DNA from: a virus
Direction: 5' to 3' (one strand)
Virus record (IMG/VR): IMGVR_UViG_3300020424_000009
Location: 1 to 37,324 of that record
DNA: 37,324 nucleotides
Shown here: in pieces, positions 1 through 37,324 of the stretch
How the letters are laid out: every line of letters starts with the position of its first letter
How positions within the stretch are numbered: position 1 is the first letter of the stretch
The notes under the pieces: model-generated
Database searches by the model: none
What the model saw: the letters and a program-made list of their open reading frames with translations, nothing else
What the model was told of the DNA's origin: nothing
Program-made: the position numbers and the translations under genes

Positions 1-7
1 TTTATTT

Positions 8-154
8 ATGAAAAATAAAGATCTTATCAAAAATTATTATGACCAGCTTGCAGAATTACAGAAAAAATTTTGGTTTGAGCGATTGGATCTTAAGGAATAT
101 TGTGTAAGATATGATGCTATAAATAAAAGGATAGCGGAACTGGAAAATGAGTGA
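8..154 (+). CDS. Small hypothetical protein (48 aa)
   Basis: Short charged helical protein starting at the first ATG of the window and ending in a TGA that overlaps the next ATG by eight bases. Leu, Lys, Glu and aromatic residues are spaced as in an amphipathic helix or short coiled coil (for example the N-K-R-I-A-E-L-E-N-E end). I recognise no family. The overlap with the next gene supports real translation. If the window ends are joined, this frame is continuous with the incomplete gene at the right edge, so the true start could lie outside the window. Confidence 0.6.
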   Translation: MKNKDLIKNYYDQLAELQKKFWFERLDLKEYCVRYDAINKRIAELENE

Positions 155-431
155 TTCAAAAAAACTTAGAAAGCTGAAAGAAATCAGACGTAAAAACTTA
201 GAAAAAAATCTACTAGATGTTCAGCTAAAAGGTCAGGATCATTATGTGTTCATTAATGAAAGGAACAAAGCCCAGGTCGTAAGTAAAGATGGTGAATGGA
301 TTACTGAACATATTAAGACATCAATCCTGAAGTTCAATTTTGAAATTGATAAGATTCAAAAAATGTTGGTAAAAGATTTTACAAAAGAAGAACTTAAGGA
401 ATACGAAAGAAGCGTTTCAAAGGATGTCTAG
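147..431 (+). CDS. Hypothetical charged protein (94 aa)
   Basis: Lys/Glu-rich cytoplasmic protein of unknown function. The N-terminal 30 residues form a basic helix (K-x-L-R-K-L-K-E-I-R-R-K), a central part looks beta-rich (H-Y-V-F-I-N-E, Q-V-V-S), and the C-terminus is again helical. There is no signal peptide or membrane segment. The start overlaps the preceding small gene. The 3' end overlaps the opposing gene by 38 bases, so transcription converges here. No family recognised. Confidence 0.65.
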   Translation: MSDSKKLRKLKEIRRKNLEKNLLDVQLKGQDHYVFINERNKAQVVSKDGEWITEHIKTSILKFNFEIDKIQKMLVKDFTKEELKEYERSVSKDV

Positions 432-675
432 GTTTAGGCTTCTCTTTTCTCATTTCTGTTACAACACGATTAGCTTCTAATTCTATAAGCCTGTTTAATA
501 TTGAGGCCATAAAGATATCCTGATCAAACTTTTTTCTAACTAAGTGAGTGCAATATCTTTTTATATCAACCAAATCATCAGCTTTCATTATTTCTCTACA
601 TTGCATTTCAATTTCCAGTTCCAACTCTGGAGGTGCTGGTTCTATGTTTATGTTGAGAAATTTAGTTATTTTCAT
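394..675 (-). CDS. Small helical protein, phage hypothetical (93 aa)
   Basis: Mostly alpha-helical protein with an acidic, proline-containing N-terminal half and a basic tail rich in K, R and P. The central stretch (D-L-V-D-I-K-R-Y-C-T-H-L-V-R-K-K-F-D-Q-D) resembles a small protein I associate with marine cyanophages, function unknown. Its ATG overlaps the TGA of the upstream gene (ATGA), which indicates translational coupling in a three-gene minus-strand group (871-1032, 672-833, then this one). It converges on the plus-strand gene at 147-431. Confidence 0.65.
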   Translation of the reverse strand: MKITKFLNINIEPAPPELELEIEMQCREIMKADDLVDIKRYCTHLVRKKFDQDIFMASILNRLIELEANRVVTEMRKEKPKPRHPLKRFFRIP

Positions 676-833
676 TTTACTGGAAATAATTTTTCTTCAA
701 TCATTTTGACGATGGCATCATCAACGTCATTATCTGACTTGGCACTTAAGTCTTTTAAAAGTGACAAACAGGCTTTGCGTAGCGATTCACTTCTGCCGAA
801 CTTGATGAGTAGATTGATTAGAAACTTGGACAT
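672..833 (-). CDS. Small helical phage protein (53 aa)
   Basis: ATG at 833, TGA at 672-674 overlapping the next ATG. The first 12 residues are hydrophobic and amphipathic (M-S-K-F-L-I-N-L-L-I-K-F), followed by a basic turn and an acidic helix ending V-K-M-I-E-E-K-L-F-P-V-K. It could be membrane-associated through the N-terminal helix, but this is too short and charged to call a transmembrane segment. It resembles small proteins I recall from cyanophages; function unknown. Stop/start overlap and consistent spacing support it as a gene. Confidence 0.7.
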   Translation of the reverse strand: MSKFLINLLIKFGRSESLRKACLSLLKDLSAKSDNDVDDAIVKMIEEKLFPVK

Positions 834-870
834 AAAAACTTTTTGTGTTCTTTCCTAAACATACCAAACA

Positions 871-1032
871 TTATTGAATCTTGCCTTCTAACCTACTGAC
901 CGCCTGTGATAGTTTATTTAGTCGGTTATAAATATCAATTATTGTTTTTTCTCTACGATTACTCATATTGGATAGCACCATAACAAAAGCAGTGGCTGCT
1001 GCCCCAATCAACGCTGCATGGATCTCTGGCAT
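871..1032 (-). CDS. Single-pass membrane micro-protein, holin-like candidate (53 aa)
   Basis: Starts MPEIHAALIGAAATAFVMVL: residues about 5-21 form one Ala/Val/Leu-rich membrane helix, followed by a basic turn (S-N-R-R-E-K) and a cytoplasmic amphipathic helix (I-I-D-I-Y-N-R-L-N-K-L). Small one-helix proteins with this shape occur in cyanophage genomes and some holins look like this, but no lysozyme or endolysin gene adjoins it, so holin function is only a possibility. It is first in the leftward three-gene group and is divergent from the plus-strand membrane gene at 1075. Confidence 0.7.
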   Translation of the reverse strand: MPEIHAALIGAAATAFVMVLSNMSNRREKTIIDIYNRLNKLSQAVSRLEGKIQ

Positions 1033-1074
1033 GATTTGGCTATAATTAAAGTATTATGACTAATTTTAATAGTT
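1033..1074. promoter_or_regulatory. Divergent promoter region
   Basis: A 42-base very AT-rich gap separates two divergent genes. It contains TATAAT at 1041-1046 on the plus strand and CATAAT on the minus strand (revcomp of 1053-1058), both plausible -10 elements. I see no convincing -35 for either, so assignment is tentative. No clear Shine-Dalgarno precedes the ATG at 1075. Confidence 0.35.
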
Positions 1075-1434
1075 ATGATTGAAGAAAAAAAGAAAAACGC
1101 TTTCCAAAAACTAAAAGAAGGTCTTGATGACAAAGAAGAGCAACTTGCAATCATCAGTTTGTTTGTCAGATTAGGTGTTGTTGTTTGGAGTGGATTCATA
1201 GTCACACTAAATTACATTTCGATCCCAGGATACAGTTCAGAACCCAAAGATATAACTTTCCCTGCAAGTTTGCTTACAGGTGCATTAGCGACTTTTGGCC
1301 TTGAAGGGTCAAAGAAGCGTAGTGAAAAAGACAGCAAAGTTGCCGAAAATCAAGGTATGGTTCAGACTATAAGGGTAATTACACCTATTAAAATAGAAGG
1401 TGCTGAAGTAATCGACCCTAAATCCAAAAAATGA
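1075..1434 (+). CDS. Small membrane protein, phage hypothetical (119 aa)
   Basis: A basic/acidic N-terminal segment is followed by a hydrophobic stretch at about residues 24-50 (L-A-I-I-S-L-F-V-R-L-G-V-V-V-W-S-G-F-I-V-T-L), a likely membrane helix, then a second weaker hydrophobic stretch at about 62-76 (F-P-A-S-L-L-T-G-A-L-A-T-F-G-L) and a charged C-terminal tail. It could be a two-helix holin-type protein or an anchor for the exported proteins encoded directly downstream. It is the first gene of a four-gene plus-strand cassette and its stop overlaps the next start (ATGA). Confidence 0.75.
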   Translation: MIEEKKKNAFQKLKEGLDDKEEQLAIISLFVRLGVVVWSGFIVTLNYISIPGYSSEPKDITFPASLLTGALATFGLEGSKKRSEKDSKVAENQGMVQTIRVITPIKIEGAEVIDPKSKK

Positions 1435-1949
1435 AAAAGCTACTTCCGTTGTTACTCCTCATATCAGCACCAGCTTATGCTGATATAACCTCAAAATTCA
1501 CATCAAGTGTAAGTGTAAAAGTTGATGCTGCTATGACACAGGCGACAAGAATTGGTGCGTCTTATAGTGCCTCTGGCAGCAATATCGGAACAAGTAATAC
1601 AAACGATCAGATTGGAGGACTAACTGTAAGCAATAATGTAGTTACACTAGATGCTGGAAATTATTCTATTAATGGTTGCGGAGAAACTCCTGCTAATTGT
1701 GCTAGTACATGGTCATTAACAGAATCATTCACCGCAGCAGATACGATTCCATCTAATAATGGAACAGAAAATACAACAATTGCTGCTGGAACAGTTCCAA
1801 ACTTTGGTAGTGTGATTTCAACTGTAGCTGGAAGTGGAGACGGTTTTGCTGGATCTATCACATCAGGTCACGGAATCACAGGATTACATGAAGGAGACTC
1901 AGGATCTACTGTTACAGGACAGTTTGTAACGGAGCTAACCATAAGATGA
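1431..1949 (+). CDS. Exported Ser/Thr/Gly-rich protein (172 aa)
   Basis: Clear type I signal peptide (MKKLLPLLLLISAPAYA, cleavage expected after A17). The mature part is rich in Ser, Thr, Asn and Gly and poor in charged residues, with short alternating patterns suggesting a beta-rich extracellular or periplasmic fold. Two cysteines (G-C-G-E-T-P-A-N-C) could form a disulfide in an oxidising compartment. The C-terminus ends in a regular beta-like strand (Q-F-V-T-E-L-T-I-R). I recognise it only as a family seen in marine phages; function unknown. It is coupled to the preceding membrane protein by a four-base overlap and followed by two more exported proteins. Confidence 0.8.
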   Translation: MKKLLPLLLLISAPAYADITSKFTSSVSVKVDAAMTQATRIGASYSASGSNIGTSNTNDQIGGLTVSNNVVTLDAGNYSINGCGETPANCASTWSLTESFTAADTIPSNNGTENTTIAAGTVPNFGSVISTVAGSGDGFAGSITSGHGITGLHEGDSGSTVTGQFVTELTIR

Positions 1950-1952
1950 TTT

Positions 1953-2393
1953 ATGAAAAAGCTCTTATTGTTGCTTCTGTTGTATGCCATACCTGTTAAA
2001 TCACAGCCTGTTGTCCCAAACTTTACAACGGGAACACTCAGTAGCACTACGAATACAACAACCTCAATCAGTGAGACTATTACTTCTACAGATTATTTTG
2101 GTAATTCTTATGAGTACACTGTTACTGCATTGGGAGTCACAACCGATGGATCAGTCGCTCCAAATACAACGGATGTTTCAGGGACAATAAATGGGGAGAG
2201 TCAGACGTGGACAGGACTAGATCTATCGACAGACAACAAGCCAGTATTCAGCCTGACAAATCCAAATTCTGGGAACGCATTTCAATTTACAGAAACTTAT
2301 CGTGGCCCAGGTGGGGTATCAAACGTCACTGTGATCCAAAGAAATATAGAATCTCAATCAGTGGTCACAAGTACCTCAGTGTTCTCTCAATAA
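1953..2393 (+). CDS. Exported Thr/Ser-rich protein (146 aa)
   Basis: Signal peptide MKKLLLLLLLYAIPVKS followed by a mature chain dominated by Thr, Ser, Asn and Val. The chain has almost no Lys, one aromatic cluster (Y-F-G-N-S-Y-E-Y) and beta-strand-like alternation, typical of secreted or surface-exposed phage proteins. No catalytic motif is visible. It begins three bases after the previous stop. Its last 187 bases overlap, in another frame, the open frame of the next exported protein. Confidence 0.8.
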   Translation: MKKLLLLLLLYAIPVKSQPVVPNFTTGTLSSTTNTTTSISETITSTDYFGNSYEYTVTALGVTTDGSVAPNTTDVSGTINGESQTWTGLDLSTDNKPVFSLTNPNSGNAFQFTETYRGPGGVSNVTVIQRNIESQSVVTSTSVFSQ

Positions 2394-2989
2394 TTCTGCT
2401 ATCTCCCACGCAGGTTTTAGCTAACGCAGTAAGTCAATCAAATAATGGTTCGGTTACAAATATGGCTGTACAAACTTTGACGGGTAATATGACAACTAAT
2501 CAGTATGGTGGAAATATTGTATGTCAAGGGCCAACCCTATCCATTAGCCCGTTCACCACTTTTGGAGCAAATTATTTAAAACCTTATCGAGATTATTACA
2601 CTACACCCTACTACGATCCAACAGACGCAAATGATGATGGTGTACCTGACAATCCAGGTAATATTTTATTTGAACAACAAAACTATTCTGGAACGAATAA
2701 AGACAGTTATGCTTTGAACTTTGGAATATCAGCTACGTTTAGTATTCCGTTAGATAGAGGATTTCAGAATCAATGTAAATCTGCTGCTGATACACAAATA
2801 AATATACAAAAACAAGTGCTTGAGAATAAGCGATTAGACTGGCAGATCGCACGGATTCGGGAATGTGGAAAATTAAAACAGGAGGGAATTTACCTGACAA
2901 AAGATAGTCCTTTTTTCAATATATGTAAGGATGTTTATTTAGTGCCAAAGGCTAATCAGGTATTACCACATACTCACAAATTAAAGTAG
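2207..2989 (+). CDS. Exported protein with C-terminal coiled coil (up to 260 aa, start uncertain)
   Basis: The convincing protein begins at a signal-peptide-like stretch (K-Y-L-S-V-L-S-I-I-L-L-S-P-T-Q-V-L-A) followed by a Ser/Asn/Gln-rich segment, a Tyr/Pro/Asp-rich middle (Y-Y-T-T-P-Y-Y-D-P, with a D-A-N-D-D-G-V-P-D acidic loop that could bind calcium), and a helical C-terminus with three Cys. No ATG, GTG or TTG lies between the signal peptide and the GTG at 2207, which has GGGGAGAG about six bases upstream. The N-terminal 45-50 residues from 2207 are Arg/Trp-rich and look like out-of-frame sequence of the preceding gene, so a non-standard internal start near 2350-2396, a frameshift or a sequence error remain possible. 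The stop sits in a terminator hairpin. Confidence 0.65.
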   Translation: MDRTRSIDRQQASIQPDKSKFWERISIYRNLSWPRWGIKRHCDPKKYRISISGHKYLSVLSIILLSPTQVLANAVSQSNNGSVTNMAVQTLTGNMTTNQYGGNIVCQGPTLSISPFTTFGANYLKPYRDYYTTPYYDPTDANDDGVPDNPGNILFEQQNYSGTNKDSYALNFGISATFSIPLDRGFQNQCKSAADTQINIQKQVLENKRLDWQIARIRECGKLKQEGIYLTKDSPFFNICKDVYLVPKANQVLPHTHKLK

Positions 2990-3017
2990 ATAAGTCACGG
3001 GTATTACACTTATCTAC
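2986..3017. terminator. Bidirectional terminator hairpin between convergent genes
   Basis: Perfect 10-bp inverted repeat GTAGATAAGT (2986-2995) and ACTTATCTAC (3008-3017) with a 12-base loop. It overlaps the TAG stop of the plus-strand gene and lies just outside the minus-strand stop at 3024. AT-rich tracts flank both sides but no long T-run is present, so termination would be of moderate strength in either direction. Confidence 0.7.
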
Positions 3018-3023
3018 GGATTA

Positions 3024-3665
3024 TTATTCTACCTTATCTTTCTTCTTTGTCAGTTTCTTTACGATATTTTTTATAGCTGGTTTAATTATATTGAGAATAA
3101 GAGGGCTACTCGCAGCCACAAGGCCAATAACAGCAGTAGAAACAATAGTGCTAGGTTCTGGGATGTATTGATCCACAAAAGGAACGTCTTCATATAGAGT
3201 GATGCACTCAATCCCATCATCGCCTCTTTCATGTCCAATGACACGCTCTAGTCTTTTTTCGTTAGCAAATGAACCAATTCTTAAATCTTTTTTACCTGGG
3301 CAAGGTTCTAGTTTTATTGCTTCCTTTTCTTTTGGAATATCAGGTATTTCAGGTTGTGTTGTTTCTGGAATATCAGGTGTACTCGGAGGGCTTTCTTGTT
3401 TTTGCTCTACAATTTCAATCTTTTTGCGATCATAATTTATTGGAACAAAAGAAGGGATCTTACCTTCAGGGCAGCTATAAAAAGCTCCATTCACATCATC
3501 TTCTATTATCTGTGTATTTTTTACTGAAGCATCCCTATGGGTCTTGATACATCCAGGGAGATCTATATTTGGTAAAGGTACATTTAAAACAGGTAAAGGA
3601 GTGGAGATATAAGTGTTTACATTTATCTGTGGAATTTCAGGTATAACTATTTCATGAATCTCCAT
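3024..3665 (-). CDS. Proline-rich protein with C-terminal membrane anchor (213 aa)
   Basis: The N-terminal half is Pro/Ile/Glu-rich (I-V-I-P-E-I-P-Q-I-N, L-P-V-L-N-V-P-L-P-N-I-D-L-P), the middle has an extended P-x-I-P-E/D linker (P-D-I-P-E-T-T-Q-P-E-I-P-D-I-P), and there is one hydrophobic helix near the C-terminus (about 175-195: S-T-A-V-I-G-L-V-A-A-S-S-P-L-I-L-N-I-I) followed by a very basic tail (K-K-L-T-K-K-K-D-K). Four cysteines are spread through the chain. There is no N-terminal signal, so it is probably tail-anchored with a rigid extended region. I recall similar proteins next to exported-protein clusters in marine phages; function unknown. It converges with the exported cassette. 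Confidence 0.75.
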   Translation of the reverse strand: MEIHEIVIPEIPQINVNTYISTPLPVLNVPLPNIDLPGCIKTHRDASVKNTQIIEDDVNGAFYSCPEGKIPSFVPINYDRKKIEIVEQKQESPPSTPDIPETTQPEIPDIPKEKEAIKLEPCPGKKDLRIGSFANEKRLERVIGHERGDDGIECITLYEDVPFVDQYIPEPSTIVSTAVIGLVAASSPLILNIIKPAIKNIVKKLTKKKDKVE

Positions 3666-3873
3666 CTTCTACATCTCCAATAGAAATAGACCAACCATCT
3701 TCACCAAATTTACCTTTTTCAATGATTCTAGGTTTTGTCATTTTTGCATCCATATCATCATGATATTTTTTTATCTGATTATCTAATTCAAATTGTAATT
3801 TTTTTATTCTTATCCAGGACACAAGTTTATCAATATAATATTTAATTAATTTTTTAAAAAATCCAAAAATCAT
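3652..3873 (-). CDS. Small basic/amphipathic protein (73 aa)
   Basis: The amphipathic, aromatic and basic N-terminus (M-I-F-G-F-F-K-K-L-I-K-Y-Y-I-D-K-L-V-S-W) would bind a membrane surface. It is followed by a coiled-coil-like helix and an acidic glycine-rich tail ending E-D-G-D-S. No family recognised. Its 3' end overlaps the following proline-rich gene by 14 bases and its ATG shares a base with the upstream stop (TAATG), so it belongs to the same coupled group of small genes. Confidence 0.65.
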   Translation of the reverse strand: MIFGFFKKLIKYYIDKLVSWIRIKKLQFELDNQIKKYHDDMDAKMTKPRIIEKGKFGEDGWSISIGDVEDGDS

Positions 3874-4034
3874 TAATCAAAAGCATCTCTTTTTTTTAAG
3901 ACTTCTACTTGCGAAAAACATTTTGGACAAGATAAATTAGTCATTACCGAAAACTCAGGATAAGTTGGCATTGACTCATCAATGTCTATATCACCACTTG
4001 TTATAAGTTCAGTATCGCACCAAAAACAATTCAT
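3873..4034 (-). CDS. Zinc-ribbon micro-protein (53 aa)
   Basis: ATG at 4034, TAA at 3873-3875. Two CxxC knuckles are present, C3-F-W-C6 and C36-P-K-C39, separated by an acidic linker (D-I-D-I-D-E). This is a classic zinc-ribbon spacing and suggests a small nucleic-acid- or protein-binding zinc protein. I recall close relatives as unannotated genes in marine phages. Both ends overlap neighbouring genes (ATGA upstream, TAATG downstream), strong evidence for translation. The exact role is unknown. Confidence 0.8.
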   Translation of the reverse strand: MNCFWCDTELITSGDIDIDESMPTYPEFSVMTNLSCPKCFSQVEVLKKRDAFD

Positions 4035-4264
4035 AGACCAATTTTTTTTGATGGTATTGGTAAAGATGGCCCTGTCATGTCTGGGAGATTATTGTCTAAT
4101 ACTTTGGGCATTAGCCCCTGCACATTTGAAAGTACTTCATTCATTAATTTATTTTTGAATTGTTCAGAGGTCACATATTTGAATGTAAAAAACCCACCGC
4201 CCAGGATTCCCAAAACAAGGATTGTCGTTACGATAGTTAAAGCATCAAGAACTTTTCTTAGCAT
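4031..4264 (-). CDS. Single-pass membrane protein (77 aa)
   Basis: One strong membrane helix at about residues 8-30 (A-L-T-I-V-T-T-I-L-V-L-G-I-L-G-G-G-F-F-T-F) with a short basic N-terminus (M-L-R-K-V), followed by a polar helix and a Pro-rich C-terminus. The topology suggests N-in, with the C-terminal 45 residues outside the cytoplasm. No signal cleavage site. It is coupled to the zinc-ribbon gene by an ATGA overlap. Function unknown; a lysis accessory or membrane-anchored regulator are both possible. Confidence 0.7.
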   Translation of the reverse strand: MLRKVLDALTIVTTILVLGILGGGFFTFKYVTSEQFKNKLMNEVLSNVQGLMPKVLDNNLPDMTGPSLPIPSKKIGL

Positions 4265-4394
4265 GATTAAATTTGCAATATTGAAAGCACTGGCATTTAG
4301 TAGTGTGCTTGTATTACTGCTTATTGTAGCCCTATCCCCTCTCTACGTCACTATGGGGTTGATGACAAGGCAAATGCAAGAATCTACTCGTTAG
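4263..4394 (+). CDS. Possible antisense membrane micro-protein (43 aa)
   Basis: A plus-strand frame with ATG at 4263 (sharing CATG with the divergent minus-strand start) encodes a peptide with one long hydrophobic segment (A-L-A-F-S-S-V-L-V-L-L-L-I-V-A-L) and a short polar tail. It fills the 119-base gap between two minus-strand genes, where no minus-strand gene is evident. Alternatively the gap is just a leader for the minus-strand gene and the open frame is chance. Low confidence. Confidence 0.35.
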   Translation: MIKFAILKALAFSSVLVLLLIVALSPLYVTMGLMTRQMQESTR

Positions 4395-4926
4395 GATCGA
4401 CAGGATATTGTGTCATGTTTGGAGTAAACACTCCATCTTTTTCTGTTTGTCCGTAAAGAGTAACTAAAGCTGCGGTATCAGAACAGGCATCAATTTCTTT
4501 TTCTCTAGTATCACAAGCTGTTCTGACAGCATCACGATAAGTTGTAATCGCTGTAGGTATTGCAGTAGATTTCTCAGATTTTCTTACAACATACCAGTCA
4601 TACTGAGCTAATAAACTACCAGCAGTTGCTTTTTCTTGTGCTTTTAGTACTGATTTAACACCCTGTATAACCATCTGACTGCCATCAGGATTTTTTAATA
4701 AATTACCCTCTTCATCTTTTGCATCTACATCATCAAGTGCTTTTGCAGATCCATCACCATTATAAAAACGTGAGTCATATACTGGATCGTCAGCAACTTC
4801 TGTAATTTTTAAGGCTGCTTTTTCATCAGCACTAGCAAGTCTTAACCAATTAGCAGGGTAGTTAATATCCCCTACTTTAAAGGGAACATCAACTGCTAAA
4901 GGTTTTCCGTCTAATTTAAATCCCAT
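4384..4926 (-). CDS. Tail fibre chaperone-like protein (180 aa)
   Basis: The N-terminal part begins F-K-L-D-G-K-P-L, followed by I-N-Y-P-A-N-W-L-R-L-A-S, and the C-terminal helical domain carries the Y-D-W-Y-V-V-R-K-S-E...I-P...Y-R-D-A-V-R signature typical of phage tail-fibre assembly proteins (T-D-W-x-V-x-R type, as in the Tfa/DUF4376-like group). It would assist folding or attachment of the large fibre encoded directly upstream; such chaperones are normally the last gene of the fibre locus, as here. Assignment rests on motif and position. Confidence 0.65.
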   Translation of the reverse strand: MGFKLDGKPLAVDVPFKVGDINYPANWLRLASADEKAALKITEVADDPVYDSRFYNGDGSAKALDDVDAKDEEGNLLKNPDGSQMVIQGVKSVLKAQEKATAGSLLAQYDWYVVRKSEKSTAIPTAITTYRDAVRTACDTREKEIDACSDTAALVTLYGQTEKDGVFTPNMTQYPVDPNE

Positions 4927-4935
4927 AATATTATT

Positions 4936-7662
4936 CTACCTTGCCCTTGCATTTTTGAAAGGAGATTCTGCAAATGCTATATAAATAATTGTTCCACCAC
5001 TACCATTAAGATCATTTCCCGTATTTCTTAATTTGAAACCATTTGATAATAAGTCAAGTGATGTAAAACTTATTTCTGCATTAATAAGATTTGGACTAAT
5101 ATAATTATCAATTACATTGAAAGCTGGTCTTTTATTGTCAAAAATATACCAATCACTTGAAGAGTCATCTGTTCTTTTTACGATAATCAAAGCTGGTCTG
5201 AAACCTGTAAAAACAAACGTGCCATCACTTGATCCGTTGCCTGTATATGACCCAAACTTGCTATACCCTGCTACTTCGCTGAAAGCATAAAAAACTAAAT
5301 TTTGACCACTATCATTGTAACCACCTGTTGAAGCATAAAAAACAGAACTTGTGGGAGATACATTTTGCCAAACAGTTGAGTTACCTGTATCGGCTCCGTT
5401 TGAAGAATTAAGCATAATATAAGCGTTAGCTCCTAATGATTTATGATAAATAAACCAATTATCAGAATGACTTCTTGATTTTGCAATAACAACCGAGGGT
5501 GCTACTCCTAAACCATGTCCAATACTTGCGTTTGAACCCGTTCCCGTAAAAAGACCAATACTAAAACCTGATGAAGCATTTGCTTTTACGGTTGATTGTA
5601 TTGACCCATCAAAATTACTTGATCCAAGAGTTGAGTTTGTGTTGGCTTGTCCTCCCATTCCAGCGTGTACAGAACATTGATAGAAAAGCGTAGGAGCAGA
5701 AGCAGCTACAACTATCTGTGTATAAGCACCGCTAGATCCTGGTGTGCCAGCAGTAGTAACTCCTGTTGTGTATTCACCACCAGTTTTATCTGCTGCTGTG
5801 TAGAACCTTAAAGGGTGTCCAGCATTAGAACTGTCAGATTGATCGAAAATATAAGTACCACCTTCTGCAAGGTCAAGAGTAACAGCAGACGTTCCAAAAT
5901 CATCAAATCTATATTTATTACCAGAATCAGAAACAACTTTTACTGTATAAGTTTTGCCATCTGTATCGCCAGCGTTCCAGTTCCATGCAACATAATTTAT
6001 ACCAGATTGATTAAAATAGGTGGTTGTAGCACTTCCGTTTGTGTATGAAAACCCATTAGCATCAAAGGAACTCAGAAAACCATATGTTGTATTATCAGCA
6101 GCGGAACCTTCAGCACCTGTTCCAGTATATCCCCCTGCAAGATTTAACGATTTTGAATTTCCAGCACCACGAACAGAATCATAAAGCAAGTGAACGTAAG
6201 CTGCGGTTCTAGGTTTACTCCATAACCAATCAGGTTGAAATTGTAAAACATCAGTTTGTGATCCTGTAGAATTACCATCACCTGTGTAAATAACAGTCTC
6301 AAAATGTTTATTAGGTAGCTTTATTGTTGGGTCGGGTAAGTTTGCTGAACATATTGATTTATAACCTGTTGGTGGGGTATAAGTAAATGCTCTTTGTCCA
6401 TAATTAAACGATCCAGACTTAGTGCCAGAACTGTTATCGGTAAAAGCCTCTGTATGAAGTGTTTTACCTGTTGTAAAAGTATTTGTAGGTGAATTGCCTG
6501 TGCCTGGATCACCTGATTGCCATGTATTATTTTTTGCATACCATATTTTTCCGCTATCAAAATCAATAGCAACTCCTACAATATCGTTAGTTGTCCAAGA
6601 AGCATAACCAGATGTACCACCGCCTCCAAAAGATGAAGAGTAAGATCCATTATTTCTATAAAAAGATCCCTGATTATTTTCCATATCGTGCCAGCCTATA
6701 GAAAATGTACCAGTATTAGTGCTTAAAAACTCAAAATACCATTTACCAGTTTTTAATCCAAAAGTACTAACAGCAGTTCTATTACTAGAACTTGATTCGG
6801 TAAAATCTAAATTACCATTACTTAAAGTTGCTCTTTGTTCATTTCCTTGCCCTAATGCTACACCATTCAAAGTACAAAAATTATTAGTTGGTGTATCTTC
6901 TAAAGAATCATTACCAGCACCAGCAGCTACAGAAAAATTATTTGGTGTCCAATTATTACCGTTACCACTTGAATCTGTACCAAGAGCGGAAGTTGAACTA
7001 TTATCTGAAAAATTTAAATAAAATCCATTTGTTCCATAACTGCCTGTATATTTTTTAGGGTTCCATTGGCCTGTTAATACGTCTGTTTCTCCAAAATATG
7101 ATGGGTCGTAAGCCTGTCCGTCAATAAAATTAAATTCTGCCATATATCCATCAAAATAAAGATTGTTATATGTACCGATTATGTGAGCAACAGCTTCATT
7201 AATGACTAAATCTGTGTTTTGTGAGGGGTAATTTGATACAGCAAATGAGGTTTCTTGTGTACCATTTATGTATAATTTCCATCTGTTTGTATCTGTTGCT
7301 TGGGTTGTATCAACAGCAAAAACAATATGTTGCCATGCACCTGAATCTCTAAATTTTCTATTAGTTTGCATATAAACAGTACTCCAGCCAGTAAAATATA
7401 AGTTATCATCAGTATTTACATAAAGTCCTAAAAATCCAGCTTCATTATTTGCTGTATATCTATTAAATATTGGTCTTGTAGTAGCATCAAAAGAACCTAA
7501 TTTAATCCATACACTAATTGTAAAAGTTTTTCGATTTCCAACACTACCAAAAGTTCTATTTAAGTAAGCACTATCACCATCATTAAACCTTAAACTACGA
7601 TCTACAGCGTATGCTTTCTTCCCTGCTAGAAAGAAAGGTGATGGACTACCGAAGCTGCTCAT
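4936..7662 (-). CDS. Large tail fibre with lectin-, SPRY- and cupredoxin-like domains (908 aa)
   Basis: Probable receptor-binding fibre. Residues about 20-200 form a LamG/concanavalin-like lectin domain (F-T-I-S-V-W-I-K, W-Q-H-I-V-F-A-V, L-Y-I-N-G-T, F-D-G-Y-M-A-E-F). About 245-445 resemble a SPRY/B30.2-like sandwich (G-K-W-Y-F-E-F, V-G-V-A-I-D-F-D-S-G-K-I-W-Y). A repeated motif with the form P-x-x-[LVI]-x-x-K occurs near 474, 724 and 820, as in marine phage fibre domains (DUF7483-like). About 575-680 is a cupredoxin-like domain with H616 and C663-x2-H666-x2-M669. The protein is Gly/Ser/Asn-rich throughout. It follows smaller fibre genes and precedes a fibre chaperone-like gene. Confidence 0.85.
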   Translation of the reverse strand: MSSFGSPSPFFLAGKKAYAVDRSLRFNDGDSAYLNRTFGSVGNRKTFTISVWIKLGSFDATTRPIFNRYTANNEAGFLGLYVNTDDNLYFTGWSTVYMQTNRKFRDSGAWQHIVFAVDTTQATDTNRWKLYINGTQETSFAVSNYPSQNTDLVINEAVAHIIGTYNNLYFDGYMAEFNFIDGQAYDPSYFGETDVLTGQWNPKKYTGSYGTNGFYLNFSDNSSTSALGTDSSGNGNNWTPNNFSVAAGAGNDSLEDTPTNNFCTLNGVALGQGNEQRATLSNGNLDFTESSSSNRTAVSTFGLKTGKWYFEFLSTNTGTFSIGWHDMENNQGSFYRNNGSYSSSFGGGGTSGYASWTTNDIVGVAIDFDSGKIWYAKNNTWQSGDPGTGNSPTNTFTTGKTLHTEAFTDNSSGTKSGSFNYGQRAFTYTPPTGYKSICSANLPDPTIKLPNKHFETVIYTGDGNSTGSQTDVLQFQPDWLWSKPRTAAYVHLLYDSVRGAGNSKSLNLAGGYTGTGAEGSAADNTTYGFLSSFDANGFSYTNGSATTTYFNQSGINYVAWNWNAGDTDGKTYTVKVVSDSGNKYRFDDFGTSAVTLDLAEGGTYIFDQSDSSNAGHPLRFYTAADKTGGEYTTGVTTAGTPGSSGAYTQIVVAASAPTLFYQCSVHAGMGGQANTNSTLGSSNFDGSIQSTVKANASSGFSIGLFTGTGSNASIGHGLGVAPSVVIAKSRSHSDNWFIYHKSLGANAYIMLNSSNGADTGNSTVWQNVSPTSSVFYASTGGYNDSGQNLVFYAFSEVAGYSKFGSYTGNGSSDGTFVFTGFRPALIIVKRTDDSSSDWYIFDNKRPAFNVIDNYISPNLINAEISFTSLDLLSNGFKLRNTGNDLNGSGGTIIYIAFAESPFKNARAR

Positions 7663-8087
7663 TAGCTAAAGTTTCCGATAAATTGTGCAGATATTTTTGT
7701 TGATGATCTAGCAAACCATGCTATTACATCTACTGCATTTGCTCCTGTTGAAAGTGTAGGTGCTGTACCATCTGAAAAATCCCAATACGATCCAAAAGCT
7801 GCGGTTCTACTTCCAGTGCCATCTTGAGTCAATACCAGTACCCCCGACTGTCCAGCAGAAATATTGGAAGGGTTGGCAAAAGTAGTATTACCAGTGAGTG
7901 TTGTAGAAAAATTATTAGCAGTTCTAAAGTCTAATGTAATTGTAGATGCGTAGGAGACAGCAGATATTTCTCCAATAGTTCCTTTTGTAGTAACTCTTCC
8001 ATTACCAGAACCACCGCCATTATCAAATACAAGCGTATTTAAAGTGCTTGTTTCGTGTGCGACATTAGTGACTTTTAATGTACTCAT
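7662..8087 (-). CDS. Small tail fibre/appendage protein (141 aa)
   Basis: The N-terminus (M-S-T-L-K-V-T-N-V, then T-L-V-F-D-N-G-G-G) resembles the conserved attachment segment of short phage fibre proteins. The rest is a beta-rich chain with F-R-T-A-N-N-F, a Gly/Thr-rich middle and an aromatic strand near the end (I-A-W-F-A-R-S). No enzymatic motif. It lies between a chaperone-like gene and the large fibre, so it is probably an adapter or an alternative fibre tip in the baseplate-distal complex. Confidence 0.7.
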   Translation of the reverse strand: MSTLKVTNVAHETSTLNTLVFDNGGGSGNGRVTTKGTIGEISAVSYASTITLDFRTANNFSTTLTGNTTFANPSNISAGQSGVLVLTQDGTGSRTAAFGSYWDFSDGTAPTLSTGANAVDVIAWFARSSTKISAQFIGNFS

Positions 8088-8407
8088 GGCTTGGGATTAG
8101 CGTCTTTTACAGCTTTGATGTGGGTTGCCCAGGTTCCAGTAGTATCTAATTTTCCAGCAACTAAGTCTGCATAGATCATGTCTAATTGATTACCGATTGT
8201 GTCATACGTTTTAGAACCATTAGTTGTTCTATCAGTTTGATACTTGATAGCAGCAGCAGCCGTATTTAGTTCAGTTCTTGCAGTATCTATTTTGCTTTGC
8301 TCAAGAGTTACAGATTTACCATCTTTGTCAAAAGCACCAGCACTATCGTCAATACTGACAACTGTTCCAGCATATGCTTTGTAAATAGCTTCGTGATCTA
8401 AGGCCAT
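8084..8407 (-). CDS. XkdW-like tail protein / fibre chaperone (107 aa)
   Basis: Helical protein ending with the signature I-G-N-Q-L-D-M-I-Y-A-D-L...W-x-x-x-I-K-A-V-K-D-A-N-P-K-P, which I know from a widespread family of small phage proteins encoded beside tail fibres (XkdW-like). These are thought to assist fibre assembly rather than being major virion parts. It overlaps the following gene by four bases. Confidence 0.65.
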   Translation of the reverse strand: MALDHEAIYKAYAGTVVSIDDSAGAFDKDGKSVTLEQSKIDTARTELNTAAAAIKYQTDRTTNGSKTYDTIGNQLDMIYADLVAGKLDTTGTWATHIKAVKDANPKP

Positions 8408-8439
8408 AATAGTTTTTCCTTAATTATAGAAGATAGCCA

Positions 8440-9075
8440 TTATGCTGCTACCTCCATAACAGTTAAATTTGAAGTACCAGCAAGAGAATAACTTGCATCT
8501 GCAGTATTATCAATTCTATTTATTGTTACCTGTTTACTTTGATATGCACTAAGTACTTGTATTTTGTAAGTTAAAGTATCGCCTAAAGAGTAACTAGGAC
8601 TATCTAAGAAATGATGTGCAACCATATTTGTAGTAGTTTGGGATGGCAAATAGTGACCAAAGGTGCAAGCTGTTCTGCTGCCTGTACCATAATCTCCATC
8701 AGCTACAATTGTTGATCCTCTTAACAATGCAAATGCTGGATAACCAGAATCATTAGCACCAACATGTAGTGTAATTAAAATTATTATTTTACTATTGGCT
8801 GCTGAAGGTGTAATAGCTCTACTCATGCCAGTTATATCAACAAAAGAGCTACTTGTAGTAGTAAAAGTATCAGTTTTTGTTGTTGATACAACTTGAAGAA
8901 TTTTACCTGTTCCAGCAAATGATAAATTTCCTGAAGCATCTGTAACAAGAGCCTGTCCAGATGTCCCATCAGCATTTGGAAGTTTAAATGCTACGTCTGC
9001 CGATGTTGGTGCGGAAGTTGGTGAGTTGAGTGAAACAACATTACCGCCTGAGTGTTTGAGTGAAATTTTAGACAT
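8440..9075 (-). CDS. Tail fibre protein (211 aa)
   Basis: The start is placed at 9075 (M-S-K-I-S-L-K-H-S-G-G), because it overlaps the stop of the upstream gene; a longer frame to 9171 only reads into that gene. The N-terminus contains L-N-S-P-T-S-A-P-T-S-A-D-V-A-F-K-L-P-N-A-D-G-T, a hallmark of marine phage fibre attachment segments, then a 120-residue beta-rich domain. It ends in E-V-A-A, the same ending as the preceding gene, marking the two as paralogs or as sharing a fibre-tip module. Confidence 0.8.
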   Translation of the reverse strand: MSKISLKHSGGNVVSLNSPTSAPTSADVAFKLPNADGTSGQALVTDASGNLSFAGTGKILQVVSTTKTDTFTTTSSSFVDITGMSRAITPSAANSKIIILITLHVGANDSGYPAFALLRGSTIVADGDYGTGSRTACTFGHYLPSQTTTNMVAHHFLDSPSYSLGDTLTYKIQVLSAYQSKQVTINRIDNTADASYSLAGTSNLTVMEVAA

Positions 9076-9668
9076 TATGCTGCTACCTCCGTAACCGTCA
9101 TAACTGAAGTCATGGTATATGTTGTTGATGTGTATTGATTTAAATATAAGGTACTTGATGCTGTACGCCAAAAAGGGCTATATGTTCTTGCAGTAGTATT
9201 TCCAGATGTTTCATATCCTATTAAAGGTACTGTATCCATAAATGAGTTAGCGTTAAAATGAACAACATTTCCGTGAAAATCGGTACTATAGGTATCTGGT
9301 GTTAAAAATTCAGTAGTTGTCCCAGAAAAGTCTGATGCAGTATTTCTAGCTAACCTAAGAGTTACAACTTGACTTGCATTTAAACCAAGAGCCAAAAATG
9401 CTTGCACAATTATTGTACTAGAAGCTGATAGAGGAGTTATTGTAATCCGAAAATCACTTGAAGTTTCTACGATTGTGGTGGAGGTTGTAGAAGTTCCATT
9501 AGTTTTCTTTGAAAATTTTTGTTGAAGAATTTTACCACCAACACCGCTTGCCAGTTTTCCAGCAGTAACAGCATTGGAAGCAAGCATATCTGCATCTACT
9601 ATTCCGTCAGGTAAACCTCCTACTGAGATTCCTGTTAATGTTCCTGACCCGTTGATTGCTATTGGCAT
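9075..9668 (-). CDS. Tail fibre protein, paralog of next gene (197 aa)
   Basis: The N-terminus (M-P-I-A-I-N-G-S-G-T-L-T-G-I-S-V-G-G-L-P-D-G-I-V) is the typical trimerising segment of short phage fibres (N-G-x-G-T-I-T-G-L/I). The next 25 residues (D-A-D-M-L-A-S-N-A-V-T) form a heptad-like helix, and a C-terminal beta domain ends M-T-V-T-E-V-A-A. The last bases are nearly the same as the end of the downstream paralog, consistent with duplication or with recombination of fibre tips. Confidence 0.8.
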   Translation of the reverse strand: MPIAINGSGTLTGISVGGLPDGIVDADMLASNAVTAGKLASGVGGKILQQKFSKKTNGTSTTSTTIVETSSDFRITITPLSASSTIIVQAFLALGLNASQVVTLRLARNTASDFSGTTTEFLTPDTYSTDFHGNVVHFNANSFMDTVPLIGYETSGNTTARTYSPFWRTASSTLYLNQYTSTTYTMTSVMTVTEVAA

Positions 9669-9670
9669 AA

Positions 9671-10312
9671 CTATAAGATAACAAGGATTGCACCAGAAGG
9701 CACAGTTATTGTGACTCCGTTATTAATTGTAGGACTCACAGTATGTGCGTGTTTATTAGACGTCAGTGTGTATGAAGTTGTTACATTTTGATCTGACTCG
9801 AAGAACACTTCATCAGAGCCACCGCCTGTTGCTCCAGCCCCTCCAGCAGAAGCCCAGGATAAGACACCAGAACCATTAGAAACAAGAGCATAGCCACTTA
9901 CAGACGCATCTGTAGCTGGTAAAGTCCATGTAATATTACTTGTTATACTTGCTGGTGCTTGAAAACCTACATAATTACTTCCATTAGATGTCGCTTCACC
10001 GAATCGCAAGTCAGATTGATTTGATAATTCAACATCACCTGTAAAAGTAGATCCACTTAATGCAGCATGACCAAAGTTTGTCTGGCTTACATCACCTAAG
10101 CTTACAAAGGCATTATTAGCTGCATTTCTTATCTTTAAAGTATTACCATCTATATGTGGAACATAAGCTGCAACACCAATAGTAGGATCACCAGAGCCTT
10201 GATTAACAGTACTTAGTGCAGCAATTATTTGATTGAGCTTTGTTCTTACAACAAGACCTGTTCCATTATCAACTGTAAAACCAGAACCACCAGTATTATC
10301 AACTCTTGCCAT
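9671..10312 (-). CDS. Tail fibre protein (213 aa)
   Basis: The N-terminal part (G-L-V-V-R-T-K-L-N-Q-I-I-A-A-L) is a recurring virion-attachment motif in marine phage fibres. The central segment has the common F-T-G-D-V-E-L-S-N-Q-S-D-L-R-F-G-E and W-T-L-P-A-T-D repeats seen in fibre shafts. The C-terminus is a short beta-strand-rich knob ending T-V-P-S-G-A-I-L-V-I-L. It lies immediately after the gpJ-like protein, where lambda places its side-fibre genes. Confidence 0.8.
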   Translation of the reverse strand: MARVDNTGGSGFTVDNGTGLVVRTKLNQIIAALSTVNQGSGDPTIGVAAYVPHIDGNTLKIRNAANNAFVSLGDVSQTNFGHAALSGSTFTGDVELSNQSDLRFGEATSNGSNYVGFQAPASITSNITWTLPATDASVSGYALVSNGSGVLSWASAGGAGATGGGSDEVFFESDQNVTTSYTLTSNKHAHTVSPTINNGVTITVPSGAILVIL

Positions 10313-10347
10313 TAACTTGTACTGTTTTTTTTAGTATATCCTAAATT

Positions 10348-13300
10348 TTACCCTTTACCAAAACCAATAGCAGTAAAGTTAAAGTTTCTATCTACAGAAC
10401 TACCAGAACTGTTTTTGAAGTGTACAGTAAATCCAGTACCAGTAATACTTGTTAGTTCAAAAAAATCACCAGAAGCCATATTAAAAGCAGTAATTCCAAT
10501 TGCTGGTGGATTAGAGTTTGCACCTAATAATGCACTTGTGCCTGTAAAAAATGGATGAGTGAATGTAATAGATTTTGCCCCTGCCCCAGATGCAATAGTT
10601 GTTGTACTTTGTTCCGTTCTTCTTTGAAATTCTGCAATATAACCAAGTTGGCTCACTCTAATATCCTGGTTGGTATCTTGCGTAGATAATACACATTTAA
10701 ATTTAAAAGTTCTTCCTTTAAATGTTCCATTAGCAAATTTTTGAAAACTTGAATAATTAGAACCATCTTGTGAACTTTGTACAAATACTTCTGCATTTGT
10801 GTCTGTACTACCAGTACCATCAAAATCTTGTCTTGCGTCTAAATCAGCTATTGAATCAAATAAATCTGTTGAATATACAGATGAACTTTGTAAATGTTTT
10901 CTTAAATCTAAGCTAAATACAGCACCTAGATCTAATGTCTCATTAAATAAATATGTTCCACTGGATGCTACACCGCCCAAGTCATCAAGGCTAGAAACAT
11001 TATCAAAATTAGTTATTGAGTCAAATAATCCTGTACCAGCCAAACTAATTGTATTACTTGAAACATCAAAACCAACATTAGTTTTATTTCCTTGAAATGC
11101 TGGACTGTCTTGATCTTCTCTCCTTGTCTGTACTAATAATTTGGGTTGTGTTTCTGGTAAATCTATTACAAGTGATGTTTCACCTGTGCTGAATCTGTCT
11201 CCATCATCTTGTGATTTTAAAATGTATTCGCCTTCTAACAAAGGAACCACTTTTTCTGTTGAAGCACCACTTAATGCTAAAACTAAATCTGTTGCATCTT
11301 GAAAAGTACCAGTTCCGTCTGTCTTTGGAGTATGCCTGACATGAATTCTGCCTCCCGCCCTAACATCCGCATCTGTGACAGCATCCCATCTAAGTCTTAT
11401 CTCCTTATCTGAAATAGGTTCATAAGTAAGGTTTGTTATATCTGAGGGTGGGGCTGTTTTACCAACAGCGTTAAATGTTTTTGTTGCTGGAGTCCTACTT
11501 GGTTCATTTAAACCATTAAAAGAAAATAATCTAAATTCATAAGTTCCAGCTTCACTATTCAGTATTTCTGCATAACTTGAAACTGTCTCTATTTTTGTAA
11601 AACTTCCATTATTAACTCTGTAATGAAGTTCATATCTTGCTGCTCCTGATTGTGTCTGCCAATCTAATAGTAATTTTGAAACTGCTTTGTTGTTAATCAA
11701 AACAATTTGCTCTGTGGCTGTAAGTCCAACAGGTGGATCTAATACTTGTGTTAAAGAATTTATTGTTCGTGTGGGTAATGCAGTTCCGTCTTCAACAAAA
11801 GCATATTTACCTTCAATATGTTCTAGTGCAGTAATTGAAAAAGTAAGATCATCATTTTCACTTACAGATATAACTCTCCAGGTTGTAGTTTCTAAAGTTG
11901 AGTTTTCTAACACATAAGGTGCGTTTGCATTTGGTGTTGTACTAAATGCAGAAGAAACAGTTATTGTGGCTCCTGATACGTTGCTTATAGTTTTAGTTTC
12001 GACCGAGCCGTCAGGCATCACAATAGAAATTGTTGGACTGTTTGTAGTTGGAATATCTGTTGAAGCTGAGTTATCTAAAACAACAACTGTTGTACTTGTT
12101 ACCGAAGAAAGCAGACCGCCTCTTCTAACTCCAGCTTTTAATGAGTCTGCAATTTCAATAATATCTCCACACCTAACCAAAACACCAGCAGCAGCAGTTG
12201 TAGTAAAGGCACAAGTTTCTCCTGAGTTTTGTTCATTAAACAAAAACCATCTTCCCAACCTTGCTGCTTGCCCTCTTGAAGTACACGCAAATGCTTTTAT
12301 AGTTTTAGTCTGTATTCCGTATTTTGCTTGAGTGGCTGCATCAGCTTCAACAGTTTCAATATCTAATTCTTGTGTAACTAAGTCCAGGTATTGAACATTA
12401 ATTACTGTATGTCTTGTTTTAAGGCTTGAGCCGTTGTAGACAAATCCACTGTCTGTAACGTTTGAATTATTAAAAATATATTTTGTTGCTTGACCTTCAG
12501 CATCTTGTGAAATAGCTATTGTACCAGCAGAATAAAAAGCAATAGCTCTCATTGTGCTGCATAAAGCATTAATCAAGTGAAATGCGTCTGTTTGTTGTGT
12601 TATATTCACATTGCAACTAAATCTTGGCTCTGTGCTACCATCACCATTACCAGCGTCAATTAATGCTCCACAATATTCACTAACAGTCTTAAAAGTAAAT
12701 TTATCAAGTGAAGCTTCAGTAATATTGCAACCATAGCGATCATTAGTTAATAAATCATATAAAATCCAAGCTGGATCAGAACACCACTCTTTACTAGCTT
12801 TGAAAGTGCCATTCCATGTGCCAGCATAAGTAAGATTTCCATGAGTAGCATTTACTGTTGCATTTGAAGGAATTTTTACTTTTATTCCTCTTATCCTATA
12901 TCGCCTATTTGGGATTCTAGGAAATTTCTCAGCACTAAATCTTAAAGCGGTATGCGCAGTGTTTGGATATGCATTCTGCTTCATAATTATTTCTGTCGCA
13001 GAATTAAATCTGAAAGCGTTCACAGTATTTGCGTCTGTGCTATCTGCTGTAACTCTTTCAACTCTTATTTGCACAGGAAAAGAAGTACCACTAGCCAGGT
13101 TTATTAAATAATCTCTAAAATATGCGTTTGTTGATCTACCTTTTACAGTGTCATCTACAGCAGTTGTTGTAGTGCCATCATTTTCAATAACTTTAATTCT
13201 TAACTGAACTTCTGTACCATCAATACCACCATTATTATTGAAAACTTGCATTGAAGGAAATTGTAAAGTTACCCTTACTGCGTTAATAGTGGATTGAGTT

Positions 13301-13698
13301 ACTGTGTGTGTTACTGGATTTGAAGTGGTAACATTTGTACCTATACCAACTTCTGTTTCAATATTTTTAATACCAGAAATAAAAGTTTGATTTGCAGTGC
13401 CATCCCTAAAATCAAGACCAACATCTTTAAAATTAAAATCACTATCTTGAGGTGATGTTACACTTGCAGCAGCTTGAAGAATCGGTGTTTTATTTAAAAA
13501 AATATCTTTTTTTAAACTATTTATATAAGCTGTTGATGTTTTATCTGTGACTCCATTTTTTGATGCCGTTGCACTTCCCTCTATTTCTCCTTCAGAAAGT
13601 AGCTCTACAATAGTATTAAACTGCTTTGAAGATAATGCACCACTGGGTAAATCAGGATTTGAAAAAGTTGTACTTTGGTCAAATTCTTTAATACTCAT
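10348..13698 (-). CDS. J: Central tail fibre / host specificity protein, lambda J-like (1116 aa)
   Basis: Forms the tail tip and contacts the host receptor. Its size, its place after M-L-K-I equivalents, and the N-terminus (V-E-L-L-S-E-G-E-I-E-G, typical J start) identify it. The N-terminal 600 residues match the J tip scaffold (for example D-P-A-W-I-L-Y-D-L-L-T-N-D-R-Y-G, a strong J-family motif). Two fibronectin type III-like domains follow at about 650-745 and 750-845. The C-terminal 260 residues are a beta-rich variable region that probably carries receptor specificity. It overlaps the upstream gene by one base. Confidence 0.9.
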   Translation of the reverse strand: MSIKEFDQSTTFSNPDLPSGALSSKQFNTIVELLSEGEIEGSATASKNGVTDKTSTAYINSLKKDIFLNKTPILQAAASVTSPQDSDFNFKDVGLDFRDGTANQTFISGIKNIETEVGIGTNVTTSNPVTHTVTQSTINAVRVTLQFPSMQVFNNNGGIDGTEVQLRIKVIENDGTTTTAVDDTVKGRSTNAYFRDYLINLASGTSFPVQIRVERVTADSTDANTVNAFRFNSATEIIMKQNAYPNTAHTALRFSAEKFPRIPNRRYRIRGIKVKIPSNATVNATHGNLTYAGTWNGTFKASKEWCSDPAWILYDLLTNDRYGCNITEASLDKFTFKTVSEYCGALIDAGNGDGSTEPRFSCNVNITQQTDAFHLINALCSTMRAIAFYSAGTIAISQDAEGQATKYIFNNSNVTDSGFVYNGSSLKTRHTVINVQYLDLVTQELDIETVEADAATQAKYGIQTKTIKAFACTSRGQAARLGRWFLFNEQNSGETCAFTTTAAAGVLVRCGDIIEIADSLKAGVRRGGLLSSVTSTTVVVLDNSASTDIPTTNSPTISIVMPDGSVETKTISNVSGATITVSSAFSTTPNANAPYVLENSTLETTTWRVISVSENDDLTFSITALEHIEGKYAFVEDGTALPTRTINSLTQVLDPPVGLTATEQIVLINNKAVSKLLLDWQTQSGAARYELHYRVNNGSFTKIETVSSYAEILNSEAGTYEFRLFSFNGLNEPSRTPATKTFNAVGKTAPPSDITNLTYEPISDKEIRLRWDAVTDADVRAGGRIHVRHTPKTDGTGTFQDATDLVLALSGASTEKVVPLLEGEYILKSQDDGDRFSTGETSLVIDLPETQPKLLVQTRREDQDSPAFQGNKTNVGFDVSSNTISLAGTGLFDSITNFDNVSSLDDLGGVASSGTYLFNETLDLGAVFSLDLRKHLQSSSVYSTDLFDSIADLDARQDFDGTGSTDTNAEVFVQSSQDGSNYSSFQKFANGTFKGRTFKFKCVLSTQDTNQDIRVSQLGYIAEFQRRTEQSTTTIASGAGAKSITFTHPFFTGTSALLGANSNPPAIGITAFNMASGDFFELTSITGTGFTVHFKNSSGSSVDRNFNFTAIGFGKG

Positions 13699-14273
13699 CA
13701 GTTTGTACCCTCCACTTGAACTGTGTCAATTCCATTTGATACAACAATAGAACCGACCAATATTTCTCCATAAGCCAAATTAACTGGAATACCAGCTTGA
13801 CTAATATTTGTCAGCCCTGTAAATGAATAGTTACTTGCTAAAGAAGATGGGTCAAGCGGATCTTCTCTTGATTGTGGATTTCGTGTGTCTTGTTGTGGTG
13901 AAAGTATGTTATTTACACCCTGAGAGATCATGCTTACGGCAATATACGTTACTATGTTTCTTATAATTTCTCTTTTTATATATTCTTTAGCTGCATATTT
14001 CAAACCTATACCCAAAAGAAGAGTAAAAAAATTACCATGAACTAAAGGTATTATTTTTATATCTTGTTCTGTTCTGATACTTAAAAGATCTTCAGATATT
14101 GGTTTATCTCCAACTTTTACACAGAATAATTGTTTAGCCATTTTCTGTTCAAGACCTTTAAAATTACAAAACAAAAAACTAAATGCCTCATAAGGAGAAT
14201 TTACATCAGCCATAAATTCACTTTGACCTGTAAATTTTTTTATAAATCCATAAACTTTTATTTTTTTAAGCAT
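13698..14273 (-). CDS. I: Tail assembly protein, lambda I-like (191 aa)
   Basis: The N-terminal half begins K-I-K-V-Y-G-F-I-K-K-F-T-G and has V-K-V-G-D-K-P-I and I-K-I-I-P-L-V-H-G, the ubiquitin-like fold region of gpI. The middle is hydrophobic with Gly (L-L-L-G-I-G-L-K-Y-A) as in lambda I. The C-terminus ends in the P-V-N-L-A-Y-G-E-I-L-V-G-S segment common to the family. It is needed to initiate tail assembly together with K, L and J equivalents. It overlaps the K-like gene by eight bases. Confidence 0.85.
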   Translation of the reverse strand: MLKKIKVYGFIKKFTGQSEFMADVNSPYEAFSFLFCNFKGLEQKMAKQLFCVKVGDKPISEDLLSIRTEQDIKIIPLVHGNFFTLLLGIGLKYAAKEYIKREIIRNIVTYIAVSMISQGVNNILSPQQDTRNPQSREDPLDPSSLASNYSFTGLTNISQAGIPVNLAYGEILVGSIVVSNGIDTVQVEGTN

Positions 14274-14607
14274 CTTCTTTAGGCTCTATTACAATCATTT
14301 TATCCATATCTGGACAAACAAGGTAAAAAGGTATTTGAACTGAATTACAACTTACAATATCCTCCGGCGAAAATTCTAATACGTTTTGAGGGTGTGAATG
14401 AACTATCCCTACTATTTCTCCTTTGTCCTCTCCATCAGCAAAGTCTAATGGATCAATGATAAAGGAAGTCATTTCAAATTCATGCGAAATATTTTTGCAT
14501 TTAAAGTATTCAAATCCGTCATCTGTTTTCAAAAATAATCCACAGCACTCATTTGGTGCTTCTTCTTTAGCGTGTGCAATAGCTTGTAATTTACAAAATT
14601 CATTCAT
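14266..14607 (-). CDS. K: Tail tip assembly protein with JAMM/MPN metalloprotease domain, lambda K-like (113 aa)
   Basis: A compact JAB1/MPN domain with a full JAMM zinc site: E20 and H70-S-H72-x7-S80-x2-D83. The N-terminal E-A-P-N-E-C-C-G-L-F is the usual first strand. Lambda K (199 aa) has a second NlpC/P60 cysteine peptidase domain, which is absent here. In lambda-like phages this protein acts in tail tip assembly and may cut cell wall or assembly factors. It sits exactly between L-like and I-like genes, the lambda order. Confidence 0.9.
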   Translation of the reverse strand: MNEFCKLQAIAHAKEEAPNECCGLFLKTDDGFEYFKCKNISHEFEMTSFIIDPLDFADGEDKGEIVGIVHSHPQNVLEFSPEDIVSCNSVQIPFYLVCPDMDKMIVIEPKEDA

Positions 14608-14609
14608 AA

Positions 14610-15227
14610 TTAATTTATAAATGTGCCAACACCTTCAAAATCTTTTCTTGTGACTTGTCTTGCTGGCACTCTTTTGTTTTCCATATCAAGTCTATTTACT
14701 AATTCAAAAGATACTAAATCTCTTCTTTCTTGAATTTTTCTATCTATAAAATGTATTTCTTGTGGAAATTCGTTTGAACTTGGTGTGCCAAAAGGATTAG
14801 TATTACCAGTAAAATTGCTTGCATCTAAAGCATCTGCCGTTAGTGTTCTTCTTGTTACTTTTGCATTTAACAAGTCATTATGTGCCGTTACTAAATTAAC
14901 TGAAAGTAACAAATCTGTAACTCTAATCACAGAGCCTAATCTTGTAATACCACCTAAATTGCTCATTACTAATGTGGGTCTTGGTATTTTACCCTCACCA
15001 GAAAATTCATAACCACTTGCTTCTACTGGGAACCTCTCATAAGTATTTGACTGCCAAACTATATTTGCATAAGTATCTATATTGCCACCAGCATGGAAGC
15101 GGTAAATTGTAGGAACATTTGATGGATTGCCAGTTTCATAATGCAAACCCTCAACAAGTTCTAATTCAAACAACTCAATTATTGAGTTAGGATTTATTTT
15201 TTGTAATTCAGAATGTGGAATTGCCAT
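14610..15227 (-). CDS. L: Minor tail protein, lambda L-like, without the cysteine cluster (205 aa)
   Basis: Position between M-like and K-like genes and a start of the usual type (a polar first segment, then S-I-I-E-L-F-E-L-E-L) identify an L-type minor tail protein. It has R-F-H-A-G-G, the P-R-P-T-L-V-M-S-N segment (a widely conserved L motif) and a C-terminal P-A-R-Q-V-T-R. In lambda L the region after this has cysteines that hold an iron-sulfur cluster; this protein ends shortly after R-Q-V and has no cysteine at all. It builds the tail tip distal to the tape measure. Confidence 0.85.
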   Translation of the reverse strand: MAIPHSELQKINPNSIIELFELELVEGLHYETGNPSNVPTIYRFHAGGNIDTYANIVWQSNTYERFPVEASGYEFSGEGKIPRPTLVMSNLGGITRLGSVIRVTDLLLSVNLVTAHNDLLNAKVTRRTLTADALDASNFTGNTNPFGTPSSNEFPQEIHFIDRKIQERRDLVSFELVNRLDMENKRVPARQVTRKDFEGVGTFIN

Positions 15228-15574
15228 TATGGTTCAAAAACCTCTTCAAAAGTTAAATTCATATTTACTCTATTGTTATATGGAATTGAACTTGATCTAC
15301 GAGTACAAACAAAATTTCTTGCAGAGGATTCACCACCTATTGTGTATTGAAAAGCATCTTGATCGTCAAAACGTGCATTTAAAAATGTATTGATTGTATC
15401 TGCGTCTGTCTGTGAAATATTAAAACCAAGAGTAACTTTAAAATATCTTTTATTTGCTGCAAGTCCCCGAACTAATCTTTGTTGGTAGCCATCCCCAAGT
15501 TTTACAACAATATTATCTTGTTCTATCGTTTGAGTTTCTCCATATGCTGGTTTAATGCTTGGAAAAGTTGCCAT
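15227..15574 (-). CDS. M: Minor tail protein, lambda M-like (115 aa)
   Basis: Short beta-rich tail protein directly after the tape measure gene, as in lambda. Key parts are the early N-I-V-V-K-L-G-D-G-Y-Q-Q-R, a helix (D-A-D-T-I-N-T-F-L-N-A-R) and the closing N-M-N-L-T-F-E-E-V-F, all typical of phage minor tail M/Dit-like proteins. It probably forms the ring between tail tube and tip. It starts one base inside the tape measure stop. Confidence 0.85.
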   Translation of the reverse strand: MATFPSIKPAYGETQTIEQDNIVVKLGDGYQQRLVRGLAANKRYFKVTLGFNISQTDADTINTFLNARFDDQDAFQYTIGGESSARNFVCTRRSSSIPYNNRVNMNLTFEEVFEP

Positions 15575-17535
15575 TATGCTAATAAACCTCCATTTCTTTT
15601 TTCTCTTACAATAGTTTCTTGTACAACCAACGCTATAGTTTCCCCTAATTGTTGTGACATTGCGCTATCACCCTGGACTGAACTACCTGAGGCATCTACG
15701 GAAACATTTACTATATTTGTAATGCTATCACCTCCCCCAAGTTTACTATTAGGAATAATATTTCCAGCAGAGTTGGGAACAAATATCTCAGGGCCACGCT
15801 CTCCAACGATTGAAGCCTTGCCTACGGGTGGCCTTCCACCATTTGCAAAATTAAAAGCATTATTACCACTTAATAAACCTGATTGAAAAGGTATAAGTCC
15901 TTTATCCATGCCACCACCCAAAAGACCTCCTCCTCCTCCTCCTCCACCACCACCGAATATTCCACCAAGTGCCTTACCAAAGAAATTACCTATTCCAGAA
16001 ACTGCACGTTGAATCGCAAGTTCGGCAAGCTGTCTTTTTAGATTATTTAATACACCACTCGCAGCTTCAGCCAATGATTTAGTTCCCATGACAGCATCAG
16101 TCAGTCCAGAAACAATACCTGATTCTATATCTTGACCAATTTCCATAAATTTTTCTTTCAAATCGTCTGCTTCGCTCTTTGCATTAAATAATGAATCAGC
16201 AATATTATCTGATCCAAAACTAATCTCATCCATAAGAAAACTTGTCTCTCCTAAACTTGTATTAAATAAATCTGATATTGCAATATTATTTTCTATAGCA
16301 GTCGTTGTTGAATTTGTTTTATTCTCTAAGTTTGTAATTGGTTGCTCTGTTTTCTTCAGGTTTTTATTTAATTTATTGGCACTGTCTGATGACTCATTTA
16401 AATTTTCAGTAATTTTTTCTGTTTTTTCATCTTTTTGGTTAAGGAACTCAAGTTCTTTTGCTTCTAAAGCCTCTTTTATTTTTCTTGCTTTTATTTCTTC
16501 AAATAGCTCTTTTTCTCTTTTGCTTTCTTTTGAAAAGGGCAAAATAAATCTTTTACCTGTTTCTTCCTTAACTTGCGCTCTTGCCTCTCCTCTTGATTCC
16601 ATGGCGATATTTGCCATGTTCAATCTGCCGACTTTGTTTGCCTGACCAACCCTTTCTACAAGTTTTGTAATTTGTCCAACCGCACTTATTGCAAGATTCA
16701 GAACAGTTTTTATTTCATCTCCAAGCTCATCACCAACAGTTCTTGCGAGAGTTTCTATAGTATCAACCAGTGTGCTTAATCTTCCATTTAACGTGTCAGC
16801 CTGGGCTGTAGCACCACCAAAAAAAGCACCCCCTTCATCTGTAAGATTTAAAAATGCTTGATTCACAAGATCAGCACCAATTTTTCCTTTACGCATTGCA
16901 GATTCAAACTCCTCGCCTTGTAATCCTGTTATTCGTTTTAGTTCTGTTGTTATATCAACTCCTCTTTCTAATAATTGTAAATTTTCCTCTTGTTGCAATT
17001 TACCTTTAGCTCTTATCTGTCCAAAGGCAGTGGCGATACCAGATAAATCTGCTCCTGTTGCGCCAGCAATATCAGAAAGTCTTTTTACACTGTCAGCAAG
17101 TTCATCTGTTTCAAAACCAAAAGCTTTCAATCTTTTTGACTGTTCAATTAATTCACTACTTGTAAATGGAGTAACAGAACCAAAGTCCTGTAATTCTTTA
17201 ATAATTTTATTTGTTTTTTCTAATGAACCTGTTAATACTTCTAAACTTTTTCTTTGTGTTTCTAGTTCTGCTGTTTTAACAAAAACAAATCTTGCAGTTC
17301 CAACAACTGCTAATGCAGCAAGTAATGGTTTTAATGCACCAACTAAACCTTTAACACCAGTTTGAGCAGTTTTTGCAGACCTTCCAGTATCTCTTAAAGA
17401 TCTATTTGATTGATCTAATCGACCTTTTAATGCGTTTGTATTTTTACTTAATATTTTTGTTTGGTCATTCACCCTTTTTAAAGGATTGATGGCATTTTGT
17501 GCATCAACTATTAATCTGACTGTTGACTGTGCCAC
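15574..17535 (-). CDS. H: Tail tape measure protein (653 aa)
   Basis: Determines tail length and is threaded through the tube. GTG start at 17535 with A-T-rich leader after the T-frame stop. A long amphipathic region occupies about residues 1-60, then a hydrophobic helix (L-V-G-A-L-K-P-L-L-A-A-L-A-V-V-G), and the tape-measure core domain about 80-270 (F-G-S-V-T-P-F-T-S-S-E-L, G-F-E-T-D-E-L-A-D-S-V-K-R-L-S-D-I-A-G). A coiled-coil section lies at about 330-410, a run of glycines near 530, and a C-terminal head (S-I-V-G-E-R-G-P-E-I-F-V-P-N). With 653 residues it implies a fairly short tail. Confidence 0.92.
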   Translation of the reverse strand: MAQSTVRLIVDAQNAINPLKRVNDQTKILSKNTNALKGRLDQSNRSLRDTGRSAKTAQTGVKGLVGALKPLLAALAVVGTARFVFVKTAELETQRKSLEVLTGSLEKTNKIIKELQDFGSVTPFTSSELIEQSKRLKAFGFETDELADSVKRLSDIAGATGADLSGIATAFGQIRAKGKLQQEENLQLLERGVDITTELKRITGLQGEEFESAMRKGKIGADLVNQAFLNLTDEGGAFFGGATAQADTLNGRLSTLVDTIETLARTVGDELGDEIKTVLNLAISAVGQITKLVERVGQANKVGRLNMANIAMESRGEARAQVKEETGKRFILPFSKESKREKELFEEIKARKIKEALEAKELEFLNQKDEKTEKITENLNESSDSANKLNKNLKKTEQPITNLENKTNSTTTAIENNIAISDLFNTSLGETSFLMDEISFGSDNIADSLFNAKSEADDLKEKFMEIGQDIESGIVSGLTDAVMGTKSLAEAASGVLNNLKRQLAELAIQRAVSGIGNFFGKALGGIFGGGGGGGGGGLLGGGMDKGLIPFQSGLLSGNNAFNFANGGRPPVGKASIVGERGPEIFVPNSAGNIIPNSKLGGGDSITNIVNVSVDASGSSVQGDSAMSQQLGETIALVVQETIVREKRNGGLLA

Positions 17536-17560
17536 AAATAAAAATAACCTTTATTATATA

Positions 17561-18090
17561 TTACCTTGATTTGGCTTTTTGTCGTTGCATTTCTTTTTGC
17601 TCTCTTTCAATCTTGACTTGATAGTAAGCAGCCCAATAGATCAACTCTTCTTGAGTAATCAAGGTTCTTAGTTCATATAATGTTTTACCAAGTTCTGTTG
17701 CTAGGAAAAATTCAAAGTTTAACCAATTATCCCCTTTTATTCGTTTTTTGCTTTTGAGATATCAACCTCAATATCCATCATAAATATTTCAATATCATTC
17801 AAAACTTTCTCAGGGATTTGTCTTTGAAGCATAGGTGCATCTGACATATCAAAAGCTGGAGTGCCATCTTCTTTTTGTGCTACTTTACATAAAAGCTGTG
17901 TTGAGATAGTCAAAGCCTCATCTGTGCCAGCCAGTTGTTGAGCTTTCTGTCTATCAAATCTTGTTATGGGTGGAAAATATAAAGTTGCTAAAATTTTGCC
18001 TGATGAATCTTTAAGATCATATTTGCGCCTGGCAGTCATCTCATCTTTGAATCCACCAATGATAAGGTCTGCTGTTCTTTGAGTTGACAT
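17561..18090 (-). CDS. GT: Tail assembly chaperone GT, frameshift product (176 aa)
   Basis: Made by -1 ribosomal frameshifting at 17743-17749 near the end of the G frame. The new 60-residue T segment contains W-L-N-F-E-F-F-L, L-I-T-Q-E-E-L-I-Y-W-A-A-Y-Y and a basic end (R-Q-K-A-K-S-R). It is compact and conserved in type (Q-E-E-L-x-x-W-x-A-Y is a usual T-domain signature). In lambda the G/GT pair coats the tape measure and recruits tube subunits; position between tube and tape measure genes fits this. The T part has no start of its own. Confidence 0.85.
17737..18090 (-). CDS. G: Tail assembly chaperone G (117 aa)
   Basis: Unshifted product of the chaperone gene, ending two codons after the slippery run's first codon (A-K-N-E-stop). 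It has the expected size for gpG-like proteins: the N-terminal half contains D-L-K-D-S-S-G-K-I-L-A-T-L-Y-F-P-P, the C-terminal half is helical with an acidic end (E-I-F-M-M-D-I-E-V-D). It works with its extended GT form during tail assembly. It is located after the tail tube gene, in the lambda order. Confidence 0.85.
   Translation of the reverse strand: MSTQRTADLIIGGFKDEMTARRKYDLKDSSGKILATLYFPPITRFDRQKAQQLAGTDEALTISTQLLCKVAQKEDGTPAFDMSDAPMLQRQIPEKVLNDIEIFMMDIEVDISKAKNE
17743..17749 (-). promoter_or_regulatory. -1 programmed frameshift site (A AAA AAC)
   Basis: Read on the minus strand the G frame is TCA AAA GCA AAA AAC GAA TAA. A AAA AAC fits the X XXY YYZ slippery heptamer, and a -1 shift opens a 60-codon frame ending at 17561 with a T-domain sequence. 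I see no strong hairpin directly downstream, which is common for phage chaperone genes. Confidence 0.85.
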
Positions 18091-18117
18091 AAAAATTTGG
18101 GGTTGAAAAAGTTTTTA

Positions 18118-18537
18118 TTAAATAGCTGAAGTGATTGTTCCAGTTGGTTTGAATGTAATACTTATTGTATTAACGTCACCCAAGGCTGAACTTTGCTCAA
18201 AGTTAGTAATAATTCCATTAAAAGATATTTTTTTTGTGGCACTAGAACTATCTGGGAAAAGTTCAAAAGAAGCTGTGCCAGCATCTCCTGTAACTAAAGC
18301 ACCATCAACAAAAGTTGCAGTCTCGCCAGTTGCTGCGTCATCATAAACTAACTCAGCAGAACCTTCACCTTCAATAAGGCCACCAACAAAAGATTTAAAA
18401 GTGTCTCCTTGAGTTGTTGTTTCTTGAGTTTCTTTTGTGATACTCATAGTCCATGATCTTGTACCTAATACAGGATTGACTGATGATCCAGCATCATCAA
18501 ACTTAACCTGTCCAACATCGCCTTTTACAGCAGCCAT
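18118..18537 (-). CDS. Major tail tube protein (139 aa)
   Basis: Forms the hexameric rings of the tail tube. The chain is beta-rich with the typical features of phage tube proteins: S-W-T-M-S-I-T-K-E-T-Q-E-T-T-T-Q-G-D-T-F-K-S-F-V-G-G-L-I (a loop and strand found in many siphovirus tube proteins) and a closing I-T-F-K-P-T-G-T strand. Location just upstream of the chaperone G/GT gene is the standard one. Length is near the lower end of the family. Confidence 0.88.
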   Translation of the reverse strand: MAAVKGDVGQVKFDDAGSSVNPVLGTRSWTMSITKETQETTTQGDTFKSFVGGLIEGEGSAELVYDDAATGETATFVDGALVTGDAGTASFELFPDSSSATKKISFNGIITNFEQSSALGDVNTISITFKPTGTITSAI

Positions 18538-18566
18538 AACAATAAAAAGAAAGATTTATAAATATA

Positions 18567-18713
18567 TTAACTCTTTTCTGACTTTTTTACAGCCTTTTTT
18601 GCTGCTTGTTGTTTTTCCATATATCTTCTACATTGGTTATCCCAATACTGAGGCTCTCTTCTTCCCTTAACGGCTTCGATGACATCAAGCATTTCTTCTG
18701 TAATTTCAATCAT
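18567..18713 (-). CDS. Small charged protein in tail operon (48 aa)
   Basis: ATG at 18713 shares its base with the upstream stop (TAATG); stop at 18567-18569. An N-terminal acidic helix (I-E-I-T-E-E-M-L-D-V-I-E-A-V) is followed by R-R-E-P-Q-Y-W-D-N-Q-C-R-R-Y and a Lys/Ala-rich tail. No family known to me; it resembles small unnamed genes that sit between tail terminator and tube genes in marine phages. Coupling suggests it is translated. Confidence 0.6.
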   Translation of the reverse strand: MIEITEEMLDVIEAVKGRREPQYWDNQCRRYMEKQQAAKKAVKKSEKS

Positions 18714-19135
18714 TAAAGATCCTCATAAATATTAAATGTAATTCTTATTTGTGTTTGAAACTTACCTTCTGGACTTGATGTAAGTATTTCAGGCCCAACT
18801 GGAGAATCAAAAATTACATTGGAAACTGTGACCCTATTGTATAAGTCTCTGATTCTTTTGCCAATCGTGTAGTTTGACCCTGCCCCAATCCCTTCTTCTG
18901 TAAAAATATTTAAAACTATAAGGCCAACAATGTTATTAAAAGCATTTGTTGTATCTCCTTGAGTCAAATATTGATTGGCTCCAAAACTTGTTAAACATTG
19001 AACAAAAGTGTCCTCGGTTGTGGAATCAAATGCCATGTTGTTAAATACAACAGGTATTGCTGGACTTGAAGCAAGTTCTGTTGCCAATCTTGCCTCAATT
19101 GTGGATCTGACTGTGTTTAAATCAATAGCTGCCAT
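18713..19135 (-). CDS. Tail terminator protein, gpU-like (140 aa)
   Basis: Size, the helix-rich N-terminus (D-L-N-T-V-R-S-T-I-E-A-R-L-A-T-E-L), and the C-terminal strand pair (F-Q-T-Q-I-R-I-T-F-N-I-Y-E) fit tail terminator proteins (DUF4128-like), which cap the tail tube and connect it to the head. Context agrees: it lies after the gp10-like connector gene and before the tube gene. Assigned by fold pattern and position. Confidence 0.75.
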   Translation of the reverse strand: MAAIDLNTVRSTIEARLATELASSPAIPVVFNNMAFDSTTEDTFVQCLTSFGANQYLTQGDTTNAFNNIVGLIVLNIFTEEGIGAGSNYTIGKRIRDLYNRVTVSNVIFDSPVGPEILTSSPEGKFQTQIRITFNIYEDL

Positions 19136-19500
19136 TATGCCTTCCTAAATTCATTTGCAATGTATTGTTCTAGTTGTTTTGCAATCAACTCTGGATAACC
19201 TTTAATTGTATTTTGACGAGTTCTATAAATTCCACCCCAACTTGGAGGCAAGTTAGTTCCATAAGCAACAGGCTCTGCATATTCAATATTTGTGGAAACA
19301 ATACCAATATAAGGTTTGACTTCACTTTGCCAAGAATTTCTCAAAGTTCCACCAACTCCAGATTCGCCTTCTCTTGGTTCAAAAACAGGAGTAAATTCAA
19401 TAATATCTTTTTCTGCTTTGAAAGTTGCTTTCCTTACAACCTTTTGTACTTTTTGACCGAAGTGATTTCCGATGTCAGTTAAATTTATTTCTCTGGCCAT
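19135..19500 (-). CDS. Tail completion / neck protein, HK97 gp10-like (121 aa)
   Basis: Short basic protein with an N-terminal helix (V-Q-K-V-V-R-K-A-T-F-K-A-E-K-D-I-I-E-F-T-P-V), then G-T-L-R-N-S-W-Q and N-I-E-Y-A-E-P-V-A-Y-G-T-N, which are hallmark motifs of the HK97 gp10 family (L-R-x-S-W plus Y-A-x-x-V-E-x-G-T). It helps join tail and head. The overlap with both neighbours is one or a few bases. Confidence 0.85.
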   Translation of the reverse strand: MAREINLTDIGNHFGQKVQKVVRKATFKAEKDIIEFTPVFEPREGESGVGGTLRNSWQSEVKPYIGIVSTNIEYAEPVAYGTNLPPSWGGIYRTRQNTIKGYPELIAKQLEQYIANEFRKA

Positions 19501-19502
19501 AG

Positions 19503-19856
19503 TTACCTCAAGATAAGATCAAAACTTACTGCTGTATTATTTTGTTCATTCGTCACAACTTGAATAATTTTAAATTCAACACTGCTTATAACAACCCTAT
19601 CTTTTGTAGTTGGTACAAAGGTCAAATCCCCTGCTGATATTGTCAGCCTTTTGTCCTGGGATTCAATCAGATCATTTACCTCAGATCTGTTTACATTTGT
19701 TAACGCACCTTTGACGGTAGTATCAGATGTGGATTCTGAAATAGCTCCAGTGGTTGTGTTATAACTGCCAGCAGTTACCTGTCTGATAGTCACATCACCT
19801 CCAAGTTTGCTCAGAGTTTTTGATGCTGCCTTTTTCAGTGCGTTGGCAAGACTCAT
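19503..19856 (-). CDS. Head-tail adaptor-like protein (117 aa)
   Basis: The start is placed at 19856 (M-S-L-A-N-A-L-K-K-A-A-S-K-T-L), since the upstream extension to 19913 runs into the previous gene. The chain has G-G-D-V-T-I-R-Q-V, a G-A-x-x-x-V-x-x-S strand and an I-S-A-G-D-L-T-F-V-P segment typical of phage head-tail joining proteins. Together with the 121- and 140-residue genes it would form the neck. The start overlaps the upstream stop (ATGA). Confidence 0.75.
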   Translation of the reverse strand: MSLANALKKAASKTLSKLGGDVTIRQVTAGSYNTTTGAISESTSDTTVKGALTNVNRSEVNDLIESQDKRLTISAGDLTFVPTTKDRVVISSVEFKIIQVVTNEQNNTAVSFDLILR

Positions 19857-20098
19857 AAGAAATATGCAATAACCTGGCCACTCGCAAGAGTAATACTTGT
19901 GATCACACCACAAACTTCAGATGATGCCTTCATTGTAATGCCATTGATAGTTGCAGAACCATTTTCAGTAATATTCTCAGCAACAAAAGTTGCCTCCGCA
20001 TCTGTCAGACAATGCACCTTACCAAATCTGCCAGTATGGGCAGCCGTATCGGTAATAATAATTGCTGCTGGATATTCGTAGCCGTAGCCCATTTTCAT
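19853..20098 (-). CDS. Small head-tail region protein (81 aa)
   Basis: Begins M-K-M-G-Y-G-Y-E-Y-P-A-A-I-I-I-T-D-T-A-A-H-T-G, then a beta-strand-rich chain with G-S-A-T-I-N-G-I-T-M and a final hydrophobic strand. Such proteins of 80-100 residues occur between connector genes in marine phages and resemble small decoration or fibre proteins. No catalytic motif. Both ends overlap neighbours by four bases, so translation is coupled. Confidence 0.65.
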   Translation of the reverse strand: MKMGYGYEYPAAIIITDTAAHTGRFGKVHCLTDAEATFVAENITENGSATINGITMKASSEVCGVITSITLASGQVIAYFL

Positions 20099-20655
20099 GA
20101 CCTCTTGATTTGTAAGTTTGCTCTTCCACCTATTCTAATACCCATCAGGTAATGATCAACTATCGGTGGAATCCGATCAATACCGACTGCCCCATAAAAT
20201 CTGGGAGTTGCATTTATATTACCGATACTTACTGTTTCAAAATCTTCCAGGCCACTCAACTCCAAACCGTTCCTATTGTTGTTGAGATAAACAGCCAAGA
20301 TAACCTGTGCATTTTTTACACGATCTGGGATTTCAGTATCAGTGTAATAATCAGCAACTAATCTGTTTGGGAAAGATAAACCATAAAGGTTGGTATAGGT
20401 ATCAGGTTTGCGAACTCCCGATCTTGGCCATTCAAGTGCCTGGGTATCATCTACCCTAGCCCCCAGGAACTTTTCTCTATCAATGCGTTGTGCAGCCGTG
20501 AACAGCGCACGATTTTTATTATCGTTGCTTGAACCATCCCATGCAGCAGCATCATCACTGAGGACTAAACCCTCAATAAATGAATTTGCATCTGCAAGAG
20601 TGATATAGGTGTTTGCGTTAGCACCACCAACAGTTGCATCAAGAGTTATCGCCAT
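20095..20655 (-). CDS. Head-tail connector (DnaT-like family) protein (186 aa)
   Basis: The N-terminus carries A-N-A-N-T-Y-I-T-L-A-D-A-N-S-F-I-E and the central part A-L-F-T-A-A-Q-R-I-D-R-E-K-F-L-G, W-P-R-S-G-V; both are hallmark parts of the family often annotated as DnaT-like ssDNA-binding proteins in phages, but whose position between capsid and tail genes shows that they are head-tail connectors. The expected helical pair follows (V-K-N-A-Q-V-I-L-A-V-Y-L-N). It overlaps the small basic gene upstream. Confidence 0.85.
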   Translation of the reverse strand: MAITLDATVGGANANTYITLADANSFIEGLVLSDDAAAWDGSSNDNKNRALFTAAQRIDREKFLGARVDDTQALEWPRSGVRKPDTYTNLYGLSFPNRLVADYYTDTEIPDRVKNAQVILAVYLNNNRNGLELSGLEDFETVSIGNINATPRFYGAVGIDRIPPIVDHYLMGIRIGGRANLQIKRS

Positions 20656-20776
20656 TTAGTTTTACCTTCTTGGACTTTGGTTTTGGTTTTGGCTTTTCAA
20701 GAGTGGGAGTTAATGAAGCTACCTTTTGAGCAGCCTCATTTCTCGCTCTCATACGCCTAAATGCGTACATTGCCAT
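20639..20776 (-). CDS. Small basic protein (45 aa)
   Basis: ATG at 20776 shares a base with the stop of the decoration gene (TAATG) and its TGA lies inside the next gene. It starts M-A-M-Y-A-F-R-R-M-R-A-R, then a Lys-Pro repeat (K-P-K-P-K-P-K-S-K-K-V-K). It could bind DNA or the capsid interior. No family recognised; the TAATG coupling supports it as a gene. Confidence 0.6.
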   Translation of the reverse strand: MAMYAFRRMRARNEAAQKVASLTPTLEKPKPKPKSKKVKLNGDNS

Positions 20777-21141
20777 TAGCTTGATGCACCCTTCAGAGCA
20801 ACAAAGTTAATAACAATAGCTTCACTTAGGTTTCCAGCAGATACGTTTGAAACTGTGACCGCAAAAGAGCCTGCAGCAATCGCATTTGCATTTACCAAAT
20901 ATGAACCAGCAGTTCCAGCAGAACCATGACAAGCCACAACAACATCAGTTGCTGAAATCTTGCTGTTAGTTACCGTGAAAGATACTTCTGTGCCAGCGTC
21001 AAGCTGTGCATTGTTCATTGTGATTTGTCCCGACTCTGTATTTAGAGTTACACCTGTTGATTTGTTAGTAGCCTGAGTTACAGTACCACCACCTGTTGGC
21101 CCAACTAAAAGACCAGCAGTAACGTCAAATAAAGAAGCCAT
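20776..21141 (-). CDS. Putative head decoration protein (121 aa)
   Basis: Small Ala/Thr/Val-rich protein, beta-rich, with Q-L-D-A-G-T-E-V-S-F-T-V-T-N-S and a strand pattern typical of capsid surface proteins. It follows directly after the major capsid gene by four bases. The single Cys (V-V-A-C-H-G-S-A-G) is conserved in my memory of similar marine phage proteins, though its role is unclear. Decoration function is inferred from position and composition only. Confidence 0.6.
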   Translation of the reverse strand: MASLFDVTAGLLVGPTGGGTVTQATNKSTGVTLNTESGQITMNNAQLDAGTEVSFTVTNSKISATDVVVACHGSAGTAGSYLVNANAIAAGSFAVTVSNVSAGNLSEAIVINFVALKGASS

Positions 21142-21145
21142 GATT

Positions 21146-22183
21146 TTAGTCCTGGTTGCTTACGTTAGTCGCGCGAACGATTCCGATATTCTTTGTCTCG
21201 TACACTTTCGACCATGAACCAACTGTCTCCAACACACTTCTTGTTGGGTTTACAGTTGAAACTGCGTACTTAAGACCGACAGGGTGATAGATGTAGTGGA
21301 GATCCACTGCCATAGCTTCTTCCAAAGCAAGGATGTCTCTATCTGTTTGTGTTCTGATTGGTGCTTGCTCACCTGTAACAACTGCTCCTTGTGTAAAGAA
21401 GAATGTTGAATATTCAGTTGAAGCTCCAGATCCTGTTGTTGGAACATCATCAGAAACAATAACTCTCAATCCCATAAATGTAGGAATAGATGTTGTTCCT
21501 GGGAAAGCTCCAGCAGTTGTACCTGAAGTTGCGTCTGTATCAGGTGCGCCAGTGTTGTCGTAAATACGATCAATCGCATTTCTCTCAACCAAGTCATAGT
21601 ACACCTTTGAATGGACTGCAATGGTTGTAAGCTTGCTTCCAGCATCACCAAGTAAAGCCTGTGCCTTTGCAACGTGTCTTGGACTTAATGTTGTTGGAGA
21701 GTCACCTGATTCTGAATCAATTGTTAAATCAAATAATGCAGAACTGCTTGAGTTTGCATTGATAGAACCAAATGCACCAGTTAAACAGGAGAATAAATCT
21801 TTCTGCTTTTGGTTATTAACATAAGCAGCCATCTTCTGAGCGATAGCAGCCATTGGATCTGGGCCACCACCAACTGCAAGTGCAGCCAAATCTCTTGAAC
21901 TAAATGCACGACCTCTATGAAGAACAGCAGCGATTTGATTATCGGCTGTGATCTTGCCAGGTGTTAATGATAATGAATCTGTAAGAACTTCAAAGTCTCC
22001 AGATAAGTTAGCTTTGTAGAATGGAATCTTTACAAAGTCACCGCCTCTTTCTGCGGATAGATTTAATTCTGCTAGAGGTGTCACGACCCCACTCTGCAAG
22101 AAAGCATCTCTTTGAGTTGTTTCTTCAATCAGATAGGGTGTAAAAACCTCAGGGATAATTAAATCACTTCTTAATGTAGCCAT
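21146..22183 (-). CDS. Major capsid protein (345 aa, HK97-fold expected)
   Basis: Builds the icosahedral head. N-terminal I-I-P-E-V-F-T-P-Y and F-V-K-I-P-F-Y resemble the arm/E-loop part of capsid proteins. The central region has the peripheral helix (P-M-A-A-I-A-Q-K-M-A-A-Y-V-N-N-Q-K-Q-K-D-L) and A-K-A-Q-A-L-L-G-D. Late in the chain come G-L-R-V-I-V-S-D-D, F-F-F-T-Q-G-A-V and T-D-R-D-I-L-A-L-E-E-A-M, the usual capsid-subunit signatures. There is no protease gene nearby. Scaffold is the preceding gene. Confidence 0.92.
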   Translation of the reverse strand: MATLRSDLIIPEVFTPYLIEETTQRDAFLQSGVVTPLAELNLSAERGGDFVKIPFYKANLSGDFEVLTDSLSLTPGKITADNQIAAVLHRGRAFSSRDLAALAVGGGPDPMAAIAQKMAAYVNNQKQKDLFSCLTGAFGSINANSSSSALFDLTIDSESGDSPTTLSPRHVAKAQALLGDAGSKLTTIAVHSKVYYDLVERNAIDRIYDNTGAPDTDATSGTTAGAFPGTTSIPTFMGLRVIVSDDVPTTGSGASTEYSTFFFTQGAVVTGEQAPIRTQTDRDILALEEAMAVDLHYIYHPVGLKYAVSTVNPTRSVLETVGSWSKVYETKNIGIVRATNVSNQD

Positions 22184-22225
22184 TAAAAAATGTACTAATG
22201 ATTTTTACTTTTCGGTGACAACACC

Positions 22226-22245
22226 TAACTTATACAAACAAGTTA
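22226..22245. promoter_or_regulatory. Inverted repeat in the capsid leader, possible promoter
   Basis: The 70-base gap ahead of the capsid gene holds TAACTT (22226-22231) and AAGTTA (22240-22245) with an eight-base loop. On the minus strand a TATAAG (22229-22234) with a weak TTAATA 17 bases upstream could serve as promoter for the strongly needed capsid transcript. Weak evidence. Confidence 0.3.
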
Positions 22246-22253
22246 ACTTTATA

Positions 22254-22925
22254 TTAACCGCTAACTGCGTTTTTGAGCATATTATATTTATTAATGTCTG
22301 TACGATATAATCTTGCCTGCTCAGTTAAATTAAAAGATTCTTTGGCAAATGGGTTGGCTTCTCCTGTAATGACATCAGCAGTTACTTTTGTTGTTGTAGC
22401 ACCACCGCCCTGCGGTCTTGGGTTTTTTTGTATCCATTGAGGCATTTTTTGTTGCGCCCAATCTTTAACAGGGGTTCTGTTATAACCATCAACAATTACA
22501 ACAGTGCCATCGGCTTCTCTTGCAAGTTGCTCTTTATTTATTTGTGAAAGTGCGTATTGAGGATCATGGACAACATCAGCGAGTGCAGTGATTGCAGGGG
22601 TTTCAATTTCTAGTTCTCTTTGTCTTTGCTCAAATTTACTAATTTGCTCTTTATATGATGCTTCCGCATCTCTAAACTGTTGAGCCTGTTTTGCTATTGC
22701 TTCATCATATCTGCCTTTGGCTTCAAGTTCTTCCTGTTCTTTTTTCTGTTTATAAGCGATCAAAGCATTTACATCAACATCTGGAGGGATAGCTTTCCCT
22801 GCTTCTTTTGCTTTTATGTTCTGATCTAATAATTTTGCATTATTAGCTTTTAGCTTTTGTAACTCTTCCTGTAAGGCTGCATATTGTTCAGGAGAAGGGT
22901 TTGGCTTGATTGGCTCTTCTGACAT
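22254..22925 (-). CDS. Scaffolding protein (223 aa)
   Basis: Charged helical protein upstream of the capsid gene, the usual scaffold position. Coiled coils at about residues 15-45 (Y-A-A-L-Q-E-E-L-Q-K-L-K-A-N-N-A-K-L) and 60-108 (K-K-E-Q-E-E-L-E-A-K-G-R-Y-D-E-A-I-A), an acidic start (M-S-E-E-P-I-K-P-N-P-S), a middle with G-R-Y-D-E-A, and a C-terminal part (T-G-E-A-N-P-F-A-K-E-S-F-N-L-T-E-Q-A-R-L) which probably binds the capsid subunit, as in related scaffolds. Confidence 0.85.
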   Translation of the reverse strand: MSEEPIKPNPSPEQYAALQEELQKLKANNAKLLDQNIKAKEAGKAIPPDVDVNALIAYKQKKEQEELEAKGRYDEAIAKQAQQFRDAEASYKEQISKFEQRQRELEIETPAITALADVVHDPQYALSQINKEQLAREADGTVVIVDGYNRTPVKDWAQQKMPQWIQKNPRPQGGGATTTKVTADVITGEANPFAKESFNLTEQARLYRTDINKYNMLKNAVSG

Positions 22926-22964
22926 AAAAAATCTTAATATTTATTTATAATATTATCGTGAAAA

Positions 22965-23264
22965 TTACCATTTGACCTTATGTGACCAAAATAATGGTGA
23001 AAATATCGTTGGATTTGGGTTTTGAGCATTATGTCTTGCGTAATAACTAGCTCTTCTCTGTTTTTCTGCTTTTGTTTTTGGATTCTTGCCAGCCCCTTTG
23101 ACTCCCTGCTGTCCAAATCTGATTAATTTAACTTTATCACCCTTTTTTGCAAGCACTACATGAGATTTTGTTGGATGTCCTGGAGTTGATTTTGCTTTGT
23201 TAACTTCTGTTAAGCCATACTTTTTCAGCTTGCGTTCAATCTTTTCTTTTTTACTTAATGTCAT
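22965..23264 (-). CDS. Basic small head-region protein (99 aa)
   Basis: Lys-rich, starts M-T-L-S-K-K-E-K-I-E-R-K-L-K-K-Y-G-L, then the recognisable K-S-T-P-G-H-P-T-K-S-H-V-V and V-K-L-I-R-F-G-Q-Q-G segment that I associate with a virion-related family in cyanophages, and a closing A-R-H-N-A...F-W-S-H-K-V-K-W (R-x-x-H motif). A good Shine-Dalgarno (AGGAGG) precedes the start on the minus strand, within the end of the upstream gene. The exact role is unknown. Confidence 0.75.
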   Translation of the reverse strand: MTLSKKEKIERKLKKYGLTEVNKAKSTPGHPTKSHVVLAKKGDKVKLIRFGQQGVKGAGKNPKTKAEKQRRASYYARHNAQNPNPTIFSPLFWSHKVKW

Positions 23265-23416
23265 TTACCTTTCCTCCTCATTGCCATATTATGTGCTTCA
23301 GTAAAACTCATTCCTTCTCTCATCTTACGTTTCATATAATCCATGTGCGCTTTTGTATGGCCATGAGCTTTTTGATGTTTGGCAAGGGTGTTTTTTTGCC
23401 TAGTAGTTAGTTTCAT
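23261..23416 (-). CDS. Small basic helical protein (51 aa)
   Basis: ATG at 23416, TGA overlapping the next ATG. The sequence M-K-L-T-T-R-Q-K-N-T-L-A-K-H-Q-K-A-H, then H-T-K-A-H-M-D-Y-M-K-R-K-M-R-E-G and F-T-E-A-H belongs to a family of small basic His-rich proteins I recall from marine phages. Two helices with positive faces suggest nucleic-acid or capsid binding. It is flanked on both sides by coupled basic genes. Confidence 0.75.
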   Translation of the reverse strand: MKLTTRQKNTLAKHQKAHGHTKAHMDYMKRKMREGMSFTEAHNMAMRRKGK

Positions 23417-23676
23417 TATCTTTTTTTCTGATATTTTGAATAAATTTTAGCGTCTGCTGTTCTTGCTCCACCTTTACCAGTCATATAACTGTTTACCCTT
23501 CCCATCGCCCACGCACCCATTGGCACATTACGAGATCCAGCAGAAAGATATGCACCCTGACCCTTACGGTAAACTTCTGCAAGTTCACCATAAAAAAAGC
23601 GAGTGCCTTCTGCCTTTTTCCGAAGGCTAGCTTTTACGCTTTCGCTTAGTGGTTTTCTTCTTTTTGCTTGAGACAT
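23416..23676 (-). CDS. Basic small protein, DUF5824-like (86 aa)
   Basis: Contains G-Q-G-A-Y-L-S-A-G-S-R-N-V-P-M-G-A-W-A-M-G-R-V-N, the core motif of a small phage family (DUF5824-like, [GA]AYLSSGSR...W...RVNSF). Net positive charge with K/R at both ends. It overlaps the upstream basic gene by about 50 bases and the downstream gene by one base. Function unknown; in several phages it sits near the head genes. Confidence 0.7.
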   Translation of the reverse strand: MSQAKRRKPLSESVKASLRKKAEGTRFFYGELAEVYRKGQGAYLSAGSRNVPMGAWAMGRVNSYMTGKGGARTADAKIYSKYQKKR

Positions 23677-23854
23677 TTTGTTTGGTGCGTGATTTAGATA
23701 CAGCTTTTATATCAATAAACTCTCCTTTTCTGTAGGCTTCAGCAGTCCTCTTGATCTCAGCAGCTTTCGCTCCCTTGTTCTTCGCTCCAGACAGATATTT
23801 TTTTGGAACACCTGTCTTTTTATCCTTTGGAACTCGCCTGAACTTTCTAGTCAC
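23627..23854 (-). CDS. Very basic small protein (75 aa)
   Basis: Has R-R-V-P-K-D-K-K-T-G-V-P-K-K-Y-L-S-G-A and K-A-A-E-I-K-R-T-A-E-A-Y-R-K-G, a motif I recall from marine phage proteins, and a poly-basic tail (S-K-K-K-K-T-T-K-R-K-R-K-S). A DNA-binding or condensation role is plausible but not shown. The start is coupled to the upstream tiny gene by an ATGA overlap. Confidence 0.7.
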   Translation of the reverse strand: MTRKFRRVPKDKKTGVPKKYLSGAKNKGAKAAEIKRTAEAYRKGEFIDIKAVSKSRTKQNVSSKKKKTTKRKRKS

Positions 23855-23940
23855 TTTTTAGTTTTCTTTTTAGCAGTGGGCTTAGTTTCTTTGGGCTTTT
23901 TTGTTTCCTCTTCGCCCTGTACCTTAAAAATATATCCCAT
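23851..23940 (-). CDS. Tiny Lys-rich protein (29 aa)
   Basis: Starts M-G-Y-I-F-K-V-Q-G-E-E-E and turns into a Lys/Pro/Thr tail (K-K-P-K-E-T-K-P-T-A-K-K-K-T-K-K). Its ATG shares a base with the upstream stop (TAATG) and its TGA overlaps the next ATG. Such perfect coupling on both sides suggests translation despite the tiny size. No family can be assigned. Confidence 0.55.
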   Translation of the reverse strand: MGYIFKVQGEEETKKPKETKPTAKKKTKK

Positions 23941-24008
23941 TATTTTTTACCTCCCTTCTTTTTCTTCTTCTTTCCTTTTGGTTTCATTGATCCATAGTGT
24001 GAAGGCAT
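23940..24008 (-). CDS. Tiny poly-lysine protein (22 aa)
   Basis: M-P-S-H-Y-G-S-M-K-P-K-G then an almost pure Lys/Gly tail. TAATG coupling to the next gene. I recall short proteins of this form (M-P-x-Y-G-x...K-K-K) in other marine phages next to the head genes. Too short to say more. Confidence 0.5.
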   Translation of the reverse strand: MPSHYGSMKPKGKKKKKKGGKK

Positions 24009-24033
24009 GATAATAAAAGTAACTGTTTATATA

Positions 24034-24183
24034 TTACTTCCTTTTACGTTTCTTAGCTGTTTTCTTTTTGCCTGCTGTAGATAATGCAATGGCAATTGCC
24101 TGGGATCTTGATTTACCTTCTCTCATCAACATTCTGATATTGCCTGTTATTGTCTTTTGTGACTTTCCTTTTTTAATTGGCAT
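24034..24183 (-). CDS. Small basic protein with helical repeat (49 aa)
   Basis: M-P-I-K-K-G-K-S-Q-K-T-I-T-G-N-I-R-M-L-M-R-E-G-K-S-R-S-Q-A-I-A-I-A belongs to a family recurring in phages and bacteria (L-K-x-x-x-S-x-x-T-I-x-x-N-I...E-G...Q-A-x-A-I-A), small helical proteins of unknown function. A basic tail ends K-K-R-K-R-K. It overlaps the end of the MuF-like gene by 11 bases, placing it in the head operon. Confidence 0.75.
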   Translation of the reverse strand: MPIKKGKSQKTITGNIRMLMREGKSRSQAIAIALSTAGKKKTAKKRKRK

Positions 24184-25363
24184 CTTTGTATTTATCAGCT
24201 AGCTCCTTTAATGTTAGCTCTGTTCCATCCTCACGGATAATTTTTTTTAAGGCATTTGTAGCGTTTAGCTGTTTATTTCCTCTTTTAGGACTCATTAAAT
24301 AATTGAAATATCTTTTCTTTTTACCTAACACTTTGTCCTGTAAATCAGGGTTATCCTTTAACCATGTTGCGTAGTTTGTATTTTGAGGAACACGGCCTGT
24401 TGCACTTGGTCTTGTATTTGGGAAGGCTCTTGCCAAATCATCATCATCAATAACAGGAACAGTAGTTGATCTACAGTTAAAATGTTGTGGAGGAACAGGC
24501 CCTTGATCATATCTAAACAGTTGACCATCTAATCTTTGACATATAGAACTTGTCCTTGCATCAAGTGTTGCGACATATTGATATTTGCCTGTTATATCTT
24601 TGTTTGCTGCATATACCGCCTGACTTGCTGCATTTTGTACTTGGTTAACAGTTGTTCTTACAACAGTCTGGATTTGTTTGTTTGATAAAAGCATCCCCTC
24701 AGAATTTTTTAAGGCAGAGTTTAATGCAATTGCATTTTGTGGTTTAGCGTTGAATCTAAGGTTTGGCCCTTTAAGCCTTCTTACGATCTTTGGTAAAGAT
24801 TCACCTTCTAAAACACCAAGCCTTATTGCTCTTGACAATCTTGAAGCAGAATCTTCAGCAATACCTCTAAATGATTTTTTTACATTTTTGCCGTTTGGTA
24901 ACGATATTTCTGATCCTCTTTTTGCCGTCAATGCAAACTGAGCAGATCTAAACACACCGTCTTTGTCTCTTAATCGAATAGTTAAAGCAGTCGGATCTCT
25001 CGTGACAATAGATTTTGCAAAGTCAGGTGAGACTGCAACTGTGTTTACCTGGAACTCTCCTTTTGGTAAAACTCTTTGGAGTTGATCTTGAACAAAACCA
25101 ACTTGAAACTCTGCCAAGTTTTGAAGTTCATCAATCATATAAACTGCACTTTCATTTTCCCAACCTCTTAAACTATCAACCATCTGTGCCAATATTGATC
25201 GCAGTCTTGCAGTTGTAGTTGGACTGTTACCCTCAAGATCTCTTATCTTTCTAAGAACATCTAAAATTACCTCATTGAATTGACTAGCAATTTGAAACTG
25301 AACCTTATTGCTGTATCTGTTCAGATCAATCGCTTCACGATAGAAAGCTTCTGGAACTGCCAT
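24173..25363 (-). CDS. Head morphogenesis protein, MuF / SPP1 gp7-like (396 aa)
   Basis: Minor capsid protein associated with the portal. The C-terminal MuF domain carries the expected signature: V-A-T-L-D-A-R-T-S-S-I-C-Q-R-L-D-G-Q at about residues 265-283, then P-P-Q-H-F-N-C-R-S-T at about 291-300 (a Cys and His pair that can bind metal). The N-terminal 200 residues are helical with a portal-binding character. It starts four bases after the portal gene, the typical order. There is no fused toxin or enzyme domain at the C-terminus. Confidence 0.9.
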   Translation of the reverse strand: MAVPEAFYREAIDLNRYSNKVQFQIASQFNEVILDVLRKIRDLEGNSPTTTARLRSILAQMVDSLRGWENESAVYMIDELQNLAEFQVGFVQDQLQRVLPKGEFQVNTVAVSPDFAKSIVTRDPTALTIRLRDKDGVFRSAQFALTAKRGSEISLPNGKNVKKSFRGIAEDSASRLSRAIRLGVLEGESLPKIVRRLKGPNLRFNAKPQNAIALNSALKNSEGMLLSNKQIQTVVRTTVNQVQNAASQAVYAANKDITGKYQYVATLDARTSSICQRLDGQLFRYDQGPVPPQHFNCRSTTVPVIDDDDLARAFPNTRPSATGRVPQNTNYATWLKDNPDLQDKVLGKKKRYFNYLMSPKRGNKQLNATNALKKIIREDGTELTLKELADKYKDAN

Positions 25364-25366
25364 TTA

Positions 25367-26761
25367 CTATGATTCATCTGGTTCAGTTGGGGTTTCCATT
25401 TCAATCAATCCACCAGATTGTGTTGCCTCGACTTCTTCCTCTACGTCAAAATCATCACCAAGAATCTCACCACTGCTTAATTGTGTTAATAATGTTTCCT
25501 GGCTGATAGTGCCAGCAGTGAACAACGCAAGTAATGATTGAATTTCTTGTGGTTCTAATCTTGCCGTTACAAAGTCTCTATTAACAAAAGAACTGCCAGC
25601 ATTTGGTTCATTTAAATATTCACTATGAAACTTCAAGCAATTATCAATCAAGTCTTGCATCTGTTGAGCAATGACCATCATTGTGCTGTCGTTTTGAGAG
25701 CGGTCTATTCGCTTGGCCTCGGCTGACTCACCCACTAATTTTTGGCCAAGTACGGCTGCCAATGACAATGTATTTATTTGATCTGCAATGTCTTTGAGTC
25801 TTGTGAACTGACTGTCGTAACTGTCACCCGATGGGCTGACATATTCCATCCTTGATTCAGGTGGTAATGACAATGCTTCATTCGGGCCTGTTGTTATCTC
25901 ATCTGCATTTGGATATCCAAAGACTGCAAGTAATGGAACAGAACTGATATGTAAAATATTATCCAAGTCAGATTGTATCTGATAATGCTTGAGATTTAAT
26001 TCTGCAATGTCATACAAAGGACTGCGTGATTCATACATCCCTACTCTGTTTGAATATGCAACCGAAAAAGGAATCTTATCTTTTATACTCATCTCCCCTT
26101 CATCATGTAATTTATATTCACCCTTATTGTTTTTTCTATGGATTTCATATCGACCAGGCTCTAATACTCTGATTTGTTTTACAATCTTTTCTCCATATTT
26201 ACCATCATTTTCAACCACCTGTTCCATCAATCTCAACTGCGTTAATTTTCTAACACCGTCAATAATCTCTGTCCTCCAACCAAGAATATCTTTTGGCGCA
26301 TATGTTACCCAATATGGCCTTGCCTTTTCTCCATCTTTCGGCGCGTCAACAAGAACACCAACATGACCAAAAGAAATTGCAACCCTAGCTGTCTGATACA
26401 GCCAGACATTAAGATCATTACCTTCAAGGTCAACATCAAATAACTGCTCTCGTACCAAGTCAGATACATCATCAAGTCTGATAGGTTTTCTGACGAGCAT
26501 ACCGCTTAACATTTTCTCAATACGCTGCAAATATGGCACTACTGTTGACCTTGCAAGCCTTGTATCATAAGCGTCATCTGTTTCTCTTGGTTCTTGATTT
26601 AAATATTTTCTGTGTTCAGATCTAATTTTGTATGTTCCCTCTTTTAAGTCTTCAACCAAACCCCAGAAATTAGCCATCCTCTGATACGCAGCATTAGGAC
26701 TTGCAACCGTTGTAGGAGCTAGTGTTACAGGCTGATTGTAAATATTCAGAGAGCTATACAC
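25367..26761 (-). CDS. Portal protein, DUF4055-like (464 aa)
   Basis: Forms the DNA gateway at one vertex. Recognised by Y-L-N-Q-E-P-R-E-T-D-D-A-Y-D-T-R-L-A-R-S-T-V-V-P-Y near residues 50-75, with the D-x-Y-x-x-R-L and T-V-V-P-Y-L-Q-R elements of the DUF4055 portal family. The central part has H-Y-Q-I-Q-S-D-L-D-N-I-L-H-I-S-S-V-P-L-L and G-P-N-E-A-L-S-L-P. The C-terminus is acidic. It lies between large terminase and MuF-like genes, the usual place. Confidence 0.9.
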   Translation of the reverse strand: MYSSLNIYNQPVTLAPTTVASPNAAYQRMANFWGLVEDLKEGTYKIRSEHRKYLNQEPRETDDAYDTRLARSTVVPYLQRIEKMLSGMLVRKPIRLDDVSDLVREQLFDVDLEGNDLNVWLYQTARVAISFGHVGVLVDAPKDGEKARPYWVTYAPKDILGWRTEIIDGVRKLTQLRLMEQVVENDGKYGEKIVKQIRVLEPGRYEIHRKNNKGEYKLHDEGEMSIKDKIPFSVAYSNRVGMYESRSPLYDIAELNLKHYQIQSDLDNILHISSVPLLAVFGYPNADEITTGPNEALSLPPESRMEYVSPSGDSYDSQFTRLKDIADQINTLSLAAVLGQKLVGESAEAKRIDRSQNDSTMMVIAQQMQDLIDNCLKFHSEYLNEPNAGSSFVNRDFVTARLEPQEIQSLLALFTAGTISQETLLTQLSSGEILGDDFDVEEEVEATQSGGLIEMETPTEPDES

Positions 26762-26787
26762 GGTTTTTCCTCATAGTACCATTACTT

Positions 26788-28134
26788 TTAATATATTCTA
26801 ATCCCTGTTCGCTTGCCTGCCCTACCATAAAGCAAATTAAATTCACGATAAATTAAATACCCAAGAGCATCATTCATGTGATCATATCCATTCTGTTTAT
26901 CTGGATCTCCTGTCTTTTCATCGTAGCTCTGCAACTCAAGGCACGAAATCAAACGAGTGCAACTGGCATGAATCGCCAGACGTCTTTCCCCTTTGCCGTT
27001 CTGTAGTAACGCATTGACGGTTGCAACTCTATCTTTGATAAAGGGGTTGCTCTTGAGAGCCATTGAACCGAAGCCGTAACTTTGGAGGATGGCGAGATCT
27101 GTCTTTGATGCGTTAATCGTTGAACGTGCTGAACCACTAGCGTCAGGGTAAACTAATATTCTGTTTGAAGGATAACGTCTAAGTAACTCTTGTGCCAACG
27201 CATCTGTATCTTTTTGTTTGGATATTTCATCAATGATCACTAGCTTGTCACCATCTCTCACACCAATGACACAGTTGCAGTTCATCACATTGAAATCTAT
27301 ACCGCAAAGCAGAGTCTCCATTTTGATATCAAACGGTATCTTGTTGATGACATGATGCTCCCTGGAAAACCTGCTATAAACCTGACCACTTGTAAGGTTG
27401 ACCCACTGTCCTAGCAAATAAGCTTTGATCAACTGAGGTGGATAATTCTCATATAAAGACGGAATAAACGTATCTGGAAGATATGGATTATCAGCCGTCT
27501 TTGCCTGGATCAATGCAGTGTCAGATTTTCTATTTTTTTCAAAGGTTTCAAAAGCCCAGCCATGACCTTCGGGAGTTGTTGTTGCATAGAACTGTTGAAC
27601 ATTACCTGATCTAAGTCTTGCAAGTGCCATGTTCATAGCGTTTTCTGCTTCTCGTTTTGGGATGGTATCTGCCTCATCAAATCCAACTGCACAAAGGTTT
27701 TGGCCTCGCAATCTTTGATATGTAAGCATTGTCCTTAATAAGATAGTATGTGTTCCTTCTTCCCAGGAAAGTTGATACTCAGGAAGCGGTGATGCTCTGA
27801 ATGTGAAAGGTATTTGCCATTGATCTAATAATTCATTAAATGTACGAATTAAAATGTCTCTTAGCATCGGTGCTGTTGGTTGAAAAACAGCAGATACATG
27901 ACCAATATTCAGACAGGCAAGCATCACAGCTTTTGAACATAAAGCATAAGTTTTACCAGCACCAAAGCCACAGACAAGGGCTAGTTTTCTATGATCCATG
28001 TCTTGACAGAACTTTGCCTGATGCGGAAGTAAACCTTGATAAATTCTTTCTATCGTTTCTTGCGTTGTAGGAAGATTATATGCACCAATCTCATATAAAA
28101 CTTTTCCAGGTTGAACTGTATCTAAGATGCTCAC
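26788..28134 (-). CDS. terL: Terminase large subunit (448 aa)
   Basis: ATP-driven motor and nuclease for DNA packaging. Walker A GFGAGKT at residues 56-62, Walker B A-V-G-F-D-E-A-D with D153-E154, and the coupling motif T-T-T-P-E-G at 185-190. The C-terminal RNase H-like nuclease has the acidic triad D280 (C-G-I-D-F-N-V), D331 (Y-P-D-A-S-G) and D418/D422 (Y-D-H-M-N-D-A-L-G-Y). Length is typical. It overlaps the small subunit gene by four bases. Confidence 0.95.
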   Translation of the reverse strand: MSILDTVQPGKVLYEIGAYNLPTTQETIERIYQGLLPHQAKFCQDMDHRKLALVCGFGAGKTYALCSKAVMLACLNIGHVSAVFQPTAPMLRDILIRTFNELLDQWQIPFTFRASPLPEYQLSWEEGTHTILLRTMLTYQRLRGQNLCAVGFDEADTIPKREAENAMNMALARLRSGNVQQFYATTTPEGHGWAFETFEKNRKSDTALIQAKTADNPYLPDTFIPSLYENYPPQLIKAYLLGQWVNLTSGQVYSRFSREHHVINKIPFDIKMETLLCGIDFNVMNCNCVIGVRDGDKLVIIDEISKQKDTDALAQELLRRYPSNRILVYPDASGSARSTINASKTDLAILQSYGFGSMALKSNPFIKDRVATVNALLQNGKGERRLAIHASCTRLISCLELQSYDEKTGDPDKQNGYDHMNDALGYLIYREFNLLYGRAGKRTGIRIY

Positions 28135-28451
28135 GAAATAATCTGTGCAAGTCTGGCTGCTGTATTGATCGCACCAAGAGCAATATGCAAGTGACCTTTT
28201 TCTCTTGCTTCCATCTGTAGCGTTGCAGCCTGCGCTAAAAGATTCGCCACCATTTCAGGTCTTTCCATATCCCAATCTGCTTTCATTTCGGCTCTTGCAA
28301 TCTCTAAATATTTATCTGCTGTTTTAGAACTGACCCCCCAATTTTTGGAAGCATATGTAACGCAATCAGATCTACGGCCACCTTTAGCGATGATCTCGCC
28401 AAGTTTGCGTGACCTGATAACAGTTTCTATTTTTGTACCTTTTTTAGCCAT
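28131..28451 (-). CDS. terS: Terminase small subunit (106 aa)
   Basis: Recognises packaging sites for TerL, which it directly precedes. A basic N-terminus and a helix-turn-helix-like segment (V-T-Y-A-S-K-N-W-G-V-S-S-K-T-A-D-K-Y-L) occur before an oligomerisation helix. Short but within the family's range. Transcription could come from the primase region upstream or from the AT-rich region at 28560-28660. Confidence 0.8.
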   Translation of the reverse strand: MAKKGTKIETVIRSRKLGEIIAKGGRRSDCVTYASKNWGVSSKTADKYLEIARAEMKADWDMERPEMVANLLAQAATLQMEAREKGHLHIALGAINTAARLAQIIS

Positions 28452-28497
28452 TACTTAGATGTTACACGGAAAAGCGAGAATATGAATATTTATTAAT

Positions 28498-28800
28498 TTT
28501 GAGACTCATTTGAGACTGAGCAAGTGTTCCCACGTTCCCGATGTTCCCACCTTTGTACCAAACTTACCTCGCGTTATATTTATCCCCTTTATTCCATAAA
28601 TATACTAATAATATATTTATATATAATATATTAGGAACATAAGGAACATATATATAGATAGTAGTAGAGGAGAGAGTTTTGAGCGTTCCCGAAGGTAGGA
28701 ACAGGGTAGGAACAGTAAGGAACATCATGAAGATTTTTGAAACCAGACCCATTTCGGTGTTCCCATCACTCTTTTCTTTTTTCGATCATATTTGAGACTG
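28498..28800. repeat. Iteron-like repeat region with AT-rich core, putative replication origin
   Basis: Most of this stretch is the only long gap without a gene in the minus-strand unit. It contains TGTTCCCA at 28525-28532 and 28542-28549 with CGTTCCCG between (28533-28540), then an extremely AT-rich core (about 28565-28630), then AGGAACA (the opposite orientation) at 28633, 28642, 28697, 28708 and 28718, another CGTTCCCG at 28684, and TGTTCCCA again at 28758 inside the primase gene. TTTGAGACT occurs at 28498, 28509 and 28791. Inverted iterons flanking an easily melted core beside the primase gene suggest an origin; a packaging (pac/cos) site next to TerS is the alternative. Confidence 0.55.
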
Positions 28801-30758
28801 CGTAAGATTTGACTCACGGTCATCATGTCACTTTTTGTTTGTCTTTCGATAGGTTTTTCAATAGCATCTGTTAACAAAACTTCAATAGTAATATCTTTTA
28901 CAGAGTTTGATGGATCATTTAACCAATGACTGATAACAGATGACCAGGGAGAATCAACCATGTAAGATAAATTTTCTTTTTCAATCTGATGCTCCTCTTC
29001 ATATGAAAGAAAATGAGGTTCATTATTTTTGAAAGCATGAATAGCAGCCGACCAGAGAGCATCACGTTCAAGCTGAAGGGAATCAAGATCAATAGATTTT
29101 GCAGTGCAAGGAATAACATGAAATCGTCTGTTTCCAGTGTCATCTATCAATAAACCTGATTCTTTGTTACTACTTCCAACTATTATTCCTCTTCTTGGCC
29201 ATTCTTCTACGGCTTTACCGTAAGGAACACGCAAGAGATCGGTTGATCTTGATAAAAATGCCTTTACCACGCCTGCGTGTTTTCTTGATGTGATGCCATC
29301 AATTTCAGACCATTCCATCCCCCATGAACGATGTAGGACAAGAAGATCATCTTTTGAAGAAATATCACCAAGAGCATCTGAGAAGAAGGGGCCGAACAGT
29401 GTTTGCCAGAATGATGATTTTTTTATGCCTTGTGAACCCTGCAAGACGGTGGCGGTGTCATGTTTACAACCAGGCATATAAACTCTTCTTACTGCGTTTA
29501 TAAGTGTGAGTTTTAGCATGGTGTCATAAATTGTAGGTTCGGTAAGGTTTTGATCTTGTGGCCTTAAATATGTTGATGCCAAAGATTCAATGTAAGCTGG
29601 TTGGATTTCGTTATAACAATGATCAAGATAAAGTTTTACAGGATCATATTCATTTTCATGAGCCACTTTGAGGAGACAATCAACTGCCATTTCTTTTGGC
29701 ACTTTATAACCAAGTTCTGCGAGAGTAAGATAAAAAATTTCAATATTTTTTATTACTTTGCCATCCATTTCTATTGAATGAGAAAAGGTATTAAATCTAA
29801 TTTCCTGTTTAAGATTGCGTAAAAAATTTATAAGCTCCTGGGATGTAAGTTGTTCTAATTTACGAGGAACAGGAGTTGATTCTTCTTTTGGTTCTATTGA
29901 TGTAGGAAAAATGCGTGGTGGTGGAGTCCAACCATCTTCGGAGGCAAACTTCTGGAGAGTACCAAGAGAAACCCCTGATGACTTAAATGATGACCATTTC
30001 TTTTCACATTCTCCTGATTTATATTTGCTGTTCTTTTGTGATAACTGTTCCCAATCGAAAAGGAGAGAATCATCGCCAACTGAATGAGCAGCCATACCAA
30101 TTTTAACCCACATATCATAATCATCCAAACGGTTTGGATTTATTGATTGAAGAAGAGAACGTGCTTTGTCTGTATCTGAATTAAGAGTTTGTATCTGTGG
30201 TGTTTTTTTCTTTTTCGGCTCCATCATCTTTTTTATTATTTCAAGAGGAGCTTCTGCTATTTCAAGATCAGAGGGTGAACGACCATCCATCCACCTGTAG
30301 CCGTCAGTTTTTGGATGTTTACCAGATACTATGGATTGCGTACCATTCCAGCGCAGTTCTATCTGTTCAACAGAACCATCCTCATCTTTTACACCTGTCT
30401 GAAATTTTCGTGTCTTTATTTTTGACCAATACTTTTCTGGAACTTGGTAAATTATTTGAAATCTACCAACCCGACCTGATGTAACCATCCATGATGGTGG
30501 CAATGAGGAAAGAGAAAAACCCCACTCACCTAATATCTTCCCTGCTGATGGCCCATCATGATCGAGAAAAAGTAAACCACCTGAAGGAACACCACAGCAA
30601 ACACCAATACCTGTTGATCTGTTGGAGGAAATTTCTTTAAATAACTGTGAACGTGTGAGAGGATTATTTTGCCAATCATTTTGATATGGCCTTTTATTTT
30701 GAACGGCAACAAAACCCCAGTGCTTTGGCAAGCGGAATAATTCTTCTTTTGTATCCAT
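28725..30758 (-). CDS. Primase-helicase: Prim-Pol, PriCT and VapE/D5-like helicase (677 aa)
   Basis: Main replication protein. The N-terminal domain resembles archaeo-eukaryotic type primase-polymerase (about residues 10-180; G-F-V-A-V, I-G-V-C-C-G, L-F-L-D-H-D-G at 63-69 with the metal-binding D66/D68, and a later V-S-G-K-H-P box). A PriCT-like helical linker follows at about 195-285 (D-D-Y-D-M-W-V-K-I-G-M-A). The C-terminal helicase has GSQGIKKS at 441-448 (Walker A), a W-S-E-I-D acidic motif, and R-R-F-H-V-I-P as arginine finger region, as in VapE/VirE-type helicases. Origin-like repeats follow its 3' end. Confidence 0.9.
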   Translation of the reverse strand: MDTKEELFRLPKHWGFVAVQNKRPYQNDWQNNPLTRSQLFKEISSNRSTGIGVCCGVPSGGLLFLDHDGPSAGKILGEWGFSLSSLPPSWMVTSGRVGRFQIIYQVPEKYWSKIKTRKFQTGVKDEDGSVEQIELRWNGTQSIVSGKHPKTDGYRWMDGRSPSDLEIAEAPLEIIKKMMEPKKKKTPQIQTLNSDTDKARSLLQSINPNRLDDYDMWVKIGMAAHSVGDDSLLFDWEQLSQKNSKYKSGECEKKWSSFKSSGVSLGTLQKFASEDGWTPPPRIFPTSIEPKEESTPVPRKLEQLTSQELINFLRNLKQEIRFNTFSHSIEMDGKVIKNIEIFYLTLAELGYKVPKEMAVDCLLKVAHENEYDPVKLYLDHCYNEIQPAYIESLASTYLRPQDQNLTEPTIYDTMLKLTLINAVRRVYMPGCKHDTATVLQGSQGIKKSSFWQTLFGPFFSDALGDISSKDDLLVLHRSWGMEWSEIDGITSRKHAGVVKAFLSRSTDLLRVPYGKAVEEWPRRGIIVGSSNKESGLLIDDTGNRRFHVIPCTAKSIDLDSLQLERDALWSAAIHAFKNNEPHFLSYEEEHQIEKENLSYMVDSPWSSVISHWLNDPSNSVKDITIEVLLTDAIEKPIERQTKSDMMTVSQILRSLKYDRKKKRVMGTPKWVWFQKSS

Positions 30759-30760
30759 TG

Positions 30761-30904
30761 TTATGCAGCCTGCTCCATTTTTTCGGCAACTATTAATCTG
30801 AGTAAACAGGATCTTGATTCAGAACCTTTATTATCATCAAGCCATTTTATCTGACCCTGGGAAAGTTGAATATTGATTGTTTTTAAAATTTGTTCTTGTT
30901 CCAT
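30761..30904 (-). CDS. Ribbon-helix-helix-like DNA-binding protein (47 aa)
   Basis: T-I-N-I-Q-L-S forms the beta ribbon, followed by two helices (Q-G-Q-I-K-W-L-D and S-R-S-C-L-L-R-L-I-V-A-E-K-M) in the order of the CopG/Arc fold. The stop is two bases before the primase ATG, so it is first in that operon. It is divergent from the helicase gene and a palindrome occupies the gap, so it is a good candidate for an autoregulating repressor of the early switch. The fold is inferred from pattern only. Confidence 0.7.
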   Translation of the reverse strand: MEQEQILKTINIQLSQGQIKWLDDNKGSESRSCLLRLIVAEKMEQAA

Positions 30905-30912
30905 ATCTAGGG

Positions 30913-30940
30913 TTGTTTATGTATAACTATAGGGTAAGAT
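30913..30940 (+). promoter_or_regulatory. Promoter for the rightward arm
   Basis: TTGTTT (30913-30918) and TAAGAT (30935-30940) with a 16-base spacer. A start point near 30947 would fall inside the palindrome at 30944-30960, giving a very short leader before the ATG at 30963. The match to sigma70 consensus is moderate. Confidence 0.5.
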
Positions 30941-30943
30941 ACC

Positions 30944-30960
30944 ACCATATACAGTATGGT
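30944..30960. promoter_or_regulatory. Palindromic operator candidate
   Basis: ACCATA, five bases (TACAG), TATGGT: six-base arms with perfect symmetry. It lies between the divergent RHH gene and the helicase gene, over the expected transcription start for the latter. Two-fold symmetric sites of this size are typical for dimeric RHH proteins. Confidence 0.55.
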
Positions 30961-30962
30961 CA

Positions 30963-32276
30963 ATGGTTAAATTACGAGATTATCAAAAAGTGGCAAGCAG
31001 AAAATTGACCAGGCTTTGTCAGATCAAAAAATGTGCATATTTGAGTGGCGAATGTAGAACAGGCAAAACAATGGTGGCACTGTCTGTTGTTAAGAATATG
31101 GCACTTGAAAAAGTGTTGGTAATAACCAAGAAAAAGGCAATACCAAGTATTGAGAGTGATATAAGAAAAATGAATCTTGAGAAGGTAGTATCTGTCACTA
31201 ACTTTGAAATGTTAAAAAGGTTCAGAGGATCAAGCTGGAATATGATCATCGTTGATGAGGCACATAGTGTCGGTGCATTTCCAAAACCATCGCAGAGATA
31301 TTTAAATATCTTGAAACTTAGATACAACATTATTATTCTGATGAGTGGAACACCAAGCCCTGAGAGTTTCAGCCAGCTTTATCATCAATGGTCTTTGACA
31401 CCTTTTCTGTGGAGTCATTATCAGAACTTTTACAGATGGGCGAGTGATTATGTGGATGTAAAGGAAAAAAGAGTTGGCACTGGTATTGTCATAAAAGATT
31501 ATTCAGATGCCAAACAAAAAAGGATATTGAAGGACATTGAACCTTATACGGTACAGATGACACAAAAGGAGGCAGGCTTTACTCAGGAAGTTGAGGAGGA
31601 AGTTCATATGGTGAAGATGTCCAGGAGAACATACAGATTGGCCTTAAGGATAATCAAAGATGGTGTCATTGGAAGCCCTGGAGGAAGATCTGTTGTTGCA
31701 GATACTGGCGCAAAGGTAATGAGTAAATTGAGGCAGATTTATAATGGCCATGTGATAACGGAAAGACATGGAGCAATAGTTTTTGACAAAAGTAAGGCTG
31801 ACTATATAAAAAACAACTTCAGTGGAAGGATTGCCATTTTATATTGCTTTATTGCTGAAGGTAAAATGCTGAGAGAATATTTTGGAGACAGAGCAACCGA
31901 TGATCCAGATATATTCAATGCTGTAAGCGATTCTGTTTTTATAGGTCAGGTCAAGAGTTGCAGAGAAGGAGTTAATCTGAGTAGTGCCGATCACTTGATT
32001 TTTTTGGGGATAGATTATTCTGCACTTAGTTATTTACAGGGCAGAGAAAGAGCAAGTTTTCTTGGTAGGGATAGAAAAAACAAAATACATTATATTTTTG
32101 CAGAGAAGGGAATCGAGCCAAAAGTATATGATGTTGTTAAATTAAAGGAAAGTTATACTATTAACCATTATAGGAATGACCGAAGCTCAATATCAGAAGA
32201 AGCTGATCGACAGGCACGAAAAAGAAGGATGGACAGTTATCAAGTTAATTATGTGCAACAAAGCTGGTTTACCTGA
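30963..32276 (+). CDS. Superfamily II DNA helicase (437 aa)
   Basis: SNF2/DEAD-like two-domain helicase. R-D-Y-Q at 5-8 (Q-motif-like), GECRTGKT at 29-36 (Walker A), D98-E-A-H (motif II), S128-G-T-P (motif III), and in the second domain the S-C-R-E-G-V-N-L motif V and Q-G-R-E-R-A-S-F-L-G-R (motif VI with two Arg). No nuclease fused. It probably unwinds or remodels DNA during phage replication or recombination. Its end overlaps the VRR-NUC gene by 101 bases. No Shine-Dalgarno is visible before the ATG; the leader may be very short. Confidence 0.9.
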   Translation: MVKLRDYQKVASRKLTRLCQIKKCAYLSGECRTGKTMVALSVVKNMALEKVLVITKKKAIPSIESDIRKMNLEKVVSVTNFEMLKRFRGSSWNMIIVDEAHSVGAFPKPSQRYLNILKLRYNIIILMSGTPSPESFSQLYHQWSLTPFLWSHYQNFYRWASDYVDVKEKRVGTGIVIKDYSDAKQKRILKDIEPYTVQMTQKEAGFTQEVEEEVHMVKMSRRTYRLALRIIKDGVIGSPGGRSVVADTGAKVMSKLRQIYNGHVITERHGAIVFDKSKADYIKNNFSGRIAILYCFIAEGKMLREYFGDRATDDPDIFNAVSDSVFIGQVKSCREGVNLSSADHLIFLGIDYSALSYLQGRERASFLGRDRKNKIHYIFAEKGIEPKVYDVVKLKESYTINHYRNDRSSISEEADRQARKRRMDSYQVNYVQQSWFT

Positions 32277-32415
32277 TCTGATATGTATGAAACCAGATGA
32301 GGTCAAGTTCATTGAGGTCAAGGGGCCAAAGGGAAGGTTAAGTGAAATCCAGAAATATAGGATTGAAGAACTTAAAGAAGCTGGTTTTCCTGTAGAAGTC
32401 ATGCGACCTTGTTGA
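32176..32415 (+). CDS. VRR-NUC domain nuclease (79 aa)
   Basis: A complete minimal VRR-NUC (PD-(D/E)xK) nuclease: E3 and Q5 near the start, then G-L-P-D-L and I-E-V-K-G-P-K-G-R-L-S-E-I-Q (E-V-K catalytic core and the Q of motif IV). These small enzymes act on branched or flap DNA and are commonly linked to SF2 helicases in phages, as here. The start lies 101 bases inside the helicase gene, in another frame. Confidence 0.9.
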   Translation: MTEAQYQKKLIDRHEKEGWTVIKLIMCNKAGLPDLICMKPDEVKFIEVKGPKGRLSEIQKYRIEELKEAGFPVEVMRPC

Positions 32416-32441
32416 CAATTGTTGATAAGTATGTTTATAAT
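32412..32441 (+). promoter_or_regulatory. Consensus sigma70-type promoter
   Basis: Perfect TTGACA (32412-32417) and perfect TATAAT (32436-32441) with an 18-base spacer. It overlaps the stop codon of the VRR-NUC gene. Start of transcription is expected near 32448, about 19 bases ahead of the next ATG. This should be a strong promoter for the host's main sigma factor, driving the early genes from 32467 onward. Confidence 0.8.
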
Positions 32442-32466
32442 ATGGGTATAGAGTTTCAACCCCACC

Positions 32467-32721
32467 ATGGACAACTATTTAAAAGATTTTGGATTTACTA
32501 AGCAAGAGCTTGATGATGCTTTTGATAAAGTACATTTTCCAACAGGCAACTGGAAAGATCCAATTTTTTGCAGAGTGCATCAAAAAGATTTGAAAGCTGT
32601 TGAAGCTGCAATAATTGTCAACTGTGGCTGTGTTGCAGAAACATGGAAGGATGAGAAAGACGATTGGGAAGATATGTATTTTGTAAAGGCTGATGGTTAC
32701 TATTTATCAATAGGAGCTTAA
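32467..32721 (+). CDS. Acidic hypothetical protein, first after strong promoter (84 aa)
   Basis: Asp/Glu-rich globular protein with aromatic residues (W-K-D-P-I-F-C-R, D-W-E-D-M-Y-F) and three Cys (F-C, N-C-G-C). No family recognised. It directly follows the best promoter of the window, so it should be made early and in quantity. Early acidic phage proteins often inhibit host functions, but nothing here shows that directly. No Shine-Dalgarno is visible. Confidence 0.7.
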   Translation: MDNYLKDFGFTKQELDDAFDKVHFPTGNWKDPIFCRVHQKDLKAVEAAIIVNCGCVAETWKDEKDDWEDMYFVKADGYYLSIGA

Positions 32722-32725
32722 GTAA

Positions 32726-33013
32726 ATGACAAACTTAATTACTTTTGAAGATTGGAAAAACGATCACAAAGATTTTCCATACAATGAAGAAACAAAAGCA
32801 GATTTAAAAGAACGATTTGCAATCGACAGCGTTGATTACAGAACAGAAACTGTAAGAGTTTACAACAAAGGTGGTTACTTGGAGATATTGAACAACGGTA
32901 CTTTTTCTGTTGGTATTGAGAGAGATATTTTTGAAAGCGAAAGAATCGAACCTATCGAAAGAGAACTTTATGAATGGTTCGATGGACAATTCTTCAACGT
33001 GGAGGCTAAGTAA
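32726..33013 (+). CDS. Acidic hypothetical protein (95 aa)
   Basis: Acidic protein with F-E-D-W-K-N-D-H near the N-terminus, a beta-rich middle (V-R-V-Y-N-K-G-G-Y-L-E-I-L) and an acidic helical C-terminus (R-I-E-P-I-E-R-E-L-Y-E-W-F-D-G). AGGAGC upstream is a usable ribosome site. Function unknown. It is part of the early three-gene group. Confidence 0.7.
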   Translation: MTNLITFEDWKNDHKDFPYNEETKADLKERFAIDSVDYRTETVRVYNKGGYLEILNNGTFSVGIERDIFESERIEPIERELYEWFDGQFFNVEAK

Positions 33014-33394
33014 ATGACACCAACTTTTGAAGTTTTTCAAATTGAACTTACAAGCAATGAAAGAGACATTCATGCCTTGTATAAAAATGATAGGAAGAGG
33101 GAAAACCAAGAATTTGCTACTGAGGCATTAATCAAAGCCATTAATGAAGAAGTTGATGGCAAAAAACTTGTTAAATCAAAACTATGGAAGGCAAAAGACC
33201 ATGATGCCTTGTTAGATAAGATTATGAAAAAAACTAATTGTAATATTGATGAAATAAATTTTTGGGAATTTAGGGAGGATAATACATATAATGAACTTTT
33301 AAAAGACCCATTCTATGAGTTTCACGAAAAAAGAATTAGAGAAGATATAGAAAGAGAGGGTGATCTTGACAAACTATATAAAGGTCTTGAATGA
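33014..33394 (+). CDS. Charged hypothetical protein (126 aa)
   Basis: Charged helical protein: a start like T-F-E-V-F-Q-I-E-L, then basic R-K-R-E-N-Q, and an acidic end (R-E-D-I-E-R-E-G-D-L-D-K-L). GGAGG lies upstream in the tail of the previous gene. No known domain. It overlaps the methyltransferase start by four bases, so its translation is coupled to it; this neighbour relation suggests a possible modifier or partner of the methyltransferase, without further evidence. Confidence 0.7.
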   Translation: MTPTFEVFQIELTSNERDIHALYKNDRKRENQEFATEALIKAINEEVDGKKLVKSKLWKAKDHDALLDKIMKKTNCNIDEINFWEFREDNTYNELLKDPFYEFHEKRIREDIEREGDLDKLYKGLE

Positions 33395-34329
33395 AAAAAC
33401 TTAAATTATTAGATACTTTCAGTGGTATAGGAGGATTCTCATATGCTGCTGAAAAACTTGTTGGCGGTTTTGAAACTACACAATTTATTGAAATTGATCC
33501 ATACTGTCAGAAAGTATTAAAAAAACATTGGCCTAACGTACCTATTCACGATGACATCAAAACATTCACAGCAGAGCCTTTTCAATACGATGTCGTATGT
33601 GGAGGCTTTCCATGTCAATCAATTAGCAAAGCATCAGGCAAAGGAGAAGGCATCACGGAGACTTCAAAATCTGGTATGTGGTTTCAACTCATTAGAACCA
33701 TACGCATGGTACGACCAAAGTACTTCATCTTGGAAAACGTATCAGCGATCCTTACTAACGGAATGGACATCGTTCTCAGGGACATTTACGAGACAGGGTT
33801 ATATGAATGCGAATGGTGCTGTATACCAAGTTCGGCTGTTGGAGCTTGCCACCAAAGAGATCGCTGGTGGCTCCTGGGACATCCTTCCAACTCCGAGAGC
33901 ATCGGATGTAGAGGGGGGAGTGGTGAAGGATGTTCAGTACCAGAACGGAAACTTCTTCAGAGAGAACAAAAAAGGAGAGAAATGGGGAGTAAAACTGAGA
34001 GATGCGGTATCGATTCTTCCAACACCAAGAGCAGCGATTGGAATGGGGATGAAACTCAGCAGGGAGATGGCAAACTACGAACACAAGAAATATCTAGAGA
34101 CAGAAATTGCAGCCAAAATTCACAAATATGGAGATGTACAGAACACCGACTCAACTCAAACTGGAAACACTATGTATCTCAACCCACAATTTGTAGAGGA
34201 GATGATGGGCTACGAAATCGGGTGGACAGACTTAAAGCATTAGGAAATTCTGTAGTTCCTCAGGTAGCTGCTATACCACTGCAAAGAGTGAAAGATATTC
34301 ATGAACAGTTGACAAGTGTTGACCGTTAG
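33391..34329 (+). CDS. DNA cytosine-5 methyltransferase (312 aa)
   Basis: Methylates cytosine in DNA, probably to protect phage DNA from restriction. Motif I DTFSGIGGF at 8-16 (SAM binding), motif IV G-G-F-P-C-Q-S with catalytic C75, motif VI E115-N-V, motif VIII H-Q-R-D-R-W-W at 154-160, and motif X A-L-G-N-S-V-V-P-Q at 283-291. The region from about 165 to 270, where the target recognition domain and motif IX should be, is Ser/Arg/Gln/Asn-rich and poor in hydrophobics, unlike a normal globular domain. This is the part that shares its DNA with a second gene in the +1 frame. No cognate restriction endonuclease is encoded nearby. Confidence 0.92.
   Translation: MKKLKLLDTFSGIGGFSYAAEKLVGGFETTQFIEIDPYCQKVLKKHWPNVPIHDDIKTFTAEPFQYDVVCGGFPCQSISKASGKGEGITETSKSGMWFQLIRTIRMVRPKYFILENVSAILTNGMDIVLRDIYETGLYECEWCCIPSSAVGACHQRDRWWLLGHPSNSESIGCRGGSGEGCSVPERKLLQREQKRREMGSKTERCGIDSSNTKSSDWNGDETQQGDGKLRTQEISRDRNCSQNSQIWRCTEHRLNSNWKHYVSQPTICRGDDGLRNRVDRLKALGNSVVPQVAAIPLQRVKDIHEQLTSVDR
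33551..34243 (+). CDS. Nested overlapping gene inside methyltransferase, +1 frame (230 aa)
   Basis: Open frame of 230 codons lying wholly within the methyltransferase gene. Its translation has the marks of a real conserved protein: residues 50-69 P-Y-A-W-Y-D-Q-S-T-S-S-W-K-T-Y-Q-R-S-L, 75-89 F-S-G-T-F-T-R-Q-G-Y-M-N-A-N-G, L-P-T-P-R-A at 112-117 and again at 156-161, L-N-P-Q-F-V-E-E-M-M-G at 210-220, and G-W-T-D-L at 224-228. I recognise these blocks from phage proteins filed as hypothetical or as methyltransferase-related. The last block resembles C5-methyltransferase motif IX. No Shine-Dalgarno precedes ATG 33551, so expression might depend on coupling, a weak start or frameshifting. Confidence 0.75.
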   Translation: MTSKHSQQSLFNTMSYVEAFHVNQLAKHQAKEKASRRLQNLVCGFNSLEPYAWYDQSTSSWKTYQRSLLTEWTSFSGTFTRQGYMNANGAVYQVRLLELATKEIAGGSWDILPTPRASDVEGGVVKDVQYQNGNFFRENKKGEKWGVKLRDAVSILPTPRAAIGMGMKLSREMANYEHKKYLETEIAAKIHKYGDVQNTDSTQTGNTMYLNPQFVEEMMGYEIGWTDLKH

Positions 34330-34361
34330 TTATTATTAGAAAGCCCTTGAAAACCAACCCA

Positions 34362-34496
34362 ATGAAACATTTATTTCTCTATCTCTGCATTTTTGGCATT
34401 GGATATATCTCGCTTACGGATTCATTGACACGTTCTACCGAAATCCATTGCCTTAATAATATCCAGGCTGCGTGTGAGGAGCTTGCTAGACGATGA
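34362..34496 (+). CDS. Small membrane or signal-anchored protein (44 aa)
   Basis: Starts M-K-H-L-F-L-Y-L-C-I-F-G-I-G-Y-I-S-L, a short hydrophobic segment that could be a signal anchor, then a polar helix with two Cys (H-C-L-N-N-I-Q-A-A-C-E-E-L-A-R-R). Its stop overlaps the next ATG (ATGA). I recall similar small secreted peptides in cyanophages. The 32 bases upstream are without features. Confidence 0.55.
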   Translation: MKHLFLYLCIFGIGYISLTDSLTRSTEIHCLNNIQAACEELARR

Positions 34497-34822
34497 AATT
34501 AAATTTAGATTTACCAAAAGATAAGTGGGAGTTCATCAAAAGAAAACTTGAACAATTTAAAAAAGACAGTGAAACTGCTACTTTATTTTGTAACGCGATT
34601 GAATCTTTATCATTTGAAGAATCTTGGTCACAAAAAATCTTTCAATGTTTGACTTCAAATGGTAAAAATCCATTTAAGTTTCCAACAACAACTGAGTTGG
34701 AAGATTGTACTTATGGTTCAGCCATTGTAAAACAATGTGAATTATCAGGTACAAAATGGAAGTCACTTGAAAAAATTTATTATCAATTTCTTCTTGATAA
34801 TTACAGTATGGAGAAAAAATAA
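34493..34822 (+). CDS. Hypothetical protein, paralog of 35106-35447 (109 aa)
   Basis: Begins M-K-L-N-L-D-L-P-K-D-K-W and contains S-E-T-A-T-L-F-C-N-A-I-E-S, P-F-K-F-P-T-T and Y-Y-Q-F-L-L-D-N. The whole chain aligns with the protein encoded at 35106 (conserved start, E-T-x-x-x-F-C-x-A-x-E-S, F-P-T and Y-Y-x-F-x-x-D-N). No known family. It is helical, soluble, with no signal. It sits in the early operon before the recombination genes. Confidence 0.75.
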   Translation: MKLNLDLPKDKWEFIKRKLEQFKKDSETATLFCNAIESLSFEESWSQKIFQCLTSNGKNPFKFPTTTELEDCTYGSAIVKQCELSGTKWKSLEKIYYQFLLDNYSMEKK

Positions 34823-35109
34823 TGATGAGTGAATATGATCTTGGTTTACGCTTTCATAAATCACCGAGGAAGAAGCGACCAACCCCTGAACGCTCCGACC
34901 TCGGCAACCCAATTTTAACCATGACCGATAAAGAAATCTTCAATACATTTGCATCTGTAATTGATTCTCCAGACGCATCACCTTTTCTCAAGAGACTTGC
35001 ACAGGCTGGTCTTGTTGCAATGCCCCAGGACAAGGCACTTATCTTGAAAACATGGCCTCGGATAATGATGCAATACGGCCCTCACACTAAGAGGTACTCA
35101 GACTCATGA
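34822..35109 (+). CDS. Hypothetical basic protein (95 aa)
   Basis: Basic N-terminus (K-S-P-R-K-K-R-P-T-P-E-R-S), followed by an amphipathic helical part (T-D-K-E-I-F-N-T-F-A-S-V-I, F-L-K-R-L-A-Q-A-G-L) and a basic end. It separates the two paralogs and overlaps both neighbours by one to four bases. Function unknown; a DNA-binding role would fit the charge pattern. Confidence 0.7.
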   Translation: MMSEYDLGLRFHKSPRKKRPTPERSDLGNPILTMTDKEIFNTFASVIDSPDASPFLKRLAQAGLVAMPQDKALILKTWPRIMMQYGPHTKRYSDS

Positions 35110-35447
35110 AACTTAATTTAGATTTACCAAAACATAAATGGCAGTGTATTTCTCGACATTTGAGAGATTATAGAAAAGAAGATGAAACAGTGAACACTTT
35201 TTGTTGTGCTGTTGAATCTATTGAATTTGGTACTGACTTTCCATCAAAGATGTATCATTTTTTGTCATCACACTCTGGATTAACTCCTTTAGTTTTTCCA
35301 ACTGTTCAAACTATTGCGAAATATGATGGAGGCCCAGGGCTTCTTAAAAATATGTATCAAATATATGAACATACAAGTCAGGCAAGAACCGATTACTACA
35401 AATTTATTCAAGATAATTTCAAAATAGTTCAACAGGATAAATCATGA
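35106..35447 (+). CDS. Hypothetical protein, paralog of 34493-34822 (113 aa)
   Basis: Shares M-K-L-N-L-D-L-P-K-x-K-W and later blocks with the other copy; the first 36 bases are nearly the same, while the rest has diverged widely in sequence with the same length and pattern. It has C-C-A-V-E-S in place of C-N-A-I-E-S. Presumably duplicated long ago with the start kept by selection. It overlaps the exonuclease gene by four bases. Confidence 0.75.
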   Translation: MKLNLDLPKHKWQCISRHLRDYRKEDETVNTFCCAVESIEFGTDFPSKMYHFLSSHSGLTPLVFPTVQTIAKYDGGPGLLKNMYQIYEHTSQARTDYYKFIQDNFKIVQQDKS

Positions 35448-36247
35448 CAACAGGATCAATTCAAATTTCAAACGAAAAATATCATTCTGATGATGCTATC
35501 TCAGCATCCATGCAGAAAACAATGGTCAAGCATGGCCCGAAGGCATACTGGAACTCTTTTCTTAATCCTGATAGACCTGAACATAAACCAACAAGTGCAA
35601 TGCTCTTGGGAACATTGACTCATTGTGCCGTTTTAGAGCCTGATGAACTTACAAAAAGATTTGTTGCGGTATCTTCCAGGACAACCAAAAAAGGAAAAGA
35701 GGAGGCAAAGGAAGCTGAAGCAAAAGGGCTTACTGCTGTCACTGAAGCTGATATGGAAAATGCGATCAAGATGAGAGATGCGGTCTTTGCAGAACCTCAT
35801 GCCAAGAAGTTGCTCAGTTTTGGTATTGCAGAGAAATCATATTGGTGGGATGACAAGGCTTCTGGTTTGACTTGTAAGTGCAGGCCAGATTGGTTAAACA
35901 AAGATATTATTGTGGATCTCAAAACCAGTAGATCAGGAGCAAACCCTAGAGACTTTGCAAAGGCTGTTGCCAATTTCACTTACCATCTCCAGGCGAAACA
36001 TTATCTCAATGGGATTCCATCAGCAAAAAGATTTATCTTTCTTGTTGTGCAATCTGAATATCCATTTGATGTCGGGTTGTGGGAACTTGATGATGATGCC
36101 TTGAAAGAAGGTCAAAAATTGTCCAGGGAAGCCTTGGACAAGATTGCTGAATGTCGCCTGCTTGATGATTGGCCTAGCTGGTGTCAAACAGGAGTTCAAT
36201 CGTTATCACTGCCCCGATGGGCTTTTTCAACCCCTTTAGAAAAATGA
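35444..36247 (+). CDS. RecE-like exonuclease (PD-(D/E)XK, 267 aa)
   Basis: Phage recombination exonuclease. L-G-T-L-T-H60-C-A at about 55-62, G-I-A-E130-K-S, C-K-C-R-P-D149-W-L, then the core I-V-D158-L-K160-T and H-L-Q183-A-K-H-Y-L: the order of the RecE/exodeoxyribonuclease VIII-like (DUF3799) active site. It makes single-stranded ends for annealing by the Rad52-like protein of the next gene, whose ATG overlaps its stop. Confidence 0.88.
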   Translation: MTTGSIQISNEKYHSDDAISASMQKTMVKHGPKAYWNSFLNPDRPEHKPTSAMLLGTLTHCAVLEPDELTKRFVAVSSRTTKKGKEEAKEAEAKGLTAVTEADMENAIKMRDAVFAEPHAKKLLSFGIAEKSYWWDDKASGLTCKCRPDWLNKDIIVDLKTSRSGANPRDFAKAVANFTYHLQAKHYLNGIPSAKRFIFLVVQSEYPFDVGLWELDDDALKEGQKLSREALDKIAECRLLDDWPSWCQTGVQSLSLPRWAFSTPLEK

Positions 36248-36888
36248 GTTTTACAGAAAAACAGGTTGAGTTACTACAACAACCTATCGACAAAAAAAAT
36301 GTAGAGACAAGAGATGGCAACAGAGATGGCACATTACAACTATCTTATGTCGAGGGATGGCACGTTATAAACGAAGCCAATCGTATATTCGGTTTTGATG
36401 GATGGTCTTGCGAAACTTTAGAAACAATTTGTGTTAATTCAGAACCAGATGCCGTGACTTATACAGCAAAAGTCAGGATAACGGTTGGCAATATTGTCAG
36501 AGAAGGCACAGGCGCAGGGCATGGTAATACAAAACAAGGTATCGGTATCAACCATGAATCAGCAATAAAGGAAGCGGAAACTGATGCAAAAAAACGTGCA
36601 TTGATGAGTTTTGGAAATCAATTTGGCCTGTCTTTATATGATAAAGACAAGGCTTGGTCTAAGACTGAGGACAGCAAACCAACTACCACCTCCAGTGATA
36701 AACCAATTGATAGATCCGAAAGTGATAAGTTCATCAAAGAATGTGAAGCCTTTATTAATAAACCAGCTAATAAAACCAAGCTGGGGATATTAAAGAAAAA
36801 CATTTCTAAACGATATGAAGCTAAAACTATTAGTGAAGATCAAAGAGATGGATTACTGACACTTATTTTAGAGAAGGAGGATTCATGA
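36244..36888 (+). CDS. Rad52-like single-strand annealing protein (214 aa)
   Basis: The start is placed at 36244 (M-S-F-T-E-K-Q-V-E-L-L), which overlaps the exonuclease stop; a longer frame upstream runs through the exonuclease gene. The Rad52/Rad22 core is clear: S-Y-V-E-G-W-H-V-I-N-E-A-N-R-I-F-G-F-D-G-W at about 37-58, V-R-E-G-T-G-A-G-H-G, and E-A-E-T-D-A-K-K-R-A-L-M-S-F-G-N-Q-F-G-L. The C-terminal part is polar and variable. It works with the exonuclease in phage recombination. Confidence 0.9.
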   Translation: MSFTEKQVELLQQPIDKKNVETRDGNRDGTLQLSYVEGWHVINEANRIFGFDGWSCETLETICVNSEPDAVTYTAKVRITVGNIVREGTGAGHGNTKQGIGINHESAIKEAETDAKKRALMSFGNQFGLSLYDKDKAWSKTEDSKPTTTSSDKPIDRSESDKFIKECEAFINKPANKTKLGILKKNISKRYEAKTISEDQRDGLLTLILEKEDS

Positions 36889-37079
36889 ATGAACTGATCA
36901 CATCAGATCAACTGGCTGAAGAGCTTGGTGTAAAACCTCAAACTGTGCGACTTTGGAGAACCAAAACTCGCAAGGGTCATCCCAGTGGCCCAAAATGGAC
37001 TGTCATCCTCAATAACACTATTCGGTATAACCGAGAAGATATTGAGGATTGGCAAAACAAAACTAACAACCCTAACTAA
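36885..37079 (+). CDS. Excisionase-like HTH DNA-binding protein (64 aa)
   Basis: MerR-type winged helix-turn-helix: L-I-T-S-D-Q-L-A-E-E-L-G-V-K-P-Q-T-V-R-L-W-R, then a wing with W-T-V-I-L-N-N-T-I-R-Y and Y-N-R-E-D-I-E-D-W. Phage excisionases and small regulators have this shape. No integrase is visible, so a regulatory role is as likely as excision. A strong AAGGAGG precedes its start, and it overlaps the Rad52-like gene by four bases. Confidence 0.85.
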   Translation: MNELITSDQLAEELGVKPQTVRLWRTKTRKGHPSGPKWTVILNNTIRYNREDIEDWQNKTNNPN

Positions 37080-37088
37080 CTAATTCAA

Positions 37089-37324
37089 ATGGAATCAGCA
37101 TTTACAGCACGTTTCAAATTTATTGCAAACAGAAAGAAAAAAAGCGGAAACGATTGTGACCGTTATTTATTGATTGACTACACTCCAGAAGAGGCAAGAA
37201 AAGCAGCCAAGTGGCTTATTGCTCAAGCTGATGCCTGCGATGCTCCTGGAGGATCTACCATCAGGAAGTATAGCTCTAGAACAGACTATGAAGAAATCCC
37301 TGGGTTTACCATCTTTGGCAGTCA
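37089..37324 (+). CDS. Hypothetical protein, cut by the window end (78+ aa)
   Basis: Starts M-E-S-A-F-T-A-R-F-K-F-I-A-N-R-K-K-K-S-G-N-D; the readable part has Y-L-L-I-D-Y-T-P-E-E-A-R-K-A-A-K-W-L and S-T-I-R-K-Y...I-P-G-F-T-I-F-G-S. I recall this as an unnamed small protein in cyanophages, next to recombination genes. The end is missing. Joining the window ends keeps the frame open into the gene at 8-154. Confidence 0.7.
   Translation, partial: MESAFTARFKFIANRKKKSGNDCDRYLLIDYTPEEARKAAKWLIAQADACDAPGGSTIRKYSSRTDYEEIPGFTIFGS

Follow-up and report, generated by a model that had tools for sequence, protein, structure and literature searches.

The window, which here means the whole 37,324-nt stretch of viral DNA that was analysed, contains a TerS-like gene on the minus strand (28131–28451; PHROG 34910, named by its position) and, also on the minus strand, a gene for a 677-residue primase-helicase, the proposed initiator (28725–30758). 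The gap between them (28452–28724) holds a set of short repeats. On the TerS side, a motif search located three plus-strand copies, TGTTCCC at 28525–28531 (conserved in relatives), CGTTCCC at 28533–28539 and TGTTCCC at 28542–28548, in agreement with the initial annotation, which had listed three GTTCCC cores here (28526, 28534 and 28543, spaced by 8 and 9 bases). On the primase side, minus-strand copies reading TGTTCCT form a core-proximal pair (28633–28639 and 28642–28648) and a distal array of three (28697–28703, 28708–28714 and 28718–28724); these are the AGGAACA pair nine bases apart (28633 and 28642) and the three further copies at 10–11-base spacing (28697, 28708 and 28718, spaced by 11 and 10) that had likewise been reported. 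An AT-rich core, the proposed melting site, lies between the two sides (28577–28632, 12.5% GC). Its earlier description as nearly pure A/T holds, with only three G/C among the 39 positions of 28594–28632, and the 60-mers starting at 28574–28597 have nearly the lowest GC content in the window, with only one near 3823 lower still.

The repeat unit previously given as GGAACA is indeed present, but the real unit is longer, approximately TGTTCC[CT]ACC. Moreover, an opposed GTTCCC (28685–28690), absent from the initial annotation, pairs with the copy at 28697 across a fixed 6-nt loop, forming an inverted pair at 28685–28702 of which all six pairs (G–U allowed) were preserved in 71 of 78 relatives. 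An iteron-like TGTTCCC is also found on the plus strand within the primase codons for GTP (28758–28764), and a GGAACA match within the final 60 nt of the primase gene was present in 68 of 74 relatives; this conserved copy may be retained through coding constraint. When an inverted-array score was computed over all 6-mers, the region 28452–28764 reached a score of 6, which was equalled by none of 15,000 dinucleotide-preserving shuffles (shuffle maximum 5), and the top-scoring 400-bp windows across the 37 kb all fell at the repeat block. Elsewhere, three minus-strand TGTTCCT copies lie in a 112-base stretch (24386–24497) of the gene at 24173–25363, possibly by chance or as a result of coding.

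Genes for TerL, portal, major head, tape measure and tail proteins are present in the window, which therefore represents a tailed phage. The closest relatives of its TerL are those of the Prochlorococcus phages MED4-184, P-HS2 and MED4-117 and the Synechococcus phages KBS-S-2A and S-H1 (51–53%), while the primase has its nearest relative in Synechococcus phage S-LBS1 (54%), and a cyanobacterial host is thus likely. The primase-helicase combines a Prim-Pol domain (PF09250, E 1e-15), a PriCT_2 domain (PF08707, E 8e-20) and a VapE-like helicase domain (PF05272, E 2.4e-60). Its only sequence relative in the PDB is 7pds (E 1.6e-28), entitled 'The structure of PriRep1 with dsDNA', which was also the best fold match (E 6e-10); the prim-pol of phage NrS-1 was among the fold matches as well. 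A search of bacterial and archaeal genomes with an alignment of nine primases found no relative with the patterns used.

In the AlphaFold model, the helicase core was poorly predicted (pLDDT < 50 over residues 491–545), and residues 604–674 (codons at 28737–28949, minus strand) displayed a helix-helix-helix-strand-strand order, which is the winged-helix pattern; in this modelled domain, the helix spanning residues 642–654 is likely the recognition helix. Taken together with the covariation described below, the model makes this C-terminal domain the proposed iteron reader. A Foldseek search with the isolated domain gave no match below E 0.001, and the resulting list, in which several winged-helix DNA-binding proteins appeared, lends weak support to a DNA-binding function, since unrelated enzymes were listed too.

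Comparison of the same gap in other genomes, which had been proposed as a check, showed that the repeat block is retained in most close relatives (IMG/VR sequences with 85–99% primase identity). In one clade of relatives, the primase-side repeats have changed from TGTTCC to GTTCTC. A further clade, with approximately 61% primase identity and 87–92% TerS identity, carries a different block, made up of GTACCTA and GGAACA repeats with another AT-rich core. Among 74 distinct relatives, block similarity followed primase similarity when TerS was controlled for (partial Mantel r 0.39, P 0.004), and did not follow TerS similarity when the primase was controlled for (r 0.01, P 0.34).

These figures bear on two readings that connect the block with the genes on its other side. 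The first, raised as the alternative in the initial annotation, is that the block is a packaging site (pac or cos), where TerS would bind the repeats and packaging would begin; TerS proteins commonly bind to repeats in the neighbourhood of their own gene, and the block lies just upstream of the TerS-like gene and TerL. A site of this kind would be expected to co-evolve with TerS, and instead the block follows the primase; in many relatives, inserted genes of 0.6–1.2 kb part it from TerS, and comparable blocks follow the primase also where the next long open reading frame is not terminase-like; it is terminase-like in only a few of the distant lineages. In the cultured relative S-LBS1, moreover, the termini predicted by PhageTerm lie at 25,643 (PMC6157547), approximately 8.6 kb from the repeat block of that phage at 34.2–34.6 kb. 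As the block tracks the primase rather than TerS and the S-LBS1 termini are predicted elsewhere, a packaging role is very unlikely. The second reading, that the block is an operator or promoter region of the late TerS–TerL–portal operon in which the repeats would be sites for a regulator, draws on the position of the block ahead of this leftward operon and on the AT-rich core, which could house a promoter. We consider it highly improbable, given that the block is independent of TerS and covaries with the replication protein, and that neither a sigma-70-like promoter nor a terminator was found in 28300–28900.

Next to the block on the TerS side, a direct pair of TTTGAGACT with an 11-bp period (28498–28517, plus strand) forms a conserved boundary element; one or more exact copies are present in 56 of 74 relatives. 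The initial annotation had pointed to single copies of GTTCCC and TTTGAGACT inside the end of the primase gene; both are present (28759 and 28791), but the TTTGAGACT copy there is not conserved (15 of 74). The pair near TerS remained unmoved where the primase and repeat block are swapped for another version, and since it keeps its place through such exchanges, it is placed outside the origin block. With the copy inside the primase unconserved as well, TTTGAGACT was rejected as an origin component. The pair marks the border at which primase and origin are exchanged and genes insert. In many relatives, inserted genes spanning 0.6–1.2 kb, a number of which are methylase-like, separate the pair from TerS and leave the block with the primase. 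The site between origin and TerS, occupied by differing methylase-like genes, is a cargo hot spot (insertions in relatives L012, L015, L019, L051, L073, L077 and L104).

The exchange of primase and block as a unit, with genes inserted alongside, could also suggest that the repeats merely mark a recombination junction at a module boundary and have no origin function. The boundary element, however, is the TTTGAGACT pair, which is outside the block, and the repeats themselves are lineage-specific in a layout that stays constant around the core, which implies selection for binding. A junction of this kind is so improbable an explanation that we give it almost no weight.

The lineage-specific character of the repeats became evident when scans with the primases of relative L119 and of S-LBS1 yielded an enlarged set of 40 clusters (85% identity). 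Most of the approximately 40 primase lineages (48–99% identical) carry a comparable block 3' of the gene, each with its own repeat sequence. The test required an exact 6-mer inverted array scoring at least 4 within a 400-bp stretch that spans the primase stop codon and continues beyond it; of the 38 lineages with enough sequence, 25 had such an array 3' of the primase. Control regions yielded arrays less often: 2 of 31 upstream of the gene, 7 of 38 within it and 7 of 35 at a greater distance downstream. About a third of the lineages fail the exact test, and several of those pass when one mismatch is allowed. The array sequences, e.g. TGTTCCTACC, CTGCCCTACC, CTTGCCAACC, TGTCCCAACC, CGTCCTAACC and GTACCCCACC, have a part resembling ...CC[ACT]ACC in common and are usually pyrimidine-rich on the primase side. 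The shared ACC ending is partly built into the consensus, because the consensus step sought sites ending in ACC; a 9-mer search without this imposed ending recovered it too. In the S-LBS1-like lineages L149, L150, L167 and L171, an opposed repeat pair comes first after the primase stop codon, followed by another repeat and a T run, and this pair might double as a transcription terminator.

The relation between repeats and protein was assessed by comparing repeat-consensus distances with domain distances across 38 lineages, with five of poorly readable consensus left out. Repeat sequence covaried with the C-terminal domain (residues 603–671; r 0.45, P 0.0005; partial Mantel r 0.47), while the helicase (r 0.12), prim-pol (r 0.06, P 0.15) and middle (r 0.09) regions gave low values, with partial r between −0.11 and 0.00 for all three. 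The covariation rises from residues 601–630, upstream of where gene and repeats overlap in some lineages, and 30 of the 50 strongest pairs of residue and repeat position fall within residues 603–675, a region with 53 of the 418 tested columns. The strongest pair involves residue 668, which is near enough to the gene end for overlap to affect the result. Shared recombination could supply part of the covariation, because the C-terminal domain adjoins the block; the simpler explanation for the joint exchange of winged helix and repeats is functional matching.

The same data speak to the idea that the repeats are template start sites at which the prim-pol domain synthesizes primers, rather than sites for the C-terminal domain of the helicase. 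A staphylococcal primase does prime efficiently at its origin iterons (PMC7581432), and a fold match to the NrS-1 prim-pol was noted above, but the repeats covary with the winged helix, whereas no such relation is seen for the prim-pol region. As their principal role, priming therefore has very little in its favour, though the repeats might serve secondarily as priming sites. Recognition by the winged helix remains our preferred reading. A bolder extension, to which we give slightly less than an even chance, is that the C-terminal winged helix and an iteron with a variable 5' part and a conserved ...CC[ACT]ACC ending make up a readable recognition code, with origin and winged helix exchanged as a unit.

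The arrangement has precedents in phage satellites. In SaPIs, the origin follows immediately downstream of rep, and Rep recognises it with its C-terminal domain (PMC7581432); the origins of SaPIs and other PICIs lie directly 3' of the initiator gene (PMC7581432, PMC6092414). Similarly, the present block lies directly 3' of its proposed initiator gene, starting at the primase stop codon (28725), and this initiator is homologous to the SaPI-type Rep/Pri-Rep helicases, sharing with them a VapE-like helicase (7pds, PriRep1, by sequence and fold), and carries a predicted winged helix as its C-terminal DNA-binding domain. In contrast to the PICIs, which are helper-dependent satellites without a full set of structural genes, the window carries terminase, portal, capsid and tail genes of its own, and it is accordingly not itself a PICI but a phage whose origin is PICI-like. 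Its iterons also differ in sequence (TGTTCCYACC family), and binding to them is predicted. A 2018 paper called this origin organisation exclusive to PICIs; by its sequence features, the block would be the PICI-type arrangement already known from satellites, here in a complete tailed phage.

A close counterpart is the repeat block 3' of the prim-pol gene of S-LBS1 (MG271909), which agrees with the window in place, initiator family (48–54% identical) and layout and differs in its repeat, CTGCCTAACC as against TGTTCCYACC. The main text of the S-LBS1 paper makes no mention of repeats or iterons (PMC6157547), and a literature search on iterons at cyanophage replication origins found nothing relevant. 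The last approximately 115 bases of the S-LBS1 GenBank record (L140:22427–22544) duplicate a stretch of its repeat block, and the assembly therefore seems to break inside the putative origin.

In a small scan of named phages, short inverted repeats were seen immediately 3' of the VapE-type genes of APSE-1, tp310-2, Lena, YeP5, SMP and IME1320_01, as well as of the satellite Javan257, with the clearest array in APSE-1; no comparable array was found 3' of the VapE-type gene in Haddon, HNL35 and LNTR3. Compared with the window, the proteins of the array-bearing elements are distant and their repeats unrelated or loosely similar. PICI-origin-like inverted arrays thus occur 3' of VapE-type helicases in unrelated named phages (L235:3341–3660, L230, L237, L238, L240 and L241). 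The layout also resembles that of SCCmec Cch2, a helicase whose C-terminal domain binds direct repeats lying downstream of the helicase gene (PMC7581432). The Cch2 origin, however, is putative and consists of three AAGTG iterons in one direct-repeat array, and the helicase belongs to another subgroup. Finally, iteron plasmid origins of the RepA/pi type share with the window the placement of repeated initiator sites beside an AT-rich unwinding element, but their iterons are tandem and in one orientation and their initiator is not a primase-helicase, whereas the neighbouring initiator here is a prim-pol/VapE protein.

Based on layout, conservation, linkage, covariation and homology, we infer that replication is initiated at this block: the region 28525–28724, perhaps extending to 28764, is very probably a PICI-type replication origin, at which the adjacent primase-helicase would bind the arrays via its C-terminal winged helix and melt the core. 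The initial proposal of an iteron origin beside the primase-helicase is thereby strongly supported, on comparative grounds, by the conservation of the block, its covariation with the C-terminal domain and the structural homology to PriRep1. The GC skew check suggested at the same time proved compatible with an origin but not discriminating: the cumulative skew has a flat minimum over 28.6–30.85 kb (−893 at 28,600, −898 at 29,323 and −890 at 30,850) and thus fails to single out the block, and its reading is confounded by gene direction. Mechanistically, the primase-helicase would use its winged helix to bind the two iteron arrays, which face in opposite directions, and two helicase hexamers would probably assemble there. 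The AT-rich core between the arrays would then melt, allowing the helicases to load and move outward, while the prim-pol domain of the same protein would make the primers.

The analysis thus points to a very probable replication origin in an abundant marine phage group whose terminase is nearest to those of Prochlorococcus and Synechococcus phages, and it indicates that complete tailed phages, too, have an origin layout that had been ascribed to phage satellites exclusively. The matched repeats and reading domains found across the lineages form a natural, ready-made test set for origin recognition by a self-loading primase-helicase. If the recognition code holds true, the origins and replicon specificity of uncultured phages would become predictable from protein sequence.

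Follow-up and report, generated by a model that had tools for sequence, protein, structure and literature searches.

A reading frame nested within a viral C5-cytosine methyltransferase gene probably encodes the DNA-recognition subunit of the same enzyme

A viral C5-cytosine methyltransferase (C5-MTase) gene contains a second open reading frame in frame +1 that almost certainly encodes a real protein, and this protein is probably the DNA-recognition subunit of the same methyltransferase. The locus as a whole very probably encodes one split C5-MTase of the M.EcoHK31I type, with target recognition and motif IX contributed by the nested beta subunit. Hundreds of phage and bacterial genomes have loci arranged in this way, and the inner gene usually goes unannotated.

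Organization of the nested locus

The window, by which we mean the whole 37,324-base stretch of the virus record that was analysed (36.8% GC), is partly related to the Prochlorococcus siphophages MED4-184 and P-HS2 (~80% identity across 3.3 kb). The inner ORF (beta) lies wholly inside the outer methyltransferase ORF (alpha) on the same strand (Table 1), and this is the only fully nested same-strand pair of ATG-initiated ORFs of at least 100 aa in the window. Both ORFs are found where the original prediction, made from the letters of the DNA, had placed a second frame of 693 bases and 230 codons.

A perfect sigma-70 consensus (positions 32412–32441; TTGACA, 18 nt, TATAAT, 12/12) is situated just upstream of the run of genes leading to the methyltransferase. 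A VRR-NUC/Holliday-resolvase-like ORF (32176–32415; phrog_93, E 1e-17) overlaps the end of a helicase ORF (30963–32276) by ~100 bases in another frame. Downstream of the methyltransferase are two paralogue-like ORFs (34493–34822 and 35106–35447) with the common start MKLNLDLPKxKW, neither of which has a PHROG match.

Table 1. Features of the nested methyltransferase locus, in window coordinates
Feature	Position	Strand	Remarks
Alpha subunit, outer C5-cytosine methyltransferase ORF	33391..34329	+	312 aa, frame 0, motifs I–VIII and X
Beta subunit, nested inner ORF	33551..34243	+	230 aa, ATG start, frame +1
Inner ORF start ATG	33551..33553	+	kept in 61/61 homologues sharing the outer PIH[DGH]D motif
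Alpha motif IV, GGFPCQ, catalytic cysteine	33601..33618	+	G72, P74 and C75 invariant in 42 outer homologues
Alpha linker, aa ~165–277	33883..34221	+	open, polar, predicted disordered; carries beta coding
Inner module 1, LPTPRASDVEGGVV...KLRDAVSI, putative TRD module	33884..34015	+	~65% identical module at loci with catalytic domain ~30% identical
Inner module 2, LPTPRAAIGMGMKL...GNTMY, putative TRD module	34016..34177	+	module family M8, 7 loci
Inner motif IX, LNPQFVEEMMGYEIGWTD	34178..34231	+	hhalign against single-chain C5-MTases falls on their motif IX
Alpha motif X, DRLKALGNSVVPQVAA..., frame 0	34222..34317	+	G285 and N286 invariant (42 outer homologues); helices folded in AlphaFold2 model

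The outer frame

The outer ORF matches phrog_363 (E 1e-65) and PF00145 (E 8.8e-35), the latter over profile positions 2–205 of 324 only. Motifs I, IV (PCQ), VI (ENV), VIII and X are present in the conserved order, which identifies alpha as a C5-cytosine DNA methyltransferase; a TRD and motif IX are absent from this chain, as judged from PF00145 coverage, the AlphaFold2 model and the motif frames. In the model, pLDDT is mostly 80–98 at aa 1–168, but 63–77 around aa 71–100, lies below 50 across most of aa 170–273 and is about 83–96 at aa 281–310. The folded part resembles the catalytic domains of M.HhaI and DNMT1 in fold, and the M.HhaI family by sequence too. The partial PF00145 match and the disordered middle thus indicate a chain with motifs I–VIII and X and without a recognition domain or motif IX, and alpha is best modelled as an M.HhaI-like I–VIII domain plus X with a disordered middle. 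Motifs I to X had originally been assigned to the outer frame; this has to be amended, with I–VIII and X in the outer frame and motif IX and the TRD-like modules in the inner one. The abnormal polarity also reported for the outer frame in the overlap is right for aa ~168–277, which are disordered according to AlphaFold2.

The open +1 frame and its distribution

When synonymous codons were permuted within the outer gene, keeping its protein and codon set, none of 1000 shuffles reached the observed 240-codon +1 open stretch (mean 88). The codon-permutation p is < 0.001 for the window and most of ~85 homologues, many only 30–40% identical in the outer protein; two complete homologues are not significant (L105, p 0.077; L094, p 0.284). 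All of the 223 distinct relatives whose outer gene is complete have the inner family. Among these, which are not independent samples, 187 have a fully open +1 frame and none a fully open +2 frame, and the antisense frames are open in 3, 3 and 0.

Fetching loci by the outer protein only removes selection bias, and homologous methyltransferases with a closed +1 frame were sought among them; all 53 complete loci obtained in this way carry the inner family. Conversely, an inner-profile search of bacterial and viral collections yields 160 loci, 159 of which have the inner gene nested in frame +1 of a methyltransferase (the exception is L242), and there is no free-standing inner gene, none of the 160 loci lacking a methyltransferase. 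An E. coli prophage homologue (L374, 2501–3262), which is annotated as a pseudogene and interrupted by stops close together in both frames, was left out.

Selection in the two frames

Substitutions were counted per outer codon position in pairwise DNA alignments favouring no frame, using three sets: window-like phages, other viruses and bacteria. The fastest outer position is the third before the overlap (0.36–0.49) and in motif X (0.41–0.45). Between motifs VIII and X it is the first, which is the third position of the inner frame (0.33–0.39 vs 0.13–0.21 in all three sets); rates in the TRD region at positions 1, 2 and 3 are 0.37, 0.16 and 0.13 for the window-like phages, 0.33, 0.14 and 0.14 for other viruses, and 0.39, 0.20 and 0.21 for bacteria. 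A protein-aligned version of the count agrees. Because the fastest base here is the inner third position, selection between motifs VIII and X acts on the inner protein. Where the overlap covers the catalytic motifs the third outer position is still fastest, yet slower than in the non-overlapping part, so that both frames are constrained there; outer synonymous suppression is seen at window aa 111–165.

Ungapped pairs of modules are more identical in the inner than in the outer translation in 599 of 609 comparisons, and across the TRD region of Streptomyces loci the codon position that is rich in GC becomes that of the inner frame. These substitution patterns show both frames to be under selection, with the inner one dominant between motifs VIII and X, where the outer frame is modelled as merely an open, polar, predicted-disordered linker. 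Dual coding, as originally proposed, is supported by the open-frame statistics, the frame-specific substitutions, conservation of the start codon and the 223/223 co-occurrence.

Modules and motif IX in the inner protein

Beta matches phrog_1008 (E 9e-23), labelled 'DNA methyltransferase' in PHROGs, and 28 viral loci, which bears out the claim that its sequence blocks are conserved in phage proteins. Neither Pfam nor NCBIfam gives a significant match, nor does the PDB by sequence or by fold, and the AlphaFold2 model is weak (pLDDT 63.5, pTM 0.30). PHROGs calls the alpha (phrog_363) and beta (phrog_1008) families alike 'DNA methyltransferase', and phrog_1008 holds the inner-frame protein together with a terminal stretch matching the outer-frame motif X.

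The inner proteins are organized as an N-terminal block (AWYD..TSSWKT..), a series of modules opening LPTP or WPTP, and a C-terminal LNPxFVExMMGxPxGWT. There are one to six modules per protein, and 119 distinct arrays among 204. Pairwise comparison of the modules was relied on, family M1 having been over-merged by single-linkage clustering; modules are common to loci with catalytic domains <40% identical, and sharing between loci whose catalytic domains are ~30% identical suggests exchange of specificity by recombination. The modules are shuffled between loci, and no homology to known TRDs was detected for them: when the inner block is inserted into the outer chain, the single-chain C5-MTase HMM score does not rise (mean change -12.9 bits; better in 58/203).

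An unweighted PSSM of the inner C-terminus picks motif IX in only some single-chain enzymes, and for this reason a profile-profile test and in-frame variants were used for this assignment. With hhalign, the inner C-terminus aligns exactly to the single-chain C5-MTase motif IX, LTPRExxRLQGFPD (P 0.042 for the whole inner profile and 0.0023 for the C-terminus alone).

Natural variants

The frames of the motifs were surveyed in 267 distinct loci where the catalytic part, IX and X could all be recognised. In 251 of these, only IX is in frame +1, the catalytic part and X both being in frame 0. Seven loci (L242, L377–L380, L383 and L385) have both IX and X in frame +1, and their alpha ORFs end 9–27 nt past motif VIII; the outer frame is therefore kept open over the modules only where X must be reached. 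Five actinobacterial loci (Gordonia phage JKSyngboy and Streptomyces loci L140, L161, L174 and L177) have IX and X in frame 0 and the modules alone in frame +1, and in L107, L140, L161, L174 and L177 the sequence LNPxFVEWLMGLPxG immediately precedes motif X in frame 0. These variants, as read from their sequences, show that parts can move between frames; they link the inner protein with the methyltransferase and mark its C-terminal part as motif IX. An apparent three-part methyltransferase (L204, 581–2080) has an alpha that ends after VIII, a beta with TRD and IX, and motif X in a third ORF ~300 nt further on.

We consider it likely that these loci represent a large and ancient overlapping-gene family, distributed over phages and several bacterial phyla, whose swappable recognition modules lie out of the catalytic domain's frame. 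The overprinting would be mutual, the beta N-terminal domain lying on the alpha catalytic motifs and the alpha disordered linker on the beta modules, and there would be three architectures, one with the modules alone nested.

Start and expression of the inner gene

The inner ATG is retained through alternative synonymous codon pairs (CAC GAT, CAT GAC and others), and the synonymous CAC GAC, which would remove it, is used in none of the 61 homologues compared (Fisher 7e-9, relatedness ignored). No Shine-Dalgarno sequence is visible before the inner ATG in the window or its clade; clear ones are present in several other clades, such as TAAAGGAGTTA, and GGGAGGAGTA in L022 and L026, and candidate inner ATGs have one in 25.5% of cases vs a background of 9–10% (2.5 times). 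Predicted RNA folding in the vicinity of the start gives nothing unusual (z -0.62). Constraint is weak over the first ~45 inner residues, which leaves some uncertainty as to where exactly beta starts; beta is probably translated from an internal ATG.

A split methyltransferase and alternative explanations

The proposed arrangement is that frame 0 would yield alpha, with an AdoMet-binding and catalytic domain (motifs I–VIII), a long disordered linker and motif X, and that frame +1, probably read from the internal ATG at 33551, would yield beta, with a small N-terminal domain, TRD-like LPTP modules and motif IX. By the motif survey, the inner frame holds the modules and motif IX, both of them missing from alpha, and we infer that the two chains assemble into a complete C5-MTase. 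The beta modules would bind DNA and pick the target sequence or sequences, with the number and kind of modules setting the specificities. By analogy with known phage C5-MTases, the likely use is protection of phage DNA, the phage most likely methylating its own DNA against host restriction. Of the partner roles originally suggested for the inner protein, a target-recognition part is best supported, since what the outer protein lacks, the modules and motif IX, is found in the inner one, and a separate antirestriction factor is disfavoured because none of the 160 inner-profile loci is without a methyltransferase.

Programmed ribosomal frameshifting offers another way to join the parts: a +1 shift after motif VIII would give a single chain of I–VIII, TRD and IX (and X), with no separate beta. 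The DNA order I–VIII, TRD, IX, X is indeed the canonical one, and in the seven loci where alpha ends 9–27 nt past VIII one such shift yields a full-length enzyme. However, the window and 250 other loci have motif X in frame 0 and would require a return shift as well, and conservation of the inner frame extends well upstream of VIII (the AWYD..TSSWKT block, and the outer synonymous suppression described above). Free internal initiation is preferred on these two grounds, and the conserved start ATG and the Shine-Dalgarno sequences of several clades also speak against a shift; we regard frameshifting as unlikely.

The two remaining explanations are less probable still. That the inner ORF encodes an independent antirestriction or regulatory protein merely overlapping the methyltransferase would fit an N-terminal part without recognisable fold and a model that matches nothing in the PDB, but this is very improbable given that 0/160 inner-profile loci lack a methyltransferase, that motif X joins the inner frame in seven loci and that the inner motif IX is in the outer frame in five. 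The least credible is that the open +1 frame is an untranslated by-product of outer conservation and codon usage. Long spurious frames are frequent in GC-rich homologues, and L105 and L094 fail the shuffle, yet the window is merely 37% GC, and the synonymous shuffling, the +2 and antisense controls, the shifted fastest codon position, the 599/609 module pairs and the conserved start all contradict this explanation. A split methyltransferase with a nested recognition subunit is the preferred reading.

Implications for annotation

Many records list such enzymes as a single-chain 'DNA cytosine methyltransferase', omitting the would-be specificity subunit, and prediction of specificity and cloning from the annotation would therefore fail. 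If confirmed, these would be among the most widespread nested gene pairs of prokaryotes and their viruses; they would provide a clear comparative test of how overlapping genes share constraint along one sequence, and would offer a modular, separable specificity subunit for methyltransferases.

Comparison with known systems

Two-subunit C5-MTases are already known, and the beta gene of M.EcoHK31I is also nested in another frame inside its alpha gene. The window shares with that enzyme the division of motifs, with I–VIII and X on alpha and IX on beta. M.EcoHK31I (YGGCCR) consists of two polypeptides, the large subunit with I–VIII and X and the small one with IX, and its predicted TRD is placed on the large subunit (PMC3404938). 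The TRD-like modules described here are instead in the small subunit, often several per protein, and in phages, and no restriction enzyme is seen near the window. M.AquI (CYCGRG) is a split C5-MTase of alpha and beta with IX–X on the small subunit (PMC3404938). The seven L242-like loci are similarly divided, with I–VIII on alpha and TRD, IX and X on beta, whereas in the window motif X belongs to alpha, within which beta is nested, and this sets the window apart from the M.AquI type.

To our knowledge, the multispecific C5-MTases of the SPbeta type are single chains. Like these, the loci described here have several modules in a row between motifs VIII and IX, which may likewise be exchangeable TRDs but are in another reading frame and open LPTP. 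The presence of several TRDs in the SPbeta-type phage enzymes is described by Trautner et al. 1996, as cited in PMC12707154.

The inner gene has been recorded before as annotation. Paenibacillus phage Shelly (GenBank KP296795) has a gene inside its methyltransferase annotated 'g55 internal gene', and two adjacent 'DNA-cytosine methyltransferase' entries are listed for Paenibacillus phages (PMC6070908). For phrog_1008 and the Shelly gene the literature searched gave only annotation and nothing on function, mechanism or distribution; likewise no description of the nested phage family was found in the open-access literature searched, which is weak evidence of absence. What looks new is the breadth of the family, the placing of TRD arrays in a shifted frame, and the third architecture. 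As far as the sequences indicate, these loci are set apart from M.EcoHK31I and M.AquI by modules that would be in beta and not alpha, by their organization in arrays, by the presence of all three divisions in one family, and by their occurrence in many phages and bacteria.

Follow-up and report, generated by a model that had tools for sequence, protein, structure and literature searches.

How can a C5 cytosine methyltransferase be complete when the reading frame that encodes its catalytic part has no motif IX and no evident target recognition domain (TRD)? A gene of this kind lies in the window, the whole stretch of 37,324 nucleotides analysed here, which is an entire IMG/VR virus record (IMGVR_UViG_3300020424_000009). 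Its outer open reading frame, hereafter alpha (33391..34329; all features of this gene are on the + strand), is defined by the ORF and its HMM matches and encodes a C5 cytosine methyltransferase of 312 aa with motifs I-VIII and X. It matches PF00145 over residues 5-220 only (E 9e-35) and phrog_363 over residues 1-308 (E 1e-65). The catalytic part with motifs I-VIII, delimited by HMM match (33397..33879), contains FSGIGG, PCQ, ENV and QRDR, starting at 33418, 33610, 33733 and 33853, which we take to be motifs I, IV, VI and VIII, respectively. Motif X, RLKALGNSVVPQ (outer residues 280-291, 34228-34263), was assigned from the outer-frame reading and from a phrog_1008 match at profile positions 293-316. 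Motifs I, IV (PCQ), VI (ENV), VIII and X are all present in proper order, the order of motifs I-VIII and X in M.HhaI and M.HaeIII, but in those enzymes a single frame encodes a single chain. Between motifs VIII and X of alpha, the outer-frame reading of 33887..34177 is a weakly conserved linker.

The missing parts are read in a second, inner frame, in agreement with the sequence-only reading, which had noted that the outer protein lacks both. The inner ORF, hereafter beta (33551..34243, 34243 being the end of its stop codon), was identified by ORF reading and by phrog_1008; it lies in the +1 frame relative to alpha and encodes 230 aa with TRD-like modules and motif IX. The candidate start is an ATG (33551..33553) within the HDDI codons of the outer frame. 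A +1 ATG is found in 62 of 64 related IHDDI-like motifs, versus 44.3 expected, and the first-start rule applied to 164 relatives gives 141 ATG, 18 TTG and 5 GTG codons. No Shine-Dalgarno-like stretch occurs in the 25 nt upstream of the inner ATG of the window, which counts against a reading as two polypeptides. Alignment defines a conserved N-terminal block of the inner protein, EPYAWYDQSTSSWKTYQRSL...SGTFTRQG (33689..33835), lying over the later catalytic motifs. It is followed by the TRD-like region (33887..34177) with two PTP modules (33887 and 34019), recognized by alignment and by a flip in codon-position rates described below. Motif IX, LNPQFVEEMMGYEIGWTDLK (34178..34237), was assigned with profiles and through a homologous block that aligns with motif IX of M.HhaI; this block and the outer R-L-K-A-L-G-N-S lie where the sequence-only reading had placed them. 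A motif IX and a TRD between motifs VIII and X are thus obtained only when the inner and outer chains are counted together. Among relatives, the length of the inner protein (173-423 aa) and its number of PTP modules differ widely.

The inner N-terminal block also has weak matches of its own in five other genomes (G109, G073, G107, G013 and G078), most of them with internal stops; the match in G013 sits over an ordinary methyltransferase. Because other genomes match weakly with stops inside, similarity to this block alone did not serve as evidence. A possible origin of the block is that conserved catalytic codons came to be read in +1.

The neighbours of the gene in the window are phage recombination and replication genes: a helicase (30963), a relative of exonuclease VIII (35444) and a relative of recombinases or repair proteins (36181). 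A relative of endonucleases or Holliday-junction nucleases (32176-32415; phrog_93, phrog_5702), presumably VRR-NUC-like, begins about 100 nt before the helicase ORF (30963-32276) ends and is read in a different frame. Two further small ORFs (34493-34822 and 35106-35447) resemble each other, both starting MKLNLDLPK.KW, with an unrelated ORF between them (34822-35109). They look like a tandem duplication of a phage gene of no assigned role, and the first has no PHROG match.

Profile searches join the two frames. The PHROG family phrog_1008, annotated 'DNA methyltransferase', matches the inner protein at E 9e-23 (profile positions 33-281 of 329), yet the profile continues into motif X, which the window encodes in the other frame. 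Run over the window DNA, it aligns with the inner frame at 14-281 and then with motif X in the outer frame at 293-316. A single phage methyltransferase profile is thus divided, in consecutive parts, between two frames; its match to the outer protein in the protein scan is weak (E 0.052). Pfam and NCBIfam, HNH models included, matched none of 115 inner-family members at E 0.01. At E 1, the inner protein of the window retrieved only Imm52 (0.16) in Pfam and nothing in NCBIfam. Compared with the PDB by sequence, the best E was 0.1 for the single sequence, and the profile gave nothing up to E 10. Predicted alone, the inner protein yields a low-confidence model (mean pLDDT 64.7, pTM 0.29), which counts against a two-polypeptide reading; a fold search of this model against the PDB returned no match (best E 1.2), a result that so uncertain a model leaves compatible with a relation. 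The poor solo prediction would fit a part that folds only against alpha.

Is the inner block a genuine motif IX? In relatives whose alpha chain contains the homologous block, a profile of these chains aligns it with residues 270-308 of M.HhaI (RKLHP...VMGYPDSY plus the GN of motif X). By itself this alignment earns only 0.8 bits, in a chain whose catalytic part scores 111.5, and this counts against the two-polypeptide reading. The same profile stretch aligns with a plant DNA methyltransferase chain (4onj) at E 0.00028. One such alpha chain, from locus L370, is predicted with confidence over most of residues 1-160 (less at 71-90) and over 311-390; motifs IX and X reach a pLDDT of about 94-97, whereas the TRD modules stay below 50, which again counts against the two-polypeptide reading. 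The model (residues 1-392) superimposes on M.HhaI with Z 23.5 over 233 residues at an rmsd of 3.2 (Foldseek 4e-13), and on M.HaeIII with Z 20.9. In the outer-frame relatives, the block homologous to the inner motif IX is thus predicted to be part of the C5-methyltransferase domain, which bears out at the level of models the earlier description of the inner block as motif IX-like.

If both frames are translated, stop codons should be rare in the inner one. We compared +1 stops with the numbers expected from synonymous codon shuffling that keeps the outer protein fixed, leaving out identical sequences and cut catalytic matches. In a set of 156 genes, found mostly through the inner protein and hence favouring open inner frames, there were no +1 stops in the catalytic part beyond codon 100 (390 expected) and none over the linker (285 expected). 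Over codons 55-100, 14 were seen against 226 expected. Outside the inner ORF the counts exceeded expectation, with 415 versus 320 over codons 1-50 and 163 versus 113 after motif IX, and the +2 frame of these genes had no comparable depletion. Loci chosen by the outer protein alone behaved alike after catalytic codon 100 (1 stop versus 132.6 expected in 71 genes, 0 versus 162.6 in 74 genes) and over codons 60-100 (1 versus 88.1 and 17 versus 53.7, respectively). Ordinary methyltransferases had no such depletion (22 versus 24.5 and 10 versus 10.2 expected), a control limited to the 10 genes with a motif-IX pattern in the ORF, including one that is free of +1 stops beyond codon 100. In the nearest relatives, the inner frame is therefore maintained as an open frame from roughly outer codon 50-60 onwards, with a later beginning in some lineages.

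Substitution rates tell which frame selection acts on. For outer codon positions 1/2/3, a comparison of 31 disjoint pairs of near relatives gave rates of.076/.031/.236 upstream of the inner ORF,.088/.056/.193 in the catalytic overlap,.251/.112/.091 in TRD-IX and.124/.058/.380 downstream of the inner stop. Outer position 1 is the wobble position of the inner frame, so it is the inner protein that is constrained over TRD-IX. There, changes silent in the inner but not in the outer frame occur at.334, and the reverse at.085. In fine bins, the flip to the inner frame coincides with the point where the catalytic part ends, and the return to the outer pattern comes no more than about 15 nt from the inner stop. 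The outer third-position rate is.21-.42 in the 120 nt preceding the final 180 nt of the catalytic part and drops to.07-.16 in those 180 nt, the pattern that constraint on both frames would produce. Within the catalytic overlap, changes synonymous in the outer frame have a rate of.245 if the inner residue is altered and.426 if it is kept; on this measure the constraint on the N-terminal part of the inner protein is moderate, a point against the two-polypeptide reading. For the window compared with four relatives (L008, L013, L011 and L009), the rates were.463/.241/.287 over the TRD,.301/.221/.177 from motif IX to the inner stop and.139/.066/.382 after it, a trend in the same direction as in the pairs. 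As judged from these comparisons, purifying selection acts in both frames across the family; both are coding.

How widespread is the nested arrangement? Searches with the inner protein and its alignment supplied 28 viral loci, the best 80 of 361 viral matches and the best 80 of 118 bacterial ones; a search with the outer alignment, independent of the inner protein, supplied the best 80 of 583 relatives. Loci were scored with profiles for the catalytic part, motif IX and motif X, and all fractions given here apply to nearest relatives only. Among those found through the inner protein, 104 of 108 viral loci (95 distinct sequences) and 76 of 80 bacterial loci (best 80 of 118) have motif IX in the +1 ORF and motif X in the catalytic one, the exceptions being L035, L044, L046, L078, L132, L153, L161 and L195. 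Loci found through the outer protein have the same arrangement in 70 of 73 cases (among the best 80 of 583). They add 40 distinct sequences to the set, 38 of them with motif IX in +1 and motif X in the outer frame. In all, the arrangement occurs in at least 261 distinct sequences from phages and bacteria. A tblastn search with one bacterial inner protein hit 332 phage records, 224 of them from mycobacteriophages; the frames were read in a few of these only. Some deposited annotations already list two overlapping or nested methyltransferase genes, as in phages Peaches (gp77/gp76) and Bloom (56/57). Escherichia phage ESSI2 carries an enterobacterial member (L435, 1005-2015), with motif IX in +1 and motif X in the outer frame; over 36-41% of its length, this gene shares 80-82% identity with genes annotated as methyltransferases in 2 of 5426 E. 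coli genomes.

The division between the frames is not the same everywhere. We distinguish state A, with motif IX inner and motif X outer as in the window, state B, with both inner, and state C, with both outer. A scan of 166 actinophage-type loci (159 distinct), nearest relatives drawn from the best 80 of 87 and the best 80 of 585 matches and read in frames 0 and +1 up to the first stop, found both motifs in 132: 50 in state A, 45 in B and 37 in C, the other 34 lacking one motif by pattern. The state that would break the order (IX outer, X inner) occurred in none of the 132, and no locus among the 166 carried a motif in both frames. A looser scan of three frames found both motifs in +2 at L378 and a +2 match to the motif-X pattern at L271 and L295.

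Rates by codon position follow the motifs. Motif IX has.271/.051/.079 in state A (21 pairs),.298/.123/.103 in B (18 pairs) and.115/.115/.418 in C (10 pairs); for motif X the values are.077/.036/.445,.360/.140/.077 and.102/.042/.381, respectively. In every state, the wobble position is thus that of the frame carrying the motif. No position stands out as the wobble position in the TRD/linker stretch of state C (.306/.229/.299), a pattern that would fit a hand-over inside that stretch. Three loci, L355, L370 and L371, switch within the array of PTP modules, the first modules being inner and the later ones outer together with motifs IX and X; in L371 (2001-3308), three inner-frame and three outer-frame modules are arrayed in one gene. 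L370 (state C) and L372 (state B) have in common a segment made of an LPTP module, motif IX and motif X, borne on alpha in L370 and on beta in L372, and their alignment has an offset of 0 mod 3 in the catalytic part, changing to 1 mod 3 downstream. At least five changes among A, B and C are needed on a FastTree tree built from 103 catalytic parts (72 A, 20 C, 11 B; identical rows and cut catalytic matches left out), a topology with 42 of 106 forks weak and a long-branch warning.

The point of hand-over therefore depends on the lineage, and the best explanation of these comparisons is that it has shifted repeatedly over evolutionary time, probably as a rule through one indel within the overlap. 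The frame swap of motif IX suggested by the sequence-only reading holds in a wider sense, motif IX being read in +1 where the state is A or B but in the outer frame where it is C. The single-frame relatives to which that reading had looked were found in part: L355, L370 and L371 carry motifs I-VIII, later TRD modules, IX and X in one frame, and among those read in three frames none has the whole set of parts in one.

What, then, do the two frames produce? Along the DNA, the parts follow one another as they would in a single chain (I-VIII, TRD, IX, X), and programmed ribosomal frameshifting could in principle produce such a chain: ribosomes would abandon the outer frame once past motif VIII, translate TRD-IX in +1 and re-enter the outer frame at the shared L-K, yielding a single polypeptide. 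The authors of a frameshift predictor (PMC10274946) name methyltransferases as one kind of predicted phage gene 'known to contain a frameshift', and slippery-like heptamers do exist in the window, GGGGGGA in the inner frame (33913) and AAAAAAA in the outer one (33519), but both are away from the hand-over point. We nevertheless consider this mechanism unlikely. State A would need two frameshifts. The sequence-only reading advised looking for a slippery sequence near 34235-34243; the final 75 nt of the inner ORF in the window contain no canonical -1 heptamer (X XXY YYZ), and 26 of 184 state-A loci have one there. The distance from the inner stop to the GN of motif X is variable, with listed values from -52 to +101 nt. 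Nor does the proposed joining of T-D-L-K to A-L-G-N make a canonical IX-X junction, since it leaves 7 residues from the W of GWT to the G of GN, against hand counts of 16 in L370, where both motifs are on one chain, and 14 from the corresponding position in M.HhaI. Finally, the inner frame is open for about 100 codons upstream, across the later catalytic motifs, and constrained there; a frameshift downstream of motif VIII would have no use for this.

Two other explanations are harder still to sustain. The inner protein might be an independent overprinted gene, such as a regulator, an anti-restriction factor or a hidden mobile element. Out-of-frame HNH genes within a phage methylase have indeed been published (ShiLan domain, PMC11855218), but the Pfam and NCBIfam searches found no HNH endonuclease in the inner protein nor, as noted above, any match among the 115 inner-family members, and homologous inner segments lie on the alpha chain elsewhere, in order with motifs IX and X (L370 versus L372; state C). 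We regard this explanation as very improbable. Sequencing frameshifts or a dying gene could also mimic a split methyltransferase, and some loci do look frameshifted or odd (L006, L035, L044 and L227). However, the same +1 arrangement recurs in at least 261 distinct sequences, isolated phages such as Peaches and Bloom have two deposited genes, and purifying selection acts in both frames; artefact or decay can hardly be credited.

The sequence comparisons instead make it highly probable that the locus encodes one sequence-specific C5 cytosine methyltransferase made as two polypeptides from overlapping frames, with a sliding hand-over. A split methyltransferase whose inner product supplies recognition was among the options raised by the sequence-only reading, and it is the one that best explains the complementary motifs and the frame-specific selection. 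On this two-polypeptide model, alpha would bind AdoMet and perform catalysis with motifs I-VIII and X. Beta would have its own start near outer codon 54 and supply the target recognition region and motif IX. The two chains would assemble, beta giving most of the small domain that reads DNA. We infer independent initiation of beta, assembly with alpha, and methylation by the complex; a role such as escape from host restriction may be suggested. Because the alpha reading of TRD-IX is weakly constrained, a frame change there would hand downstream parts from one chain to the other with none lost, an indel within the overlap passing them from beta to alpha or back.

The small subunit of M.EcoHK31I is encoded inside the gene for the large one, in another frame, and M.EaeI is alike. 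Among described enzymes, M.EcoHK31I comes closest to the window, whose architecture is one of a known kind. According to PMC3404938, the large subunit of M.EcoHK31I has motifs I-VIII and X, and motif IX is on the small polypeptide; the enzyme is termed naturally split in PMC3439449. M.EcoHK31I (YGGCCR) thus has the same layout as the window, with I-VIII and X on alpha and IX on beta, a likeness that concerns the motif layout as described there. However, its TRD is predicted on the large subunit in PMC3404938, whereas the TRD-like modules of the window are on the inner chain. M.AquI, as presented in that source, is a C5 methyltransferase of two mutually completing subunits, as we propose here, but it is cut in the variable region with motifs IX and X both on the small subunit, while motif X of the window is on alpha; the state B relatives L002, L003 and L437, with IX and X together, resemble the M.AquI split. 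The ShiLan type (PMC11855218) also has a second frame that is open through part of a phage methylase gene, but that frame is an inserted homing endonuclease and not, as here, part of the methyltransferase. Our literature search, thin on subscription journals and made on the portions of text it returned, met no passage describing an inner/outer methyltransferase family or a sliding hand-over. As far as these searches go, what is new lies in the breadth of the family, the frame-specific selection and the sliding of the hand-over point.

More generally, the family may represent a kind of relay gene, in which one enzyme is encoded across two frames and the hand-over slides as frame changes pass downstream parts on intact. 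Such a gene would be old and widespread in phages and bacteria, would be buffered against frameshift mutations, and would let DNA-reading modules expand and recombine; we lean slightly towards this broader view. The sliding hand-over offers a testable case of overlapping-gene evolution, in which loss of a frame need not mean loss of function, and the ESSI2 member would be a handy laboratory system. Neither Pfam nor NCBIfam has a model for beta, so the specificity part of such enzymes can escape notice and leave methyltransferases in genomes half-annotated. In practice, both frames should be paired when methylation specificity is sought, and the beta proteins are natural candidates for swappable DNA-recognition subunits.
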